DNA of 64,000 nt from Acidobacteriaceae bacterium (GTDB lineage Bacteria; Acidobacteriota; Terriglobia; Terriglobales; Acidobacteriaceae): contig PMSQ01000071.1 in assembly GCA_003168355.1 (NCBI GenBank), positions 18,544 to 82,543 of the forward strand. The letters are read 5' to 3'. The first letter of the stretch is position 1, and every line of letters begins with the position of its first letter. A model generated the notes under the pieces. The model saw nothing but the letters and a program-made list of their open reading frames with translations. It was not told where the DNA came from and searched no databases. Position numbers and translations under genes: made by a program. Shown piece after piece: positions 1-64,000 of this stretch.

Positions 1-108
1 TGCGGTAGTGCGAGATGGTTTGCCCAATCACTCAGCAAAATCCTACGTTGGTGGAACGGGCAAGTCAACGAAGGGCCGCGGGGGTGGGCCGAGTGGAGAA
101 GCGCAACG

Positions 109-378
109 TCACGTGCGTACCCGCGATGTGCTAGTGAAGGCCGCAACGGCGAACAGGACCCCTACGATGGGTAGCGCGAGGAGGAAACGCCAGCTATCGC
201 AAAAAACGGCGACATTAAGAAGAACTCTTTCATAGCCTGGTAATGGATCAGGGAGGCCCTGTCTTAAAGACGGCAGGAAGGTGGCCCAGACAGCGGCTGG
301 CAGGCCGAACATTCCGCCGATCAGCACAACTGACAAGATAGCAGCGGTCCTATAGCGCACAACTTCTCCGACAAACAA
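109..378 (-). CDS. Small hypothetical membrane protein
   Basis: This 89-residue ORF has two clear hydrophobic segments, around residues 11-32 and 62-81, with a polar stretch between them. It therefore looks like a two-helix inner-membrane protein rather than a shadow frame. The start would be TTG, and only a weak purine-rich stretch precedes it, so the true start is uncertain. I do not recognise the family. It lies downstream of the aldo/keto reductase on the same strand, about 160 bases away. Function unknown. Confidence 0.4.
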   Translation of the reverse strand: MFVGEVVRYRTAAILSVVLIGGMFGLPAAVWATFLPSLRQGLPDPLPGYERVLLNVAVFCDSWRFLLALPIVGVLFAVAAFTSTSRVRT

Positions 379-540
379 ATTAGGAGTGCTTCTCCATCTT
401 CAAGGATATTGGACAGTGCTTACGTTGGAGTAGGGAAAACTGGCTCTTGGGCCGACAATGGTAACGCTACTGTTGAAACATCGCCCTTACACCCGTACCC
501 TCTGTGCAGCACATTCATCAAATGACACGGTGTTAAAAAA

Positions 541-1377
541 TCAGCCCGCGAGAGACTCCATGGCTAGCACCGCTGTGGGCGGGAGCGCAAGGCCAGAGCT
601 GGCGAGATCCTGCTTCATGTGTTCGGCGTTGGAAGTGCCGGTTAGCGGCAGCATCCCGATCTTGCGCGCGAACGCGAAAACAACCTGAGCAGGAGTGGCG
701 TTAGCGCCGGCGGCGAGTCTAGCGACCAGAGGATCGTGGAGTACTTCTGCATTCGCCGTAAGCAGCGAGAATCCCTGGTAAATGATCCTGTGCTCGTGGC
801 AGAAAAAGCGCACCTCGCGGTCCCAGCCAAGGCGGGCGTAGCAGCGGTTTTGCACGAATGCAGGACCTTCGGAGTGGAGGGTGACCATCTGCTCCAGGTG
901 CCGCAAAGAAACATTACTCACGCCGAGCAGACGCGTGCGGCCGGCATCGCGCTCTTTCATCATTGCCTCCCAGACCTCGGCGTCGGCCTCGGTCCAGCCG
1001 TGACCGGAGGACGGTCCGTGTAGCACGTAGCTGTCGACGTGGTCAGTACCAAGGTGCTCGAGCGAACTGGCCATCGATTGCGCGACTTGAACGGAAAGGT
1101 TGGCTGCCGGATCGTAGGGGAGACGGTGGTCCTGGCCGGGCCGGTAAGTGAATTTCGTCTGCAGAAAAAGATCTGCGCGGGTCACAGATCCGCCGCGATA
1201 GGCGGCCGCCAATCCCTGGCCGACTCCCGCTTCGAAGTAGTGCCGCCGCTGATTGGCCGTGTCTATGCCTCGAAAACCCATGCGGACCGCGAGTTCGACG
1301 AGAGCCGGAGTGAGATCCTCCTTCCAGGCGGTGCCGTACAGAAAGTCCGGAAGCGATGCAGGTTGCGGGATTGGCAT
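541..1377 (-). CDS. Aldo/keto reductase family protein
   Basis: The 278-residue protein has the (beta/alpha)8 aldo/keto reductase layout and would reduce an aldehyde or ketone with NAD(P)H in the cytoplasm. Parts of the catalytic tetrad are visible: Asp in the early GIDTAN motif, a nearby Tyr in RRHYFEAGVG, Lys in LQTKF and His in YVLHGP. A later GVSNVS segment and a C-terminal PLTGTSN segment match the family's cofactor-binding end. It is slightly shorter than typical members (300-330). It starts 38 bases after the S9 peptidase stop and is probably co-transcribed with it. The substrate cannot be told. Confidence 0.85.
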   Translation of the reverse strand: MPIPQPASLPDFLYGTAWKEDLTPALVELAVRMGFRGIDTANQRRHYFEAGVGQGLAAAYRGGSVTRADLFLQTKFTYRPGQDHRLPYDPAANLSVQVAQSMASSLEHLGTDHVDSYVLHGPSSGHGWTEADAEVWEAMMKERDAGRTRLLGVSNVSLRHLEQMVTLHSEGPAFVQNRCYARLGWDREVRFFCHEHRIIYQGFSLLTANAEVLHDPLVARLAAGANATPAQVVFAFARKIGMLPLTGTSNAEHMKQDLASSGLALPPTAVLAMESLAG

Positions 1378-1415
1378 GGCGCTATTCTGCCATGAGCGTC
1401 AGGACCTGATGTGCA

Positions 1416-3926
1416 TCATGGTTTCGCGCCCGCCGTGGCAGTCTGCGGATTCTTCACGTAAGTGTTCAGCCAATTGTTCATCTCCCAGAGCATGTGCAGG
1501 ACGGACTCCCGCGCCGCATAGCCATGCGATTCCAGGGGCAGCAACACAAAGCGTACCGTGCCGCCCTGGCCCTTGATGGCGCTAAAAAGGCGCTCGCTCT
1601 GCAAGGGGAACGTGCCCGTGTTGTTGTCGGCCTCACCATGGATCAGCAGGATTGGTGTCTTGATCTTGTCGGCATACGAAAACGGGGACATCTTGTAATA
1701 GACTTCGGGCGCCTGCCAATAGGTACGGTCCTCGTTTTGAAATCCGAACGGCGTCAGCGTGCGATTGTAGGCTCCGCTGCGCGCGATGCCGGCTTTGAAC
1801 AGATCGCTGTGCGCCAGCAGGTTTGCGGTCATGAACGCGCCATAAGAGTGGCCCATTACCGCAACCCGGTTTCGATCCACCACGCCGAGCCGCGCGCCTT
1901 CATCGATCGCGGCCTTCGCGCTGGCTACCAACTGTTCCACGTAGGTGTCGTTCGGCTCTGCCTGTCCCTCGCCTACGATGGGGATGGTGGCGTTCTCCAG
2001 CACTGCGTAGCCCTGGGCCGCAAACGGCACGGGCGATCCCCAATACAAGAGCGGAAACTCGTAGGGCGACCCGCTGATCTGTCCGGCTGCCGCTTTCGTT
2101 TTGTACTCCGTGGGATATGCTTCCATCAACGTGGGCAGCGGGCCATCTCCCGTTTTGTAACCCGGCGGAAGGTAAAGATTCGCGCTCAGCTCGACTCCAT
2201 CAGCGCGTTTGTATTTGAGAACCTGTTTTTTCGGCAGGGGCGCATTGCCGTATGGGTTGGAAAATCGTGTGACCTGCTCGAGAGAATTCTTGGCAAGGTT
2301 CTTGAGATAGTAGTTCGGATTTATTTCCGGAGATTCGCGGCGAATCAGAATTGTAGGAACGGCCGCATCCAAAACTGCCGAAGGCGATTCAAAAAACGGC
2401 GCCGCCGATTGCCAAAGCCGTTTGGTCTCTCCATTCGCCAAGCTCATTATGGAAACAAAAGGCTGATCCCCGTCCGGAGAAGCTCCCTCCGCGTGCAGGT
2501 ACATGCCGCTCCCGTCCGGGGTTGTCTGCGCGACAAGTTTCCCCGCTTCGTTCATCACCTCAAACGGCACGCCCGGATCGTGATAGTGATCTTCAAAAGA
2601 ACCTTCGAACAATTTCACTTGCGTTCCAGGAGCAGATGGCGACATCGCAAGCATGATCCGCTTGCGATCTTTCCAGCGCTCCTCTTCCACAATCGCAACA
2701 CGGCTGGTTCCCCACTCCACGCTTCTGAAGCGCAAGGGAAGTTCCGCGAGCATGAGCGGCGGTCCCGCGAAAGGCGCGTCCTCCGTGAACAACCGGTCGC
2801 GAACCGGTGCCTCCGCCCGTGGATCTCCGCCATCGGCAGCTTCCGTCCAGAAGATCGTGGCGGGCGCATCGCTCCGCCACTCGCATCCGCGAGGTCCTGT
2901 TTCCACCGCATCGTGAATGTTCGGAACCGTGTCTTCGAGCGGCTTGTCGGCCAGTTGCTTGACGTTTCCACTCTTCAGATCGACCAGCGAGACTCGTTCC
3001 GGAAACATTGGGAAAGGGAGCAGATAGGAATATGGACGATGGCGTTCATCCAGCAGCGCATAACGGCCATCGGGAGAAGCCGATACACTTTCCATTACTC
3101 CGGGCTTGCCCACGGGTGCGATCTTGCCATCAAGTCCGACAAGCACAACCTGAGAGCTTGCGTAATAGTCGAAAATGGCCTCGTCTTCTGGATTCTTCAG
3201 CAGGTCCTGAAACGTCGGCCCAGGCGTGACCCTCCCCAGATTCTCCTGAATAACGGGCCCTGTGGGTACTTCGCTGCGCGCCGGCGCCCCTCCTCGTCCC
3301 TTCGGCACACTTTTGCAGATCAAGCTTCGGCTGTCTGCCAACCACTCACACGGGCGGCCGAAAATCGCGTTCAGGGCCACGTCGGGCACGCGACGCGCTT
3401 GCGCGGAATCTACATCCACGATCCACAAGCTCAAGCCCGCATCCGCCGGGGTGTCAGTGATGTTCACAAAAAAGATGTGACGGCCATCCGGCGCCCAGCC
3501 CGCAAACCGAATCTTGGTTTCCGGGGGCAATCCCGTGACCGGACGCTCGACGCCGTCCGGCAGGGCCTTCAGGCTCAAGGCCGTCACGTAGCGCCCACGG
3601 CTGGGTCCGTTCGTCTTGGGATTGAATCGCAACCCCGCCAGGCGCAACTCGGGCTGAGCCAGATCGGCGATCGAGGGCAATCCTGAAATTGCCTCGATCA
3701 GCATCCATCGGCCTCCCGGTCCTTCCCGCGGAGAAACCTCCACGTTCGGCGTGGGCCGCACATCTACCAGATCAACGAGCGCCTTTGGAGGCTCCTGATA
3801 TTTGAGGCTGGTCTGGGCTTCGACCGCGCAAAACGTCGCGGTGAGAAACATGAAAAAGAAGAGACAGAAACGTCGCCGCACAATGGCGACTCCCTGGCCG
3901 ACACAACCTGCGCCGCATGTGCTCAT
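1416..3926 (-). CDS. Secreted prolyl oligopeptidase-family (S9) serine peptidase
   Basis: This 836-residue exported peptidase has a long N-terminal beta-propeller-like half and a C-terminal alpha/beta-hydrolase domain. The catalytic triad is visible: Ser694 in GHSYGAF, Asp767 in GEADNN and His801 in ESHGY. The spacing resembles the S9D glutamyl-endopeptidase branch, but that sub-assignment is an inference. The N terminus has Arg-rich residues then a hydrophobic run ending near an Ala-rich site around residue 38, consistent with a signal peptide. The ATG at 3926 has a GGAG ribosome site five bases upstream. Its likely role is degrading peptides in the periplasm or outside the cell. The aldo/keto reductase follows on the same strand. 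Confidence 0.92.
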   Translation of the reverse strand: MSTCGAGCVGQGVAIVRRRFCLFFFMFLTATFCAVEAQTSLKYQEPPKALVDLVDVRPTPNVEVSPREGPGGRWMLIEAISGLPSIADLAQPELRLAGLRFNPKTNGPSRGRYVTALSLKALPDGVERPVTGLPPETKIRFAGWAPDGRHIFFVNITDTPADAGLSLWIVDVDSAQARRVPDVALNAIFGRPCEWLADSRSLICKSVPKGRGGAPARSEVPTGPVIQENLGRVTPGPTFQDLLKNPEDEAIFDYYASSQVVLVGLDGKIAPVGKPGVMESVSASPDGRYALLDERHRPYSYLLPFPMFPERVSLVDLKSGNVKQLADKPLEDTVPNIHDAVETGPRGCEWRSDAPATIFWTEAADGGDPRAEAPVRDRLFTEDAPFAGPPLMLAELPLRFRSVEWGTSRVAIVEEERWKDRKRIMLAMSPSAPGTQVKLFEGSFEDHYHDPGVPFEVMNEAGKLVAQTTPDGSGMYLHAEGASPDGDQPFVSIMSLANGETKRLWQSAAPFFESPSAVLDAAVPTILIRRESPEINPNYYLKNLAKNSLEQVTRFSNPYGNAPLPKKQVLKYKRADGVELSANLYLPPGYKTGDGPLPTLMEAYPTEYKTKAAAGQISGSPYEFPLLYWGSPVPFAAQGYAVLENATIPIVGEGQAEPNDTYVEQLVASAKAAIDEGARLGVVDRNRVAVMGHSYGAFMTANLLAHSDLFKAGIARSGAYNRTLTPFGFQNEDRTYWQAPEVYYKMSPFSYADKIKTPILLIHGEADNNTGTFPLQSERLFSAIKGQGGTVRFVLLPLESHGYAARESVLHMLWEMNNWLNTYVKNPQTATAGAKP

Positions 3927-4308
3927 GTCACTCCATCTTTTTTCTTAAAACCATCTTCATTGGGATCATTGAAAAATTGAGGGTACATTGTCCACTCAAG
4001 AGTCTGGATGCGCAACAACTTTCTGGTAGTGGTGTAGTTTGGGAAGGAAGCGAGCCAAACGCAAAACGCGACGCTCCGCTCGGCTCGCCCAGATCCTTCA
4101 CTGCGCAAAGAACGCTTGTTCAGGAGGACAATCAAACTGCACCACTACCCACTTTCTTCCTCGTTGATGCGGAAGGCAATAGATGGGGTAGAATACGCGG
4201 CTGGCGCAGGGGTGGCGGAATTCGGCGGAGCCCGAGCGACGCGTATTCCGCGGCTTGTGAGACTCTGAGCCTAAACTTCAACACAAACGATCTTGAACCT
4301 GGGCGATA
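3927..4308. other. Divergent intergenic region between S9 peptidase and sigma-54 regulator
   Basis: This 382-base region separates two divergent genes. It holds a TAGAAT box at 4189-4194 that could be a -10 for the regulator; the nearest -35 candidate, TTGATG at 4164-4169, has a poor 19-base spacing. It also has a 7-base inverted repeat (4050-4056 with 4082-4088) and a perfect 9-base inverted repeat described separately. I see no gene here. Confidence 0.5.
4191..4248. repeat. Perfect 9-bp inverted repeat upstream of the regulator gene
   Basis: GAATACGCG at 4191-4199 is exactly complementary to CGCGTATTC at 4240-4248, with a 40-base G-rich interior that can form a further GGCT/AGCC pairing. 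The left arm overlaps the TAGAAT box. It could be an autoregulatory operator pair or a structured RNA leader for the regulator gene 60 bases downstream. Function is inferred from position only. Confidence 0.4.
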
Positions 4309-5655
4309 ATGACGCGAATCATTCTCATCGGAGCGGGCCGCGGTGGAAGAGCCCTGGTTCAACTGTTTCACAAGGATCCGAGCGTCGAGATTGTCGGCGT
4401 CGCTGACAAGGATGAAGGAGCGCCCGGCATCGTCCTGGCCCGGGAACTCGGCCTACCGGTTGCCGCCAACTACAGAAAGTTTCTGAAAGCGGATGCGGCG
4501 GACCTCATCATCGACGTGACGGGCGATCCTGATGTTGGCCGCGAGGTTTACCGCCTCAGGCCTCACGGGACGGAAGTGATCGGTGGAAAGACGGCGCGAT
4601 TCATTTCGGACTTTGCCGGAACCAGGAACCAGGCGGAGTGTCTTCAGGATCAATACCAACTCGCGATGCGCGAGCTTGAGGCCCGCGCCGAAGGCGAGTT
4701 CATCATCGGCAGCAACCTGAAGATGAAGGAAATCTCCGGGCTGATTTCCAAAGTGGCGCCTACGCCCACGACTGTTCTGATCCGGGGTGAGAGCGGGACC
4801 GGGAAAGAGCTTGTGGCGCGAGCCATCCACCGCAATGGCACGCGCAGCAATCATCCGCTGGTGACGCTGAACTGCACCGCATTGTCTCCCGCTCTGCTCG
4901 AAAGCGAACTCTTCGGTTACCGGCGTGGCGCTTTTACCGGCGCATATAACGACAGCAAGGGATTATTCGAAAAGGCCGACGGCGGCACGATGTTTCTGGA
5001 TGAAATTGGCGACATGTCGCTGGAGATCCAGGCTAAATTTCTGCGCACGCTGCAAACCGGGGAGATTCGCGCCGTCGGCGACATGAGGACACGAAAGGTC
5101 TCGGTCAGAATTGTTGCCGCCACGAACCGGAATCTGGAGACTGCCATTCGCGAAGGCACGTTTCGTGAAGATCTGTTCTACCGAATTAACACTTTCACCA
5201 TCACCTTGCCGCCGCTGCGTGAACGGATTGAGGACATTCCGTTTCTTGCGGAATATTTTCTGTTGCGCGCCCGAGCCAAGGTCAACAAGAAGGTGGAGAA
5301 CATCGCACCCCAGGCGCTCGCGTTGCTGAAGAATTATTCATGGCCGGGAAATCTGCGCGAACTCGAAAACATTATCGAACGCGCCGTAGTTTTGACGTCA
5401 TCCTCTACGGTGGAGGCCGAGCACCTTCCGCTCCACGTGCAAGATGTGGTGTCGTTCAAGCCGCAGATGGGGTTCATGCCGAGCAAGGCGCGTGCGATCG
5501 CGCAATTTGAACGGGAAGCGCTGTCCAGCTATTTGGTGAAAGCCGACGGGAACATCTCCAGGGCGGCAAAGCTGGCGAAAATACCGCGACGCACGTTCCA
5601 TCGTTTACTGGCAAAACACAGAATCTCGATCGGCTCCGCCCGTGAGCAGGAGTGA
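4309..5655 (+). CDS. Sigma-54-dependent enhancer-binding regulator with N-terminal Rossmann domain
   Basis: This 448-residue protein would activate RpoN-dependent transcription. Residues 1-115 form a dinucleotide-binding-like domain with a GAGRGG glycine motif at 8-13, in place of the usual receiver or PAS sensor. The central AAA+ domain has Walker A (GESGTGKE, 160-167), the sigma-54 contact loop GAFTGA (207-212) and Walker B with FLDEIGD (225-235). A Fis-type helix-turn-helix lies near residues 405-440. All parts needed for an active sigma-54 activator are present. It sits directly upstream of the cbb genes, which have a good -24/-12 promoter, so it is the likely activator of the Calvin operon, perhaps sensing NAD(P)H or a metabolite. 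The sensing role is inferred. The ATG has only a weak ribosome site. Confidence 0.9.
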   Translation: MTRIILIGAGRGGRALVQLFHKDPSVEIVGVADKDEGAPGIVLARELGLPVAANYRKFLKADAADLIIDVTGDPDVGREVYRLRPHGTEVIGGKTARFISDFAGTRNQAECLQDQYQLAMRELEARAEGEFIIGSNLKMKEISGLISKVAPTPTTVLIRGESGTGKELVARAIHRNGTRSNHPLVTLNCTALSPALLESELFGYRRGAFTGAYNDSKGLFEKADGGTMFLDEIGDMSLEIQAKFLRTLQTGEIRAVGDMRTRKVSVRIVAATNRNLETAIREGTFREDLFYRINTFTITLPPLRERIEDIPFLAEYFLLRARAKVNKKVENIAPQALALLKNYSWPGNLRELENIIERAVVLTSSSTVEAEHLPLHVQDVVSFKPQMGFMPSKARAIAQFEREALSSYLVKADGNISRAAKLAKIPRRTFHRLLAKHRISIGSAREQE

Positions 5656-5664
5656 GACGAATTA

Positions 5665-5680
5665 GTCACATACATGTGAC
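5665..5680. promoter_or_regulatory. Palindromic upstream activator site candidate
   Basis: The 16-base sequence GTCACATACATGTGAC has two perfect 7-base arms around a central AC. It starts ten bases after the regulator stop codon and lies about 230 bases before the -24/-12 promoter. This is a fair distance for an enhancer-type site bound by the Fis-like domain of the regulator. There is no T-run, so it is not a terminator. Confidence 0.5.
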
Positions 5681-5896
5681 ATCTATGTCCGATACAAGAT
5701 AGCGTCAGTAACTTGTGTTTAATCATATTGTTGGCGACGCCTTAGATCTACGCGAGTGAGACGCCCGTGTCACTAAAGGAGACGAGCTGCCGGAAATCGC
5801 CGCGCCCAGCTTCCGTTCTCGCATTCCATCCAACTGAAAGAAACAACAACTACTTATGAACCTCGATATCTGCCATCGCGTCCATCGGAACAGTAT

Positions 5897-5911
5897 TGGA
5901 ACGGAAATTGC
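5897..5911 (+). promoter_or_regulatory. Sigma-54 (-24/-12) promoter of the cbb operon
   Basis: The sequence TGGAACGGAAATTGC matches the RpoN consensus TGGCACG-N4-TTGC at every defined position but one (A for C at the fourth base), with correct spacing between the GG and GC elements. Transcription would start near 5923. It faces cbbL and lies downstream of a sigma-54 activator gene, which strengthens the call. Confidence 0.7.
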
Positions 5912-6114
5912 CTTAACGAAATGTGCAGGCGGTGACAGTCGGCGAACCAGCCGGAACTACTTCGAAACCAGTCGCGAGAAGTACGATGCGAAGATGCAAC
6001 CGGGTCAACCACTCTGGCAGCGGTCTGCACATCCCGCCTGTCTCATTCGGCTCAAACGCACTCGCCATTTGCCATCCGTCGTTTTGGCGCTCAGCGCCTC
6101 GGCCGACGGCATAG

Positions 6115-7599
<1,485 letters not shown>

Positions 7600-7654
7600 G
7601 CTGCGGTTTGCGAATCGCAGTTGTTAAGGCGGTACTGTTGAATGGAGACGAATC

Positions 7655-8056
7655 ATGCGTATCACGCAAGGTACCTTTTCTTATTTGCCCGACTTCACGG
7701 AAGACCAGATCAAAGCGCAGGTGCGCTATTGCTTTGATAATGGCTGGGCGTTCTCGATCGAGTACACGGATGACCCGCACCCGCGGAATTCGTATTGGGA
7801 GATGTGGGGGCTTCCAATGTTCGATTTGCAGGACTTGAATGCCGCAATGGATCGGCTCGACGAATGTCGCAAGGCCTTCCCCGAACACTACATTAAGTTG
7901 AATGGCTATGACCGCACCAAAGGCAAGCAAACGACGATGGTGAGTTTCATCGTGCAGCGGCCCGAGGACGAACCTGGGTTTTCTTTGGACCGCACGGAAG
8001 GATCGGATCGCCGCATCCAGTACACCATTCGATCGAGAAGCAAGTCCGCGAACTAG
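7655..8056 (+). CDS. cbbS: RuBisCO small subunit
   Basis: This 133-residue protein is the small subunit that completes the L8S8 holoenzyme. It begins like family members with a short strand followed by FSYLPDFT, and contains the central [10 protein letters not shown] segment. The C-terminal 40 residues form the extension typical of red-type small subunits, which makes a beta-hairpin in the central pore of the holoenzyme. The ATG is preceded by GGAGACG, and the gene lies 55 bases after cbbL. Confidence 0.96.
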
Positions 8057-8073
8057 AACCGCGAGCAAATGCC

Positions 8074-9057
8074 ATGCACAAACTCGATCCAGATTCCATG
8101 GTGGAGGCAGAGCCCGAGGCCGAAGAGAGCCTGGTGGATATCGGTGCAGCGCATCGCGATTCGAAGCTCGACGAAATTCTGGATGAACTCGATCGAGAGC
8201 TTGTCGGCCTGAGCCCGGTTAAAACTTACATTCAGCGCGTGGCATCTCTGTTGTTGGTGAGTCGCTTGCGCGAAAAAGTTGGATTATCCACCGAGCGCCC
8301 TACGTTGCACATGTCCTTTACCGGACATCCAGGCACCGGAAAGACTACAGTCGCCATGCGCATGGCAAAGATACTGCACCACCTGGGTTATCTGCGGCGC
8401 GGCCATCTGGTGGTTGCCACGCGCGACGATCTGGTGGGTCAATACGTTGGGCACACGGCTCCCAAGACGAAGGAGATTCTGAAGAAAGCAATGGGAGGCG
8501 TGCTGTTCATCGACGAAGCCTATTACCTCTACCGGCCGGAAAACGAACGCGACTACGGGCAGGAAGCGATTGAGATGTTGCTGCAGGCCATGGAAAATCA
8601 GCGCGACGATTTGGTGGTGATCCTGGCCGGCTATCAGGATCGAATGGCCACTTTCTTTCAGTACAATCCCGGGTTTCGCTCCCGGGTGGCGCACCATATC
8701 AGCTTTCCCAATTACACGTTGGAGGAGCTGGCGGCGATTGCCGAATTAATGCTGCGTGAGCAGAACTACACGTTTGATGACGAATCGCGGCAAGCGTTTG
8801 TGGAATACCTCGAATTGCGGACCAGGCAGCCTCAGTTCGCCAATGCCCGCAGCGTGCGTAATGCCATCGACCGAATGAAGCTACGGCAAGCCAGCCGGCT
8901 GGTGACGGCGGGCGGGTGCGTGGGCAAAGAGCAACTGGTTCGTATTGCCGCAGTTGACGTACGCGGGAGCCGGGTCTTTGAGGGAGGACTGGACGGGGAA
9001 GCCGAAACGGGCGCTGTCAGGGGCACGCTGGCGCGGAGCAGGGGCAAGGAGAAATGA
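8074..9057 (+). CDS. cbbX: Red-type RuBisCO activase (AAA+ protein CbbX)
   Basis: The 327-residue AAA+ ATPase remodels inhibited red-type RuBisCO by acting on the large-subunit C-terminal tail. Walker A (GHPGTGKTT) lies about a quarter of the way in, and Walker B appears as [11 protein letters not shown], a hallmark of CbbX. Arg residues in the FRSRVAHH region fit the sensor/arginine-finger part. The C-terminal 40 residues, rich in Gly and Arg, look variable. It sits between cbbS and phosphoribulokinase, the usual place for cbbX. The stop lies four bases before the next start. Confidence 0.95.
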
Positions 9058-9061
9058 TGAG

Positions 9062-10075
9062 ATGAAAAGAAGACCAATCCTGCTGGGCATCGTGGGCGAC
9101 AGCGCGGCCGGCAAAACAACCATCACCCGGGGATTGACCCGCCTGCTGGGTCCGGAGCGGGTGACGCATGTGTGCGCCGACGATTATCACAAGTACGACC
9201 GCGCCGAGCGAGCGCGCCTGAACATCACTCCGTTGCATCCCGATTGCAACTTTCTCGACATTCTCGAGTTACACCTCGAGCGTGCGCACTACGGGCAGGC
9301 CATGCTCAAGCCGGTCTATGACCACAGCACAGGCTCGCTGGTTCGTCCGGAGTATGTGGAACCGCGAGAGTTCGTGATTGTGGAAGGGCTGCTGGGATTT
9401 CACACGCCGGCGATGCGGCAATTCTATGACGTTAAGGTATTTCTCGATCCTCCCGAGGACATGAGGCTGCTGTGGAAGATCAAACGGGATACCGCCAAGC
9501 GTGGTTATGTGCCGGAGCAGGTACTGACAGAAATGGAGCGGCGCGAGCCGGATTCGCGAGACTTCATCCGTCCGCAGCGCGAATTCGCCGACATTGTCGT
9601 GCGCTTCCATCCGGAAAGTGGCGTGGGATCGGACCAGGCAGACGGGCATTTGAATGTTCATCTGGTATTGCGCCCGACCATTCCGCATCCCGACCTTACC
9701 TATCTGGTGAACGCTCAAAACGGCCACGCCGCAGGAATTCGGCTGGATCTCGGACGCGACTGCGGACGTCCGGTGGAGTTTCTTGAGGTGGACGGCAGCG
9801 TGAGCCGCGAGCACGCCGCCCAACTGGAACATGCCATCTGGAAGCATCTTCCCGATCTACGGCCGCTGCGCGCCGACCAGTTCGGCGATTACAACGACGG
9901 CAGTGAAGTGCGGCATAGCGATCCGCTGGCCCTCACGCAGTTGCTCATTACCTATCACTTGTTGCGCGCCTACAGCAAGGACAGCCCCATGCCGTTCGCC
10001 CGGCCGGTCGCGGCCCTGAGCCGGCTGAAGTCGGTACGGGACGAAGCGTCAGTGGAAGCTGTTACCAAACGATGA
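9062..10075 (+). CDS. cbbP: Phosphoribulokinase
   Basis: The 337-residue kinase makes ribulose-1,5-bisphosphate from ribulose-5-phosphate and ATP, supplying RuBisCO. The P-loop GDSAAGKTT lies at residues 12-20, followed by the DDYHKYDR segment expected of phosphoribulokinases and the FVIVEGLLGFH strand. The open frame extends upstream to 8945, inside cbbX; I chose the ATG at 9062 because the P-loop is then at the normal distance from the N terminus and a GGAG site lies just ahead. It is the last gene of the operon, followed by a strong hairpin. Confidence 0.94.
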   Translation: MKRRPILLGIVGDSAAGKTTITRGLTRLLGPERVTHVCADDYHKYDRAERARLNITPLHPDCNFLDILELHLERAHYGQAMLKPVYDHSTGSLVRPEYVEPREFVIVEGLLGFHTPAMRQFYDVKVFLDPPEDMRLLWKIKRDTAKRGYVPEQVLTEMERREPDSRDFIRPQREFADIVVRFHPESGVGSDQADGHLNVHLVLRPTIPHPDLTYLVNAQNGHAAGIRLDLGRDCGRPVEFLEVDGSVSREHAAQLEHAIWKHLPDLRPLRADQFGDYNDGSEVRHSDPLALTQLLITYHLLRAYSKDSPMPFARPVAALSRLKSVRDEASVEAVTKR

Positions 10076-10158
10076 GTCCGGCTGCCAGAACTGCCTAACG
10101 CAATCTAGCTTCAACTGTCATTCCTGTTACGCCATCAACGACGGCCAAGTCCCGTGGC

Positions 10159-10190
10159 GCTCGCTCATCATGCGATGAGCGGGCTCTTTC
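10159..10190 (+). terminator. Rho-independent terminator of the cbb operon
   Basis: An 11-base-pair stem (10159-10169 with 10174-10184, one G-U pair) closes on an ATGC loop and is followed by the pyrimidine-rich, T-heavy stretch TCTTTCTTCT. It lies 85 bases after the phosphoribulokinase stop and before the next gene's -10 box. Confidence 0.75.
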
Positions 10191-10193
10191 TTC

Positions 10194-10199
10194 TATAAT
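10194..10199 (+). promoter_or_regulatory. Candidate -10 box for the flavoenzyme gene
   Basis: A perfect TATAAT lies 25 bases upstream of the ATG at 10225. No good -35 element is visible at the usual spacing, as that position falls inside the terminator hairpin. The call rests on the -10 match and its position only. Confidence 0.35.
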
Positions 10200-10224
10200 C
10201 GCTCCGTTTCCCGGAGGCGTTCGA

Positions 10225-12162
10225 ATGGCCGACGAAAAGCGAGACCGCGAATTGGGCATGGGGCGCCCGATTTCGAGGAGGGACTTCCTGAACGGAGCGG
10301 TGGTGGGAATCGGAGGAGTGCTGGCGAGCCAGCGTGCGCTGGCGGCCCTGGCGCCGGCGGAGTTCGCGGTGCAGACTGATGCGCCGCCGTTCTGGCCCGA
10401 GAAGGCCGCGGACTACTATCCTCCAGCACTTACCGGCATGCGCGGGAACCACGATGGAACATTTACTTATGCCCATCGCTTGCGCGATGGCGAGGCTTGG
10501 GACGCAGACGGTGGCCCGCAACCGACGGGTGAGACCTATGATCTGGTCGTGGTCGGGGGTGGAATCAGCGGCCTGGCGGCAGCGTATTTCTTTCGCAAGA
10601 GCGCGGGAGAAAAAGCGCGCGTGCTGGTGATCGACAATCACGACGACTTCGGCGGACACGCCAAGCGCAACGAGTTCCATTCCGGCGGCCGCTTGCTGCT
10701 CGGCTATGGGGGGACGCAGTCGATCGAGAGCCCGGGAAAGTACAGCGCCGAAGCGAAGCAGTTACTGGTCGAGCTGGGAATCGATACGCAGAAGTTTGTG
10801 AAAGCCTACGACCAGAAGCTGTACGCATCGCGGAAGCTGGGAACCGGCTTTTTTTTCGATAAGGAAACGTTCGGCGAAGACCGGCTGGTCGCGGGGCTGG
10901 GAACGACGCCCTGGGCCGAGTGGCTGGCGAAGACGCCTTTGCGCGACGACCTGCGACGGGACATCGCACGGGTGTACACGGAAAAGGTGGATTACCTGCC
11001 CGGACTCTCGCGGGAAGAGAAGATCGCGAAGTTGTCGAAGATCAGCTATGCCGATTTTCTGACCAACATCTGCAAGGTGAATCCGGAGGCGTTGAAGTTT
11101 TTTCAGAGCTACACGCACGACCTCTTCACCGTGGGAATCGATGCGGTACCGGCGATTGAGTGCTACGTGGAGGGCGACGACTATGGCGGGATCACGTACG
11201 CCGGTTTCCAGAGTATGGATCTGGGGGATGACAAGAAGGAAGAGCCGTATATCTATCACTTCCCGGATGGAAATGCTTCGATCGCGCGCTTGCTGGTGCG
11301 GTCTCTGATTCCGGGCGCGGTGCCCGGGAGCACCATGGAAGACGTGGTGACGGCGCGGGCCGATTACAGCCGGCTGGATCGGGATGCATCGGGTGTCCGC
11401 ATCCGCCTGAATAGTACTGTTGTGAATGTGAAGCACACGAGCGTCGGAGCGGCGAAAGAAGTTGAGGTGGCGTACGTGCGAGGCAGGAAGTTGCAATCGG
11501 TCAGAGCGAAGCAGTGTGTGCTTGCCTGTTACAACGGCATGATTCCTTACCTGTGTCCGGAGTTGCCGGAGAAGCAGAAGGAAGCCTTGGCGTACCTGGT
11601 GAAGTCGCCGCTGGTGTACACGCACGTCGCGATTAGAAACTGGACATCGTTTGAAAAATTAGGAGTGCGGCACATCGAGGCGCCGGGAAGTTATCACGTG
11701 TACACCGCGCTCGATTTTCCGGTGAGCCTGGGCGATTATGCATTTCCCGGCAAGCCGGAAGAACCGATGGTGCTTTTCATGCTTCGCACTCCGTGCAAGC
11801 CGGGGTTGCCGGTGCGCGATCAAAATCGCGCGGGCCGGGCGGAGTTATTGCGCACACCGTTTTCCACGTTTGAGCGCAACGTGCGCGACCAACTGGCGCG
11901 GATGTTGGGGAGTGCGGGCTTCGATCCTGCACGCGACATTGATGGCCTCACGGTGAACCGGTGGGCGCACGGATACGCTTACGCCTACAATCCCTTGTTT
12001 GATCCGAACTGGGCCGAGGAGGAGAAGCCTTGGGTGGTCGGCCGCAAGCCGTTCGGGCAGATTGCAATCGCGAACTCGGATGCGGGGGCTTCAGCCTATA
12101 CCGATTGCGCGATTGATCAGGCTTTTCGGGCAATCGGCGAGTTGAGAGCGCGGAAGGCCTGA
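10225..12162 (+). CDS. Tat-exported FAD-dependent oxidoreductase (spermidine dehydrogenase-like)
   Basis: This 645-residue flavoprotein has a twin-arginine motif (SRRDFLNG) near residue 15 followed by a hydrophobic segment, so it is probably folded with FAD and exported by Tat. The dinucleotide-binding motif [14 protein letters not shown] starts near residue 110. After an Asp-ending strand comes the [10 protein letters not shown] segment, typical of NAD(P)-binding amine-oxidase-like flavoproteins. The overall pattern resembles periplasmic spermidine dehydrogenase-like proteins, but the substrate is not proven. A GGAGG ribosome site precedes the ATG. It seems to be a single-gene unit after the cbb terminator. 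Confidence 0.85.
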
Positions 12163-12229
12163 TCGCGATAACGAGGATGTTTTAGTTTCGCAGTAAAGGC
12201 TTGGAAATCCGATGTCATCGTCCCGGGCT

Positions 12230-12715
12230 TCAGGCGAGAACGTTTAGGCCGCTCTTGCTTGCATATACGCTTTCCAATACGGAAGTCGTGAGGTCTGGGC
12301 TGCTGGAAGAAGCCGTACTCGGATTCACCGTGCTGAGTAGGTCTTCAACTAACTGCAGGGATTGAGTTGCGGCGGTGATCTCGTTGGTCTCCGACAGCGA
12401 AGGGGAGTTTTTCAAGTCGTTCTGCACGGTCGCAAAAGCAGACTGGGCGGTGGATAGATCGCCTGAGCTCAGTGCGCTGCCGAGCGATGTCAGATCAGTT
12501 GCGAGCGGAGAACTGGTCGACGCACTGCTTCCGCCGGCCGCCGCGGAATTTTGGAAGAGACTCTGCAGGGTCTGGAATGCCGACTGGGCGCCATTCAGGT
12601 CGCCGGATGCAAGACTGTTTTGCAGATTTTGCAACGTCTGCTGTACCTGATTCGAGTTGCTTGTCGAGAGAACGTACTGGCTGAGGCCTGCGGCCGAAAT
12701 CGAACCAATTGTCAC
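12230..12715 (-). CDS. Small Ser/Gln/Ala-rich protein with two internal repeats
   Basis: This 161-residue protein is rich in Ser, Leu, Gln and Ala. It has two related blocks of about 28 residues, sharing LASGDLNGAQSAFQTLQ in the first and LSSGDLSTAQSAFATVQ in the second, probably helical hairpins. There is no obvious signal peptide or membrane segment. I chose the GTG at 12715 because AGAGGTGG lies five bases upstream; an earlier ATG adds twelve unlikely basic residues. I do not recognise a named family or function. It faces the flavoenzyme tail to tail and is divergent from the envelope operon. Confidence 0.75.
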   Translation of the reverse strand: MTIGSISAAGLSQYVLSTSNSNQVQQTLQNLQNSLASGDLNGAQSAFQTLQSLFQNSAAAGGSSASTSSPLATDLTSLGSALSSGDLSTAQSAFATVQNDLKNSPSLSETNEITAATQSLQLVEDLLSTVNPSTASSSSPDLTTSVLESVYASKSGLNVLA

Positions 12716-13044
12716 CGTTCCACCTCTCCCGCGGGGAAGCTTGCGCCCCACCCGGTCTTACCTGCACTATCGGCAGTCCCGTTCAAAACCTTTAGGACAT
12801 AAGTTTTTCCAAAAGTTCGATCCAAGGGTCTCTTCATTTCATGACGCAACCCGTCGCAAGGCGCGGTGCGGTTCTTTTCTTCGTGTTCCCCCTGACACGC
12901 TGTGTCCCATGTGCGCCTCGTTTTGCGAACGTTATCTTAGGAAGTACTTATCCTGCATGGGAATCCAAGTTTGGTCCGTACCTTGCTTTCTATTTGCAGC
13001 GTCGGCTTCGCAGTTTATAGTTCAGTGTTCAGAAAGCAGGAGTC
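12716..13044. other. Divergent intergenic region before the envelope operon
   Basis: These 329 bases hold the ribosome site of the minus-strand repeat protein at one end and a candidate sigma-70 promoter for the envelope operon at the other. A frame running through it on the plus strand has many Cys and Arg residues and no family resemblance, so it is not called. Confidence 0.5.
12994..13021 (+). promoter_or_regulatory. Candidate sigma-70 promoter of the envelope operon
   Basis: TTGCAG (12994-12999) and TATAGT (13016-13021) are separated by 16 bases. Transcription would start near 13028, giving a leader of about 17 bases with an AGGAG ribosome site before the ATG at 13045. The -35 match is weak. 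Confidence 0.4.
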
Positions 13045-14970
13045 ATGAGACGGAGATTCATCGTCTCGGCCAAAACCGCAATTGCGGCTGGATTCGTCCT
13101 GATTCTTGTACTCGGGGCGGCCGCAATCTGGCGCGCTTCGCGGGCGCTCCATTCAGCGGCGCAAGACATCCGCTCGGAACACGAGATCCGCTTTGTAGTT
13201 CGTCCGCTTCCCCCTGCGGTGAACACCGATTTCGAGCCGATCAGTTCCGCGGGAGTATTCTTCGCGGGCGCGCGTTTCCAGGATCATCTTTATGTGGCAG
13301 GCCCCGCCGGACTCCTGGAATATGACCTGGATGGCGCCCAGCTCCACCAATACGCAGTTGGCCGCGAGCTTCCCGGATCGCCGCTGATCGCGCTTGCCCC
13401 CGCCGTTTTGGCCGACTCCCGCGAACCTGAGCTTATCCTTGCGACCGCCGATGACGGGCTGCTCGCCTTCGATGGAAGGGCCTTCCGCCAGATTTTTCCC
13501 TACGGTTCCGATACACGCGCCATCACGACGATTTTGTCCGCTGCTTCCGGCCATCTTCTTATCGGCACAAAAAAGAAAGGCGTTCTCGTTTACGACGGAA
13601 AACAAATCGCGGTTCTGCACGCCACATTGAAAGACATCTATGTGACCGCCCTTGCAGGCAGTGAATCCGATCTTTGGATCGGTACTCTGAGCGGCGGCGT
13701 GCTTCACTTCCATGCGGGCGCGACCGACAGCTTCACGGAAGCTCAGGGATTGCCGGATCCCCAGGTCACCTCCCTTGCAGTGGCCGGTGACACAACCTAC
13801 GTCGGCACGCCGCTCGGTGTAGCCGTCTTCAGCCGTGGGCGTCTTTCCCGGGTGCTCGCTCCCGGAGTGCTGGCGACTGCTCTGCTCGCGACTCGCGACC
13901 AGCTATATGTCGGGTCCGAAGATCAGGGGGTGATCTCGGTTCAGCTCGCAGGTCGCCGCCCTAATCCAAACGCCTTCCACGATTCTCAATTGTCTGGAGT
14001 GCGGCAGCTTTTTGTTTCTGGAGACGGGCTGTTCGCCCTGGCTCGTAATGGGCTGTACCGCACGAAGCCTCGCGAATTCGGCTGGCAGCGTGTACTAGAA
14101 GCAGGTGCGGCTACGCTTAGCGATCGCAACATTTCCGCGCTCGCAACGGACGCGAGTGGCCGCCTCTGGGTCGGCTATTTCGATCGCGGCCTCGATATTC
14201 TTGCTGCCGACACAAGCCGCGCGAACCACGTCGAAGACGAGCACGTATTTTGTGTCAACCGCATTTTTCCTGACGCGAAGACCGGCACAATCGACGTCGC
14301 CACCGCCAACGGCCTGGTTCGCTTCGACAACGCTGGCGCCGAGCAGCAGGTGCTGACTCGCACCGACGGGCTCATTGCCGATCACATCACCGATATCGCT
14401 GCTTACGGCGACGGGCTCGCCCTCGCCACTCCCGCCGGACTGACCTTCCTCGACGCGACCGGTGCGCGCAGCATGTATGCGTTTCATGGACTGGTTAATA
14501 ACCACGTCTATGCGCTCGGAGTTTCCGGCGACGAACTCATTGCCGGCACGCTCGGTGGCATCTCGGTTCTAGACAAAGGCGCCGTCGCGGCGAACTACAC
14601 CACCGTGACTTCCAACCTGAAGCACAACTGGATCACGGCCGTCGTCCCGGTCGGCGACGAATGGATGGTCGGCACATACGGCGCGGGCATTCTCGGCCTC
14701 GAGCATTCTGGGCGCTTCCATTCTTTCGAGGAAGCTTCCGGACAGTTTGAAGTAAACCCCAACGCGATGCTGGTCACTCCCGATTATGTGCTGGCGGGTA
14801 CTTTGGGAAATGGTCTGTATCTTTATGATCGGCAGTCCAGGCGCTGGTCCGTCATCGACGCCGGGTTGCCTTCTTTGAACGTGACCGCGCTCGCTCGCGG
14901 CAATGGCTATATCTATGTTGGGACTGACAACGGTCTGGTCCGCATTCCAGAGCAGAAGCTGCACTCATGA
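13045..14970 (+). CDS. Membrane-anchored double beta-propeller protein
   Basis: This 641-residue protein starts with a basic stretch and one hydrophobic helix (about residues 8-28), an uncleaved anchor or signal peptide. The rest is a chain of short repeats of the type LYVGT-x-GL, as found in ligand-binding propellers of two-component sensors. I count about fourteen (for example LLIGTKKKGVLVYDG, DLWIGTLSGGVLHF, IYVGTDNGLVRI), which fits two seven-bladed propellers. No kinase, HAMP or DNA-binding domain follows, so it is probably a periplasmic scaffold or ligand-binding protein. AGGAG precedes the ATG. It is the first gene of a six-gene unit; its TGA overlaps the next ATG. Confidence 0.85.
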   Translation: MRRRFIVSAKTAIAAGFVLILVLGAAAIWRASRALHSAAQDIRSEHEIRFVVRPLPPAVNTDFEPISSAGVFFAGARFQDHLYVAGPAGLLEYDLDGAQLHQYAVGRELPGSPLIALAPAVLADSREPELILATADDGLLAFDGRAFRQIFPYGSDTRAITTILSAASGHLLIGTKKKGVLVYDGKQIAVLHATLKDIYVTALAGSESDLWIGTLSGGVLHFHAGATDSFTEAQGLPDPQVTSLAVAGDTTYVGTPLGVAVFSRGRLSRVLAPGVLATALLATRDQLYVGSEDQGVISVQLAGRRPNPNAFHDSQLSGVRQLFVSGDGLFALARNGLYRTKPREFGWQRVLEAGAATLSDRNISALATDASGRLWVGYFDRGLDILAADTSRANHVEDEHVFCVNRIFPDAKTGTIDVATANGLVRFDNAGAEQQVLTRTDGLIADHITDIAAYGDGLALATPAGLTFLDATGARSMYAFHGLVNNHVYALGVSGDELIAGTLGGISVLDKGAVAANYTTVTSNLKHNWITAVVPVGDEWMVGTYGAGILGLEHSGRFHSFEEASGQFEVNPNAMLVTPDYVLAGTLGNGLYLYDRQSRRWSVIDAGLPSLNVTALARGNGYIYVGTDNGLVRIPEQKLHS

Positions 14971-17342
14971 AAAACTTTCTCTTGGCGGTTCTTATTTCAC
15001 TCCTGACGTCGACGCTGCTGTTTGCCGACGCGGGCATTCTTATTCCTCGTGACAAGCAGCAGCCCGACCCCGCGATCCTCTCGCTCGAAGAAATGGAAAT
15101 CACCATCCGCATCGACAACGGCGACGCACAGGTCTTCGTGCGCCAGGTTTTCGCTAATCACACCGGCGGCGTTCAGGAAGGAGACTACATTTTCGCTCTG
15201 CCCAGCCACGCCACTATCTCCGATTTTGCTACCTGGGACGGACCTACGAGGCTTCCCGCTTCCATCCTCGAACGCAAGCGGGCCGAGGAGATCTACAACC
15301 AGCTCAAGCAGCAGGCGATCGATCCCGGCCTTCTGCAGATGGGTGAACGTGGCGCCGAAGAGGCCAAGCGCACTTCCATCTTCAGCGCACGCATCGTTCC
15401 TATTCCCGCCTTCGGAACGAAACGCCTGGAGATCGAATATCACGAATCAATTCCAGTGGAGAATCTGAAGTCGTACTTTGCCATCCCGCTGCGCCCGGAT
15501 GCGTATCAGGCGCAAGCCGCGCGCCATCTTCGCATCAATGTCGAGTTGCATACGGCTCACGCGACTCGGAACTTCCAGGCGCCCGCAAAAAGCTTCCCTT
15601 TGCAACTCGAACAGAACACGGCTCACATCGTCCAGGGCCACTTCGAAGGAGAGAACGTCAACCTCGGTGAAGATTTCGTGATCACCTACGATCTGGATCC
15701 TGCTGCGTCAGACAAGCTTCAGATTCTGACGTATCGCAATCCGGTCACCGGCCAGCCTTCGCCGACAGAAACCATGCCCGTCCGCAGTACGAACGAGCCT
15801 GGCTTCTTTGAAACGGAGGCGTTGCTTGGGCTCGGAAGTAGCTCCGGTTCTGCGGCAAACTCAGCCAGCGGTGGGCCCAAGACCGTCATCATCCTGTTCG
15901 ATACATCGCTTTCCATGCAATGGGAAAAGCTGGAGCGCAGCTACCAGGCTCTGGAAACGCTGCTGCGGACTCTCCGCTCCGTTGACCGATTCAGTCTCAT
16001 ACTCTTCAATACTGAAATTCACGCGTTGCCCGTCAGTGCTGCGGATGCTGACAGCGTTCAGCACGCCATTGATTTTGTCCACGCCAGCCGGCTGCGCGGT
16101 GGCACCGATCTGCGACGCGCCCTGCAGGCCGGACTCCAACAAGCGACGTCTCCCGGAGCGGCTAACACTTATCTGGTGATTCTTAGCGATGGGGGCGCGA
16201 CCCGCGGTCCCATCACAAACGCCAAACTCGCGACTTGGTATGCCTCTGCCTGGCAGCAACTGCCGGAGGTTCAGCGCCCGCGCACTTATATTCTCGCCGT
16301 CGGCGACGATGCCAACTTGCCGCTTTTTCGCATGCTCGCCCGCCAGGATGGAGTCCTCGAACACGTGCTTTCGACTGAGCCCATGGAGTTCAAGCTGAAC
16401 TCATTCCTTTCGAAGATCGGTCGCACTCCCATCGGCCAGCTCGATCTTGCGATTGCTCCGGAAAGCGCTGTTGATGCGGTCTACCCGCTTCAGGCCGCAA
16501 CTTTCTCCGGATCACTGGCTTCGTGGGTCGGGCGCTACCAGAAGCCGCAGGAGACCGTCAGCTTCAAGGTTCATGGAATGCGCGACGCATCTTCCGTGGA
16601 GCTGACAGGCAAAGTCAACTTCCCGCGCGAATCTTTCGATCATCCACAGCTGCCACGCCTTTGGGCGCGCGCCCGCGTCGATGCACTGCTCGAGAAGATC
16701 GAGCGTGAAGGCGAAGATCAAGCCACCATCGACGAAATCATCCGCCTGGCGCGTCAGTACAAGTTCGTCACGCCCTACACATCGTTCCTCGCCGTGCCGC
16801 GCGCGCTGCTACGTCCCCGCGTCATCCGCCCCGGCGATCCCATACTTCGAGTCAGGACTGACCCATCGATCAGTTCCGTTGTCGCGCTCTTTCCCTTTGG
16901 ATTAATGCAGCCTCTGCGATATCTCTCAACGGAAGACATCTGGCAGACCCGCTTCCTTGCTCCCACCGACATGCAGGATGGAACCTACACCGTGCGCTTA
17001 ATTCTGCGCGATCGCATGGGGCGCACGTATCGTGAGTCAAAGACATTCGTGATCGCCAGCAAGCCACCGGTGGTTGAGGTCAAGCTTGAGCGCAAACGCT
17101 TTCAACGCGGCCAGGCAATTGACCTGAAGGTCCAAGCCTCGCAGAGTACTCGCACGCTGGTCGCACGACTCGAAGGTGCAGCGCCTGTTGAACTCAGGTG
17201 GAATCCGCAAGCAGCCGCCAATACCGGAGAGTTGCTCATTCCCGAGCAGACGATCCCCGGTTCTTACAAGCTGACGGTCACCGCCGAAGACATTGCCCAC
17301 AACATTGGTACCGGGGAGGTGCAGATTGAAGTACTTCCTTAA
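14967..17342 (+). CDS. Exported VIT and von Willebrand factor A domain protein
   Basis: This 791-residue protein has a signal peptide (residues 1-22, ending FADA), a VIT domain of inter-alpha-trypsin inhibitor type over about residues 30-160, and a vWA domain starting near 305. The metal-ion-dependent adhesion site begins with DTSLS at about 312-316, followed by a GGTDLRRAL segment, so the site looks able to bind metal and ligand. A C-terminal beta-rich region ends without a sortase or PEP-CTERM signal. VIT-vWA proteins are usually adhesion or complex-assembly proteins, but no role is known for this one. Its ATG overlaps the propeller stop, implying translational coupling. Confidence 0.88.
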   Translation: MKNFLLAVLISLLTSTLLFADAGILIPRDKQQPDPAILSLEEMEITIRIDNGDAQVFVRQVFANHTGGVQEGDYIFALPSHATISDFATWDGPTRLPASILERKRAEEIYNQLKQQAIDPGLLQMGERGAEEAKRTSIFSARIVPIPAFGTKRLEIEYHESIPVENLKSYFAIPLRPDAYQAQAARHLRINVELHTAHATRNFQAPAKSFPLQLEQNTAHIVQGHFEGENVNLGEDFVITYDLDPAASDKLQILTYRNPVTGQPSPTETMPVRSTNEPGFFETEALLGLGSSSGSAANSASGGPKTVIILFDTSLSMQWEKLERSYQALETLLRTLRSVDRFSLILFNTEIHALPVSAADADSVQHAIDFVHASRLRGGTDLRRALQAGLQQATSPGAANTYLVILSDGGATRGPITNAKLATWYASAWQQLPEVQRPRTYILAVGDDANLPLFRMLARQDGVLEHVLSTEPMEFKLNSFLSKIGRTPIGQLDLAIAPESAVDAVYPLQAATFSGSLASWVGRYQKPQETVSFKVHGMRDASSVELTGKVNFPRESFDHPQLPRLWARARVDALLEKIEREGEDQATIDEIIRLARQYKFVTPYTSFLAVPRALLRPRVIRPGDPILRVRTDPSISSVVALFPFGLMQPLRYLSTEDIWQTRFLAPTDMQDGTYTVRLILRDRMGRTYRESKTFVIASKPPVVEVKLERKRFQRGQAIDLKVQASQSTRTLVARLEGAAPVELRWNPQAAANTGELLIPEQTIPGSYKLTVTAEDIAHNIGTGEVQIEVLP

Positions 17343-17373
17343 TTCATCTCCGAAAAATACCTCGAGCAAGCCC

Positions 17374-20300
17374 ATGCGCCTGCTTGCCATGGCTGTATTT
17401 GCGGTTGCGATCGGTTCGACCGTCGCCGCTCTGGGCGAGTTGCCCTCGTGGATTCGCAATATCGAGGGTTCAAGCGTGCTGGAGGCCGTGTTCTTCCGCG
17501 TGATGTCGTTGCCCGGAGGCGCCGTGCCCTTTCGCCGTCCTCCGCGCGAAACCCGTCCTGCGCTTTCCGACCTTATCAAGAATCAGCCCCGCAATGCCGA
17601 CCTGTATTCTCTGCGGGCTCTGGAGGACGAACAACAGCTCGACTTTACCGCTGCTGAATCGGACTGGAAATCCTACGTCGAGAATTCGTCGGATAAAATC
17701 GAGGCTCAAGTTGCTCTGGCCGACTTCTATCATCGCCGCCTGCGTCCAGCGGATGAGATCAAAACGCTATCGTTGGTCGCGGCCGCCGCGCCCATTCCGG
17801 CAGAGAAGTTGACGCAACCCACGCAGCAGCGCTCCTGGCAGGCGTTTGAGCGCATCTTCAGTGTCGTTCAAGCCCAGGGCCTCGCGAAAGACGCTTCCGT
17901 GGCCCAGTACCGGGCCTGGATCGCGCGCTATCCGCAAGAGCAATCGCTCTATGTGCATTTCCTCCACTTTCTGGTTGCGCAAAAGGAATTTGCCGCTGCC
18001 GGACAGCTGATCGCCAATTACCACAAACAGTTCCCCAACGACCAGGTCTTTCCCGTGAAAGCGAAGGCGATGGTCGAATATCGACACGGCTCTGCCCGCG
18101 AGGGCTTGGCGGTGTATGAGCAGGAATTCCAGCCGCTCTGGGACCCCGACCTGGTTAAGAGTTATTTTGATCTGCTGCGTGAGACCCGGAATCTTCGTAA
18201 GTTCCTCGACCAGGCTCGCGCCGCACTGGCATCGAATCCCGTGGATTTGAACGCGACCGCGCGCATCTTTTATTACTACCAACAGCAGGGCAAGATCGAG
18301 GTGTCGGAGCAAGCAATTGCCGGCTTCCGCCTCCACAAAGATGCTGGCAAGTCGCCGTGGACGTCGCAGGAACTCTACATCTGCGCCCGCCTTCTCGAAG
18401 ACATCCACGCCTATCCCGAAGCAGCGCGCTATTACTTTGCGCTCTACAACAGCAAGGGACTTCCCGACGCGCAAGAGCAGGCGATCGCGGGGCTTACAAA
18501 TCTCTTGCTCACCGCGCCGGAAACCCCAATCCGCTTTGGTTCCGGCGAACTTTCCATGTATCGGGATATCGCCACCATGGATCAGGGCCCCGGCTATTTG
18601 AACGGGATTCTTTCGCTGATCCTGAACACAACGGAGCCGGCTTCCCATTACGCAGCGGAAGAACAGCGCGCCGTGCCTTACTTCCATCGTTCTCGCGCCG
18701 CCGAATTGCTAGCCTTGCTCGACGCAAAGTTTCCCCACTCTTCTCGTCGACCCGAACTTCACGCCAGCCTGCTTGAGTTTTATTCGGCCACGGCGGAAAG
18801 CGACGCGGTAATTCAAGGTGGCCGCGATTTTCTTACGGAGTTCCCGAATGCTCCGCAACGCACCGCTGTCGCTTTGCTCATGGCCGATGCTTACTCGCGC
18901 AAGGACGACGCGCCGAGTGAGTTCGCCATCTACGATTCGGTGCTTCAGGAACTAGCATCCCAGGCGCAGAACCTGCCTCTGGGATCCATCGCGGAAGGGA
19001 TGAACTCGTCCTACAACTACGCACGTCCTGCGATCAATGCTGGTATGCACACCGACGCGGAGGAAGAAGGGGGCGGAGAAGAAGAGCCGGAAAGCGGCTG
19101 GCCGCGAGCAAGCGTCGGGCTCCGGCGCTCGCCCGGCGGAGCTTTCCAGATCAATTCGACCGCCTCGCCTGCTGTACAGCCCGGAGCCCGTTCGTCCGAA
19201 TACGCGCGCATTCTGGAGCGCTATCTTGCCCGCCTCGTCCAAATGAAACAAATCCCGCAAGCCCTGGCCGTGCTGCGTCGCGAGATTGACCGCAATCCCG
19301 ACGACCCCGGCCTGTACGAACGGCTCGCGGTGTTTCTCGAGCAGAACCAGTTGGGTGCAGAACAGGAGGAAGTCTACCGCCGCGCGATCTCGCGTTTTCC
19401 CGACCCCTCCTGGTACGACAAGCTCGCGCGCTTCTATCTGCGTCAAAGAAGAAACTCTGACTTCGAACAGCTAACCCGTGACGCCGTCAAGACCTTCAGC
19501 GGCAGTGATCTCGAGCGCTACTTCTACAGCGTCAATGGCGGTGGCCCCGTGCTCTATTTGCGCTTGAACCAGTACGCCAATCAACGTTTCCCGCACAATC
19601 CGGTATTCGTTCGAAACCTTCTCGCCGCCTACCGGACGCCTGCGACTAGCGATCCAGTTGCGTGGGAGGCATTGTTGCGCCAGCACTGGTTCGAGGAAGC
19701 AAACCTTCGCGCTGAGTTCTTTGAGTTTCTTTCCCGCACCGGCAGGCTGGAGGTAGAATTAAGCGCTCTGCGACAGAGTGCGCCCGATGCTGCGAGTTGG
19801 GAGAGCAATCCAGCCGCCGCCGACTTCCTCGCCAATGCCAACCTGTGGCGTTCGCACTTTGAGGAGAGTGCGCCGATACTTCGGTCGCTTGCCGCTCAAT
19901 ACCCTGTCAACTTCGAAATTGCCCGCACCGCTTCGTCCGTGTATCGCTCGCTGGCATATTTCGAGCCTGCCGATACCGCCGTCGCTGTGCACATCGAGGA
20001 CAATCTGCTCCAGGCCAATCCCGGCGATACCCAAATCCTCGCTCGTATTGGCGACATCTACGCCGATCACGATCAATTTACGCAAGCTGCTCCCTATTGG
20101 GAACGTATCCCCCGGGTTTCTCCCGGCCAAGCCGGCGGATACCTCGATGCCGCGACCATTTACTGGGACTACTACGACTTCGATAACGCTCTCCGCCTGC
20201 TCCACGAAGGGCGCGACCGCCTTGCCGATCCCAATCTCTATTCCTACGAAGCGGGCGCGATCTACGAAAACAAGCGTGACTATCCCCACGCCATCGAAGA

Positions 20301-23300
20301 ATACGTAAAGGGCTCGCTTGCCGATTCCGCCGATTCGCCCGCCGAACTCCGTCTGCTTGCACTCGCACGCCGCCCGAAGTTCCGCGACCTCGTAGATCAA
20401 AGCACGGCCGCGATCGTGGCGCCATCTGATTCCTCCATGCGCGCGATCTATCTTCGCGTCAAGGTGATGGAAGCTCAGAACCGCAAACCGGAAATGGAGA
20501 CATTGCTCGACGCAATTGTGAACAGCACAACTTCCCTCGAGCAGGCGGAAGACCTGGAAAACCTGGCGCAGCAGAAATCGCTCGAAGCTGTTCGCCAGCA
20601 CGCGCTCGAAAAACAGGCCGTACTCACCACCGACCCGGTCGCCCGCCTCCAACTTCGCTATGCGCTGATTCGCCTGTATGAAGGCCGCAAGGATCTCGTG
20701 TCGGCGCAGAAGAACGTCGAAGCGCTCTACCGTGAGAATCCCAAGATTCTTGGAGTTGTTCGCTCCACTGTCGATTTCTACTGGCGCACCAGGAACTACC
20801 CTCAGGCGATTTCAGTTCTGCTGCAGGCTGCCAAAGACGCCGATCCCGAACTGCGCGCTCCGTTCACCTATGAGGCCGCTCGCAAATCGACCGAAGCGAA
20901 GCAATACCAGCAAGCGCGCGATCTTCTCACGCAGCTGTTGAAAGATTCTCCTTACAACGGCGAATACTTCGCAGCCATGGCAGACACCTACGCGCAAGCG
21001 AGCGATGACCAGGGTTTGAAGCAGTTCTACACGGAGAAGATCGCGCTGCTTCGAAGCTCATCGCTTCCGGCGGATACGCGCAAGGCCCAGATTGCTACTT
21101 TACGGCGTGGTCTGATTCCCGCGCTCACTCGCATGAAGGACTACCCGGGCGCGATTGATCAGTACATCGAACTCATCAATAATTTTCCAGAAGACGACGC
21201 GCTCGTTGCCGAGGCGTCGTTGTACGCACTGCGTTTTCAGCGCCAGCAACAACTCGTCGACTTTTACGCTAAGACGGTTGTTCAGTCACCGCGCGACTAC
21301 CGCTGGTCCATGGTGCTGGCTCGGATTCAGACCAATCTCGAGAACTACCCGGCCGCGATCGAGACCTACGCCAAGGCCATCACCGTTCGCCCCGATCGTG
21401 TCGACCTCTACACCGCTCGTGCTGGCCTCGAAGAACGGTTGATGCGTTTCGATGATGCCGTCTCCGACTACGAACACATCTATCAGCTTGCGTACAAAGA
21501 TCCGCAGTGGATGGAGAAAATCGCCACCGCGCGAGCGCGCCAAGGCAAGAAAAGTGAAACCGTCACCGCCCTCAAAACTGCACTGATCGATGGCCGGCCA
21601 GAAATTGCCTCCAACTATTTCGAGGTCGCGCGCCGTTTGGAATCCTGGGGAATGCTTGCGGAAGCCCGTACCTTCGCAGAACTCGGAATCAAAACTGCCG
21701 GACCTGACCTACTGGCTGCCACGGAGAATCATTCTGGAGCGAAAACCTACGTTCGCATCATGACTCGACTCCGCCAGCAGGAGCAGGCATACGCCGTGCT
21801 GCAGAGTGCCGTCGCGGACGCGTCCTTGAACCTCCCCGTTCTCAAGGAACAAGTCGCAACCCGCGGAATCGCCGCCGTCACGGATGCCCAGTGGCGCGAG
21901 AGAGCGCGCCGTATCCGCATCGAGACTGCTCGCAATGGCATGGCCGCCGTTCTCGCGGAAATGGGAAACAGCGTCAACTCATACTTCATACCCGAGGAGA
22001 GGCTCACGTTCGCCCACTTTGCAGAATCGAAAAGGATCGGCATGAACGTTGCCGATGTCGAAAAGTTCGCCATCCCTCTCGCCCAAAGCGCAGCTCTCGC
22101 CGACCAGGAATCTCGATGGCGTTTTGAAGTGATGATGCAAGTTCCAAATGACTACCCCAATCTCTACAGCCGAATGCCGGTCTTCGCCGACCTGCAGCGT
22201 CGGCGGGGACGCTTTGCCGAACTGGGCTCGCAGTTGGAGCAGTTCGCGGCAGCGCTGCCACCAGCCAATCGCCATGCTCCGTTGCGTGAAGCCGCCGACG
22301 CTTACCGTTCCGCGGGCGACCAACAAAACGAGTTGTGGCTGCTCTCCAACATTTTTGCCTACAACCTAGACAACTCCCACCAACAGCGTCTCTTCCAGTT
22401 GCTCCTGGCACAGCGGCCGCAGGATCTCGTCGCGATCGCCGCAGCCTGGAATTCCGCAGGCGAAAATGCCGCCGACTACATTGTGGCGAACGGTGGATCC
22501 GCCCTCGCCCGCACTGCGGTTGTAGCGCGCGGACAACATCGCCCGCCGGTCTGGAGCAAGTCATACCTCGGGCTCGTTGGACTGTACTACTCCGATCCGG
22601 CCGCGGAGGTAAACGACGCTTTCCTCGGCGCCCTTGGCGACAACACCATCGCAGAACGCCTCGCCAGGCCTGTTGACCGTGCGCAGCAACTAGCCGGCAA
22701 CACCTGGTTCTACTACGGATCTCGCTACGGTGAGTACCTGGGGGCAACCAAACAAGGCAGCCCCGAAGACTTTCTGTCCGCGATTCTGGAGCAGAGTCCG
22801 GCGTCGTTCTCGGGATATTTGACCTTGGCCGACTACTACGCCGGCTCCGGCGACACCGAACGCGCCATTGCGGATTACGACCACACGCTCGAACTTTCCC
22901 CCAACCTGCCCGATGTTTATGACAGTCTCGCCCTCGCCTATTACAAGCGCGGCGATCGCGCTGCTGCTCTCGCCGAGTGGAAGCAGTCATTCGCGGCACT
23001 CTCGAAGCAGCTCAACAGTTCGCATCTCCCGGAGAGTTTCTGGAAGGATTTCGGGCACGCTTGCGATCAGCTCCGCGCCCGGCATCTTTACTTAGAGCTC
23101 AAGCCCGATACCGACGCCATCATTCGAGCCTACCTGCGCCACAATGGCAACTACCGCTCGAACGCTGTGTTGCAGCCCGCTTACGCCGCCGTCGGTGACC
23201 CCGCGTCCGCTACAGCGTGGCTCCTGGATGTTGTCTCCGTAGCGCAAGATCCCGCTCAGATTTTGGCCGATCTCGTGGACGTTCCCTGGATTCCACGCCT

Positions 23301-24777
23301 GCAACGCGCGCCGATTTATCAGCGCATTCTCCAGTCCAAACGGGATGCGCTTGTTAGTCTTCTTGGCCTTGAGCGTGACAGCGCCCAGCAGGCTCTCGGT
23401 TCCTGGCAAGTGCGCTGGATCAGGTACCTCATGCTCACCAAACAATATGTGCCAGCGGCCGATGCCATCGCAGCTGTATCCAGAGAGACTCGCGAGGCGG
23501 AGTCCGCCAGTCTCGTTCCACTCGACCTGCAGGTAGCGGCGCAGCTGGGAAATTTGGACTCTAAAATCGCCGGGTATCGCGCCGCGCCCCAGAACATTCC
23601 CGATTCAAATCTGCTTCGAACCGCGGCACGCCAGTTGTTCGAAGCCGGAGACAAGCAGTCTGCGCGCAAAATTCTCGAATTCGTATTTGCTCGTGAGATC
23701 GATGAGCACCAACTCAATGCCGCCAACTTCATGGGTCTGGCCGAGATTCGCCTGGCTTCGGGAGATACTGCCGGCGCCCTCGATCTCCTTCGCCGATTGG
23801 TTGTGGTCGTGGGAAATCCGTTCGAGAACCTCGATCCGGCCGCAGCGTTGCTGGAGAAAACCGGCCACAACGCCGAAGCCATCGAGTTTCTCGATCAGCT
23901 CGTCAAGTCGGAGCCCTGGGACGCTTCTTACCGTTTGCGTCTAGCCGAGGCTAGAGCAGGCGCAGGGCAGAACCTCGCTGCGTCTCAGGAAGCTCTAGTC
24001 TCGCTCGCTTCTGGGTTGGAAGTTCCGTATGACCTCCGTACCAGGGCAGCCTTCGCTCTCGTAGGCCGTTCACACCCCGATCTTGGGAGCGGCGAACTGA
24101 ACCTGCTCGCCGGAAGCCCAACTGCCATTTCTCAAATCGCCGCTGACAAATTCTACTTCTACGAAACCCGCATCAAGGCCGCACAGAACGTAGCCGATGC
24201 TCAGGCGAAGCTCGAACTGCTAAGCCACTGCATCATCGATTTTCCGCGGCGTGATGAAGCCCGTGTTCCGCTGTTCCACGCTGCGGCGAATCTGCGCTCT
24301 GATGAATATGCTCTCGGTGTTCTGGAACCGCAGCTGCACACACAATTCCTCGTCACCAATGCTCCCCCTTCGGCCAACTACGAAGAAGAACGGATCATCA
24401 CTTCAGACAACGACGAAGAAGATGAAAGCGAGCCGACTAACATCCCGATTACGCCGTCGCCCAAAATCTCCCGCGCCCAACAAGCGCAATTGGCGCAGAT
24501 GATCGGCGAAATGATGATGCGGCTAAATCGGCTGTCCGACGCTGTCTCGTATTTCGAAGTGGCACGTAGCCTGGAGCTTTCGCCAGAGTTGCGACGGGAA
24601 AACAAAAAAAAGATTGCAGATCTTAAGGCCGCACTGCGAATGCAGCAACAGAATGCCGCCCGCCAGCCGCTGCTGCACGAAGCGATGGAACAGGATCGCA
24701 TCGTTCGGCCGCGCTTGGTAGCCCGAACCGCTCCTGGGCCTAAGACGGGAACTCCGACAGGAGGCGTGAAACCATGA
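17374..24777 (+). CDS. Giant exported tetratricopeptide-repeat protein
   Basis: This protein of about 2467 residues consists almost entirely of helical TPR-like repeats, with recurring patterns such as Y-x-x-LA-x-YY-x-xG and A-x-x-x-Y-x-R-A. I chose the ATG at 17374 because it starts a good signal peptide (a hydrophobic run followed by small residues); the frame is open upstream to 17293, overlapping the vWA gene. Two acidic low-complexity inserts interrupt the repeats, near 19055-19095 and 24375-24435. No catalytic motif is visible. Such a superhelix would act as a very long scaffold in the periplasm or at the outer membrane. It lies between the vWA gene and an exported unknown, which overlaps its stop. 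Confidence 0.88.
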   Translation: MRLLAMAVFAVAIGSTVAALGELPSWIRNIEGSSVLEAVFFRVMSLPGGAVPFRRPPRETRPALSDLIKNQPRNADLYSLRALEDEQQLDFTAAESDWKSYVENSSDKIEAQVALADFYHRRLRPADEIKTLSLVAAAAPIPAEKLTQPTQQRSWQAFERIFSVVQAQGLAKDASVAQYRAWIARYPQEQSLYVHFLHFLVAQKEFAAAGQLIANYHKQFPNDQVFPVKAKAMVEYRHGSAREGLAVYEQEFQPLWDPDLVKSYFDLLRETRNLRKFLDQARAALASNPVDLNATARIFYYYQQQGKIEVSEQAIAGFRLHKDAGKSPWTSQELYICARLLEDIHAYPEAARYYFALYNSKGLPDAQEQAIAGLTNLLLTAPETPIRFGSGELSMYRDIATMDQGPGYLNGILSLILNTTEPASHYAAEEQRAVPYFHRSRAAELLALLDAKFPHSSRRPELHASLLEFYSATAESDAVIQGGRDFLTEFPNAPQRTAVALLMADAYSRKDDAPSEFAIYDSVLQELASQAQNLPLGSIAEGMNSSYNYARPAINAGMHTDAEEEGGGEEEPESGWPRASVGLRRSPGGAFQINSTASPAVQPGARSSEYARILERYLARLVQMKQIPQALAVLRREIDRNPDDPGLYERLAVFLEQNQLGAEQEEVYRRAISRFPDPSWYDKLARFYLRQRRNSDFEQLTRDAVKTFSGSDLERYFYSVNGGGPVLYLRLNQYANQRFPHNPVFVRNLLAAYRTPATSDPVAWEALLRQHWFEEANLRAEFFEFLSRTGRLEVELSALRQSAPDAASWESNPAAADFLANANLWRSHFEESAPILRSLAAQYPVNFEIARTASSVYRSLAYFEPADTAVAVHIEDNLLQANPGDTQILARIGDIYADHDQFTQAAPYWERIPRVSPGQAGGYLDAATIYWDYYDFDNALRLLHEGRDRLADPNLYSYEAGAIYENKRDYPHAIEEYVKGSLADSADSPAELRLLALARRPKFRDLVDQSTAAIVAPSDSSMRAIYLRVKVMEAQNRKPEMETLLDAIVNSTTSLEQAEDLENLAQQKSLEAVRQHALEKQAVLTTDPVARLQLRYALIRLYEGRKDLVSAQKNVEALYRENPKILGVVRSTVDFYWRTRNYPQAISVLLQAAKDADPELRAPFTYEAARKSTEAKQYQQARDLLTQLLKDSPYNGEYFAAMADTYAQASDDQGLKQFYTEKIALLRSSSLPADTRKAQIATLRRGLIPALTRMKDYPGAIDQYIELINNFPEDDALVAEASLYALRFQRQQQLVDFYAKTVVQSPRDYRWSMVLARIQTNLENYPAAIETYAKAITVRPDRVDLYTARAGLEERLMRFDDAVSDYEHIYQLAYKDPQWMEKIATARARQGKKSETVTALKTALIDGRPEIASNYFEVARRLESWGMLAEARTFAELGIKTAGPDLLAATENHSGAKTYVRIMTRLRQQEQAYAVLQSAVADASLNLPVLKEQVATRGIAAVTDAQWRERARRIRIETARNGMAAVLAEMGNSVNSYFIPEERLTFAHFAESKRIGMNVADVEKFAIPLAQSAALADQESRWRFEVMMQVPNDYPNLYSRMPVFADLQRRRGRFAELGSQLEQFAAALPPANRHAPLREAADAYRSAGDQQNELWLLSNIFAYNLDNSHQQRLFQLLLAQRPQDLVAIAAAWNSAGENAADYIVANGGSALARTAVVARGQHRPPVWSKSYLGLVGLYYSDPAAEVNDAFLGALGDNTIAERLARPVDRAQQLAGNTWFYYGSRYGEYLGATKQGSPEDFLSAILEQSPASFSGYLTLADYYAGSGDTERAIADYDHTLELSPNLPDVYDSLALAYYKRGDRAAALAEWKQSFAALSKQLNSSHLPESFWKDFGHACDQLRARHLYLELKPDTDAIIRAYLRHNGNYRSNAVLQPAYAAVGDPASATAWLLDVVSVAQDPAQILADLVDVPWIPRLQRAPIYQRILQSKRDALVSLLGLERDSAQQALGSWQVRWIRYLMLTKQYVPAADAIAAVSRETREAESASLVPLDLQVAAQLGNLDSKIAGYRAAPQNIPDSNLLRTAARQLFEAGDKQSARKILEFVFAREIDEHQLNAANFMGLAEIRLASGDTAGALDLLRRLVVVVGNPFENLDPAAALLEKTGHNAEAIEFLDQLVKSEPWDASYRLRLAEARAGAGQNLAASQEALVSLASGLEVPYDLRTRAAFALVGRSHPDLGSGELNLLAGSPTAISQIAADKFYFYETRIKAAQNVADAQAKLELLSHCIIDFPRRDEARVPLFHAAANLRSDEYALGVLEPQLHTQFLVTNAPPSANYEEERIITSDNDEEDESEPTNIPITPSPKISRAQQAQLAQMIGEMMMRLNRLSDAVSYFEVARSLELSPELRRENKKKIADLKAALRMQQQNAARQPLLHEAMEQDRIVRPRLVARTAPGPKTGTPTGGVKP

Positions 24778-26480
24778 AACGAATTGCGATCTTCCTCATT
24801 ATCGCCGCCCTCGGTGCAGGCATTGGCCGAGGTGCGTATTCTGCAGCCAACTCGACCGGGCAGGCACCGCTCTCGACGTACGTCCCGGCCGGCCCGCTGC
24901 TTTACCTGGAGGCCAAAGATTTTTCCGCATTACTCGCGAACTGGAACTCTTCGCCGCAGAAGAAGCAATGGCATGAGAGCGCTAACTTCGAAGTCTTTTT
25001 CCGCTCGCGTCTTTTTCTGCGTCTCAAAGGCGCGGGCAGTCAGTTCTCCGCCGCAGCCGGGTTTCCCCCCGACATGAACTTTCTTTCCCAGATTGCCGGA
25101 ACGCGCAGCGCGCTTGCTCTGTATGACATCGGCAACCTGCAATTTCTCTACATCACTTATCTGCCATCCGCCAAATCCGTGCAGACAACGCTCTGGCAAA
25201 CTCGCGCCAAGTTCGAGCCGCGCAGTGCCGGCGGCGTGAACTTCTACCTGCGACGGGACCCCGAGTCGCAAAAAGAAGTCGCCTTCGCGGTTTCCGGTGA
25301 CTACTTACTGCTTGCGACCCGCGAAGATCTTCTCGCGGGCGCGCTGCAATTGATGTCCGGCAGCCTGAATCGCACGGTCGAAAGCGAACCATGGTGGACG
25401 CAATCGGTTGCCTCTGCCGGAGAAGCCGGCGATTTGCGGATGGTTCTCGACCTCGCGAAGATTGTTCCCAGCCCGTACTTCCGCACTTATTGGGTGCAAC
25501 AAAATATCACGGACCTGACGCAATATTCCGCGGAGGTTTCTGATTTGTTTCGTTCCAATAAACAATACCGCGAAGAGCGCGTTTTGATACGGAAGGCCGC
25601 ACCGTCCGCAGCAGCGGCGGCGGACGGACTCGAAGCAGCCGCCGACCTTGTTCGCCTCGTTCCCGAGAGCGCGGGCATCTACGAAGCCAAGGCTTACGCC
25701 TCGGCCGATTCCTGCTTCGACCTGCTCGAGACCAAGCTGCTCGCGCCACATCTAGGGCCCGCCCCTCCCTCGCAGATCGCCCCGCAGGTGCAACTCACCT
25801 CAGGCGAAATGGGCGCAGGCTCTGACCTTGAGACCCGCATCGATCAGTCGCCTGCGCAGCACCCCATTCCACAAAACACATCCGCGTTGAAGAAACTCCT
25901 CGACAAAACTCAGCTCCTCGCGTCGCTTCAGGTGCAATCCACCGAGCGCGACAAGGCGGGCGTCTTCGTAAGAATTAATTCCGCGACCGTTCTATCGGCA
26001 GCCGCCGACTGGAACGAGGCAAGCGTCCAATCCGTTCTCGCTGACTTTGTCCGTTCCGGTCTCACTGCCAGCCAGTTCGGTGTGGCTTGGCAGCAGAAAT
26101 CCGGCTATCAGGAATTCGACGGCCTCTGGCCGCTCGTGGTCTCCGTCCACGGCAAGTATCTGCTGGTCTCTGATGATCCAAACTTAATGACGGCAATGTT
26201 GTCCAACTTCAACCGGAAATCCGATGCGCAGCCCGCGGCCTTTATTGCCGGCTTCAATCACTCCGCTGAGCGCGCTAACTTCGCGCGTTTCTCCGGTGTG
26301 GTTGACCGGCCGAACTTGGCGCAGTTCAACGTTCCCGGCATGCAGCAGCAACCGCAATTCTTTTCCGAGAACATGGCGAGCTTGAGTTCGACTCTCGCCG
26401 CCGTCGGCACAGCGCGCATCACGGTTCGCACTGACGGCGCTAAAGTCCTGCAAACGGTTACCTACGAATGGTCGCAATAA
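24774..26480 (+). CDS. Exported protein of unknown function in the envelope operon
   Basis: This 568-residue protein has an N-terminal signal peptide (hydrophobic residues 4-24) and then a mixed alpha/beta region. It starts with a YVPAGPLLYLEAKDF segment, and a similar strand pattern returns later in FAVSGDYLLLATRED and VVSVHGKYLLVSDDP. This repeat-like design recalls DUF3352-type exported proteins; that is a resemblance, not an identification. No enzymatic motif is visible. Its ATG overlaps the TPR stop (ATGA), and its own end overlaps the transpeptidase gene by 13 bases, so it is part of the same coupled unit. Confidence 0.75.
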   Translation: MKRIAIFLIIAALGAGIGRGAYSAANSTGQAPLSTYVPAGPLLYLEAKDFSALLANWNSSPQKKQWHESANFEVFFRSRLFLRLKGAGSQFSAAAGFPPDMNFLSQIAGTRSALALYDIGNLQFLYITYLPSAKSVQTTLWQTRAKFEPRSAGGVNFYLRRDPESQKEVAFAVSGDYLLLATREDLLAGALQLMSGSLNRTVESEPWWTQSVASAGEAGDLRMVLDLAKIVPSPYFRTYWVQQNITDLTQYSAEVSDLFRSNKQYREERVLIRKAAPSAAAAADGLEAAADLVRLVPESAGIYEAKAYASADSCFDLLETKLLAPHLGPAPPSQIAPQVQLTSGEMGAGSDLETRIDQSPAQHPIPQNTSALKKLLDKTQLLASLQVQSTERDKAGVFVRINSATVLSAAADWNEASVQSVLADFVRSGLTASQFGVAWQQKSGYQEFDGLWPLVVSVHGKYLLVSDDPNLMTAMLSNFNRKSDAQPAAFIAGFNHSAERANFARFSGVVDRPNLAQFNVPGMQQQPQFFSENMASLSSTLAAVGTARITVRTDGAKVLQTVTYEWSQ

Positions 26481-27340
26481 AAAATCTCGCACTGCTGTTG
26501 ATTGCGAGCCTGCTGCCGCTGTCGCCTTTTGGCGGAGTCGGTGTCGACGTCAACGCTGCTCAGCACGCGAACTCCCCTCGCACCACGCTCTTTGCCCAGT
26601 CGGCCGGTCAGATGTTGAATCGGGATTTCCCCAGCGGCGATGTTTCGTTTCTGCTACTCGACGCTATCACGGGCAAAGTGCTCGCTTCACGCTGGGATAA
26701 TCCGGAGGCGCCGATTCCTCTCGGCTCACTGGTGAAGCCATTCACCGCGCTGGCCTATGGTGAGCATCACTCATTCCGCTACCCGGCGCACGTGTGCCAC
26801 GGAACGGCCACCGGTTGCTGGCTTCCGCGGGGCCATGGTGAAGTCGATCTCGCATCGGCGATCGCGTACTCCTGCAACTCTTATTTCCGGGTACTCACGG
26901 CGACAATGACCGCGGCTGACGTCTCGCCCACCGCCATCCGCTTTGGCCTCACGCCTCCGGGTCCGGAGACTGCGGGGCCTGCACTCGCCGGTCTCGGCAA
27001 TCGCTGGGTGATCTCGCCGCTGAGCATGGCGCGCGCCTATCTCGAGTTGGTGCGCCGCCGCGATCAGCCCGGCGTGAGCCAGATTTTCGCGGGCATGGAG
27101 CAGTCGGCGAAGGAAGGAACCGGTGCCGAAGTCGATCGCGCTATCCCATTCCCCGACGCTCTGGTAAAAACCGGCACGGCGCAGTGCACTCACGTCAAGC
27201 GCGCTCCCGGTGACGGTTTCACCATCGCCATGGCTCCGTCCGACAATCCCCAACTTCTGCTCATGGTTCGCGTGCATGGCGTTCCAGGGGCCAAGGCGGC
27301 AAAGATTGCCGGACAAATGTTGCGCCGTCTGCAGGAGTAA
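26468..27340 (+). CDS. Minimal penicillin-binding-type transpeptidase
   Basis: This 290-residue exported or anchored protein carries all three active-site motifs of penicillin-binding transpeptidases: SLVK with Ser87 and Lys90, SCN at 135-137 and KTG at 234-236. It lacks the N-terminal dimerisation domain of normal class B PBPs and is little more than a catalytic core behind a hydrophobic N-terminal segment (residues 5-20). The intact motifs suggest an active D,D-transpeptidase or carboxypeptidase, or a beta-lactam-binding relative, acting on peptidoglycan in the periplasm. It overlaps the preceding gene and is followed after 11 bases by a SpoIID-type gene. Confidence 0.82.
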   Translation: MVAIKNLALLLIASLLPLSPFGGVGVDVNAAQHANSPRTTLFAQSAGQMLNRDFPSGDVSFLLLDAITGKVLASRWDNPEAPIPLGSLVKPFTALAYGEHHSFRYPAHVCHGTATGCWLPRGHGEVDLASAIAYSCNSYFRVLTATMTAADVSPTAIRFGLTPPGPETAGPALAGLGNRWVISPLSMARAYLELVRRRDQPGVSQIFAGMEQSAKEGTGAEVDRAIPFPDALVKTGTAQCTHVKRAPGDGFTIAMAPSDNPQLLLMVRVHGVPGAKAAKIAGQMLRRLQE

Positions 27341-27351
27341 CTCGCCGCAGG

Positions 27352-28413
27352 ATGAAAATCACAATCGCATTCCTCGCGTTCATTCTGGCAAGTTCTCTGG
27401 CTACCGCACAGGACGTCCGCGTCGGTGTGTTCGGCCTGTTCCATCCCCGCCAGCTTGCAGTGAGCGCTCCCGCCGGTTCGGCTCTGGTCGTGCACATTGC
27501 GGGAAAGTCCCTGGTGCTCGAAGAAAGCTCAGGAGTGAACATCGCGGACATCCGCGTCGGGGGAGACAACGTTGTTGTGCGCGTTGGAACCCACATCTTC
27601 CGAGCGGCGAAAATCACGGTGACCAGCCGTAACGGAGGCCCGGCCGATTTCAATCTCGCCATCGCCGGCAAGATCACGCGGCACTATCGCGGCGCACTTG
27701 AAGTGAAACCAGATTCCCGATCTCTGTCGGCTGTGGCAACCATGGATCTGGAAACTGCCGTTGCCTCCGTTGTGGCTGCGGAAGGCGCGGTGGACACGCC
27801 GCCCGAAGCGTTGAAAGCATTGTCTGTCGCGGCTCGATCTTATTTCGTTGCCGGCAAAGGGCGCCACCGCGATTTCGATTTCTGCGATACCACCCACTGT
27901 CAGTTCCTCCGCGAAGCGCCTGCGAGCAACACGGTCGCGGCCCAGGCGGTCGCTGCCACGCGGGGATTGGTCATCGCTTATCAATCTCAACCCTTCGTCG
28001 CCATGTACACGCGCAGTTGCAGCGGGCGTACGCTCACTCCTGCCGAACTTGGCCTGCCTTCAGCCGCCTACCCTTACTATTCTGTCGATTGCAAATATTG
28101 CCGCCAGCACCCGTCGCGCTGGCAGAGCCGTCTCTCGACCGAGGATGCTGCCACCCTCCACAGCTCCAACGAGTCTTCGCGTCTGCGCCTCGACCGTCGA
28201 CTGGGCTGGAACGCCGTCCCAAGCAACACCTTCGTTGTCCAAAAAGAAGGTGAGCAGACCGTCCTGAGAGGAGTCGGCCAGGGACACGGCATAGGACTCT
28301 GCCAGGCTGGGGCCAGGGCGATGGCCGAAGAAGGCGCAGACTTCCGCGAAATCCTTGCTCACTATTACCCGAATACAGTTATCACCACACTCGGCGGCGC
28401 GCCTCTGCGCTGA
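27352..28413 (+). CDS. SpoIID/LytB-type peptidoglycan glycosidase
   Basis: This 353-residue protein has a cleavable signal peptide (residues 1-18, ending TAQ) and a SpoIID domain over roughly residues 110-345. In SpoIID the catalytic acid is a Glu just before the helix leading to the AARSY motif; here it is Glu144. The CDTTHC cluster (Cys178, His182, Cys183) matches the metal-binding part, and GQGHGIGLCQAGA is the family's C-terminal signature. SpoIID enzymes are lytic transglycosylases that cleave glycan strands lacking stem peptides. Next to a transpeptidase-type protein, it suggests the operon remodels peptidoglycan. It is the last gene of the unit. Confidence 0.87.
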   Translation: MKITIAFLAFILASSLATAQDVRVGVFGLFHPRQLAVSAPAGSALVVHIAGKSLVLEESSGVNIADIRVGGDNVVVRVGTHIFRAAKITVTSRNGGPADFNLAIAGKITRHYRGALEVKPDSRSLSAVATMDLETAVASVVAAEGAVDTPPEALKALSVAARSYFVAGKGRHRDFDFCDTTHCQFLREAPASNTVAAQAVAATRGLVIAYQSQPFVAMYTRSCSGRTLTPAELGLPSAAYPYYSVDCKYCRQHPSRWQSRLSTEDAATLHSSNESSRLRLDRRLGWNAVPSNTFVVQKEGEQTVLRGVGQGHGIGLCQAGARAMAEEGADFREILAHYYPNTVITTLGGAPLR

Positions 28414-28680
28414 TTGCCCAGTTTCCCGCCGCTGCTATGCTCGCGGTTGCGCCCGCAAAAAAGTGATAGAGCAAATTCAAATTGTTAATCTTGCCCCCTC
28501 AAAAGCGAATCCCTAAGAAACAGCTAAGTCGTGTCGCTGATCGCATTTGCCCGTTGTAGGTTGGAGGTAAGGCTCAGGTTGCAGCCGAACACCGTTGCGG
28601 AGTTTCTGATTTTTTACTGCCGTGACGATTAGGAAAGACAATTGACGGAGAGATGCCGACCGTCCTAACATGATGTTATT
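28414..28680 (+). other. Intergenic region before the his leader
   Basis: These 267 bases are visibly richer in A and T than the flanking genes. They contain the his promoter candidate near the right end. I see no gene or clear terminator for the SpoIID gene. Confidence 0.45.
28642..28671 (+). promoter_or_regulatory. Candidate promoter of the his operon
   Basis: TTGACG (28642-28647) is a near-perfect -35; TAACAT (28666-28671) is a moderate -10, 18 bases downstream. Transcription would start at about 28678-28680, immediately before the GTG of the leader peptide, so the leader peptide would be read from a leaderless or almost leaderless transcript. Confidence 0.5.
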
Positions 28681-28755
28681 GTGACCTTGCCGAACTACTA
28701 CCGTCACCATCATCATCACCACGCCATGAGCGTGTCGGCGGAGCACTTCGGATGA
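28681..28755 (+). CDS. hisL: Histidine operon leader peptide
   Basis: This 24-residue ORF starts with GTG and ends with TGA. Its codons 9-14 are six consecutive His codons (28705-28722), preceded by two Tyr codons and an Arg. That is the hallmark of a his attenuation leader: ribosome stalling here reports a shortage of charged tRNA-His. An in-frame stop at 28666-28668 limits the upstream end. No Shine-Dalgarno sequence is visible, which fits a leaderless start from the promoter just upstream. It lies directly ahead of a set of alternative hairpins and a terminator, then hisI. Confidence 0.85.
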   Translation: MTLPNYYRHHHHHHAMSVSAEHFG

Positions 28756-28820
28756 AAGCCTAAAAGCACTCATAGGAAATCCAAGCCCGCTGATGCGAAT
28801 CCCGCAACAGCGGGTTTTTT
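28720..28820 (+). promoter_or_regulatory. Histidine attenuator: alternative RNA hairpins
   Basis: Three mutually dependent pairings can be drawn. The pause hairpin pairs CACGC (28720-28724) with GCGTG (28730-28734) and starts at the last His codon. The antiterminator pairs TCGGCGG (28735-28741) with CCGCTGA (28787-28793), including one G-U pair. The terminator pairs CCCGCTG (28786-28792) with CAGCGGG (28808-28814), followed by six Ts. A ribosome stalled at the His codons would block the first hairpin and favour the antiterminator; one that reads on would allow termination before hisI. Confidence 0.78.
28786..28820 (+). terminator. Attenuator terminator before hisI
   Basis: A perfect 7-base-pair, GC-rich stem (28786-28792 with 28808-28814) with a 15-base loop is followed immediately by TTTTTT (28815-28820). 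It ends 53 bases before the hisI start and would stop transcription when histidine is plentiful. Confidence 0.8.
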
Positions 28821-28873
28821 GTTTCTGTGCGAGCGTTCGCAGCACCGGGGATGGATGGTAAGAGGAGATTGCA

Positions 28874-29230
28874 ATGGAGATCGACTTCGACAAAATGCAA
28901 GGCTTGGCGCCCGCGGTGATTCAAGATGCGGGCAGCGGCGAGTTGCTTATGGTGGGCTTCATGAACCACGACGCACTGGAGACGACGTTGCGGACGGGCT
29001 TCGTCACCTTCTACAGCCGCACCCGCCAGACATTGTGGACCAAAGGAGAAACCTCCGGTAATCGCCTTGCGGTCGTGGCGGCGTGGACGGACTGCGACCG
29101 CGACACTGTGTTGCTCTCCGTTCGCGTTTTGGGCGCGGGCGTGGTTTGCCATACGGGGTCGAAATCCTGCTTCACGCAGGAGCTACCTCTGGTGGCACCG
29201 GCGCGGGCTGTAGAAGAGGAGGCGCAATGA
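28874..29230 (+). CDS. hisI: Phosphoribosyl-AMP cyclohydrolase
   Basis: The 118-residue enzyme opens the purine ring of phosphoribosyl-AMP, the third step of histidine synthesis. The metal-site signatures are visible: a WTDCDRD segment with Asp and Cys, and a later pair of Cys residues in [10 protein letters not shown]. It is the stand-alone cyclohydrolase; the HisE pyrophosphatase domain often fused to it is absent, and no hisE lies in the operon. AGAGGAG sits six bases before the ATG. Its stop overlaps the start of hisG. Confidence 0.95.
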
Positions 29231-30099
29231 TGAAGCTGCGTCTTGGCATTCCCAAAGGGAGTCTGCAGGAAGCGACGCTCAGCCTGTTCACGCGCGCGGG
29301 CCTGCGCGTCTACACCAGCGCGCGTTCTTACTTCGCTACAACCGATGATCCTGAGATCGAATGCCTGCTCATTCGTGCGCAGGAAATGGCGCGCTATGTC
29401 GAACACGGTGCGCTGGATGCCGGCCTGACCGGTCTGGACTGGGTGCTTGAAAGCGGCCTCGAGGTGGTCCGCGTCGCCGACCTGATCTATGCAAAACAGA
29501 GCATGGGCAAAGTGAAATGGGTGCTGGCCGTGCCGGAGGATTCGAACTTCCAGAAGCCCGAAGATCTCGAAGGCCGGATCGTCGCCACCGAACTTGTGAG
29601 TTTCACGCGCAACTACTTCGCCAGCCGGAACGTGCCCGTGCGGGTTGAGTTCTCCTGGGGCGCGACCGAAGTGAAGCCGCCGCTGCTGGCCGATGCCATC
29701 GTCGAAGTCACGGAGACCGGAAATTCGCTGCGAGCGAACCATCTGAGAATTATAGAAACAGTGTTGGAGTCGAACACGCAACTGGTCGCGAACAAGGGGG
29801 CATGGGCCGATCCCGAGCGGCGGCGCAAGATCGAAAACCTGGCTGTGATGCTTTGCGGGGCCATGGCCGCGCACGGCCGGGTCGGGTTAATGCTCAACGT
29901 GCGCAAGCCAGACTTGGCTTCGGTTCTTGCCCTACTCCCCGCGTTGAAGAATCCAACCGTCGCGCCGTTGGCGGATGGCGAATGGGTCGCCGTTAATACC
30001 ATCATCGAAGAGCAGACCGCGTGGACACTGATTCCGAAGCTCAAGGAAGCGAATGCCCAGGGGATCGTTGAGTATCCGCTGAACAAGGTGGTGATGTGA
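29227..30099 (+). CDS. hisG: ATP phosphoribosyltransferase, long form
   Basis: The 290-residue enzyme joins ATP and PRPP in the first and feedback-regulated step of histidine synthesis. The N-terminal LGIPKGSLQ and the [10 protein letters not shown] segment match the catalytic lobes. The last 75 residues form the extra regulatory domain that marks the long form, which works without HisZ and is inhibited by histidine. The start is one of two adjacent ATGs (29227 or 29230) in an ATGATGA overlap with the hisI stop. Confidence 0.95.
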
Positions 30100-31352
30100 T
30101 GCGCATTCGCATTCTTGACGGGCTTAAGAGGGATCGGTTCGTGCGCAAGCTCGAAGAGCGCGGCGCGAGCGATCTGGCCGAGGTTGAGCCGGCGGTACGG
30201 CGCATCCTGAGCGATGTCCGGCGCAATGGGGATCGGGCTTTGCGCCGCTACGCGGCGCGGTGGGATGAATTGGGCAGGGGCGAACCTGTGCGTGTGCCCG
30301 AGGCTGACCTGCAAGAGGCCTGGCAGCAAACGTCTCCCGAGCTGCAGGCTGCGACCGCCCAGGCCGCGGGCAACATTCGCCGCTACTGCGAGTGGCAGAA
30401 ACCGGAGGAGTGGCGGCGCGAAATTCATCGCGGAGTTTGCGTAGGACAGTTGGTGCGTCCTCTGGAATCGGTGGGCTGTTATGTTCCCGGAGGTCGTTAT
30501 CCGTTGCCTTCCACGCTGTTGATGACGGTAATTCCCGCGCAAGTTGCCGGCGTGCCGCAGATCCGGGTGATGTCGCCGCATCCGGCGCAGGCGACGTTAG
30601 CTGCTGCTGCGTTTCTTGGCGTGCGGGAGTTTTATCGCGTGGGCGGGGCGCAGGCAGTTGCTGCACTTGCTTATGGAACGGAGAGTATCCCGCGCGTCAA
30701 CAAAATTGTCGGTCCGGGCAACCGGTACGTGACCGCAGCCAAGAAGCTGGTTGCATTCGATTGCGCGATTGAATTTCTGGCTGGTCCGACCGAGGCCGTG
30801 TTCATCAGCGAAGAGGGCGATCCAGTTTTCATCGCGTGCGATTTGGTGGCGCAGGCGGAGCACGATCCGGATGCGCTGTGCATCTTAATTACGAGTTCGC
30901 GCGGATTAGCGAAAGCTGTCCAGACGGAACTACAGCGGCATACGCGCGCAAATCCGATTGCGATTGAATCACTTTCTCGTCGCGGAACGATTCTTTTGGT
31001 GCCTTCTATTGACGATGCCGTCGAAATTGCGAACCGCGTCGCGCCCGAGCATCTGACGCTGCCGGCTGCCCTGGCGCCAGCGGTGCAAAACGCCGGCTCG
31101 ATTTTTCTGGACGAGTTTACGCCCCAGTCCGCGGGGGATTACATCTCCGGTCCAAATCACGTATTGCCGACCGGAGGGATGGCGCGCGTGCGCGGCGGCC
31201 TGAGCGTGCTGGATTTCGTTCGTCTTATTTCTTGTCAGAAGATTGCACCGGAAGGGATCGTCGAAATTGGGCCAGCGGCCATCGTGCTGGCTGAAGCCGA
31301 AGGCTTGCGCGGGCACGCGGAATCCTTGCGGGTGAGGTGTTCGAATGCTTGA
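30099..31352 (+). CDS. hisD: Histidinol dehydrogenase
   Basis: The 417-residue zinc enzyme oxidises histidinol to histidine in two NAD-dependent steps, the last of the pathway. Visible family segments are YVPGGRYPLPSTLLM, the KIVGPGNRYVTAAKK strand and HDPDALCIL after AQAE. I chose the ATG at 30099, which shares one base with the hisG stop; a GTG at 30096 is also in frame. It overlaps hisC by eight bases. Confidence 0.96.
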   Translation: MRIRILDGLKRDRFVRKLEERGASDLAEVEPAVRRILSDVRRNGDRALRRYAARWDELGRGEPVRVPEADLQEAWQQTSPELQAATAQAAGNIRRYCEWQKPEEWRREIHRGVCVGQLVRPLESVGCYVPGGRYPLPSTLLMTVIPAQVAGVPQIRVMSPHPAQATLAAAAFLGVREFYRVGGAQAVAALAYGTESIPRVNKIVGPGNRYVTAAKKLVAFDCAIEFLAGPTEAVFISEEGDPVFIACDLVAQAEHDPDALCILITSSRGLAKAVQTELQRHTRANPIAIESLSRRGTILLVPSIDDAVEIANRVAPEHLTLPAALAPAVQNAGSIFLDEFTPQSAGDYISGPNHVLPTGGMARVRGGLSVLDFVRLISCQKIAPEGIVEIGPAAIVLAEAEGLRGHAESLRVRCSNA

Positions 31353-32421
31353 GGCCCGCGCGGCAGTAAAGCGTTTGCAAGTCTATCGGCCACCGTTGGC
31401 TGGCCGCCGGGGACTGCGACTTGATTTCAACGAGAGCACCATTGGTTGCTCGCCGCGTGTATTGGCGCGCCTGCGATCGCTGGATGCCGAAGCGCTAGCG
31501 CGTTATCCTGAGCGCGAACCGGTGGAAGCCGAGGTGGCTGGTTTTCTCGGACTCGATGCGGCGCAGGTTCTGCTCACGAACGGAGTGGATGAGGCGATTC
31601 ATCTGTTGTGCTCGACCTATCTCGAGCCCGGGGACGAAGCGATCATCGTCGTGCCAACGTTTGCCCTGTATGCGATCTTCGCTCAAGTGGAAGACGCTCG
31701 CTTGATCCAGATTCTTTCCGGCGAGAACTTCGCCTTTCCTTTAGAAGATCTGCTCTCGCGGATCGGCCCACGTACGCGGCTGATCGCAGTGGCGAATCCG
31801 AACAATCCTACGGGAACAGTGGTTGCCGGCGAAATTCTGCTTCAAGTGGCTCAGTCTGCGCCCCAGGCGGCGGTCCTGGTGGACGAAGCGTACTTCGAGT
31901 TTCACGGAGAGACAATTCTCAACCATAGGGTGCGACCGGCGAATCTGTTTGTGGCGCGAACATTTTCGAAGGCCTATGGATTGGCTGGTCTCCGCATCGG
32001 CGTTCTCGCCGCGGACGCAGGACAGATGGCGATGGTGCGCCGCGCCGCTTCGCCCTACAACGTGAATGCAGTTGCGCTGGCGGTATTGCCGGAAGCGCTT
32101 CGAGATCAGCAGTACGTCGAAAACTATGTTGCCGAGGTGAGGCGAGGCCGCAGGCTATTGGAGCAGGAGCTCAAAACTCTTGGCCTGCACTGCTGGCCGA
32201 GCAGGGCCAACTTTGTGCTCGTACGCATCGGTCCCGCCCACGCGGAATTCATTCAGACGTTGCGCGCGCGCGGAATCCTGGTGCGCGACAGGAACACCGA
32301 TCCGGGATGCGAAGGTTGCGTGCGCCTGACTGTGGGATCGGAGGAACATACGCGGATCCTGATTGGCACGCTGCGAGAGGTGGTAGAGACACTTGGATTG
32401 CACGGTGAGGTGAATGCGTGA
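31345..32421 (+). CDS. hisC: Histidinol-phosphate aminotransferase
   Basis: The 358-residue pyridoxal-phosphate enzyme converts imidazole-acetol phosphate to histidinol phosphate. It has the fold-type I pattern: LDFNES at the N terminus, [17 protein letters not shown], and the lysine-bearing [16 protein letters not shown]. All these are typical of HisC. The start overlaps the end of hisD and the stop overlaps the GTG of hisB. Confidence 0.95.
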
Positions 32422-33005
32422 GAAAAGCCAAACTGCACCGCAAGACGGAGGAAACCGAGATTCGGATCGCGCTCACGATTGAAGGCCGAGGGAAGTATGA
32501 GATCTCAACCGGAATCCGTTTTCTCGATCACATGTTGGAGCTCTTCACGCGACACGGCGCATTCGATCTGAAACTCGCGGCAGTGGGTGACCTGGACGTC
32601 GATCAGCACCACACGGTAGAAGACGTGGGGATTGCGCTCGGCGAGGTATTTGACCGTGCTTTGGGAAATCGGCGCGGCATTCTGCGTGCCGGTTACTTTG
32701 TCATGCCCATGGATGAAACTCTGGGTTTGGCTGCGGTCGATTTTGGCGGCCGCGCGGCCGCCGTCGTCGATACCAAGGTCCGTGCGATGCGGGTGGGAGA
32801 TCTGCAAGTGGAACTGGTCAGCGATTTTTTCGAGGGGTTTGTGCGAGGCGCGCGCGCCAATGTTCATGTGCGTGTGCTGTACGGGCGCTCCAGCCACCAC
32901 AAGATCGAAGCGATCTTCAAAGCGTTTGCGCGGGCGCTGCGCGTGGCGTGCTCGCGCGACCGTCGCCTGCGCCGGATGCTGCCGAGCACTAAAGGATTTC
33001 TATGA
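32418..33005 (+). CDS. hisB: Imidazoleglycerol-phosphate dehydratase
   Basis: The 195-residue manganese enzyme dehydrates imidazoleglycerol phosphate. The duplicated metal-binding motifs are present: [13 protein letters not shown] and [13 protein letters not shown] in the first half, and [17 protein letters not shown] in the second. It has only the dehydratase domain, so histidinol-phosphate phosphatase activity must come from a gene elsewhere. GTG start overlapping the hisC stop. Confidence 0.95.
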
Positions 33006-33592
33006 TCGCCATCGTAGATTACGGCGCGGGCAACCTGAATTCGGTGAAGAAGGCGCTTGACTATCTCGGTGCCGATGTTGTGGTGACGGGCCAGCCTGAG
33101 ACCGTTGTAGCAGCGGACAAGATTTTATTGCCGGGAGTGGGACATTTTTCTTCTCTGCGAGCTTTGGATCGCGCCGGCTTGCGGGAGGCCTTGTTGCAAG
33201 CCGCTTCCGCCGGCAAACCGTTTCTCGGAATCTGTCTGGGAATGCAGTGGCTTTTCGAAGGGAGTGAGGAGTGCAGCGAGGTCGCAGGAGCAGGCATCTT
33301 TCCCGGTAGGTGCCGGCAGTTTCCGTCCTCAGTGAAGTCGCCGCATGTGGGTTGGAATTCTCTGGCAATTCAGGAAGGCTCGCGCTTGCTGCAAGGCATC
33401 GCGCAGGATTCTTTCGTCTATTACACACACTCTTTCCACGCGCCTGTGGTTAGCGCGATGACGGCGGCTGGCGAATACGGCCTGCAGTTTGCCGCCGCCG
33501 TTGAGCATGGCAACATCTTCGGAGTGCAGTTTCATCCGGAGAAATCAGGAGACGTGGGGCTCGCGATCCTGAAGAATTTCTGCGAGGTCTGA
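33002..33592 (+). CDS. hisH: Imidazole glycerol phosphate synthase, glutaminase subunit
   Basis: The 196-residue class I glutamine amidotransferase supplies ammonia to HisF. The triad is visible: Cys in [15 protein letters not shown], and the His and Glu in GVQFHPEKS near the C terminus. It begins with the usual [12 protein letters not shown]. The start overlaps the end of hisB, and hisF follows one base after the stop, in line with the two forming one enzyme. Confidence 0.95.
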
Positions 33593-33593
33593 T

Positions 33594-34355
33594 GTGTTGA
33601 CCAAGCGCATCATCGCCTGCCTGGACATGGACGGAGGCCGAGTCGTGAAGGGCGTGCGGTTCAAGAATCTACGCGACGCGGGCGATCCGGCGGAGTGTGC
33701 AACGGCGCACGCTCGCAACGGCGCAGACGAAATTGTGCTGCTCGATATTACGGCAACCAGCGGGAACCGGCGCACGTTGCTGGATGCAGTCTTCCGCACG
33801 GCACGCTCGTTGTTCGCTCCGTTTACGGTGGGCGGAGGAATTCGCCAGCTCGAAGATGCAGCGGCGGTGTTCGACGCGGGCGCGGATAAAATCGCCATCA
33901 ACTCGGCTGCTGTGCGCGATCCTGCATTGATCGGCAGGATTGCAGGGCGATTTGGTTCGCAGGCAGTGGTCGTGGCCATTGATGCAAGAAAGGTAGACGG
34001 AGGTTTCGAGGTGTTCGTCGCCGGAGGACGCGTGGCCACGGGCCGGAACGCTATCCAATGGGCGCGGGAAGCGGCTGCGTGCGGAGCGGGCGAAATTCTG
34101 CTGACTTCGATGGACCGGGACGGAACTCAATCCGGTTTTGACTGCCAGCTGGTGCGCACCGTGGCCGAGGCGGTTTCGATTCCGGTCATTGCTTCGGGAG
34201 GTGCGGGATCGGCGCGCGACTTCGTCGAGGTGTTTCGCGAGGGCCGCGCCGATGCGGCTCTGGCTGCATCCATCTTTCACTTCGGCATCGAGAATATTGC
34301 GGAACTGAAGCGCGAGCTGCACGATGCCGGCATACCGGTGAGGTGGCCGTGCTGA
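33594..34355 (+). CDS. hisF: Imidazole glycerol phosphate synthase, cyclase subunit
   Basis: The 253-residue (beta/alpha)8 barrel uses ammonia from HisH to make imidazoleglycerol phosphate and AICAR. The first catalytic Asp is in [15 protein letters not shown], which separates HisF from HisA; the second is in [13 protein letters not shown]. Phosphate-binding loops GGGIR and ASGGAGS are present. Start GTG 33594, with an adjacent TTG possible. It overlaps hisA by a few bases, so hisF lies before hisA here. Confidence 0.95.
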
Positions 34356-35023
34356 TTCCGTCGATTGACCTGATGGGCGGCAAGATTGTGCAGTTGGTGC
34401 AGGGCGATAGGCAAGCGCTGCAGTTCGATAACTTCGACTATTGGATCGAGCGATTCTCCAAGTATCCGCTGGTGCAGGTGATCGACCTCGACGCAGCCAG
34501 AGGCACTGGAAATAATTGGCAACTCGTGAATCGGATTGTGCAGAGGCTCAACAGCCAGGTTGGGGGCGGGATCCGCAGCGTCGAACAGGCGCGGGAGATC
34601 TTAAAGGCCGGCGCGCACAAAGTCATTCTTGGTTCGGTGTTGTTGAAGGATGGCAAGATCGACACGCAGTGCGCTGCCACGCTGGCAAGTGCACTCGGTA
34701 CCGCCGCGCTGGTGTTTGCCCTCGATACCCGAGGCGGCCGGGTCGCGATCGATGGCTGGCGCAAAGATACCGGCGTCACGGCGTTCGACATGATTCAGGC
34801 GCTCGAACCATTCTGCGAGACCTTTCTCTACACGCACATTGACACGGAAGGGTTGATGGGAGGAATCCCAATGGAGACTGTGTGTGCAATCCGGCAGGCC
34901 ACCTCGCGGCGGCTGGTGGTTGCGGGCGGAATCACGACACAGCAGGAAATCGACAGCCTCGGCGCGCTCGGGATGGATGCCGTTGTCGGGATGGCCTTGT
35001 ATTCGGGCCGTATTTCGGCGTGA
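34349..35023 (+). CDS. hisA: ProFAR isomerase
   Basis: The 224-residue barrel isomerase converts ProFAR to PRFAR, the HisF substrate. The N-terminal [15 protein letters not shown] carries the first catalytic Asp; the second is in [12 protein letters not shown]. The GGGIRS and VAGGITT loops bind the two phosphates. I chose the GTG at 34349 because a GGTGAGG site lies at the right distance and the protein then starts like its relatives; GTG 34343 is also in frame. It is the last gene of the his operon. Confidence 0.93.
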
Positions 35024-35179
35024 AAGCCCACAAGGCTTCAAGGTTTGCGCAGCCGCGTATGCGGAATCTGTCACCGTGATTGCGGCGGGCGCGGGTGCAG
35101 GGTCTCGCGCCACCCGAAGTTATTGTGTTGTTGCGCAGGGTGCCGGCAGACGGCCACTAACCACAGCCGAGAAAGGTTC

Positions 35180-36475
35180 CTAAGCTGCGGCCAGATAGAC
35201 ATAACGCAGAATAAACAGTATGGTGAGGATCCAAACCAGCGTGTTTACTTCGCGAACCTTGCCCGCCGCAATTTTCACGACGGTGTAGGAAATCAGACCG
35301 AGGCTGAGGCCGGTCGCGATGCTGAAGGTAAGCGGCGTGGCCACCATGGTGATAAAAGCCGGGACGGCCTCACTGAATTCCTGCCAGGCGATCTGCGCAA
35401 TCGATTGTGTCATCAGAACGCCAACCAAAATCAGCGCGGGGGCGGTCGCATAGGCTGGAATCGCGGTGGCCAGCGGCGAGCAGAACGTCGCTAACAAGAA
35501 GAGCGCGGCGACGGCCACATTGCTCAGACCAGTACGAGCCCCAGCGGCAACTCCGGCTGCGCTCTCGATGTAGCTCGTCAACGTCGAAGTTCCCGTCAAG
35601 GAGCCGACGATGGTTCCAACGGCATCCGCAACCAGGACGCGGCCTACCCGGGGAATTTTGCCGTCTTTGATGAAGCCACCCTGCTCGCACACTCCTACGA
35701 GCGTACCAACGTTGTCGAAAAGATCCACAAACAGGAATGCGAACAGGATTTCGAGCAAGCCGAGATGGCTCGCCCCGCGAAAATCGAGCTGCAAGAAAGT
35801 GGAGGAGGGGTGCGGCATCGCGAAGATCGCTGCCGGCCAGTTCGTGATCCCGCGCAGAATTCCGAGCAGTGCGGTGCCAAAAATGCCGATCAGGATGGCG
35901 CCATGGAGCTTTCGCGACATGAGGATCAGCATCAGCACCAGGCCGAAGCAGGCGGTCTGCACTTCTTTGTCGGCGAAGCTGCCGAGGCCTACATACGTCG
36001 CCGAATTCGCGACTACAAGCTTTGCATTCCGCAGTCCCACAAACGCGATGAACATTCCAATGCCCGCCGCAGTCGAGTGCTTCAGGCAGTCGGGCATGCC
36101 GTTGACGATCTGCTCGCGAACCCGCGTCACGGTGAGCACAAGGAAAAGAACGCCTGAACAAAACACCACGGCGAGCGCGGTGCGCCAGGGGACATGCATG
36201 GCGATGCAGACGGAATATGTGAAGTAGGCGTTAAGAGACATTCCCGGCGCCAACGCGATGGGATAGTTGGCATAGAGTCCCATTACCAGCGTGGCCACCG
36301 CGGCAGAGGCGCAGGTCGCAAAGACCACGCCCTCTGGCGGCATCCCTGCCTGAGCCAGGATCTGGGGGTTCACCACGATGATGTAAGCCATGGTGACAAA
36401 GGTGGTGAGCCCGCCCAGCATCTCCTGTTTCACGGAGGTGTGATTCTCGGCGAGTTTGAAATAACGATCGATCAT
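35180..36475 (-). CDS. Purine base permease, AzgA/PbuG-like (NCS2)
   Basis: The 431-residue integral membrane protein has about 12 hydrophobic segments. It begins with the typical cytoplasmic stretch and EMLGGLTTFVTMAYIIVVNPQIL, then LAPGMSLNAYFTYSV. The half containing FLFVDLFDNVGTLVGVCEQGG is the second transport motif of this family. AzgA/PbuG proteins import hypoxanthine, guanine or adenine by proton symport. It sits with guanine deaminase on the minus strand, divergent from the purine-degradation genes, which fits supply of substrate to the pathway. Confidence 0.92.
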   Translation of the reverse strand: MIDRYFKLAENHTSVKQEMLGGLTTFVTMAYIIVVNPQILAQAGMPPEGVVFATCASAAVATLVMGLYANYPIALAPGMSLNAYFTYSVCIAMHVPWRTALAVVFCSGVLFLVLTVTRVREQIVNGMPDCLKHSTAAGIGMFIAFVGLRNAKLVVANSATYVGLGSFADKEVQTACFGLVLMLILMSRKLHGAILIGIFGTALLGILRGITNWPAAIFAMPHPSSTFLQLDFRGASHLGLLEILFAFLFVDLFDNVGTLVGVCEQGGFIKDGKIPRVGRVLVADAVGTIVGSLTGTSTLTSYIESAAGVAAGARTGLSNVAVAALFLLATFCSPLATAIPAYATAPALILVGVLMTQSIAQIAWQEFSEAVPAFITMVATPLTFSIATGLSLGLISYTVVKIAAGKVREVNTLVWILTILFILRYVYLAAA

Positions 36476-36522
36476 TGATCAGTCATCCTCCAGGGCCTCA
36501 GGCTGGTGGCCGTCGAACAGAC

Positions 36523-36990
36523 TCAGTATTCGATCTTGTTGGGCTTCCTTTCCCACGCACGAAATGCCACCAACGCCTCGTCGCGCATCATCTGAATCAT
36601 CGGAATCTTGCGCTGCGCATGCGGCTGAGCGAGTTCGCGGTAGATCAGTGAATCGTCAAATCCGATCCTGGACGCATCCGCGTCGGCATTGCCAAAATAA
36701 ATTCGAGAGATGCGCGCCCAGTAAATTGCCCCAAGGCACATGGGGCATGGCTCACAGGAGGTGTAAATCTCGCAGCCTTCAAGATCGAAAGCGCCAAGTT
36801 TCCTGCAGGCCTCGCGGATGGCGAGCACCTCCGCGTGCGCTGTAGGATCATTTATGGAAGTGACTTGATTCGTGCCCTCGGCAACAATGGCGCCGCCTTT
36901 CACCACCACTGCACCGAAGGGCCCGCCGCGTCCGGAGAGGACGTTGTCGAGCGAGAGCTCAATGGCGCGGGCCATAAAAAGATTGTCCAT
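36523..36990 (-). CDS. guaD: Guanine deaminase (cytidine deaminase-fold)
   Basis: The 155-residue zinc deaminase has the HAE motif (HAEVLAIREAC) with zinc ligand and catalytic Glu, and the second zinc motif PCPMCLGAIYWA. The C-terminal AFRAWERKPNKIEY resembles the tail of Bacillus-type guanine deaminase, which completes the neighbouring subunit's active site. It would convert guanine to xanthine, feeding xanthine dehydrogenase encoded close by. A tRNA adenosine deaminase is less likely given the tail and context. It is followed by the purine permease. Confidence 0.88.
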   Translation of the reverse strand: MDNLFMARAIELSLDNVLSGRGGPFGAVVVKGGAIVAEGTNQVTSINDPTAHAEVLAIREACRKLGAFDLEGCEIYTSCEPCPMCLGAIYWARISRIYFGNADADASRIGFDDSLIYRELAQPHAQRKIPMIQMMRDEALVAFRAWERKPNKIEY

Positions 36991-37220
36991 GTGATCGTTC
37001 TATCTATGAGTCATCGTCAAAGGCATGCCGGCAGGGGCAAGCCGCGAACTCGCAAATCAGTCGACATGGACTCTTCCGCAGCCGCTTCGCTGAGAAGAAA
37101 GTATAAGCCGGGAGTCAAACTTCGTAAAATTCTTTTGATTCCAGCGGTGCTCGCATTGCAAAAACAGAGCGACCGGAATACGCTCTGCCTCGATGCACTA
37201 ATTTTCCAAGGAGTTGAATT

Positions 37221-38588
37221 TTGAGTTTGCACGCGTTCCTCGCTCGCCGCGTAGTTACTCCCACAGGAATCCGCCCGGCGGCCGTACTGGTGGAAGGAGA
37301 GCGCATCGAAGCCATTGTTTCTCTCGATCAAGTACCCGAGGGGTGCAGAATCCGCGACCTCGGCGACGCCGCCATTCTTCCGGGGCTCGTCGATTCCCAC
37401 GTGCACATCAACGATCCCGGCCGCACGGATTGGGAGGGTTTCGAAACAGCGACGCGAGCCGCAGCTGCGGGCGGCTACACGTTTCTTGTCGATATGCCCC
37501 TGAACTGTCTTCCCGCGACCACGACCGTCGCGGCGCTCAATGCCAAGCGTGCGGCCGCATACGGCAGGTGCCGCGTCGATTGGGCAGCCTGGGGCGGGCT
37601 GGTCCATGACAACCCAAACGACCTCGAAGCTCTCGCGGTCGCCGGAGCGCTGGGGTTCAAATGCTTTCTGATCAATCCTGGTATCGATGGCTTCACCATG
37701 GTGACGGAGCAACAGTTGCGAACTGCTCTACCTCATGTCGCCCGGACCGGCCTGCCACTTCTGGTGCATGCTGAATTTCCCGGTCCAGTTGATCGGGCAA
37801 CGGACGCGCTGGCCAACGCCGATTGGAACTATTACTCAACATATCTGCAATCGCGCCCAGACGAGGCGGAGCTGGCTGCCATCCGGATGATGCTGTCGTT
37901 ATGCCGCGAATATGGCTTTCGTTTGCACATTGTCCATCTATCGACCAGCCACGCGCTGGCCGAACTGCGCGCTGCGCGCTCCGACGGATTAGCGGTGAGC
38001 ATCGAGACCTGTCCCCACTATCTCCATCTGTCTGCGGAAACGATTGCGAACGGGGCGACGCTGAGCAAATGTGCTCCGCCGATTCGCAGCCGCGAAAATT
38101 GCGAAAGATTGTGGCAGGGCCTCAGAGATGGGACGATTGATCTGGTAGTGACCGACCATTCCCCGTGTCCACCTGGGATGAAGCGTCTCGCCGAAGGCAA
38201 TTTCCGCACCGCCTGGGGCGGTATTGCGAGCCTTTCAGTAGCGCTGCCGCTGATGTGGACTGAAGCCAGCAAGCGAGGTTTTACGTTGCTCGATCTGGCA
38301 CGCTGGATGGCCGCGGCCCCGGCCCGACTGGCGGGTTGCGACACGCGCAAGGGTCGAATTGCCGCGGGCTACGATGCAGACTTCGTTGTGTTCGACCCCG
38401 ACAGCGAGTTCATCGTGACAGAGGATAAATTGCACTACCGGCATCCCCTTTCTCCGTATCTTGGAGAAACGCTGCGCGGCGTAGTGCTGGCCACTTATCT
38501 GCGAGGGAATCCTGTCTTCGCAGAAGGAGAGTTTCCTGGTGAACCCCGCGGACGGGAATACGTCCCAAATACAAAGTTTCTATCCTGA
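37221..38588 (+). CDS. allB: Allantoinase
   Basis: The 455-residue amidohydrolase opens allantoin to allantoate. Metal ligands are visible in the order expected of cyclic amidohydrolases: DSHVHIND early, GFKCFLIN with the bridging Lys, LVHAEF, HIVHLST and VTDHSPCP. The size fits AllB rather than dihydropyrimidinase. The start is TTG at 37221, supported by AAGGAG at 37208-37213 with a 7-base spacer. It opens the plus-strand purine-degradation run, divergent from guanine deaminase, with 98 bases before the xanthine dehydrogenase genes. Confidence 0.93.
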   Translation: MSLHAFLARRVVTPTGIRPAAVLVEGERIEAIVSLDQVPEGCRIRDLGDAAILPGLVDSHVHINDPGRTDWEGFETATRAAAAGGYTFLVDMPLNCLPATTTVAALNAKRAAAYGRCRVDWAAWGGLVHDNPNDLEALAVAGALGFKCFLINPGIDGFTMVTEQQLRTALPHVARTGLPLLVHAEFPGPVDRATDALANADWNYYSTYLQSRPDEAELAAIRMMLSLCREYGFRLHIVHLSTSHALAELRAARSDGLAVSIETCPHYLHLSAETIANGATLSKCAPPIRSRENCERLWQGLRDGTIDLVVTDHSPCPPGMKRLAEGNFRTAWGGIASLSVALPLMWTEASKRGFTLLDLARWMAAAPARLAGCDTRKGRIAAGYDADFVVFDPDSEFIVTEDKLHYRHPLSPYLGETLRGVVLATYLRGNPVFAEGEFPGEPRGREYVPNTKFLS

Positions 38589-38686
38589 CCTACAGCACTT
38601 CCGCTCCCTATCGGCTGCAGTCTGGCTTACACTATCCCATCCGCAGGCTAGGGCGTCCGTTGGGTTACAGCACTTGGTTACGGCAC

Positions 38687-40969
38687 ATGAACAGCGAGCA
38701 CATCGTCGGCAAGTCTGTTCCGCGCAAGGAAGGGCGCGACAAGGTAACCGGAAGGTCGCAGTATGTTGACGATATGGTTCTGCCCAACATGCTCTTCGGA
38801 GCGACGGTTCGCAGTCAGATTCCTCGCGGCCGCATCAACAAGATCACATTCGGTCCCGAAATCGCCTGGAATGAATTCGTGATCGTTTCCGCGAAAGATA
38901 TTCCCGGGAAGAATTGCATCGCATTGATTGGGGACGATCAGCCGTGTTTGGCGAACGAGTTTGTTAACCATCCGGAGGAGCCCATTTTGTTGTTGGCTCA
39001 TCCGGACCGCCATCTTCTCCCGAAGGCGGTTGAGGCGGTGTCGATCGAATACGATGCTTTGCCGGCCATCTTCACGATTGAAGAAAGCGCGCGCCGCGCC
39101 GAAATCGTTTGGGGCGAAGACAACATATTCAAAACCTACTTGATCGAAAAAGGCGAAGTAGATGGCGTTTGGGAGGAGGCCGATTACATTGTGGAAGGCG
39201 AGTACACGACTGGCGCGCAGGAACAGCTTTACATCGAAAATAATGGGATGATCGCGGCCTTTGACGCCCAGGGAATCACGGTGTGGGGCTCGCTGCAGTG
39301 CCCTTACTACATCCACAAGGCGCTAATGGCTCTGTGCGGTCTGCCGGCGGAAAAGGTTCGTGTGGTGCAGATGGAGACCGGAGGCGCTTTCGGCGGGAAG
39401 GAGGAGTATCCGTCAATGATCGCCGGGCATGCGGCGCTGCTGGCGATGAAGTCCTGCAAACCCGTGAAAATTATTTATGACCGCATGGAAGACATGGCTG
39501 CGACTACCAAGCGGCATCCCTCGCGCACGCGCCACCGCACGGCTGTCACCAGGGATGGCAAGATCCTGGGCGGAGAGATCGACTTCACGATCGACGGTGG
39601 AGCGTATGCAACGTTGTCATCTGTAGTCCTGTCCCGTGGGGTGATTCACGCCGGAGGACCTTACTACTGGCCGAGTGTCCGTATCCGCGCCAAGGCCCTC
39701 GCGACAAACGCGCCGCCCCACGGAGCTTTTCGTGGCTTTGGAGCGCCGCAGAGTCTTTTTGCCATGGAGCGGCACATGGATCGCATCGCGCAGGCGGTTG
39801 GCCTTTCTCCGATTGAGATCCGTCGTCGGAATTTTCTGCAGCCAGGGCAAACCACCACTACAGAACAGGTTGTACGCGAACCCATTCATCTCGGAAATTT
39901 ACTGGACCGTGCCTTGGAGGCGTCGGACTACCACTCTAAGAAAAAGAGCTTCGCAAATCACAACCAGTCTGGCGCCACTCCGAAAGGCATGGGCATCGCT
40001 GCGTTTCTGCACGGTGCGGGATTCACGGGTTCGGGCGAGCGCTACCTGAGTTCTGTGGTCGGTGTCGAGGGTTGTGCCGACGGCAGTGTGCGCGTGCTGG
40101 TTTCAAGCACAGAATTTGGCCAGGGAACGAAAACCGTTCTCAGCCAGATCGCGGCCGAAGCGCTCAGCCTGCCATACGAAAACGTGAGCATGGCTCAGCC
40201 GGATACTCTGGAAGTGCCCAACAGCGGTCCCACGGTCGCATCGCGTACGGTTATGGTAGTTGGGAAATTGGTGCAGTCCGCGGCGTTGGGAATCCGACAG
40301 ACGCTGATCTCGTCAAACCTGCTCCGCGAGACCTACACGGCGGAGGAGTTTCGCACAGCCTGCCAGAACTATGTTGCGGCGCATGGGCAATTCCGTTCGT
40401 GGTCGCGTTACGAAGCGCCCAGCGACATTTTCTGGGACGATCAAAAGTATCGAGGAGACGCCTACGCTGCGTTTGCCTGGGCGGTTTACATTGCGGAAGT
40501 CACCGTTGATCTGACAACCTATAGCGTGTCGGTAGACGACTTCGTGGCGCTCCAGGAAGTTGGCAAAGTTCTGCACCCGCTGCTGGCGAGGGGGCAAATC
40601 ATCGGTGGCGTCGCCCAAGCGATCGGATTCGGCCTTTATGAAAAAGTGGTTTGGCAGAATGGACGCATGCAGAACAATCAGATGACCAATTACATCATGC
40701 CGACGTCAAGTGACCTGCCTCCAATTCGCGTGTTTTTCGAAGAGTTGGGAAATGTCTACGGGGCATATGGTGCAAAGGGCATCGGCGAACTCCCAATGGA
40801 CGGCCCGGCCCCGGCAATTCTGAATGCGGTGGAAGATGCGCTCGGAGTTCGATTCGATTCGATCCCCCTACTTCCAGAAGACATCATGGACGGGTTGAAC
40901 TCGCACGGGGCTGCTGCTTCGTCGCAGCGCGGCGACCATGGCCTTGGTTCCGCAGGCGGCGTGCCATGA
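38687..40969 (+). CDS. Xanthine dehydrogenase, molybdopterin-binding subunit
   Basis: The 760-residue subunit holds the molybdenum cofactor and the site where hypoxanthine and xanthine are oxidised to urate. Visible family segments are METGGAFGGKEE, APPHGAFRGFGAPQ and the C-terminal YGAKGIGELPMDGPA, whose Glu is the catalytic base. The ATG at 38687 gives a normal start; a TTG at 38660 adds nine residues, and neither has a good ribosome site. It overlaps the iron-sulfur subunit gene by four bases. The identity as xanthine dehydrogenase rather than another aldehyde oxidase rests mainly on the surrounding purine genes. Confidence 0.92.
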   Translation: MNSEHIVGKSVPRKEGRDKVTGRSQYVDDMVLPNMLFGATVRSQIPRGRINKITFGPEIAWNEFVIVSAKDIPGKNCIALIGDDQPCLANEFVNHPEEPILLLAHPDRHLLPKAVEAVSIEYDALPAIFTIEESARRAEIVWGEDNIFKTYLIEKGEVDGVWEEADYIVEGEYTTGAQEQLYIENNGMIAAFDAQGITVWGSLQCPYYIHKALMALCGLPAEKVRVVQMETGGAFGGKEEYPSMIAGHAALLAMKSCKPVKIIYDRMEDMAATTKRHPSRTRHRTAVTRDGKILGGEIDFTIDGGAYATLSSVVLSRGVIHAGGPYYWPSVRIRAKALATNAPPHGAFRGFGAPQSLFAMERHMDRIAQAVGLSPIEIRRRNFLQPGQTTTTEQVVREPIHLGNLLDRALEASDYHSKKKSFANHNQSGATPKGMGIAAFLHGAGFTGSGERYLSSVVGVEGCADGSVRVLVSSTEFGQGTKTVLSQIAAEALSLPYENVSMAQPDTLEVPNSGPTVASRTVMVVGKLVQSAALGIRQTLISSNLLRETYTAEEFRTACQNYVAAHGQFRSWSRYEAPSDIFWDDQKYRGDAYAAFAWAVYIAEVTVDLTTYSVSVDDFVALQEVGKVLHPLLARGQIIGGVAQAIGFGLYEKVVWQNGRMQNNQMTNYIMPTSSDLPPIRVFFEELGNVYGAYGAKGIGELPMDGPAPAILNAVEDALGVRFDSIPLLPEDIMDGLNSHGAAASSQRGDHGLGSAGGVP

Positions 40970-41463
40970 CGGATTCTCGCGACCGCCGCGCCAAGACTGA
41001 GATTTCATTCACGGTCAACGGTGAGCCAAGGAAGGTCCATGCTTATCCGATGGAGCGGCTGCTCGACGTGTTGCGGCAACAACTTCAATTGACTGGGGCG
41101 AAGGAAGGATGCGGAGAAGGCGAGTGCGGTTCGTGCTCGGTTTTGATGGACGGCGTACTGGTGAACAGCTGCCTCGTACCTGTGCTTCAGGCCGAAGGGG
41201 CAAGCGTGGTTACAATCGAGGGACTTGCGGCGGGAGAGCGGCTGCACTTCTTGCAAGAGGCCTTTCTCGAATGCGGCGGCGCGCAGTGCGGCATCTGCAC
41301 GCCGGGGATGATTCTTGCATCCACCCATTTATTAAACGGAAATCCCAAACCCACCATGGAAGAAATCAGGGAAGGACTTTCCGGCAATCTCTGCCGCTGC
41401 ACCGGGTACAGCCAGATTGTTGAAGCTGTGGCGGAAGCGGCGCGCCGCAGGACGGCATCATGA
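40966..41463 (+). CDS. Xanthine dehydrogenase, 2Fe-2S subunit
   Basis: The 165-residue electron-transfer subunit carries two [2Fe-2S] clusters. The ferredoxin-like N-terminal half has CGEGECGSC followed by a further Cys in VNSCLVP; the helical C-terminal half has CGICTPGM and CRCTGY. This is the complete set of eight Cys. It passes electrons from the molybdenum site to FAD. ATGA-type overlaps on both sides couple it to the molybdenum and FAD subunits. Confidence 0.95.
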   Translation: MTDSRDRRAKTEISFTVNGEPRKVHAYPMERLLDVLRQQLQLTGAKEGCGEGECGSCSVLMDGVLVNSCLVPVLQAEGASVVTIEGLAAGERLHFLQEAFLECGGAQCGICTPGMILASTHLLNGNPKPTMEEIREGLSGNLCRCTGYSQIVEAVAEAARRRTAS

Positions 41464-42875
41464 GATCGAATCCTTCTGATTATGAAATGATCGCTCCCGG
41501 CAGCTTGCACGCGATCGTGTCACTGCTGGCAAACGAACCGGGCGTGTGGGTTCCGATTGCCGGAGGCACCGATGTGATGGTGCAATACGCGGCAGGGAAG
41601 CTTGCGGCGCGAAAGCTGGTCAGCATTTGGAATCTTCCCGAGTTGCGATGCATTGAGGTCGCGCTTGGCGAGATTCGGATCGGTGCGGGGTGTACTTATA
41701 CCGATCTCCGCGGAAGCGAGGTTGTAGGACGAGAGTTTCCGCTGTTGCATCGTGCCGCGCAGTGGACCGGGGGAGTCGCAAACCAGAATCGGGGAACGAT
41801 TGGGGGCAACATCGTGAACGCATCGCCGGCCGCCGACTCGCTGCCTGCGCTGCTCGTGTACGACGCGGAATTGATTCTAGTTTCAGCCCGGGGTGAGCGC
41901 CGGCTACCCTATGCAGATTTTCACATTGGCTACAAGAAGACGCGGCTGGCAAATGATGAGCTGGTGCAAGCCGTGTGTCTGCCGCGACGATTCTCGGAAT
42001 ATTTCGGCTATGCCCGCAAGGTGGGAGCCCGGAATGCGCAGGCGATTTCCAAAGTGTGCATTGCCGCTCTCGGCCGACTTGCAGACGGTGTGGTCGAAGA
42101 CGTCCGCATCGCTCTCGGAAGCGTGGCGCCAGTTCCCCTCCGCTTGACGCAGACTGAGCAAACTATCAGAGGAAAGGCCATTGATTCTCATCTTTTGCTC
42201 TTAGCGAAGAAGGCCGCCGCTGCCGAAATCCGCCCGATTGACGATATTCGATCTACCGCGAAATATCGTGCTGCGGTGGCGGGCAATCTTCTGGCCGAGT
42301 TTTTGAATCGGCTAAGTTCGGAGCAAGCGGGCTCGGAACGCGGGAGAGTGAAGGGTATTCTGGCGCAATGGAATCGGCTTTCAATCGACGAGGCCACGGA
42401 AGCGATTTTGCCTTGTTGCGGATCGAAAGCCTGGGCGCAGGGTATGGTGGCTCGAAGACCGCTCGGGGACGAAGCTGCGCTGCTGGCGGCGTCGGAGGAT
42501 ACGTGGCGCAACCTGACACCATCAGACCGGAAGGAAGCGTTCCGCAATCATCCGCGAATCGGGGAGTCGAAGCCGGCTGACTCTTCGTCAACCCAGTCTC
42601 CGTCAGCCAAATCTGTAGAATGGTCAGCGCAGGAGCAACGGAACATTGCGGATGCCGACTCTGCCGTGAAAATCGCTCTGGCGAATGCAAATCAAGAATA
42701 CGAGCGGCGGTTTAACAACATCTTCATCGTGTGCGCCACCGGTAAGTCTGTATCGGAGATCCTGGGGATTCTTCGACGACGCCTCAAGAATGACGCGGAA
42801 ACTGAACTTCAAGAAGCAACCGAACAGCAACGGCAGATTACCGAGATCCGGTTAAGGAAGTGGCTTCAAGGATGA
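41460..42875 (+). CDS. Fusion: xanthine dehydrogenase FAD subunit plus OHCU decarboxylase
   Basis: This 471-residue protein joins two enzymes. Residues 1-285 are the FAD-binding subunit, with IAGGTDVMVQ near the start and the NQNRGTIGGNIVNASPAAD flavin-binding stretch. Residues from about 300 on match OHCU decarboxylase: a HPRIGE motif with the catalytic His, then EYERRFNNIFIVCATGKS. The second part decarboxylates 2-oxo-4-hydroxy-4-carboxy-5-ureidoimidazoline to S-allantoin, three steps after xanthine oxidation. Both halves keep their key motifs, and one continuous frame with no stop joins them. The HIU hydrolase gene follows with an overlapping start, so consecutive urate-breakdown steps are physically linked. 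Confidence 0.9.
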   Translation: MRSNPSDYEMIAPGSLHAIVSLLANEPGVWVPIAGGTDVMVQYAAGKLAARKLVSIWNLPELRCIEVALGEIRIGAGCTYTDLRGSEVVGREFPLLHRAAQWTGGVANQNRGTIGGNIVNASPAADSLPALLVYDAELILVSARGERRLPYADFHIGYKKTRLANDELVQAVCLPRRFSEYFGYARKVGARNAQAISKVCIAALGRLADGVVEDVRIALGSVAPVPLRLTQTEQTIRGKAIDSHLLLLAKKAAAAEIRPIDDIRSTAKYRAAVAGNLLAEFLNRLSSEQAGSERGRVKGILAQWNRLSIDEATEAILPCCGSKAWAQGMVARRPLGDEAALLAASEDTWRNLTPSDRKEAFRNHPRIGESKPADSSSTQSPSAKSVEWSAQEQRNIADADSAVKIALANANQEYERRFNNIFIVCATGKSVSEILGILRRRLKNDAETELQEATEQQRQITEIRLRKWLQG

Positions 42876-43216
42876 CAGGCATTTCGACTCACATCCTGGA
42901 CATGATTCATGGCAAGCCTGCCAGGGACGTGCCAGTGCAACTGGAGAAGCAGAACACATCTGGAGATTGGCGACTGTTGACCTCGGCGCGCACCGATCAG
43001 GATGGCCGGTGTGCTCAGTTGCTGCCGGAAGGCGAAAATCTGTCAGCGGGAGTGTATCGTTTGATTTTTGACACCGCGTGTTACTACGCAGTGCAGAAAA
43101 TCGACTTCCTATATCCAGTGGTGGAAGTTACGTTCCAGGCCCGAGAGGGCGAATCGCATTTTCACATTCCGCTGCTCCTGAGCCCGAACGGATATACGAC
43201 CTACCGTGGAAGCTGA
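42872..43216 (+). CDS. pucM: 5-Hydroxyisourate hydrolase
   Basis: The 114-residue transthyretin-related enzyme hydrolyses 5-hydroxyisourate to OHCU. The N-terminal STHILD motif holds one catalytic His, an Arg and further His lie in the core, and the protein ends in YRGS, the tetrapeptide that separates HIU hydrolases from transthyretins. There is no signal peptide. The ATG at 42872 overlaps the stop of the fusion gene; a GTG upstream would add four residues. Confidence 0.95.
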   Translation: MTGISTHILDMIHGKPARDVPVQLEKQNTSGDWRLLTSARTDQDGRCAQLLPEGENLSAGVYRLIFDTACYYAVQKIDFLYPVVEVTFQAREGESHFHIPLLLSPNGYTTYRGS

Positions 43217-43231
43217 GATGGAGTTGACAAA

Positions 43232-44050
43232 GTGACGTCGTCAATCCGCGAATGGCTTAATCTGCTGGTGCGCTGGTTCCACGTTTTTGCAGCCATCATG
43301 TGGGTTGGCCAAACATACTATTTCACCTGGCTGGATGGCCAATTTGGCAGGCTCGCGAAGAACGCCGCTGGAGATGGCACAAGCTCGGCAGTATGGATGG
43401 TGCACAGCGGCGGTTTCTATACGGTCGATAAGCAGAAGTCCCTCGAGGTCGGGCCCGAGCAGGTTCATTGGTTTCGTTGGGAAGCGTTAATGACCTGGCT
43501 GAGCGGAATGGTGTTGTTGTTTCTTGTGTATTACTCTAGCTCCGGCCTCATTGATCCCGATGTCGCTGAGATGACCCAGGTGCGTGGCATTGCGATTGGA
43601 TTGGCTGTGCTGGCCGGCGGGTGGGTCGTCTACGATCTGGCGCTACGTTCGCCTCTGGGCAGATCGGAAGCGGTGTTCGCGACGTTCTCTCTGGTGATGA
43701 TCGCCATGCTCGCCTGGGGATTGATGCACGTGTTTAGCGGCCGTGCGGCTTACATCCACGTCGGGGCGGTGCTTGGGACGATTATGACCGCCAACGTTTG
43801 GTTCCGAATTCTTCCCTCGCAGCGCAAAATGATTGCGGCGGCGGCAGCCGGGGAAACGTTCGATGCGTCACTCGGCGCTTCCGCCAAGCTGCGCTCCAAA
43901 CACAATACCTTCATGGCGGTCCCAGTTGTCTTCATTATGATCAGCAATCATTTCCCCGTCGCCACTTACGGGAACATATTCGGTTGGGAGGTCCTCGTCG
44001 CGCTCGTTCTTCTGGGCTGGGTGGCGGCGAAGCTTATACGCGAGGCCTGA
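43232..44050 (+). CDS. puuD: Membrane urate hydroxylase, short PuuD-type
   Basis: The 272-residue membrane protein has about seven or eight hydrophobic helices, starting with LLVRWFHVFAAIMWVGQTYYF, the hallmark of PuuD-type urate oxidases, which make 5-hydroxyisourate. Several His residues in helices could bind heme. Characterised PuuD proteins carry an extra C-terminal cytochrome c domain; this one ends after the membrane part and has no CXXCH. Electrons must then leave by another carrier. It sits between HIU hydrolase and allantoate amidohydrolase and no soluble uricase is present, so it is very likely the urate oxidase. The start is GTG. Confidence 0.88.
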   Translation: MTSSIREWLNLLVRWFHVFAAIMWVGQTYYFTWLDGQFGRLAKNAAGDGTSSAVWMVHSGGFYTVDKQKSLEVGPEQVHWFRWEALMTWLSGMVLLFLVYYSSSGLIDPDVAEMTQVRGIAIGLAVLAGGWVVYDLALRSPLGRSEAVFATFSLVMIAMLAWGLMHVFSGRAAYIHVGAVLGTIMTANVWFRILPSQRKMIAAAAAGETFDASLGASAKLRSKHNTFMAVPVVFIMISNHFPVATYGNIFGWEVLVALVLLGWVAAKLIREA

Positions 44051-44089
44051 GGCGCATGAGCGCGCTTTCGCCGTCGAAACTGAAATCTG

Positions 44090-45352
44090 GTGCAGACAAC
44101 TAAGACTACAAATCGCGCAGCTGAAGTCATCGCTCGGTGCTTGAGGGTAGCGTGTTTTACGGAAAACTCAGAGGGCACCCGCCGGACCTTCTTGTCTCCG
44201 CCCATGCGTGATTGCCATCGCGAAATTGCCCGATGGATGGAGCCGCTGTGTGCTGAGGTGCGAGTCGATGCTGCCGGAAATCTCCGTGGATTTTATTCGG
44301 CCGCTGAGCCGAGGGCGCCGTGCCTGCTCATAGGTTCACATCTCGATACCGTTCCTAACGCCGGTGCTTATGATGGAGTGCTGGGGGTTGTGCTTGCCCT
44401 CGCATTACTGGAAGAGCTACAGGGACGCAGGCTTCCTTTCGGCATCGAGGTGGTTGGTTTCTCAGAGGAAGAAGGAGTACGCTTCGGCACTCCGTTCATC
44501 GGCAGCCGCGCGCTGGTTGGCAGGCTGGATGAGGAACTCTTAAACGCTCATGATGCCCAGGGGATCTCCGTGCGAAAGGCGATCGAAGACTTTGGTTTGA
44601 ATCCCAAGGAGATTTCCCAGGCCGAACTGAAAAACGATACGCTAGGCTACATTGAGTTGCACATCGAACAGGGACCGGTTTTGGAGACGCTGAATCAGCC
44701 ACTCGCGGCGGTCGAGGCGATTGCCGGACAGAGCCGTTTGGAGTTCACGTTTCGTGGCCGCGCCAACCATGCGGGCACCACGCCCATGGATCTTCGATGC
44801 GATGCCATTGCAGGCGCGGCGGAGTGGATCAGCACAGTAGAACGCGCAGCTCAAGCAGTGCCCGGTTTGGTGGCGACCGTCGGAAAGATCGAGGCAAAGC
44901 CCGGAGCGGTGAACGTGATTGCAGCGGAGGCGCGGCTTTCGCTCGATGTCCGTCACAGTGCCGACGACATTCGAACTCGCACTGTGGGGGAGTGCATTCG
45001 CGAGGCTCAGCAAATTGCCGCACGCCGTGGATTATCCGTACGGGACACGACGCTGCTAAATCAGCGGGCAGTCGCGATGGATCCGTTCCTAGTTGACGAG
45101 ATCGAACGGGCAATCGTCAAGACAAGATGCAAACCGTGCAGGATGGTAAGCGGCGCGGGTCACGACGCCATGATCCTGGCGGAAAAAGTTCCCGCCGCAA
45201 TGATATTTCTGCGGACCCCGGGCGGCATCAGCCACGACCCCGCGGAATCGGTTGCAGTTGAGGATGTGGAAAAGGCGATCGAGTGCGGACTGCACCTTCT
45301 CGATCAGCTTGCTGCTTCTCCCGAATTTCAGAAAAGGATGAACCGTGCATAA
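44090..45352 (+). CDS. allC: Allantoate amidohydrolase (M20 family)
   Basis: The 420-residue metal-dependent amidohydrolase would convert allantoate to ureidoglycine, CO2 and ammonia. Metal ligands are visible in GSHLDTVPNAGAYDG, SEEEGVRFG, ELHIEQGP and, near the C terminus, the GGISHDP stretch; MVSGAGHDAMI is also typical. The AGTTPMD dimerisation-domain signature is present. A second M20 gene lies two genes on and probably does the later ureidoglycolate step; which paralogue does which step is inferred from motif resemblance and order. GTG start, 39 bases after puuD; overlaps the next gene. Confidence 0.87.
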   Translation: MQTTKTTNRAAEVIARCLRVACFTENSEGTRRTFLSPPMRDCHREIARWMEPLCAEVRVDAAGNLRGFYSAAEPRAPCLLIGSHLDTVPNAGAYDGVLGVVLALALLEELQGRRLPFGIEVVGFSEEEGVRFGTPFIGSRALVGRLDEELLNAHDAQGISVRKAIEDFGLNPKEISQAELKNDTLGYIELHIEQGPVLETLNQPLAAVEAIAGQSRLEFTFRGRANHAGTTPMDLRCDAIAGAAEWISTVERAAQAVPGLVATVGKIEAKPGAVNVIAAEARLSLDVRHSADDIRTRTVGECIREAQQIAARRGLSVRDTTLLNQRAVAMDPFLVDEIERAIVKTRCKPCRMVSGAGHDAMILAEKVPAAMIFLRTPGGISHDPAESVAVEDVEKAIECGLHLLDQLAASPEFQKRMNRA

Positions 45353-46091
45353 TCTTGGCCGCACCCGAAGCTCCCAACAACCCAATCATTTGCTTCTGAC
45401 CGCGGACACTTTTGTGCGCACGACTCTGCCGGGAATGAAGGCGTGCGCCGCAATCGTGCATATTAGTCCAGCATTGGGCGCCAAGTTCACGGAGTACACC
45501 GCTGAGTTTGAAGCAGGAGGAGAGTTGGGCAGCACGCCTGCGCAGCGCTTTATTTTCGTGATCGATGGCGGTGTGGAGCTGGAAGTTAACGGCAAATCAA
45601 GCGCGCTAGGCGCTCGCGGTTACGCCTATCTCCCTGCAAGGTTGCCCCATCGAGTGGTGGCTGCAAAGGCGAGCCGTGTCGCCGTCGTCGAGAAGCCTTA
45701 TCAGGCTCTCGATTCGGTCGAGCGGCCGCAGTTAATCATTTCGAACGAAGATGCGGTTTCTTCGCATCCGCTTGAAGACGACCCCCGCTTGCAGGTCAAA
45801 TGTCTGCTTCCGGATGAAATGAGTTTTGACTTTGCCGTGAACACGATGGTCTACCAGCCTGGGGCCTCCCTGAGCATGGTCGAAATGCACGTGATGGAGC
45901 ACGGACTTATCATGCTCGAAGGCGGCGGAATTTATCGGCTCGGCGATTCGTGGTATCCAGTGACCGCGGGAGACTTCATCTGGATGGGACCGTGGTGTCC
46001 GCAGTGGTTTGGAGCGATTGGCAAGGTGCCCGCAAAATATCTTATCTACAAAGATTGGAACCGGCATCCCTTGGCAGGCCCGCAGCCATGA
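45345..46091 (+). CDS. allE: (S)-Ureidoglycine aminohydrolase (bicupin)
   Basis: The 248-residue protein has two cupin barrels and would convert S-ureidoglycine to S-ureidoglycolate and ammonia with manganese. The C-terminal barrel has VEMHVMEHGLIMLEGGGIYRL with the metal-binding His/Glu set, and the protein ends with the DFIWMGPWCPQWF and YKDWNRHP segments seen in this family. It overlaps the two M20 genes on both sides, in exact pathway order. GTG start. Confidence 0.92.
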   Translation: MHNLGRTRSSQQPNHLLLTADTFVRTTLPGMKACAAIVHISPALGAKFTEYTAEFEAGGELGSTPAQRFIFVIDGGVELEVNGKSSALGARGYAYLPARLPHRVVAAKASRVAVVEKPYQALDSVERPQLIISNEDAVSSHPLEDDPRLQVKCLLPDEMSFDFAVNTMVYQPGASLSMVEMHVMEHGLIMLEGGGIYRLGDSWYPVTAGDFIWMGPWCPQWFGAIGKVPAKYLIYKDWNRHPLAGPQP

Positions 46092-47326
46092 GTCTCACGA
46101 TCAATCGAGATCGCCTGCTCTCCGAAATCGACGCGCTAGCCTCCTACTCTGACGCCGAAGCTCCGGCGGTGACGCGAATCGTTTTCACGCCCACGGATCT
46201 CAAAGCTCGTGCGTGGATGAAAGCTCGTTGCGAGGAAGCCGGGCTTACGGTGCGGCAGGATGCCGTCGGAAACACTTTCGCTCGCTGGAATGGTTCCGAC
46301 CCGGCCGCGCCAGTTGTCGGCACCGGCTCGCATATCGATGCCATTCCAAACGCAGGAAAATACGATGGTGTGGTGGGAGTACTCGGAGGCTTGGAAGCGA
46401 TACGGGCATTACGGCAGAGTGGATTTCATCCGAAGCATTCAATTGAGTTGACCATTTTTACTTCTGAAGAGCCGACGCGTTTTGGAATCGGGTGCCTCGG
46501 AAGCAGACTGCTCTCTGGCACTGTTTCTGCAGATGCGGCGAGAAAGCTAACCGACAGCGAGGGCACCGCTCTCGACGAGGTTCGCCGGAACGCCGGCTTT
46601 AGAGGCGAACTCGAAGAAGTGAAGCTGCCCGTCGGCTACTACGCCGCATTCGTAGAACTGCACATCGAACAGGGGCCATTGCTGGAGCGCCAGCAAATTC
46701 CTCTCGGGATCGTTACGAAGATAGCGGCGCCGGCGAGCCTTCGCGTTTTGATCGAAGGTACGGGTGGACACGCCGGTGGTGTCTTGATGCCGGACCGCCA
46801 CGATGCTCTCTGTGCCGCGGCCGAGTTGATTCTGGCAATCGAGAACGCGGCGCGCACCAGCGGAGCGGTTGACACAGTTGCGACCGTTGGCATCTGCGAG
46901 GTGTTTCCCGGCGCGGTGAATAGTATTCCCAGCCGGGTCCGCCTTGGTGTGGATATCCGCGATACGGATCTTCAGCGGCGCGGCGTTGTAATGCATGCCC
47001 TGGAGGCAGCGTGCCACGCGATATCGGAAAAACGGCGCGTGTCCATTCGCAGCGAGTTGGTGAACGCCGACGCACCCGCCGAGTGCGCTCCCGCAATCAT
47101 TGAAGCGCTTTCTCAATCTTGCCGCAAGCACGAACTGAACTTTCTTTCCATGGTCAGTCGTGCTTATCATGACTCGCTTTTCATCGCGCGCATCGCTCCC
47201 GTTGCAATGCTGTTCATTCCCTGCCGCAATGGGTACAGCCACCGCCCGGACGAATATGCGGCCCCGGAGGACATCGTTCGAGGAGCGCTTGTGCTGGCCG
47301 AAACTCTGGCAGCTTTGTCCAAGTGA
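46088..47326 (+). CDS. Ureidoglycolate amidohydrolase (M20 family)
   Basis: The 412-residue M20 enzyme would hydrolyse ureidoglycolate to glyoxylate, CO2 and ammonia, ending the pathway. Metal ligands appear in GTGSHIDAIPNAGKYDG, TSEEPTRFG, ELHIEQGP and the C-terminal NGYSHRPDEY. The GHAGGVLMPDRHD segment replaces the AGTTPMD of the allantoate enzyme, showing that the two M20 genes are different paralogues. The ATG at 46088 overlaps the bicupin stop; the open frame upstream to 45950 is a shadow. It is the last gene of the plus-strand run. Confidence 0.85.
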   Translation: MSLTINRDRLLSEIDALASYSDAEAPAVTRIVFTPTDLKARAWMKARCEEAGLTVRQDAVGNTFARWNGSDPAAPVVGTGSHIDAIPNAGKYDGVVGVLGGLEAIRALRQSGFHPKHSIELTIFTSEEPTRFGIGCLGSRLLSGTVSADAARKLTDSEGTALDEVRRNAGFRGELEEVKLPVGYYAAFVELHIEQGPLLERQQIPLGIVTKIAAPASLRVLIEGTGGHAGGVLMPDRHDALCAAAELILAIENAARTSGAVDTVATVGICEVFPGAVNSIPSRVRLGVDIRDTDLQRRGVVMHALEAACHAISEKRRVSIRSELVNADAPAECAPAIIEALSQSCRKHELNFLSMVSRAYHDSLFIARIAPVAMLFIPCRNGYSHRPDEYAAPEDIVRGALVLAETLAALSK

Positions 47327-47348
47327 CATTTGTCAAAGCCAGCCTTGA

Positions 47349-48422
47349 CTACGGCGCGTGAGGAATGCTGAATTCCCGCTCTGCCCAGTGCTCTAGAAGA
47401 TCTCGCACAACTTTATCTCCAACGATCTGCGCCGCTTCCAAGGCTGGCATATAAGCCGAGTAGTTGCCAGAAACCATTTCTTGCAGGCTTTCCGCCGCAG
47501 GCACGCCTGGCGCTTCCCGGTCGTAGTTGCTGACCGTTCGCAACACGAGCACTCGGCGCAGATCAACACGCCCGGCCTGGTTCAGGAATGTGAGAGCTTG
47601 CAGTGTGCCGGAATCCTCCATGGCAGCAACCATGTAATTGCCCTTGCCGTTTGTGTAGTAGCGAGTCCAGGCGTTGGCCCATTCATCCATCTTGGATCCG
47701 TGCCAGAATGTGCTTGCCGATAGCGTGTCGCCTCTGGCTACGAACGGCGGCTTCAGCGCATTTGGGAAGCCGGCGAATCGCGCCCGCGACTTGCGCAAGG
47801 AGTCGGAGTCGGCAAGCGCCACGTCTTGCGTAAGACGAAATGCCCATCCCACAAGATCCGGGTTCAATGTATACATTTCGCCGTAGGAGTCATCGGCAGG
47901 CTGCTCGTAGGGTGTTCCCTTGCGCAGTGGCAAGTAGCCAGTCGGCCAGCTTTCGGGAATTTGACGCGCATCGATCTCAAAAGCCAGGTCGCCATCCACT
48001 ACATGATCTGCCCAGACCGCCGATCCCACCGACACATCCGCCGGGTCTCCCCCGCCAATGCCTGCGACAATCCAATATGTTTTCGAGAAGTCGAACCGCG
48101 GGTCCAGCCCCAACGCTATTATTGACGCTGCCGCCTTGGCCGTGCCGACACCTGTCACCATGCCGAGTACGCCGTCTTTGTTCAAGCGCACGTGGTGATA
48201 GCCCGCAGGCAGAGGAAGAATCTGGTCGAGATGCTCCCGCTCCACCCAAAGCTGAAACTCTCCTGGAGTATCCCCAGTGTCCTCGCCGCGTTCGAACATG
48301 GTGACCACGACGACTTTGATGCGGATCGGCCCAGCCGGCGCAGGGGTCTGGGCGGACAAGGAGCGAAAACACAGCATGGACAGCGCGAGAGTAAAGGCCC
48401 AACCTCTTGCCAGACAGCACAT
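47349..48422 (-). CDS. Exported purine nucleoside permease/phosphorylase-like (NUP) protein
   Basis: The 357-residue protein belongs to the NUP (purine nucleoside permease) family, whose fold is related to nucleoside phosphorylases. It has a clear signal peptide ending in LSAQ near residue 25 and no other membrane helix, so it cannot be a classical permease; it is probably a periplasmic nucleoside-binding or nucleoside-cleaving protein. Family segments are MVTGVGTAKAA, VAGIGGGDP and MEDSGTLQAL. I chose the ATG at 48422, preceded by GGAG. It follows the adenosine deaminase gene after 22 bases and is probably co-transcribed. Confidence 0.85.
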   Translation of the reverse strand: MCCLARGWAFTLALSMLCFRSLSAQTPAPAGPIRIKVVVVTMFERGEDTGDTPGEFQLWVEREHLDQILPLPAGYHHVRLNKDGVLGMVTGVGTAKAAASIIALGLDPRFDFSKTYWIVAGIGGGDPADVSVGSAVWADHVVDGDLAFEIDARQIPESWPTGYLPLRKGTPYEQPADDSYGEMYTLNPDLVGWAFRLTQDVALADSDSLRKSRARFAGFPNALKPPFVARGDTLSASTFWHGSKMDEWANAWTRYYTNGKGNYMVAAMEDSGTLQALTFLNQAGRVDLRRVLVLRTVSNYDREAPGVPAAESLQEMVSGNYSAYMPALEAAQIVGDKVVRDLLEHWAEREFSIPHAP

Positions 48423-48444
48423 GAAATCTCCGCGGCTCACAAAT

Positions 48445-49536
48445 TCAGATGGAGGTCTTTGTCCCGGTCAATTCGCGGATCCTGGCATAACCAGGCTTGA
48501 TCGCCGAATAGATGAAATCGCAGCGCTCTCGGTATGGCAAAAAAGCGCTCTTCATCGCATTGATCGTGATCTTCTCGAAATCATCCAGGGTTAAACCAAA
48601 GGCATCCGCAGCGGCTGCGAATTCCTGCGTCATGGTGGTGCTGCTCATCAACCGGTTGTCCGTGTTCAGCGTAACCCGAAATTTCTCCTGATAAAGTATT
48701 TTGAATGGATGCTCCGCCAAACTGGGCGTAGCCCCGGTGTGAACATTGCTCAGCAAACAAATCTCTAGGGGAATCCGCTTGTCGAGAACGTATTGCGCCA
48801 GATCGCCCAACTTCACCGCCTTGCCGTCCACGACGGCAATATCATCGATCAGCCGCGTACCGTGCCCAATGCGGTGCGCCCCGCAATATTGAATCGCCTG
48901 CCAGATCGATTCTTTTCCGTAGCCCTCGCCCGCATGAATCGTGATATTGAAGTTTTCCCGCTGGATGTAATGAAAGGCATCCACGTGCTTTTTCGCGGGA
49001 TAACCTCCTTCTTCGCCCGCGAGATCGAAGCCCACAACACCGCGCGCACGAAAGTCGACTGCTAGTTCCGCCATTTCCAGCGAGACGTTCATGTTGCGCA
49101 TCGCGCAAATGATCAAGCCGGACGAGATCCCAAAGTCTTTTCGTCCTCGTTCCAATCCCTTCAGTACTGCCGTGACAATCTGCTGATGAGTCAATCCTTT
49201 TTGCGTGTGAAAGACGGGCGCAAAGCGAGTTTCAAAATAAACGATCCCGTCCCGGCTCAGATCCTCGGCTTGTTCATAGGCCACGCGCTGCAACGCCTCT
49301 TCCGTTTGCATTACCGCGATCGTGTGGGCAAAGCCCTCCAGATATTTCGCGAGACTCCCTTGATTTGCTCCGCGGAAGAACCACTGGGAAAGTGCATCGG
49401 GTTCGTCGGTTGGAAGACCTGGATATCCAATGTCTTTTGCCAACTCAATCACGGTTTGTGGCCGTAGCACGCCATCCAGGTGCTCGTGCAAAAGGACTTT
49501 GGGAAGGCTCTGCAATGACTGCTTATCAAATTTCAT
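48445..49536 (-). CDS. add: Adenosine deaminase
   Basis: The 363-residue zinc enzyme would convert adenosine to inosine. Metal and catalytic motifs are visible: LHEHLDG near the N terminus, TIHAGEGYG with His and Glu, GHGTRL, and NTDNRLMSST at the position of the second metal Asp. The ATG at 49536 is preferred to one 19 codons upstream, since it gives the usual distance to the HEHLDG motif. It starts a two-gene minus-strand unit and faces an APC permease across a 159-base gap with an inverted repeat. Confidence 0.9.
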   Translation of the reverse strand: MKFDKQSLQSLPKVLLHEHLDGVLRPQTVIELAKDIGYPGLPTDEPDALSQWFFRGANQGSLAKYLEGFAHTIAVMQTEEALQRVAYEQAEDLSRDGIVYFETRFAPVFHTQKGLTHQQIVTAVLKGLERGRKDFGISSGLIICAMRNMNVSLEMAELAVDFRARGVVGFDLAGEEGGYPAKKHVDAFHYIQRENFNITIHAGEGYGKESIWQAIQYCGAHRIGHGTRLIDDIAVVDGKAVKLGDLAQYVLDKRIPLEICLLSNVHTGATPSLAEHPFKILYQEKFRVTLNTDNRLMSSTTMTQEFAAAADAFGLTLDDFEKITINAMKSAFLPYRERCDFIYSAIKPGYARIRELTGTKTSI

Positions 49537-49594
49537 GGAATGCGGCTTTCTCCTGCAGAGGCGGTGTCCCACAACGCAGGTGCAGCGTTGCAAG

Positions 49595-49658
49595 ATAATA
49601 CAACACCACTCGAATCAGCCTCGCTCTCCAATGCCTGTGTGGCGGGGTGTTGTACAAT
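49595..49658. promoter_or_regulatory. Divergent add/permease promoter region with perfect inverted repeat
   Basis: TACAACACC (49599-49607) is repeated exactly in inverse orientation as GGTGTTGTA (49646-49654), 38 bases apart. The left arm overlaps TATTAT on the minus strand (49600-49595) and the right arm overlaps TACAAT on the plus strand (49653-49658), the likely -10 boxes of the two divergent genes. The right half also contains the palindrome TTGTACAA. This looks like a pair of operators by which one repressor could control both directions. Confidence 0.5.
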
Positions 49659-49695
49659 CCCACTCCAAATCTTCTTGAGGAGATATCGGCGCCGC

Positions 49696-51087
49696 ATGGA
49701 AGGTACTGCACAAGAGTATTCCCCGAGCGCGGACTATGGTTTGCGTCGCGAGATTCTCTCTCCGATGGAAACGCTGGCGCAATCCGTTTCAACCATAGCT
49801 CCCACGACTACGCCCGCGGCCACCATTCCACTAGTTTGCGCGCTTGCCGGAAATGGCACTTGGCTCGCGTATGTGCTCGCAACCGTGGCCGTGTTGCTGG
49901 TTGCCTTGTGCATCGCCCGCTATGCCCGCCTTTCAGCCTCGCCCGGTTCTCTCTATACTTACGCTTCGATGACGCTGCCCCCGTGGCTCAGTGCGACCGT
50001 CGCGTGGAGTCTTTTGCTCGCTTATGTGGCTACGGGCTCCAGTGTCATCGGTGGCTTCTATCACTACGCCAACTTGCTGTTGCACGATGCCACAGGCCAT
50101 GGATACTCCGCTGTTTTGCTGGCCACGCTAGTCACTGGGGTTTCTATCTGGATTGCTTATCGCGATGTTAAAATCTCCGCGCGCCTTATGCTGTGGATCG
50201 AAGCGGCGTCCGTCACCGTAATTGTGATTTTGGTAACTCTGTTGCTGGTGCGCCACGGCTGGCACTGGGACTGGGATGAACTGCATCTCCGCGGCATGAC
50301 CGGCAGCGGGCTCCGGCTGGGGCTGGTGCTGGCGCTGTTCAGCTTTGTCGGCTTCGAAAGCGCGACCACGCTGGGGTCCGAGGCACGCAACCCGCTGAAG
50401 ACGATCCCGCGCGCAGTTATTCAAAGTGCGATTCTCGCTGGGGCCTTCTTCACGCTCTGTGCCTACACGGAGGTTTTGGGCTTCCACACTGCGGGCCAGG
50501 ACTTAGGCGCAAGCCAGGCGCCAATGTACGTGCTGGCCCGAGTCGGCGGCGCCCCTATGCTGGGATTGATGATCGACATCGGCGCACTAGTGAGCCTTTT
50601 TGCCGGAACTCTGGCATGTATCACGGCGGCAGCACGCGTGTTACTGCTGATGGCCCACAACGGCCTCGCGCACGGCTCTCTGGGCAATGCGCACGCTCAG
50701 AACCATACGCCAAGCCGCGCCGTCGTCATCACTGGTACTGCGGCGCTGCTCCCCGTGGCAGTACTGGCGGCCCGCGGCTCGAGCGGCTTGGATGTATACG
50801 GCTGGATGGGTTCGCTGGCGACCTACGGTTTTATCGTGGCCTACGCATTGGTTTGCGTCGCACTACCACGCTACTTGCGCGACCACGGCGCCTTCCGCCC
50901 CGGAGCGCAGATCGTTCCCTGGCTGGCGGGCATCGCCATGCTGCTCGCGCTGGTGGGGAACTTCTACCCGGTGCCCGAGGGACCGTATGGCAAGCTGCCT
51001 TACATTTATCTTGCCTATTTGACGGCAGGACTTCTCTGGTTCGTGTTTCGCGGGCGCAGTAAAGGGACCGTACTGCCCGGGAGCTAA
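49696..51087 (+). CDS. APC-superfamily permease
   Basis: The 463-residue membrane protein has about 12 hydrophobic segments in the APC amino-acid/polyamine permease pattern. It includes GSLYTYASMTLPPWLS in the first half and FSFVGFESATTLGSEARNPLKTIPRAV, the strongest APC signature. The ATG at 49696 follows a GAGGAGAT site eleven bases upstream; the frame is open further upstream but overlaps the promoter region. Its substrate is not evident; being divergent from adenosine deaminase hints at a purine-derived or nitrogen-rich compound, which is inference. Confidence 0.87.
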   Translation: MEGTAQEYSPSADYGLRREILSPMETLAQSVSTIAPTTTPAATIPLVCALAGNGTWLAYVLATVAVLLVALCIARYARLSASPGSLYTYASMTLPPWLSATVAWSLLLAYVATGSSVIGGFYHYANLLLHDATGHGYSAVLLATLVTGVSIWIAYRDVKISARLMLWIEAASVTVIVILVTLLLVRHGWHWDWDELHLRGMTGSGLRLGLVLALFSFVGFESATTLGSEARNPLKTIPRAVIQSAILAGAFFTLCAYTEVLGFHTAGQDLGASQAPMYVLARVGGAPMLGLMIDIGALVSLFAGTLACITAAARVLLLMAHNGLAHGSLGNAHAQNHTPSRAVVITGTAALLPVAVLAARGSSGLDVYGWMGSLATYGFIVAYALVCVALPRYLRDHGAFRPGAQIVPWLAGIAMLLALVGNFYPVPEGPYGKLPYIYLAYLTAGLLWFVFRGRSKGTVLPGS

Positions 51088-51318
51088 GGGGCCGAGCACC
51101 GTTCCCATCGGCGATAAGAATATCTGATCTGCGGCAAAGAAATTTTCACTTACAGAACCCTTTCGTTCCGTTGGACACTGGTGTAGAGTCAACCAGTTAT
51201 TTTGCGGGCGGGCAAAACAAACAATTCCTGCTATGAAAATTGTTTAAACATCTGGCGGTTCGAATCGCCGGTATGCGCCCTTGCGCAATCTTTCTTACAA
51301 ACTTGCACGAGGTCATTG
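51088..51318 (+). promoter_or_regulatory. Upstream region of the TonB-dependent receptor gene, with inverted repeat
   Basis: The region is AT-rich near its centre. AAACAATT (51219-51226) and AATTGTTT (51238-51245) form a perfect 8-base inverted repeat with an 11-base spacer, a plausible operator about 75 bases before the receptor start. No convincing -35/-10 pair is seen. Confidence 0.4.
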
Positions 51319-54300
51319 ATGCTCAAGAGAATCGGACTCGTCGTTTTCCTCGTCGCGTCATCCCTGTGGATGCCGTTTTCCTTTACGCCATGCGCTCAGG
51401 CTCAACAGACGCTCGGTGGCATCACAGGCACAGTCATGGACAAGACTGGCGGTGTTCTCCCGGGAACCGTTGTCACCATCGTTGCTGACCAGACAAAACT
51501 CACGCGCACGCTGACGACCAATGCGAATGGCAGCTACGACTTCGTAAACCTGCCCATCGGCACCTACACGCTCACCTTCACTCACGATGGCTTTGAGACG
51601 CAGAGGGTGCCCTCGATCACGGTTCAGGCGGATCGCACCGTCACCGTCAATGCCACGCTGCCAGTCGGCCAGGTCGGCACCGTCGTCACGGTAGAGGCCA
51701 CGCCCTTGATGAACGCGGTCGATACCACCAACGGTTACATTCTGGAGAAGGACCAGATCGAATCTGTCCCGCTGCCAACCGGAAGTTTCACGGGCCTGGC
51801 CATCCTCTCGCCCGGGGTAAATGCAGAGTTGCCAAACGGTAGCGGCGCAAACGCCGGTCTGGGAAATCAGCCGATTTGGGCCAACGGCCAGCGCGACACC
51901 AGTAACACATTTCTTCTGAATGGAGTCGATGCCAGCAACCTGTTCAACGGCAAAAGCACGAGCCAGGTGGCTTCGGCACGCATTGTGAACAACACTGGTG
52001 TGGCTGGCGCCTCCAGCACCACCGCGGAAGTCATACAGAGCACGGCATCGCCATATCTTGCCATTGGCCAGGCTTTGCCCACGCCTGCCCCGGAGACGGT
52101 TCAGGAGTTTCGCGTAAACACTTCCATGTACGACGCGCAACAGGGATCCACCAGCGGCGCCCACATCGACATGAGCACCGCTTCCGGCACCAACAATATT
52201 CACGGCGGCTTGTACGTTCACCGCGGAACCGATTGGCTGAATGCCGCTCCGTATTTCTACAATCAGGACTCAAACATTCCGAGCAACGAAAAGGTTCCCG
52301 AGTTGCACCGTTACACGGCTGGAGGAACCATCGGCGGGCCTATCATCAAAGATAAGCTTTTCGGGTTCGCCAGCTATCAGCACCTTCACGTTTCCGATTT
52401 GGAGATCGGGGCTTCACGGACAGCATCGCCGTTCGGGCTTACCGATGACCGCAGTCCTGCTGCCTTGGCAAACATTGCCCTCAACGACTGGGGGACCGTC
52501 GTTAATCCGTCGGTAGGAACGTCGGGCGGCATCGATCCGGTCGCCTATACCTTGTTGACCGCAAAGTTGCCGAACGGCCAGTATCTGTTCCCGTCGGCGA
52601 ATCCTAATTCCTTTCCGACAGTGAACTTCCCGGAGAATGTTTTCCTCACGCAGCCGGCCTATTTCATATCCGACCAGGCCGTAACCGATCTCGATTACCT
52701 CGCTACCCCGAAAGATACTCTGTCGTTGAAGTATTACTACCAGCACGATCCCACTTCAGCGCCTTTCGGATTCTCCTCGGTCGAAGGTTTCACCCAACAT
52801 CTGGACGCCGGGAGCCAGGTTGTGTCCATTACGAATACGCAATCGATCAAACCGAACCTCAGTGTTGCGGAAGTCTTCGGCTTCATTCGCGAAAAAGTCT
52901 ACAGCACGATTGCCCAGCCCTTCACTCCTGGATCGATCGGCATCAATGCGTTCGGCTCCAACGTTTTTCCCGGCATCACTATCGTCGACGACCTGGGGAA
53001 CGATGCTGCAGCGAATGCGGGCAATTGCACATCGACTCAGGACCCTGCAGCCTGCGGTCCGCCTTTCAACGCTGGGCTGAACATCGGCTCGACGGCCGCT
53101 TCTCAGGGAGCATTTACCGGCATCTTTCAGAATCGCTGGATGCCCTCCGTTAATGCCGTCTGGAATCATGGCAAACACACCATTACCTTCGGCGGGAGCT
53201 TTTCCTATACCCAGCTCAACGCGCGCGACGATAGAACCAACACGGGCATGATCGGCTTCAACGATTTCGCCGACTTCCTCACCGGTTCCCCCATCGGCTA
53301 TCAGGCCGACGGATTTATTACCACGACCTTCCTACAGGGCGATGCTAACCGTTACTACCGCTCGCACGAATCGGGCTGGTATCTTCAAGACAAGTTTCAA
53401 CTCCGTTCGAACCTGAGCATCAGCGCAGGCCTCCGCTTCGACTATCACGGCGGCCTAACGGAAAAGAACGGGCGCCTTTTCAACTTCGATCCGTCAAGTT
53501 ATAGCTACAATGCGCAATCGGACTCATTCAATTCGAACGGCTTCATTGTCGCGGGCAACAATCCTCTCTTCCCGACCAAGGGCGTCAGCAATTCGACTCT
53601 CACCGGTCGCCAATGGGGCCTCGCGCCGCGCGTCGGCCTGGCTTGGAGCCCGAAGATGTTCAACGACAAGGTCGTGGTTCGCGCTGGCTGGGGCATGTAT
53701 TACGATCGCGGCGAACTCTTTACCTATCTTTCCCCCGGCTTTGCCTCCGGCGTGATTGCGGGTGGTCCGTTCGGCGTGAATCAGTCTCCCCCGTGGGTGA
53801 ATTCACAGGTCTGCGCCACTCCCTACACGAACTGCCCCGGCGGATTTGAGAACCCCTGGGGCACGACGCTCGGTGCGCCTCCCTCGGGCAATCCCGCAGA
53901 TCTGTTTCTGCCCAACGCGACAGACATCGCCGGAGGCGCGGAGCTATTCTCGTTCGCGGATTACAACCGCGCCAACAAGCTTCCTTACACGCTGAATCAG
54001 ACGCTCGATATTCAGTGGCAACCGCGTAACGACCTGGCCATCGAAATCGGCTACGTCGGCAATCTCGGCCGCCATGAGATCGTTCCTCTGCCTTTCAACC
54101 AGGCGCAGATTGCCTCGCCCAGCAATCCCATTCGGCCCGGTACGCCGTTTGAGCAAGACTATACGTATGGCTACTCGGTGGTGGGTCCGCCCACCTGTAA
54201 TCCAAGTATTTTTGGAAATTGCTCGCCGATCAATTTGCCCAGCGTCAATGGGCAGCCGCCGCAGCCCTACCAGGAAACCTTTGAAGGCGGAAATGTCGAC

Positions 54301-55245
54301 CTGCGCGTTCCCTATATCGGCTATTCCTCCGAGTCGGAGTCCTACACCGCCGCCGGTATCTCTGCCTACAATGCGCTCCAAACCCACATCGAAAAGCGAA
54401 TGAGGCATGGTTTGCAGGTCGGCTTCTCGTATACCTTCTCTCACGCGACGGACGAGCAAAGCGCCATGGGCCTCTTTTACAACGGCAACAATCCTCTGAA
54501 TCTGCGCTCCGGTTACGGTCTCTCTGATTTCGACCGCAAACACGTGATGAATTTCACTTACACATACGAGTTACCGAAGCCTTTTTCGGCGTCCTCATTC
54601 AAGGGCAAGCTTGCCGATGGATGGGCAATTACCGGCCTGACCGTCATCCAAAGCGGTCAGCCCTACAGCGTTGTCGACTATTCGGGCGCAGTCGGCAGCA
54701 TATTCTATGGGGACAACGATGGCATTACGAATCCCATCGTTCCCCTCAACGGTTGTACAGCCAAACAAGCGCTCACCGGGCATACTGGGGCAGGCGCTGC
54801 GCCCGCGCTCAACGCCAACTGTTTTGGCATTCCGCTGCTGGCTGAAGGTGCTTTGAACGGTGCGATTCCTTCGAATGACCCCTACGAGACGAATTTCATC
54901 GCCAATGGCCAACGCAATATTTTCCGGCAGTCCTGGCAGCGGCGTGCGGATATCTCACTTGTGAAGATGACCCAGATCACCGAGCGTACCTCTTTGAAGT
55001 ACACCTTCGATGTTTTCAACCTGACGAACACGGCGAGCTTCGACATCCCGATTGACGACGTGAGCCAGAACATTAACTTCAATGGCTTTCCCGTCCAAGG
55101 TACGCCAGCGACATTGAATCCCTGTAACCAGAACTTCTCGGGATCTTTGTACGTCTGCCCAACGACGGGCAGCGGTTTGGGCGTCACGAACAAGACCATC
55201 GGAAGTCCGAGGCAGATCCAGATGTCATTGGCCCTTACCTTCTAG
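51319..55245 (+). CDS. TonB-dependent receptor with carboxypeptidase-regulatory-like domain
   Basis: The 1308-residue outer-membrane protein has a signal peptide (residues 1-29, ending AQAQ). A carboxypeptidase-regulatory-like beta-sandwich follows at about 33-115 (GGITGTVMDKTGGVLPGT ... GSYDFVNLPIGTYTLTF). Then come a plug domain and a long beta-barrel ending in a terminal Phe (SLALTF), the usual outer-membrane insertion signal. Such Oar-like receptors are very numerous in Acidobacteria and import large or scarce substrates. The substrate is unknown; its place after purine transport genes makes nucleosides or nucleic-acid fragments a possibility. The ATG at 51319 has GAGG six bases ahead. 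Confidence 0.9.
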   Translation: MLKRIGLVVFLVASSLWMPFSFTPCAQAQQTLGGITGTVMDKTGGVLPGTVVTIVADQTKLTRTLTTNANGSYDFVNLPIGTYTLTFTHDGFETQRVPSITVQADRTVTVNATLPVGQVGTVVTVEATPLMNAVDTTNGYILEKDQIESVPLPTGSFTGLAILSPGVNAELPNGSGANAGLGNQPIWANGQRDTSNTFLLNGVDASNLFNGKSTSQVASARIVNNTGVAGASSTTAEVIQSTASPYLAIGQALPTPAPETVQEFRVNTSMYDAQQGSTSGAHIDMSTASGTNNIHGGLYVHRGTDWLNAAPYFYNQDSNIPSNEKVPELHRYTAGGTIGGPIIKDKLFGFASYQHLHVSDLEIGASRTASPFGLTDDRSPAALANIALNDWGTVVNPSVGTSGGIDPVAYTLLTAKLPNGQYLFPSANPNSFPTVNFPENVFLTQPAYFISDQAVTDLDYLATPKDTLSLKYYYQHDPTSAPFGFSSVEGFTQHLDAGSQVVSITNTQSIKPNLSVAEVFGFIREKVYSTIAQPFTPGSIGINAFGSNVFPGITIVDDLGNDAAANAGNCTSTQDPAACGPPFNAGLNIGSTAASQGAFTGIFQNRWMPSVNAVWNHGKHTITFGGSFSYTQLNARDDRTNTGMIGFNDFADFLTGSPIGYQADGFITTTFLQGDANRYYRSHESGWYLQDKFQLRSNLSISAGLRFDYHGGLTEKNGRLFNFDPSSYSYNAQSDSFNSNGFIVAGNNPLFPTKGVSNSTLTGRQWGLAPRVGLAWSPKMFNDKVVVRAGWGMYYDRGELFTYLSPGFASGVIAGGPFGVNQSPPWVNSQVCATPYTNCPGGFENPWGTTLGAPPSGNPADLFLPNATDIAGGAELFSFADYNRANKLPYTLNQTLDIQWQPRNDLAIEIGYVGNLGRHEIVPLPFNQAQIASPSNPIRPGTPFEQDYTYGYSVVGPPTCNPSIFGNCSPINLPSVNGQPPQPYQETFEGGNVDLRVPYIGYSSESESYTAAGISAYNALQTHIEKRMRHGLQVGFSYTFSHATDEQSAMGLFYNGNNPLNLRSGYGLSDFDRKHVMNFTYTYELPKPFSASSFKGKLADGWAITGLTVIQSGQPYSVVDYSGAVGSIFYGDNDGITNPIVPLNGCTAKQALTGHTGAGAAPALNANCFGIPLLAEGALNGAIPSNDPYETNFIANGQRNIFRQSWQRRADISLVKMTQITERTSLKYTFDVFNLTNTASFDIPIDDVSQNINFNGFPVQGTPATLNPCNQNFSGSLYVCPTTGSGLGVTNKTIGSPRQIQMSLALTF

Positions 55246-55263
55246 CCGCGGCTTAAAACCGCA

Positions 55264-55292
55264 AAAATCAAGCCCGGCGGGCACTTGATTTT
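55264..55292. terminator. Bidirectional terminator between receptor and deaminase genes
   Basis: AAAATCAAG (55264-55272) pairs perfectly with CTTGATTTT (55284-55292), closing an inner GCCC/GGGC pairing with a three-base loop. The outer A and T runs serve as U-tracts in either direction. It lies between two convergent genes. Confidence 0.7.
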
Positions 55293-55365
55293 GGGTGGCG
55301 CAGCGCTTCAGCGCGCGATGGCTTCCTGTTTCCAACACCGGCTTTAGCCGCTGAGGGTGCCCGGC

Positions 55366-55818
55366 CTAATCTCGCCCGATATCCTCGTTCCACACTTCAG
55401 GATTCGCGCGAATATATTCCCCCAACATGGAAGCGCATTTCTCAGAATCGAGGTCGATGACCCTTATGCCGAGCGAGCGCAGCCATTCCACGCCCCCCTG
55501 GAAATTTCGACTCTCCCCGACGACCAGTTTACTGAAGCCAAACTGTCGGACGAGCCCGCTGCAATACCAGCAAGGCGCCAGCGTGGTGACCATGATGAGC
55601 TTGCGATAGCTGCGCTGGCGTCCCGCATTGCGGAAGGCGTCGGTTTCGCCGTGCAGCGAAGGATCGCCGTTCTGTACGCGGCGATTGTGGCCGGAGCCGA
55701 CGAGCTCGCCGCTCGCATCAAAAATCGCGGCACCAATAGGAATGCCGCCCTCAGCCAACCCTTTACGGGCTTCCGCTATTGCCACCTCCATCATCGCGGA
55801 GTAATCGGAACTGGACAT
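55366..55818 (-). CDS. Cytosine deaminase-like protein (Fcy1 type)
   Basis: The 150-residue zinc deaminase has HGETDAFRNAGR (zinc His and catalytic Glu) and PCWYCSGLV (two zinc Cys). The C-terminal part, with VVGESRNFQGG and the tail NPEVWNEDIG, closely resembles yeast cytosine deaminase rather than bacterial CodA. It would deaminate cytosine or a related base. It is transcribed toward the TonB receptor from the opposite side and fits the nucleobase theme of the region. Confidence 0.82.
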   Translation of the reverse strand: MSSSDYSAMMEVAIAEARKGLAEGGIPIGAAIFDASGELVGSGHNRRVQNGDPSLHGETDAFRNAGRQRSYRKLIMVTTLAPCWYCSGLVRQFGFSKLVVGESRNFQGGVEWLRSLGIRVIDLDSEKCASMLGEYIRANPEVWNEDIGRD

Positions 55819-55947
55819 GGCCCTTGATTATATGGGGAGCCTCTGCGTCTTGCGCTAGGATGGATTGATAATGATACCGAGGGCACCGGGCAATCAACGC
55901 CGTATCGAGAGAAGTCCCGGCGTCCCACCCGCGGCCGGAGCCTCCCG

Positions 55948-57099
55948 ATGATCAGGCTTCTGAGCGTGGTTGGGGCGCGGCCGAACTTCATGAAAATTGC
56001 CCCGATCGTCGAAGAACTGAACAAATTTCCCGATATCGAACACTGTCTGGTGCATTCCGGGCAACACTATGACGATCTTCTTTCCGGCAACTTCTTCGCC
56101 GATTTGAATCTGCCTAAACCGGATATGAATCTTCAAGCTGGTTCCGGTAGCCATGCAGTGCAGACAGCGGAAATCATGAAGGGCATCGAACCGATTCTGC
56201 GCGACTACAATCCGCAAATGGTTTTGGTTGTGGGCGATGTGAATTCAACGATCGCCGCGGCGCTCACCGCTGTCAAGCTGGGAATCAAAGTGGCCCACAT
56301 CGAAGCCGGGTTGCGCAGCTTCGATATGACGATGCCCGAAGAGATCAACCGGAAACTCACGGATGCGATTTCCACTCTGCTTCTGGTAAGCGAGGAAAGC
56401 GGCGTCGCAAACCTGAAACACGAAGGCGTGCCCGCGGAACAAATCTTTCTTGTCGGTAATGTAATGATCGATTGCCTCCTGCGGAACCGCGAATTGGCCA
56501 GGAAGTCATCGATTTTGGACAAGCTTGGCGTCCGTCAGAATAGTTCTGGCTGCCGTCCTTACGGAGTCCTTACTCTGCACCGGCCATCGAACGTGGAAAA
56601 TCCCAAGACGTTGCAAGGCATTCTCAGCGCGGTAAACTGTTTTGCCGAAGAGCTGCCCGTCTTTTTCCCAATCCATCCTCGAACTCGGAAAAATATCGAG
56701 CGTTTCGGCTTGCTCCCATATCTGGGCAGTGCTGCCAGCGGAAAGAGCACGGGAATTGTGCCCCTTGATCCTCTCGGCTATCTGGAATTTCTTTCACTCA
56801 ACGACTGCGCGCGTATTGTGCTGACAGACTCCGGTGGCGTGCAGGAAGAAACCACGGTTCTCGGCGTGCCATGCCTTACCCTGCGGGAGAACACGGAACG
56901 GCCTGCGACGGTCCTTCACGGCACAAACCAAGTGGTGGGAGTCGATCCCGATCGCATTCTCGCCGCTGCTCAATCGATCCTCCAGAAAACCTCATCACCG
57001 TCCCGTTGTCCTCCGCTCTGGGATGGCAAAACTGCGTCCAGGATTGTCGCAATCATCCGTGAATATCTTCAACGCGATTCACCAGGAGTAGCCGGGTGA
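55948..57099 (+). CDS. wecB: UDP-N-acetylglucosamine 2-epimerase
   Basis: The 383-residue enzyme interconverts UDP-GlcNAc and UDP-ManNAc, supplying ManNAc-type sugars for surface polysaccharide. Signatures are VVGARPNFMKIAPIVEEL at the start, HSGQHYDDLLSG, HIEAGLRSFDMTMPEEINRK and TDSGGVQEETTVLGVPCLTLRENTERP, covering both Rossmann-like domains of the GT-B fold. No other polysaccharide gene is adjacent, so it is isolated from its usual pathway. ATG start; convergent with the P450. Confidence 0.95.
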   Translation: MIRLLSVVGARPNFMKIAPIVEELNKFPDIEHCLVHSGQHYDDLLSGNFFADLNLPKPDMNLQAGSGSHAVQTAEIMKGIEPILRDYNPQMVLVVGDVNSTIAAALTAVKLGIKVAHIEAGLRSFDMTMPEEINRKLTDAISTLLLVSEESGVANLKHEGVPAEQIFLVGNVMIDCLLRNRELARKSSILDKLGVRQNSSGCRPYGVLTLHRPSNVENPKTLQGILSAVNCFAEELPVFFPIHPRTRKNIERFGLLPYLGSAASGKSTGIVPLDPLGYLEFLSLNDCARIVLTDSGGVQEETTVLGVPCLTLRENTERPATVLHGTNQVVGVDPDRILAAAQSILQKTSSPSRCPPLWDGKTASRIVAIIREYLQRDSPGVAG

Positions 57100-57137
57100 T
57101 CCTGGTTGCAGAAGATCGCAGAGCCACCGGCAAGGTT

Positions 57138-58367
57138 TCACATAACTACTGGAAGACTTTTCAGGCCCCTGAATCCAAATGTAGAAGCCCACTCCGGCCG
57201 CGGGCCAGTGAGCTTCATCTCCGGAAACCGCTGCACGAGATTCAAAAGCGCAACCTGTCCCTCTACCCGCGCGAGTTGGGCTCCAATACAAAAATGCGGA
57301 CCCGCGCTGAACGCGAGATGTTCGTTGTTCAGCCTTTTCAGATTTAACTGATTCGGTTCTTTGAATTTTTTCGGATCGCGGTTCGCCGCACCGAGCATGC
57401 ATAGGATCGACCATTTCTTCGGTATGCGCTGTCCGCAAACCTCAATATCTTCCTTGAGCACGCGAGCCGTGAATTGTACGGGGCTTTCATAACGCAGAAT
57501 CTCCTCCACAGCCGTGCGGATCATCTCCGGTTTCTCCCGTAACTCCGCAGTCTCCTGCGGGTGTTGCAGAAGCGTATACACTCCGTTGCCGATAAGATTT
57601 CGAGTTGTCTCGTGCCCCGCGAAAAGCAGCGCGATGCACTGCGCGTAGAGCTCTTCTTCGGTCATCACTTCTCCTTCTTCCTCGATGTCGATGAGAAGGC
57701 TGATCAGGTCATTCCCTTTATTGCGCCTCCGTTCCGCGACGGTCTTTCGGAAAAATTCGGTTAACTCGATTAGAGCATCTTGTGCCGCGCGTGCCTGTTC
57801 CACCGTGCGATCTGGACTGCCTCGAAACAGCGCAATGGCCCGCGACCAATTGACAAATGTGTCATGCAGTTCCTGCGGTATTCCGAGCATTTCCGAAATG
57901 ATGCGCACCGGCATGGGGTTTGCGAACTGGCGCATCAGTTCGACTTCGGAGCCATGCTGTAGCGGCTTTAGCATTCGATCAACGATGGCCTCGACTTGCG
58001 GACGCAAGCCTTCAATGGCCGCGGCGGAAAACCCTTTGTTGAGAAGTTTGCGCAGCCGGGTGTGCTCCGGCGCATCCATGAAGATCAGCCACAAACCCAG
58101 CATGCGCGCCAGTTCGCTGAACTCGGACTGGCGGCTGATTGGCAGAGGCAACAACATCTGCTGCGCACGTTTTGCGGATAAGCGGGGGTCTTTGGCAATC
58201 GAAGCGCACTCGGCATGGCTGAAAATCGACCACACCGCCCATTTGCTGCCGACATCCAAATAATGCAATGGACCTTCTCCATGCAAGCGGGCGTACGTGG
58301 GATACGGGTTCTGCAGAACTTCGTCGCTGAAAACAACTTTTTTCCCTGGGGCGATAACCATGGACAA
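57138..58367 (-). CDS. Cytochrome P450
   Basis: The 409-residue soluble bacterial P450 has the I-helix oxygen-activation motif AGHETT, the K-helix ExxR in EILRYE, and the heme loop FSAGPHFCIGAQLAR with the Cys ligand. It would hydroxylate a hydrophobic substrate using electrons from a ferredoxin system not encoded nearby. The substrate is unknown; the pattern is of the CYP107-like bacterial group, an impression only. A palindrome lies 57 bases upstream of the start. Confidence 0.95.
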   Translation of the reverse strand: MSMVIAPGKKVVFSDEVLQNPYPTYARLHGEGPLHYLDVGSKWAVWSIFSHAECASIAKDPRLSAKRAQQMLLPLPISRQSEFSELARMLGLWLIFMDAPEHTRLRKLLNKGFSAAAIEGLRPQVEAIVDRMLKPLQHGSEVELMRQFANPMPVRIISEMLGIPQELHDTFVNWSRAIALFRGSPDRTVEQARAAQDALIELTEFFRKTVAERRRNKGNDLISLLIDIEEEGEVMTEEELYAQCIALLFAGHETTRNLIGNGVYTLLQHPQETAELREKPEMIRTAVEEILRYESPVQFTARVLKEDIEVCGQRIPKKWSILCMLGAANRDPKKFKEPNQLNLKRLNNEHLAFSAGPHFCIGAQLARVEGQVALLNLVQRFPEMKLTGPRPEWASTFGFRGLKSLPVVM

Positions 58368-58423
58368 CCTTCACCTATTGGCAAGATCAGAGATTTCAGT
58401 CGCGCAGAAGCCGACAATCACTT

Positions 58424-58439
58424 GTGTTGAGCTTAACAC
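58424..58439. promoter_or_regulatory. Palindromic operator candidate upstream of the P450 gene
   Basis: GTGTTGAGCTTAACAC is a 16-base palindrome with one mismatched pair, placed 57 bases before the P450 start. It is the size expected for a dimeric repressor site (for example a TetR-type regulator). No regulator gene is adjacent. Confidence 0.4.
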
Positions 58440-58538
58440 GGGAAATTTAGAGGAAAACGATTTGGAGTGCAAAAAGCGCTAAAAGGGCCTTGGCAAAATT
58501 TCCGCTCCGACAATCCGAATGATGCTGGACGCAGCGTT

Positions 58539-59027
58539 TCAGGAGCCGGCCTGTAGAGGCTGCCAAATCAATTCAAAGGTTTGGATTGTTCCTTTCACCG
58601 GGGTCGGCGGGGTAACCAATAAGATTTGATCACCCTGGAATTTGACGTTGCGGACCAGGTCCTTACCTACGTAGCTCTGAATCGATGAGATTTCGACGTG
58701 ATGGGTTACCTCGTCACCGTTGAGCGTGTACCGTCCGGCGTAGGCAAGAAATGTCTTAAACGCCTCAGCCTGTTCTTCCAGCGACGCGAGAGTGCCGAGT
58801 GGCTTTCGCCCGCCGTAGCTGATCAGGGCGGTTACTCTGCCATCCTCAGTATAGGTGAGAAAACCCGTAGGGTTGGGACCATAGGGAGTTTCGTTTCGCT
58901 CCCCGGTCGAGGTTGTACTCGCGGCGGACACCAGTTTCCACGTGCCTATGAGTTTATCGTTCGTGTCCCCGAATAAAGCAGCGGCAAAAGCGAAAACTTC
59001 AGCCATTGCTAGAATCGCAGTTCTCAT
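58539..59027 (-). CDS. Lipocalin-like domain protein, exported
   Basis: The 162-residue protein has a hydrophobic N terminus (residues 4-19) suggesting a signal peptide and then the lipocalin-like pattern: LIGTWKLVSA, PYGPNPTGFLTYTEDGRVTALI and a late YAGRYTLNGDEVTHHVE. These domains are small beta-barrels often annotated as lipocalin-like; the ligand is unknown. GGGAG lies nine bases before the ATG. It is upstream of the P450 on the same strand, 171 bases apart, so co-transcription is possible but unproven. Confidence 0.82.
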   Translation of the reverse strand: MRTAILAMAEVFAFAAALFGDTNDKLIGTWKLVSAASTTSTGERNETPYGPNPTGFLTYTEDGRVTALISYGGRKPLGTLASLEEQAEAFKTFLAYAGRYTLNGDEVTHHVEISSIQSYVGKDLVRNVKFQGDQILLVTPPTPVKGTIQTFELIWQPLQAGS

Positions 59028-59332
59028 CCTGATTCTCCCTAAGATCCTATGTCCTCGAAGTGCGCCTCTACTCGCCGAAAGCGCCTACACTGCATCGTGG
59101 AAGCCCGCTCGTGTTGCTGAGCGCGAGTTGCGCAGATCGTATCGCGTTTCACGACAAATGATACCGGGACTTTCGGCTTGAGCCCCTGATATGTTTGAAT
59201 TAAATGCGTTGATGCTGGGTTGCAGGGAGTGAGAAAGTTGAATCTGATTTTCTGGGTTGTGCCGAACTTCAGGCTGGTCGCTGCTCGCGCTGATCAACTA
59301 CAGTGAGACGAACGGGAAATTTTTTCAAACCT
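59028..59332. other. Divergent intergenic region
   Basis: These 305 bases separate the lipocalin-like gene from the TPP-enzyme gene. I see no gene, strong promoter or hairpin here, apart from AT-rich stretches near 59190-59200 and 59320-59330. Confidence 0.4.
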
Positions 59333-60877
59333 ATGAATGGAGCAGAGAGTCTGATTCGCACGCTGGTGGGTGGAGGCGTTGAAGTTTGCTTCACAAACCC
59401 GGGCACATCCGAAATCCATCTTGTCGCCGCCCTTGACCAGGTGCCGGAAATACGCTGCGTGCTCGGTCTCTTCGAAGGTGTGGTCACCGGCGCTGCGGAC
59501 GGTTATGCGCGCATGGCGGAAAAACCGGCCTGCACTCTTCTTCATCTCGGCCCCGGCCTTGGAAACGGCCTTGCGAATCTGCACAACGCCGGCCGGGCGC
59601 AGGTACCAATCGTCAATCTGGTGGGCCAACATGCCACCTACCATCTTCGTCACGACACGCCGCTCAAGTCCGACATTGAAGCCATCGCGCGACCCTGTTC
59701 TAAATGGCTGCGGACGTCTGTTTCGGCGTCCGCTATAGGCCGCGACGCAGTCGAGGCGATCATCGCCGCGCGTACGCCGCCGGGCCAGATCGCGACGCTG
59801 ATCGTGCCCGCCGATGTCGCTTGGAGCGACCGCGGAACCGTCGCTGCGCTTCCCGACCTGCCTCGACCTCCGATGCCCCCAACGACAAGTGTCGAAGGTG
59901 CAGTCGCCATGCTTCGGTCAGGCTCGCGCACCGCCATTCTGCTCTCTGGAAATGTGCTCTACGGCAAAGGACTGGCAACTGCGGGGCGCATCGCAGGGGC
60001 AACGGACGCCAAATTGTTTGCTCCCTACCCCGCGACGCGCCTCGAACGTGGCGCCGGTATCGCTTCGGTGGAGCGAATCCAATACGTCCTCGAAATGGGT
60101 ATCGAGCAATTCAAGGAATTTCGTCAGCTCATCCTGGTGGGTGCTCAGGCTCCGATGGCGTATTTTGCCTATCCAGGGAAGGACAGCGTTTTCACGTCAC
60201 CGGATTGCAAGATCCACACGCTGGCGAGTCCTGGCGAGGATTATATCGGTGCACTCGAAGCGCTCGAGGCAGCGTTGTCGCTGCGTGGAACCCAGGCAAC
60301 CGGGGACCGCGAAGAACGGCCTCAGTTACCGGATGGCGACATTACATTGCCGGGCCTGGCAGCAGTCGTGGGCGCACTTCTGCCGGAGAATGCCATTGTG
60401 GTGGATGAATCCATGACCTCGGGTCGAGGCATGATGGCGGCAACGAAGGGATCTCTGCCGCACGACTGGCTGGGGAACACGGGAGGTTCGATTGGGATCG
60501 CTCTGCCCCTGGCTGTGGGCGCGGCAGTGGCCTGCAGTGGCCGGAAAGTCTTGTGCCTGACCGCCGATGGGAGCGGCATGTACACACTTCAGGCGCTGTG
60601 GACCATGGCTCGCGAGGGTCTCGACGTCACGACCGTGGTATTCGCGAACCGCGACTACGCAGTCCTGAAGCGTGAATTTTCCTACTTGGGTGTGGGCAAG
60701 CCCGGGCCTCGGGCCTTGGAGATGTTCGAAATCGGCCGGCCCGATCTCGATTGGGTGCAGTTGGCGAAGGGCATGGGAGTGCCCGGCACCCGCGTCACTT
60801 CGCTGGCAGGGTTTGCGAAGGCTCTGCGGAGGGGTTTTGAGAGTGAAGGTCCGACGTTGATCGAGGTCCCGCTGTAA
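59333..60877 (+). CDS. Thiamine pyrophosphate-dependent enzyme (acetolactate synthase/benzoylformate decarboxylase family)
   Basis: The 514-residue enzyme has the three-domain TPP-enzyme plan: an N-terminal pyrimidine-binding domain with NPGTSEIHL and the activating Glu in LFEGVVTGAADGYARM, a central domain, and a C-terminal domain with the diphosphate/metal motif starting ADGSGMYTLQALW and ending in FANRDY. It lacks the markers I would need to call acetolactate synthase, and the family has many 2-oxoacid decarboxylases and carboligases. The ATG at 59333 is preferred to one ten codons upstream. It converges with an acyl-CoA ligase and overlaps it by 83 bases. Confidence 0.85.
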   Translation: MNGAESLIRTLVGGGVEVCFTNPGTSEIHLVAALDQVPEIRCVLGLFEGVVTGAADGYARMAEKPACTLLHLGPGLGNGLANLHNAGRAQVPIVNLVGQHATYHLRHDTPLKSDIEAIARPCSKWLRTSVSASAIGRDAVEAIIAARTPPGQIATLIVPADVAWSDRGTVAALPDLPRPPMPPTTSVEGAVAMLRSGSRTAILLSGNVLYGKGLATAGRIAGATDAKLFAPYPATRLERGAGIASVERIQYVLEMGIEQFKEFRQLILVGAQAPMAYFAYPGKDSVFTSPDCKIHTLASPGEDYIGALEALEAALSLRGTQATGDREERPQLPDGDITLPGLAAVVGALLPENAIVVDESMTSGRGMMAATKGSLPHDWLGNTGGSIGIALPLAVGAAVACSGRKVLCLTADGSGMYTLQALWTMAREGLDVTTVVFANRDYAVLKREFSYLGVGKPGPRALEMFEIGRPDLDWVQLAKGMGVPGTRVTSLAGFAKALRRGFESEGPTLIEVPL

Positions 60878-62423
60878 GGCGGGCGCTCTTGGTCAGGCTG
60901 CGGTGCGGAAGCTCCGCGCCGATTCTTGCCAATTCGGACTTCACGACTTTTCCCAAAGGCGTTACTGGTATTTCGGAAAGCAGCAAGATGTAGGACGGCC
61001 GCTTGTAGGCGGCAAGATGTTTTGCCGCGTATTCTGCAATCTCAAGGGTCGTCAGCGATGAATCCGGCACCGGTTGCACGAAGGCGATGATCTCCTCATC
61101 TCCCTCAACCGGCCTGCCGATCACAGCGGACCTGGCAATCGCAGGATGGCCATTGAGCACTGCCTCGACTTCCGCCGGATAAACGTTGAACCCAAGCCGG
61201 ATGATCAAGTCCTTCGTACGTCCGACAATAAAGAGATTGTCCTCTTCCAAACGGGCGAGGTCGCGTGTGTTGAACCAGCCTTCCGCGTCGATAGCCGAGG
61301 CTGTCTCCTCAGGCGCGCGATAGTACCCTTTCATCACGCTGGGGCCGCGCACCCATAATTCACCGACTTCCCCGTTGGGTACCGTCTGCTGATCGGACCC
61401 AACCAACTTGATTTCCAATCCCGGCAGGATCGGACCCACCGAAGTATCCAACCGCACCGGCGCCTCGGGTCTTACTTGCGCGACGGTAGGAGCGCACTCT
61501 GTGATTCCATACGCATTATGAAGCGGCAGCCCAAGAAGATTCTCGACCGCCAACTTAATCGCCGGAGGAAGCGGTGCGCCCGAGCAGGAAATGATTCGCA
61601 GCGCGGGAAACTTCAACGACTCCAGTTTTCGTATCTTCGCATACTGCAGAAACTGGGAGAACATGGAGGGCACGCCCAGCATGATCGTGATCCCATCTTT
61701 TTCCAGGGACAAACGCGCAGCCATGGGATCGAAGCGAGCCGCCAGATAGAGCGTCGCTCCGCTGACCAGCGTCCCCAGCAATACCGAAAGGCCAACAATG
61801 TGAGACAGCGGCAGAACGCCAAAGAGTCGATCCTCCGGGGTCAAGGACCGGATCTTCGCCGACCCTCCCGCCGAGAACAAAAGATTCCTGTGCGTCAGCA
61901 TGACGCCCTTAGGAACGCCGGTCGTACCGGACGTGTAAATCAACACGGCGACGCGGTTCCCGATGTCGGCATCGATTGCCTCAGGCTCAGCGTTTTCGTT
62001 CAGAGGACCGATTCCGACGGGTCCAAGATCGCCAACTTCTTCGACGAACGCTCCTTGCCGATTCGCGTGCTCAGCGGCATGCGTTGACGCAGCGGTAAGG
62101 TAGACCACGCGACGGGCTTCGCAGTGATCGCGGATCGAGTCGATCTCGCGCGCGGACAAGCGCGGGTTCACAGGTATCGACCAAGCGTCCAGACTGGCGA
62201 TCGCCAACAGAACCGCCGCAAATGCCCGGCAATTCTCGCCCATAACCATGACCCGGTCACCCGGTCGCACACCGGAGCCGCGGAGCCAGGTCTGAGTTTC
62301 TGAGACGGCACGCGCCAACTGCCGATAACTCCAGCTGCCGGTCCCATCAATCAGAGCAGTGTGCTCGGGCGAGCGTTCCACCCACGGCAGCATCACTTCG
62401 CAAATGCGCACGGGAGCATTCAC
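60795..62423 (-). CDS. Acyl-CoA synthetase / AMP-dependent ligase
   Basis: The 542-residue enzyme activates a carboxylic acid with ATP and CoA. The P-loop-like YTSGTTGVPKGVMLTH, the NAYGITECAPT adenine motif, WFNTRDLARLE and the C-terminal catalytic Lys in TPLGKVVKSEL are all visible. After that motif the protein continues for about 40 weakly structured residues into the region that overlaps the convergent TPP-enzyme gene. The acid substrate is unknown. Its position opposite a TPP decarboxylase family gene suggests related chemistry but does not show it. Confidence 0.9.
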   Translation of the reverse strand: MNAPVRICEVMLPWVERSPEHTALIDGTGSWSYRQLARAVSETQTWLRGSGVRPGDRVMVMGENCRAFAAVLLAIASLDAWSIPVNPRLSAREIDSIRDHCEARRVVYLTAASTHAAEHANRQGAFVEEVGDLGPVGIGPLNENAEPEAIDADIGNRVAVLIYTSGTTGVPKGVMLTHRNLLFSAGGSAKIRSLTPEDRLFGVLPLSHIVGLSVLLGTLVSGATLYLAARFDPMAARLSLEKDGITIMLGVPSMFSQFLQYAKIRKLESLKFPALRIISCSGAPLPPAIKLAVENLLGLPLHNAYGITECAPTVAQVRPEAPVRLDTSVGPILPGLEIKLVGSDQQTVPNGEVGELWVRGPSVMKGYYRAPEETASAIDAEGWFNTRDLARLEEDNLFIVGRTKDLIIRLGFNVYPAEVEAVLNGHPAIARSAVIGRPVEGDEEIIAFVQPVPDSSLTTLEIAEYAAKHLAAYKRPSYILLLSEIPVTPLGKVVKSELARIGAELPHRSLTKSARLTAGPRSTSDLHSQNPSAEPSQTLPAK

Positions 62424-62501
62424 CGAGTTTCAAATGCCTCGTCTTTCATCACGGATGCTCTCTTAAGTGTAATCAGCGGCGGGATAACAGGGTGGCTTTC
62501 T

Positions 62502-63563
62502 CTATCGCAGAACGCTTCCCCGCGAATTGCTGTAGGCGGATGCCGTGGTCGTAAATACCGAGGTTTTCGCCTGGCTGGCCAATAAGTACTGCAACCAGTT
62601 TCGATACACGCATGCGGCCGTCGAGTGCCACCCGTTCTGCAGACTGCTGATGACGGCCTGTTCGGGGAAAAATGCCATGACTTCCACTCGCCGGTCGGCC
62701 ATCGCACTCTTCTGAAACGCTTCGAGGAGACGGGTCGCAGAGGCGTCAAAGTATCTCAGCGGCATCGTAGGATAAGTCTCCCGTTCGCGATTCAGGAATC
62801 GCTTGATATCTCTCCGATACTCTTTGAAGAGCGTGTGCACTCCATATTCCGGGTGCCCTTGGAAGTGCACAAATAAACTCTCGCGCTTCTTCTTAACAAA
62901 CGCGTCGACACCCGCCTCCGCCGACTTGGTGAGGACCACATAACCGGCGGAAGTCAGTTCCTTTTCCCGCACTTCATTCCACCTCGAATGCGGGAAGAAG
63001 ACACGCTCGGGGATGCGGTTCAACAACTCGTGATTGCACGCTTTTCGGGACTCCACCACCCCGAACTGCTTGTCCGGCAAACGGTGACGCTCGATGCCAT
63101 CGCTATGGAGAACGCCGGCATGTGCCGCCAGGCAGGAAAGCACGGTGGAAGCCGTGTTACGTTCCGCCCAATCCAGCAATTCGGTCAAGACCGTCCAGTA
63201 AGGCTCATCCTTTAGGTTGGGCTGGCGCGGTTCTGTGCCTGTGATGATCACGCCATCAAATCGGTTCTGCCAGATCTCGTCGAAGCTGTGGTAGAAACTA
63301 TTCAAATGTTGCTCGCCGCGATCGCCTCGCGGAACTCCGGTCAACGAATAAAGTTTCAGATATATGGGAATGTGAGCCGATGCGTCGTCGAGGAGCTCAA
63401 AGAACTGCAGCTCGGTGTCTTCCAGCGCCGCGTCCGGCATATTATTAACGAGCGCGATGTTCAAGCCCTCGGTCCGCAGGGTGTTCGTGGAACCCACTGG
63501 GCGGCGTTTCCCTTCGAGAGCCCAACGCGGCGGTATTCGACCGCCTTCAATCATCAGTGGCAT
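62502..63563 (-). CDS. metA: Homoserine O-acyltransferase (MetA family)
   Basis: The 353-residue enzyme acylates homoserine, the first committed step of methionine synthesis. The glutaminase-like fold is recognisable by LNIALVNNMPDAALEDTE near the start, GVIITGTEP, the Cys-bearing SCLAAHAGVL and the HFQGHPEYG His/Glu motif. It is longer than the usual 300 residues, with an added C-terminal segment of some 50. The ATG at 63563 directly follows the metY stop, so metY and metA are coupled. Acetyl versus succinyl specificity is not decided. Confidence 0.88.
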   Translation of the reverse strand: MPLMIEGGRIPPRWALEGKRRPVGSTNTLRTEGLNIALVNNMPDAALEDTELQFFELLDDASAHIPIYLKLYSLTGVPRGDRGEQHLNSFYHSFDEIWQNRFDGVIITGTEPRQPNLKDEPYWTVLTELLDWAERNTASTVLSCLAAHAGVLHSDGIERHRLPDKQFGVVESRKACNHELLNRIPERVFFPHSRWNEVREKELTSAGYVVLTKSAEAGVDAFVKKKRESLFVHFQGHPEYGVHTLFKEYRRDIKRFLNRERETYPTMPLRYFDASATRLLEAFQKSAMADRRVEVMAFFPEQAVISSLQNGWHSTAACVYRNWLQYLLASQAKTSVFTTTASAYSNSRGSVLR

Positions 63564-63564
63564 T

Positions 63565-64000
63565 TCACACCTCCCCCGCTGCCATGCGTGCCTTACCGGA
63601 CAAACCCTGCTCCTTTGCACTTTCCAGTGCCTGGCCCAGATCTTCGAGAATATCGTCGATATGCTCAATCCCTACGCTGAGGCGAATCATCTCCGGCGTG
63701 ACCCCCACCTTCGCCTGTTCTTCCGGCGTTAGCTGCCGGTGTGTAGTCGACGCGGGATGACACGATAACGATTTGGCGTCGCCCATGTTCACCATCCGCT
63801 TGAACAGGCGGAAAGCGTTGAAGCACTTCCTGCCTCCCTCGTAGCCGCCCTTCACGCCAAAGGTCAGCAGGGAACAGAAGTCGGAGCCCAAATATCGATG
63901 CGCCATTGGATAGAGTGGATTATCCGGAAATCCGACGTAGTTGACCCATTCGACCATGGGATGACCGCGCAGGAATTCCGCTACCTTGCGTGCGTTCTCC
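63565..64000 (-). CDS. metY: O-acetylhomoserine sulfhydrylase, C-terminal part (cut by window end)
   Basis: This is the C-terminal 145 residues of a Cys/Met-metabolism pyridoxal-phosphate enzyme whose N-terminal part lies beyond the window. The visible stretch includes NYVGFPDNPLYPMAHRYLG, FGVKGGYEGGRKCFNAFRLF, SLSCHPASTTH and RLSVGIEHIDDILEDL, the end typical of O-acetylhomoserine sulfhydrylases, which make homocysteine from sulfide. Downstream on the same strand is metA, its usual partner. The frame is open to the right edge. Confidence 0.9.
   Translation of the reverse strand, partial: ENARKVAEFLRGHPMVEWVNYVGFPDNPLYPMAHRYLGSDFCSLLTFGVKGGYEGGRKCFNAFRLFKRMVNMGDAKSLSCHPASTTHRQLTPEEQAKVGVTPEMIRLSVGIEHIDDILEDLGQALESAKEQGLSGKARMAAGEV

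Follow-up and report, generated by a model that had tools for sequence, protein, structure and literature searches.

A ribosome-mediated transcription attenuator with a leaderless leader peptide very probably controls the histidine operon encoded in the window, i.e. the whole 64-kb stretch of DNA analysed here. The position of the promoter, the short open reading frame (ORF), its run of His codons, the conserved and mutually exclusive RNA pairings and the downstream operon are all evidenced by the sequence. The operon comprises eight genes in the order hisI-hisG-hisD-hisC-hisB-hisH-hisF-hisA, and the interval between the TGA stop codon of the leader and hisI holds an intrinsic terminator, situated approximately 50 nt before the operon. 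The genome from which the window originates is 5.3 Mb in size, distributed over 213 contigs and 92% complete. A first-pass annotation had attributed the DNA to a probable acidobacterium, which agrees with the closest HisG loci (92-95% identical) being those of Acidobacteriaceae or Acidobacteria metagenome-assembled genomes.

Leader peptide, promoter and predicted transcript start

The features of the region, all on the forward strand, were as follows:

28642..28671, forward: sigma70-type promoter TTGACG-18-TAACAT, the -10 hexamer of which ends 10 nt before the GTG, a position shared by about 80 related loci
28681..28755, forward: His leader peptide ORF of 24 codons, GTG start and TGA stop, probably with leaderless translation
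28705..28722, forward: regulatory codons, six consecutive His (CAC CAT CAT CAT CAC CAC), conserved in relatives
28720..28734, forward: segment 1:2 pause hairpin, competitor of the antiterminator, CACGC-CAUGA-GCGUG, from folding
28731..28741, forward: antiterminator segment 2, CGUGUCGGCGG, pairing with 28787-28797
28787..28797, forward: segment 3, CCGCUGAUGCG, common to antiterminator and terminator, from pairing and covariation
28786..28820, forward: intrinsic terminator CCCGCUG-A-UGCG / CGCA-A-CAGCGGG followed by six T, from folding and covariation
28874..29230, forward: hisI, first gene of the operon (NF000768 above cut-off)
29230..35023, forward: hisG, hisD, hisC, hisB, hisH, hisF and hisA

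The leader ORF, with GTG at 28681 and TGA at 28753-28755, encodes VTLPNYYRHHHHHHAMSVSAEHFG. The 24-residue leader with six consecutive histidines ahead of hisI, as drawn in the first-pass annotation, was recovered at these positions, and so were its pause hairpin, antiterminator and six-T terminator with exact pairings, the antiterminator amounting to 11 bp with G-U pairs included. Among CAY runs of at least four codons on both strands of the window, the His run at 28705-28722 was the sole case; a first-order Markov model predicted 0.05 such runs per 64 kb, and runs of six or more occurred in none of 20 simulations.

In related leaders, a promoter of the TTGACA/TANNNT type ends mostly 9-11 nt 5' of the start codon, and for 83 of the 99 the end of the best promoter fell at offsets from -14 to -7. 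The mean promoter score, with weights corresponding to textbook frequencies, was 9.2 for the leaders and 3.2 for random positions, and at none of the hisI starts was a promoter located in the -10 to -5 place. In a second set, drawn from other families, TANNNT ended at -12 to -7 in 23 of 29 leaders. Shine-Dalgarno sequences were absent before leader start codons (mean longest match of 2.1, as compared with 2.5 at random positions and 3.8 before hisI), including the GTG 28681 of the window; a small number of relatives, L089 for instance, have a weak GGAG-like string adjoining the start. Furthermore, the frame is closed upstream by a TAA at 28666-28668, so that GTG 28681 is its earliest common start codon.

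Transcription generally starts around 7 nt past the -10 hexamer (range 5-9). Since the promoters end 9-11 nt before the start codon and Shine-Dalgarno sequences are absent, a 5' UTR of about 0-5 nt is predicted, and the leader peptide is probably translated from a leaderless mRNA, its transcript start lying, as far as promoter position can tell, at or near the start codon. Such an arrangement would dispense with the 5' UTR in the attenuation problem and raise the question of how a 70S ribosome loading on a bare 5' end keeps up with RNA polymerase. It is also consistent with predictions that leaderless genes make up a high proportion in Acidobacteria, i.e. 9.7-19.4% in three genomes (PMC3160421).

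Alternative pairings and their conservation

The terminator stem (28786-28814, followed by T28815-28820) had a predicted free energy of -19.3 kcal/mol, and the whole leader RNA was more stable than its dinucleotide shuffles (z = -2.95). Antiterminator (28731-28741 with 28787-28797) and terminator are mutually exclusive, because segment 3 participates in both, contributing also to the 5' arm of the terminator. The isolated piece 28725-28805, which mimics a ribosome on the His codons with segment 4 still unmade, folds into 2:3 with -25.8 kcal/mol, and the full leader without ribosome folds as 1:2 plus 3:4, corresponding to the off state. Apart from the short ORF with its consecutive codons specifying the end product of the operon, the region possesses an intrinsic terminator between this ORF and the first gene, an antiterminator that excludes it and is kept by compensatory changes, and a fitting geometry: with a ribosome footprint of about 12 nt downstream (PMC4833913), stalling on 28705-28722 would free segment 2, and a ribosome at the stop codon 28753-28755 would mask it.

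In the mechanism that we infer for transcript start, ribosome stalling, termination and histidine response, transcription would begin at, or a few nucleotides before, GTG 28681, so that a ribosome could load directly on the 5' end. With charged tRNA-His being scarce, the ribosome would stall in the His run and cover segment 1, so that segment 2 (28731-28741) could pair with segment 3 (28787-28797); the latter would then be unavailable to the terminator, and hisI to hisA would be transcribed. With ample histidine, the ribosome would reach the stop codon at 28753 and mask segment 2, whereby segments 3 and 4 could make the terminator and transcription would end at the T run. Without any translation of the leader, hairpins 1:2 and 3:4 would form and the operon would be off.

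For the analysis of conservation, 420 nt located 5' of hisI were scanned in 110 loci (30 of the family and 80 selected by HisG) for His-rich leaders, defined by at least four His codons in nine and a usable start. Such leaders were found before hisI in 99 of the 110 loci; those without a called leader include contig ends, loci with no detected hisI, a few frames with fewer His codons and L035, a locus with an inserted intron in which the leader is present farther upstream. Loss of the His run or of the terminator in close relatives had been named in the first-pass annotation as evidence against an attenuator; applied to these loci, this test did not refute it. The terminator follows the leader in 97 of these 99 loci (16% in random genomic stretches), and 94 of the 99 reached a terminator score of at least 15, as compared with 2.8% of stretches taken at random from genomes and 0.6% of shuffled sequences. 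Leader residues outside of the His run differ between lineages.

Compensating changes, another check proposed there, are present in both alternative stems. In an alignment of 28 near relatives (A1), 96.0% of antiterminator cells were paired, as compared with 24-54% when the segments were slid, and four pairs had two-sided changes, a number reached by 1 of 500 shuffles; many of the changes were one-sided, of the G-C/G-U type. In the terminator, 98.7% of cells were paired and four of eight pairs showed two-sided changes, with 17 two-sided cells, which none of 500 shuffles reached; it should be added that kinship among sequences alone can beat shuffles in such tests. Segments 2, 3 and 4 were altered together in L020 and L024 (GCGA / CCTGC / GCAGG), and L018 has CAAG opposite CTT. 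A swap test of 97 loci pointed in the same direction as the antiterminator covariation: in 81 of them, pairing of segment 2 with the segment 3 of the same locus was better than its mean pairing with those of other loci. Covariation was modest in hairpin 1:2, with 86% of cells paired in the 28 relatives and a slide by +2 columns scoring nearly equal. A further candidate pairing, of the conserved CACUCAU stretch after the stop codon with AUGAG of the leader, was dropped, as it is broken in relatives such as L031.

Three other explanations were weighed against these data. The same attenuator might have its leader translated from the 5' UTR of a promoter farther upstream, via a weak or non-Shine-Dalgarno ribosome site, as would be compatible with the transcription start being a predicted one and with the GGAG-like string of a few relatives (L089). 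We consider this rather unlikely: Shine-Dalgarno matches are below random with no enrichment, a near-consensus promoter keeps a constant distance of 9-11 nt from the start codon in both sets of loci, and in the window the in-frame TAA allows no earlier common start than GTG 28681. Far less probable is that the hairpin, lying between two same-strand genes, terminates the upstream gene (27352-28413), with the His-rich ORF being a coincidence or, given that poly-His binds metals, a metal-binding micropeptide. A promoter intervenes between this gene and the hairpin, which is located approximately 370 nt beyond its stop codon, and a covariance-model search of the genome gave a meaningful score at this copy only. 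Also against this reading are the His-rich leaders before the his operon in 99 loci, with residues outside of the His run varying by lineage, and the covariation of segments 2 and 3.

T-box control of his genes is known from Firmicutes and Actinobacteria (PMC9413887, PMC3896937), and yet control of this operon by a histidine T-box or another known riboswitch has next to no probability, as neither the window nor eight related loci matched Rfam, including its T-box models, at gathering score, and as we are dealing with a short element containing an ORF that codes for His.

Relation to known attenuators

Among the closest counterparts of the proposed leaderless attenuator is the his attenuator of E. 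coli and Salmonella (RF00514, His_leader), the short leader ORF of which likewise contains His codons in a row (seven of them in E. coli; PMC3896937), and which has alternative antiterminator and terminator structures in cis to the his operon. However, the window gave no covariance-model match to RF00514 at gathering score or even at a relaxed one, and here hisI is the first gene, the leader is apparently leaderless and the phylum is a different one. In general, Rfam searches of the window and eight related loci with gathering and relaxed thresholds returned chance-level matches only for the attenuator. In Firmicutes (Bacillus cereus group, Peptostreptococcaceae and Erysipelotrichales), His attenuators with terminator and antiterminator were also found by comparison, with proposed leaders having three to five consecutive His codons before his or hisZ/hisS (PMC9413887, PMC2965389); those are reported from a few species groups, whereas the present ones are spread over many families of another phylum.

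Leader peptides without Shine-Dalgarno sequence, translated from the 5' end and setting an attenuator by their translation, are known from ilvBNC of Corynebacterium glutamicum, with a transcription start one nucleotide from the leader start (PMC11857589), and from trpL of Sinorhizobium meliloti, where the transcript starts at the ATG (PMC7298713). These concern other amino acids and other phyla, and their 5' ends were mapped, whereas ours are predicted. The Cys-rich leader ORFs of mycobacteria similarly place a run of cognate codons upstream of biosynthetic genes in a leaderless-rich genome; they differ in the amino acid, and the portions of that report considered here present attenuation as a hypothesis and describe no such intrinsic terminator (PMC4633059).

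According to a 2010 survey, leader-peptide systems were known from Proteobacteria, Actinobacteria and, newly, Firmicutes, and almost none of the predicted attenuators of Acidobacteria had an assigned function (PMC2965389); His attenuators in Firmicutes were added later (PMC9413887). Our literature search, which covered mostly open papers, so that an earlier report is possible, found no his attenuator in Acidobacteriota. Both the mechanism class and leaderless leader peptides are thus already known elsewhere, and it is the combination of leaderless translation with his, together with the spread in Acidobacteriota, that appears to be undescribed. A new Rfam family could be founded on the alignment, which also gives gene callers the means to annotate the small leader ORFs they miss.

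Distribution in Acidobacteriota and other loci

The first-pass annotation recorded a clear case in this lineage; the case is real, but the device is not confined to it, and sequence comparison makes the his attenuator a well-supported and widespread element of Acidobacteriota. A covariance model (R1) matched in at least 75 of 396 genomes, and within the family of the window almost every member searched was among them; in the genome of the window only one copy had a meaningful score. R1, made from near relatives, under-reports distant members, since eight candidates per genome are scored in large searches, and the sequences 5' of hisI were therefore inspected directly. This revealed, outside of the family, approximately 30 genomes in which a His-rich leader precedes hisI and approximately six more (families f6, f22, f46 and f68) in which it precedes hisG, the device being situated before the gene heading the operon, hisI or hisG; the set was partly picked as matches of the model and hence shows breadth, not frequency. 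Upstream regions read in families f24, f29, f40, f48 and f84, among others, had no His-rich leader, and the terminator was not detected in the diverged members L160, L174 and L175. Somewhat more likely than not, this is an ancestral and independently evolved family of his attenuators with leaderless poly-His leaders, the start codon of which is or nearly is the 5' end, kept at the operon head (hisI or hisG) across many families. Cultured carriers belong to Granulicella, Terracidiphilus and Acidipila and offer a well-supported case for work on attenuation.

Several records deserve separate mention. Locus L075 (CALQCC020000041.1), titled Bordetella parapertussis, contains a his operon of acidobacterial type that is equipped with a His leader, and its title looks wrong. 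Records L099, L110, L081 and L101 are titled Armatimonadota or Actinobacteria, with HisG being 66-67% identical to that of the window; weak His-rich frames precede hisI in L099 and L110, and either misnaming or transfer is conceivable. The insertion in L035 (3140-3640, QIAN01000162.1) is a group II intron lacking an ORF (RF02001, E 3e-15; RF00029, E 4e-6), located between attenuator and hisI directly behind the T run of the terminator. Class C introns typically insert behind terminators, and the intron may therefore have used the attenuator as its insertion target.

Other amino-acid operons were scanned automatically in 21 relatives. At the trpE and leuA loci (L223-L263), taken irrespective of whether these genes head operons, no comparable leader or terminator held up; his may therefore be singled out for attenuation. 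For ilvB, the scan of these relatives yielded a weak Ile/Val/Leu-rich leader candidate before one copy of the gene within the genus. Here, approximately 60-250 nt upstream of ilvB in L268-L271, a conserved element combines a short ORF rich in Ile, Val and Leu (e.g. MKNLCLHRIRVVVLGVGVF...) with a terminator; this element, which had no Rfam match, is a candidate second attenuator.
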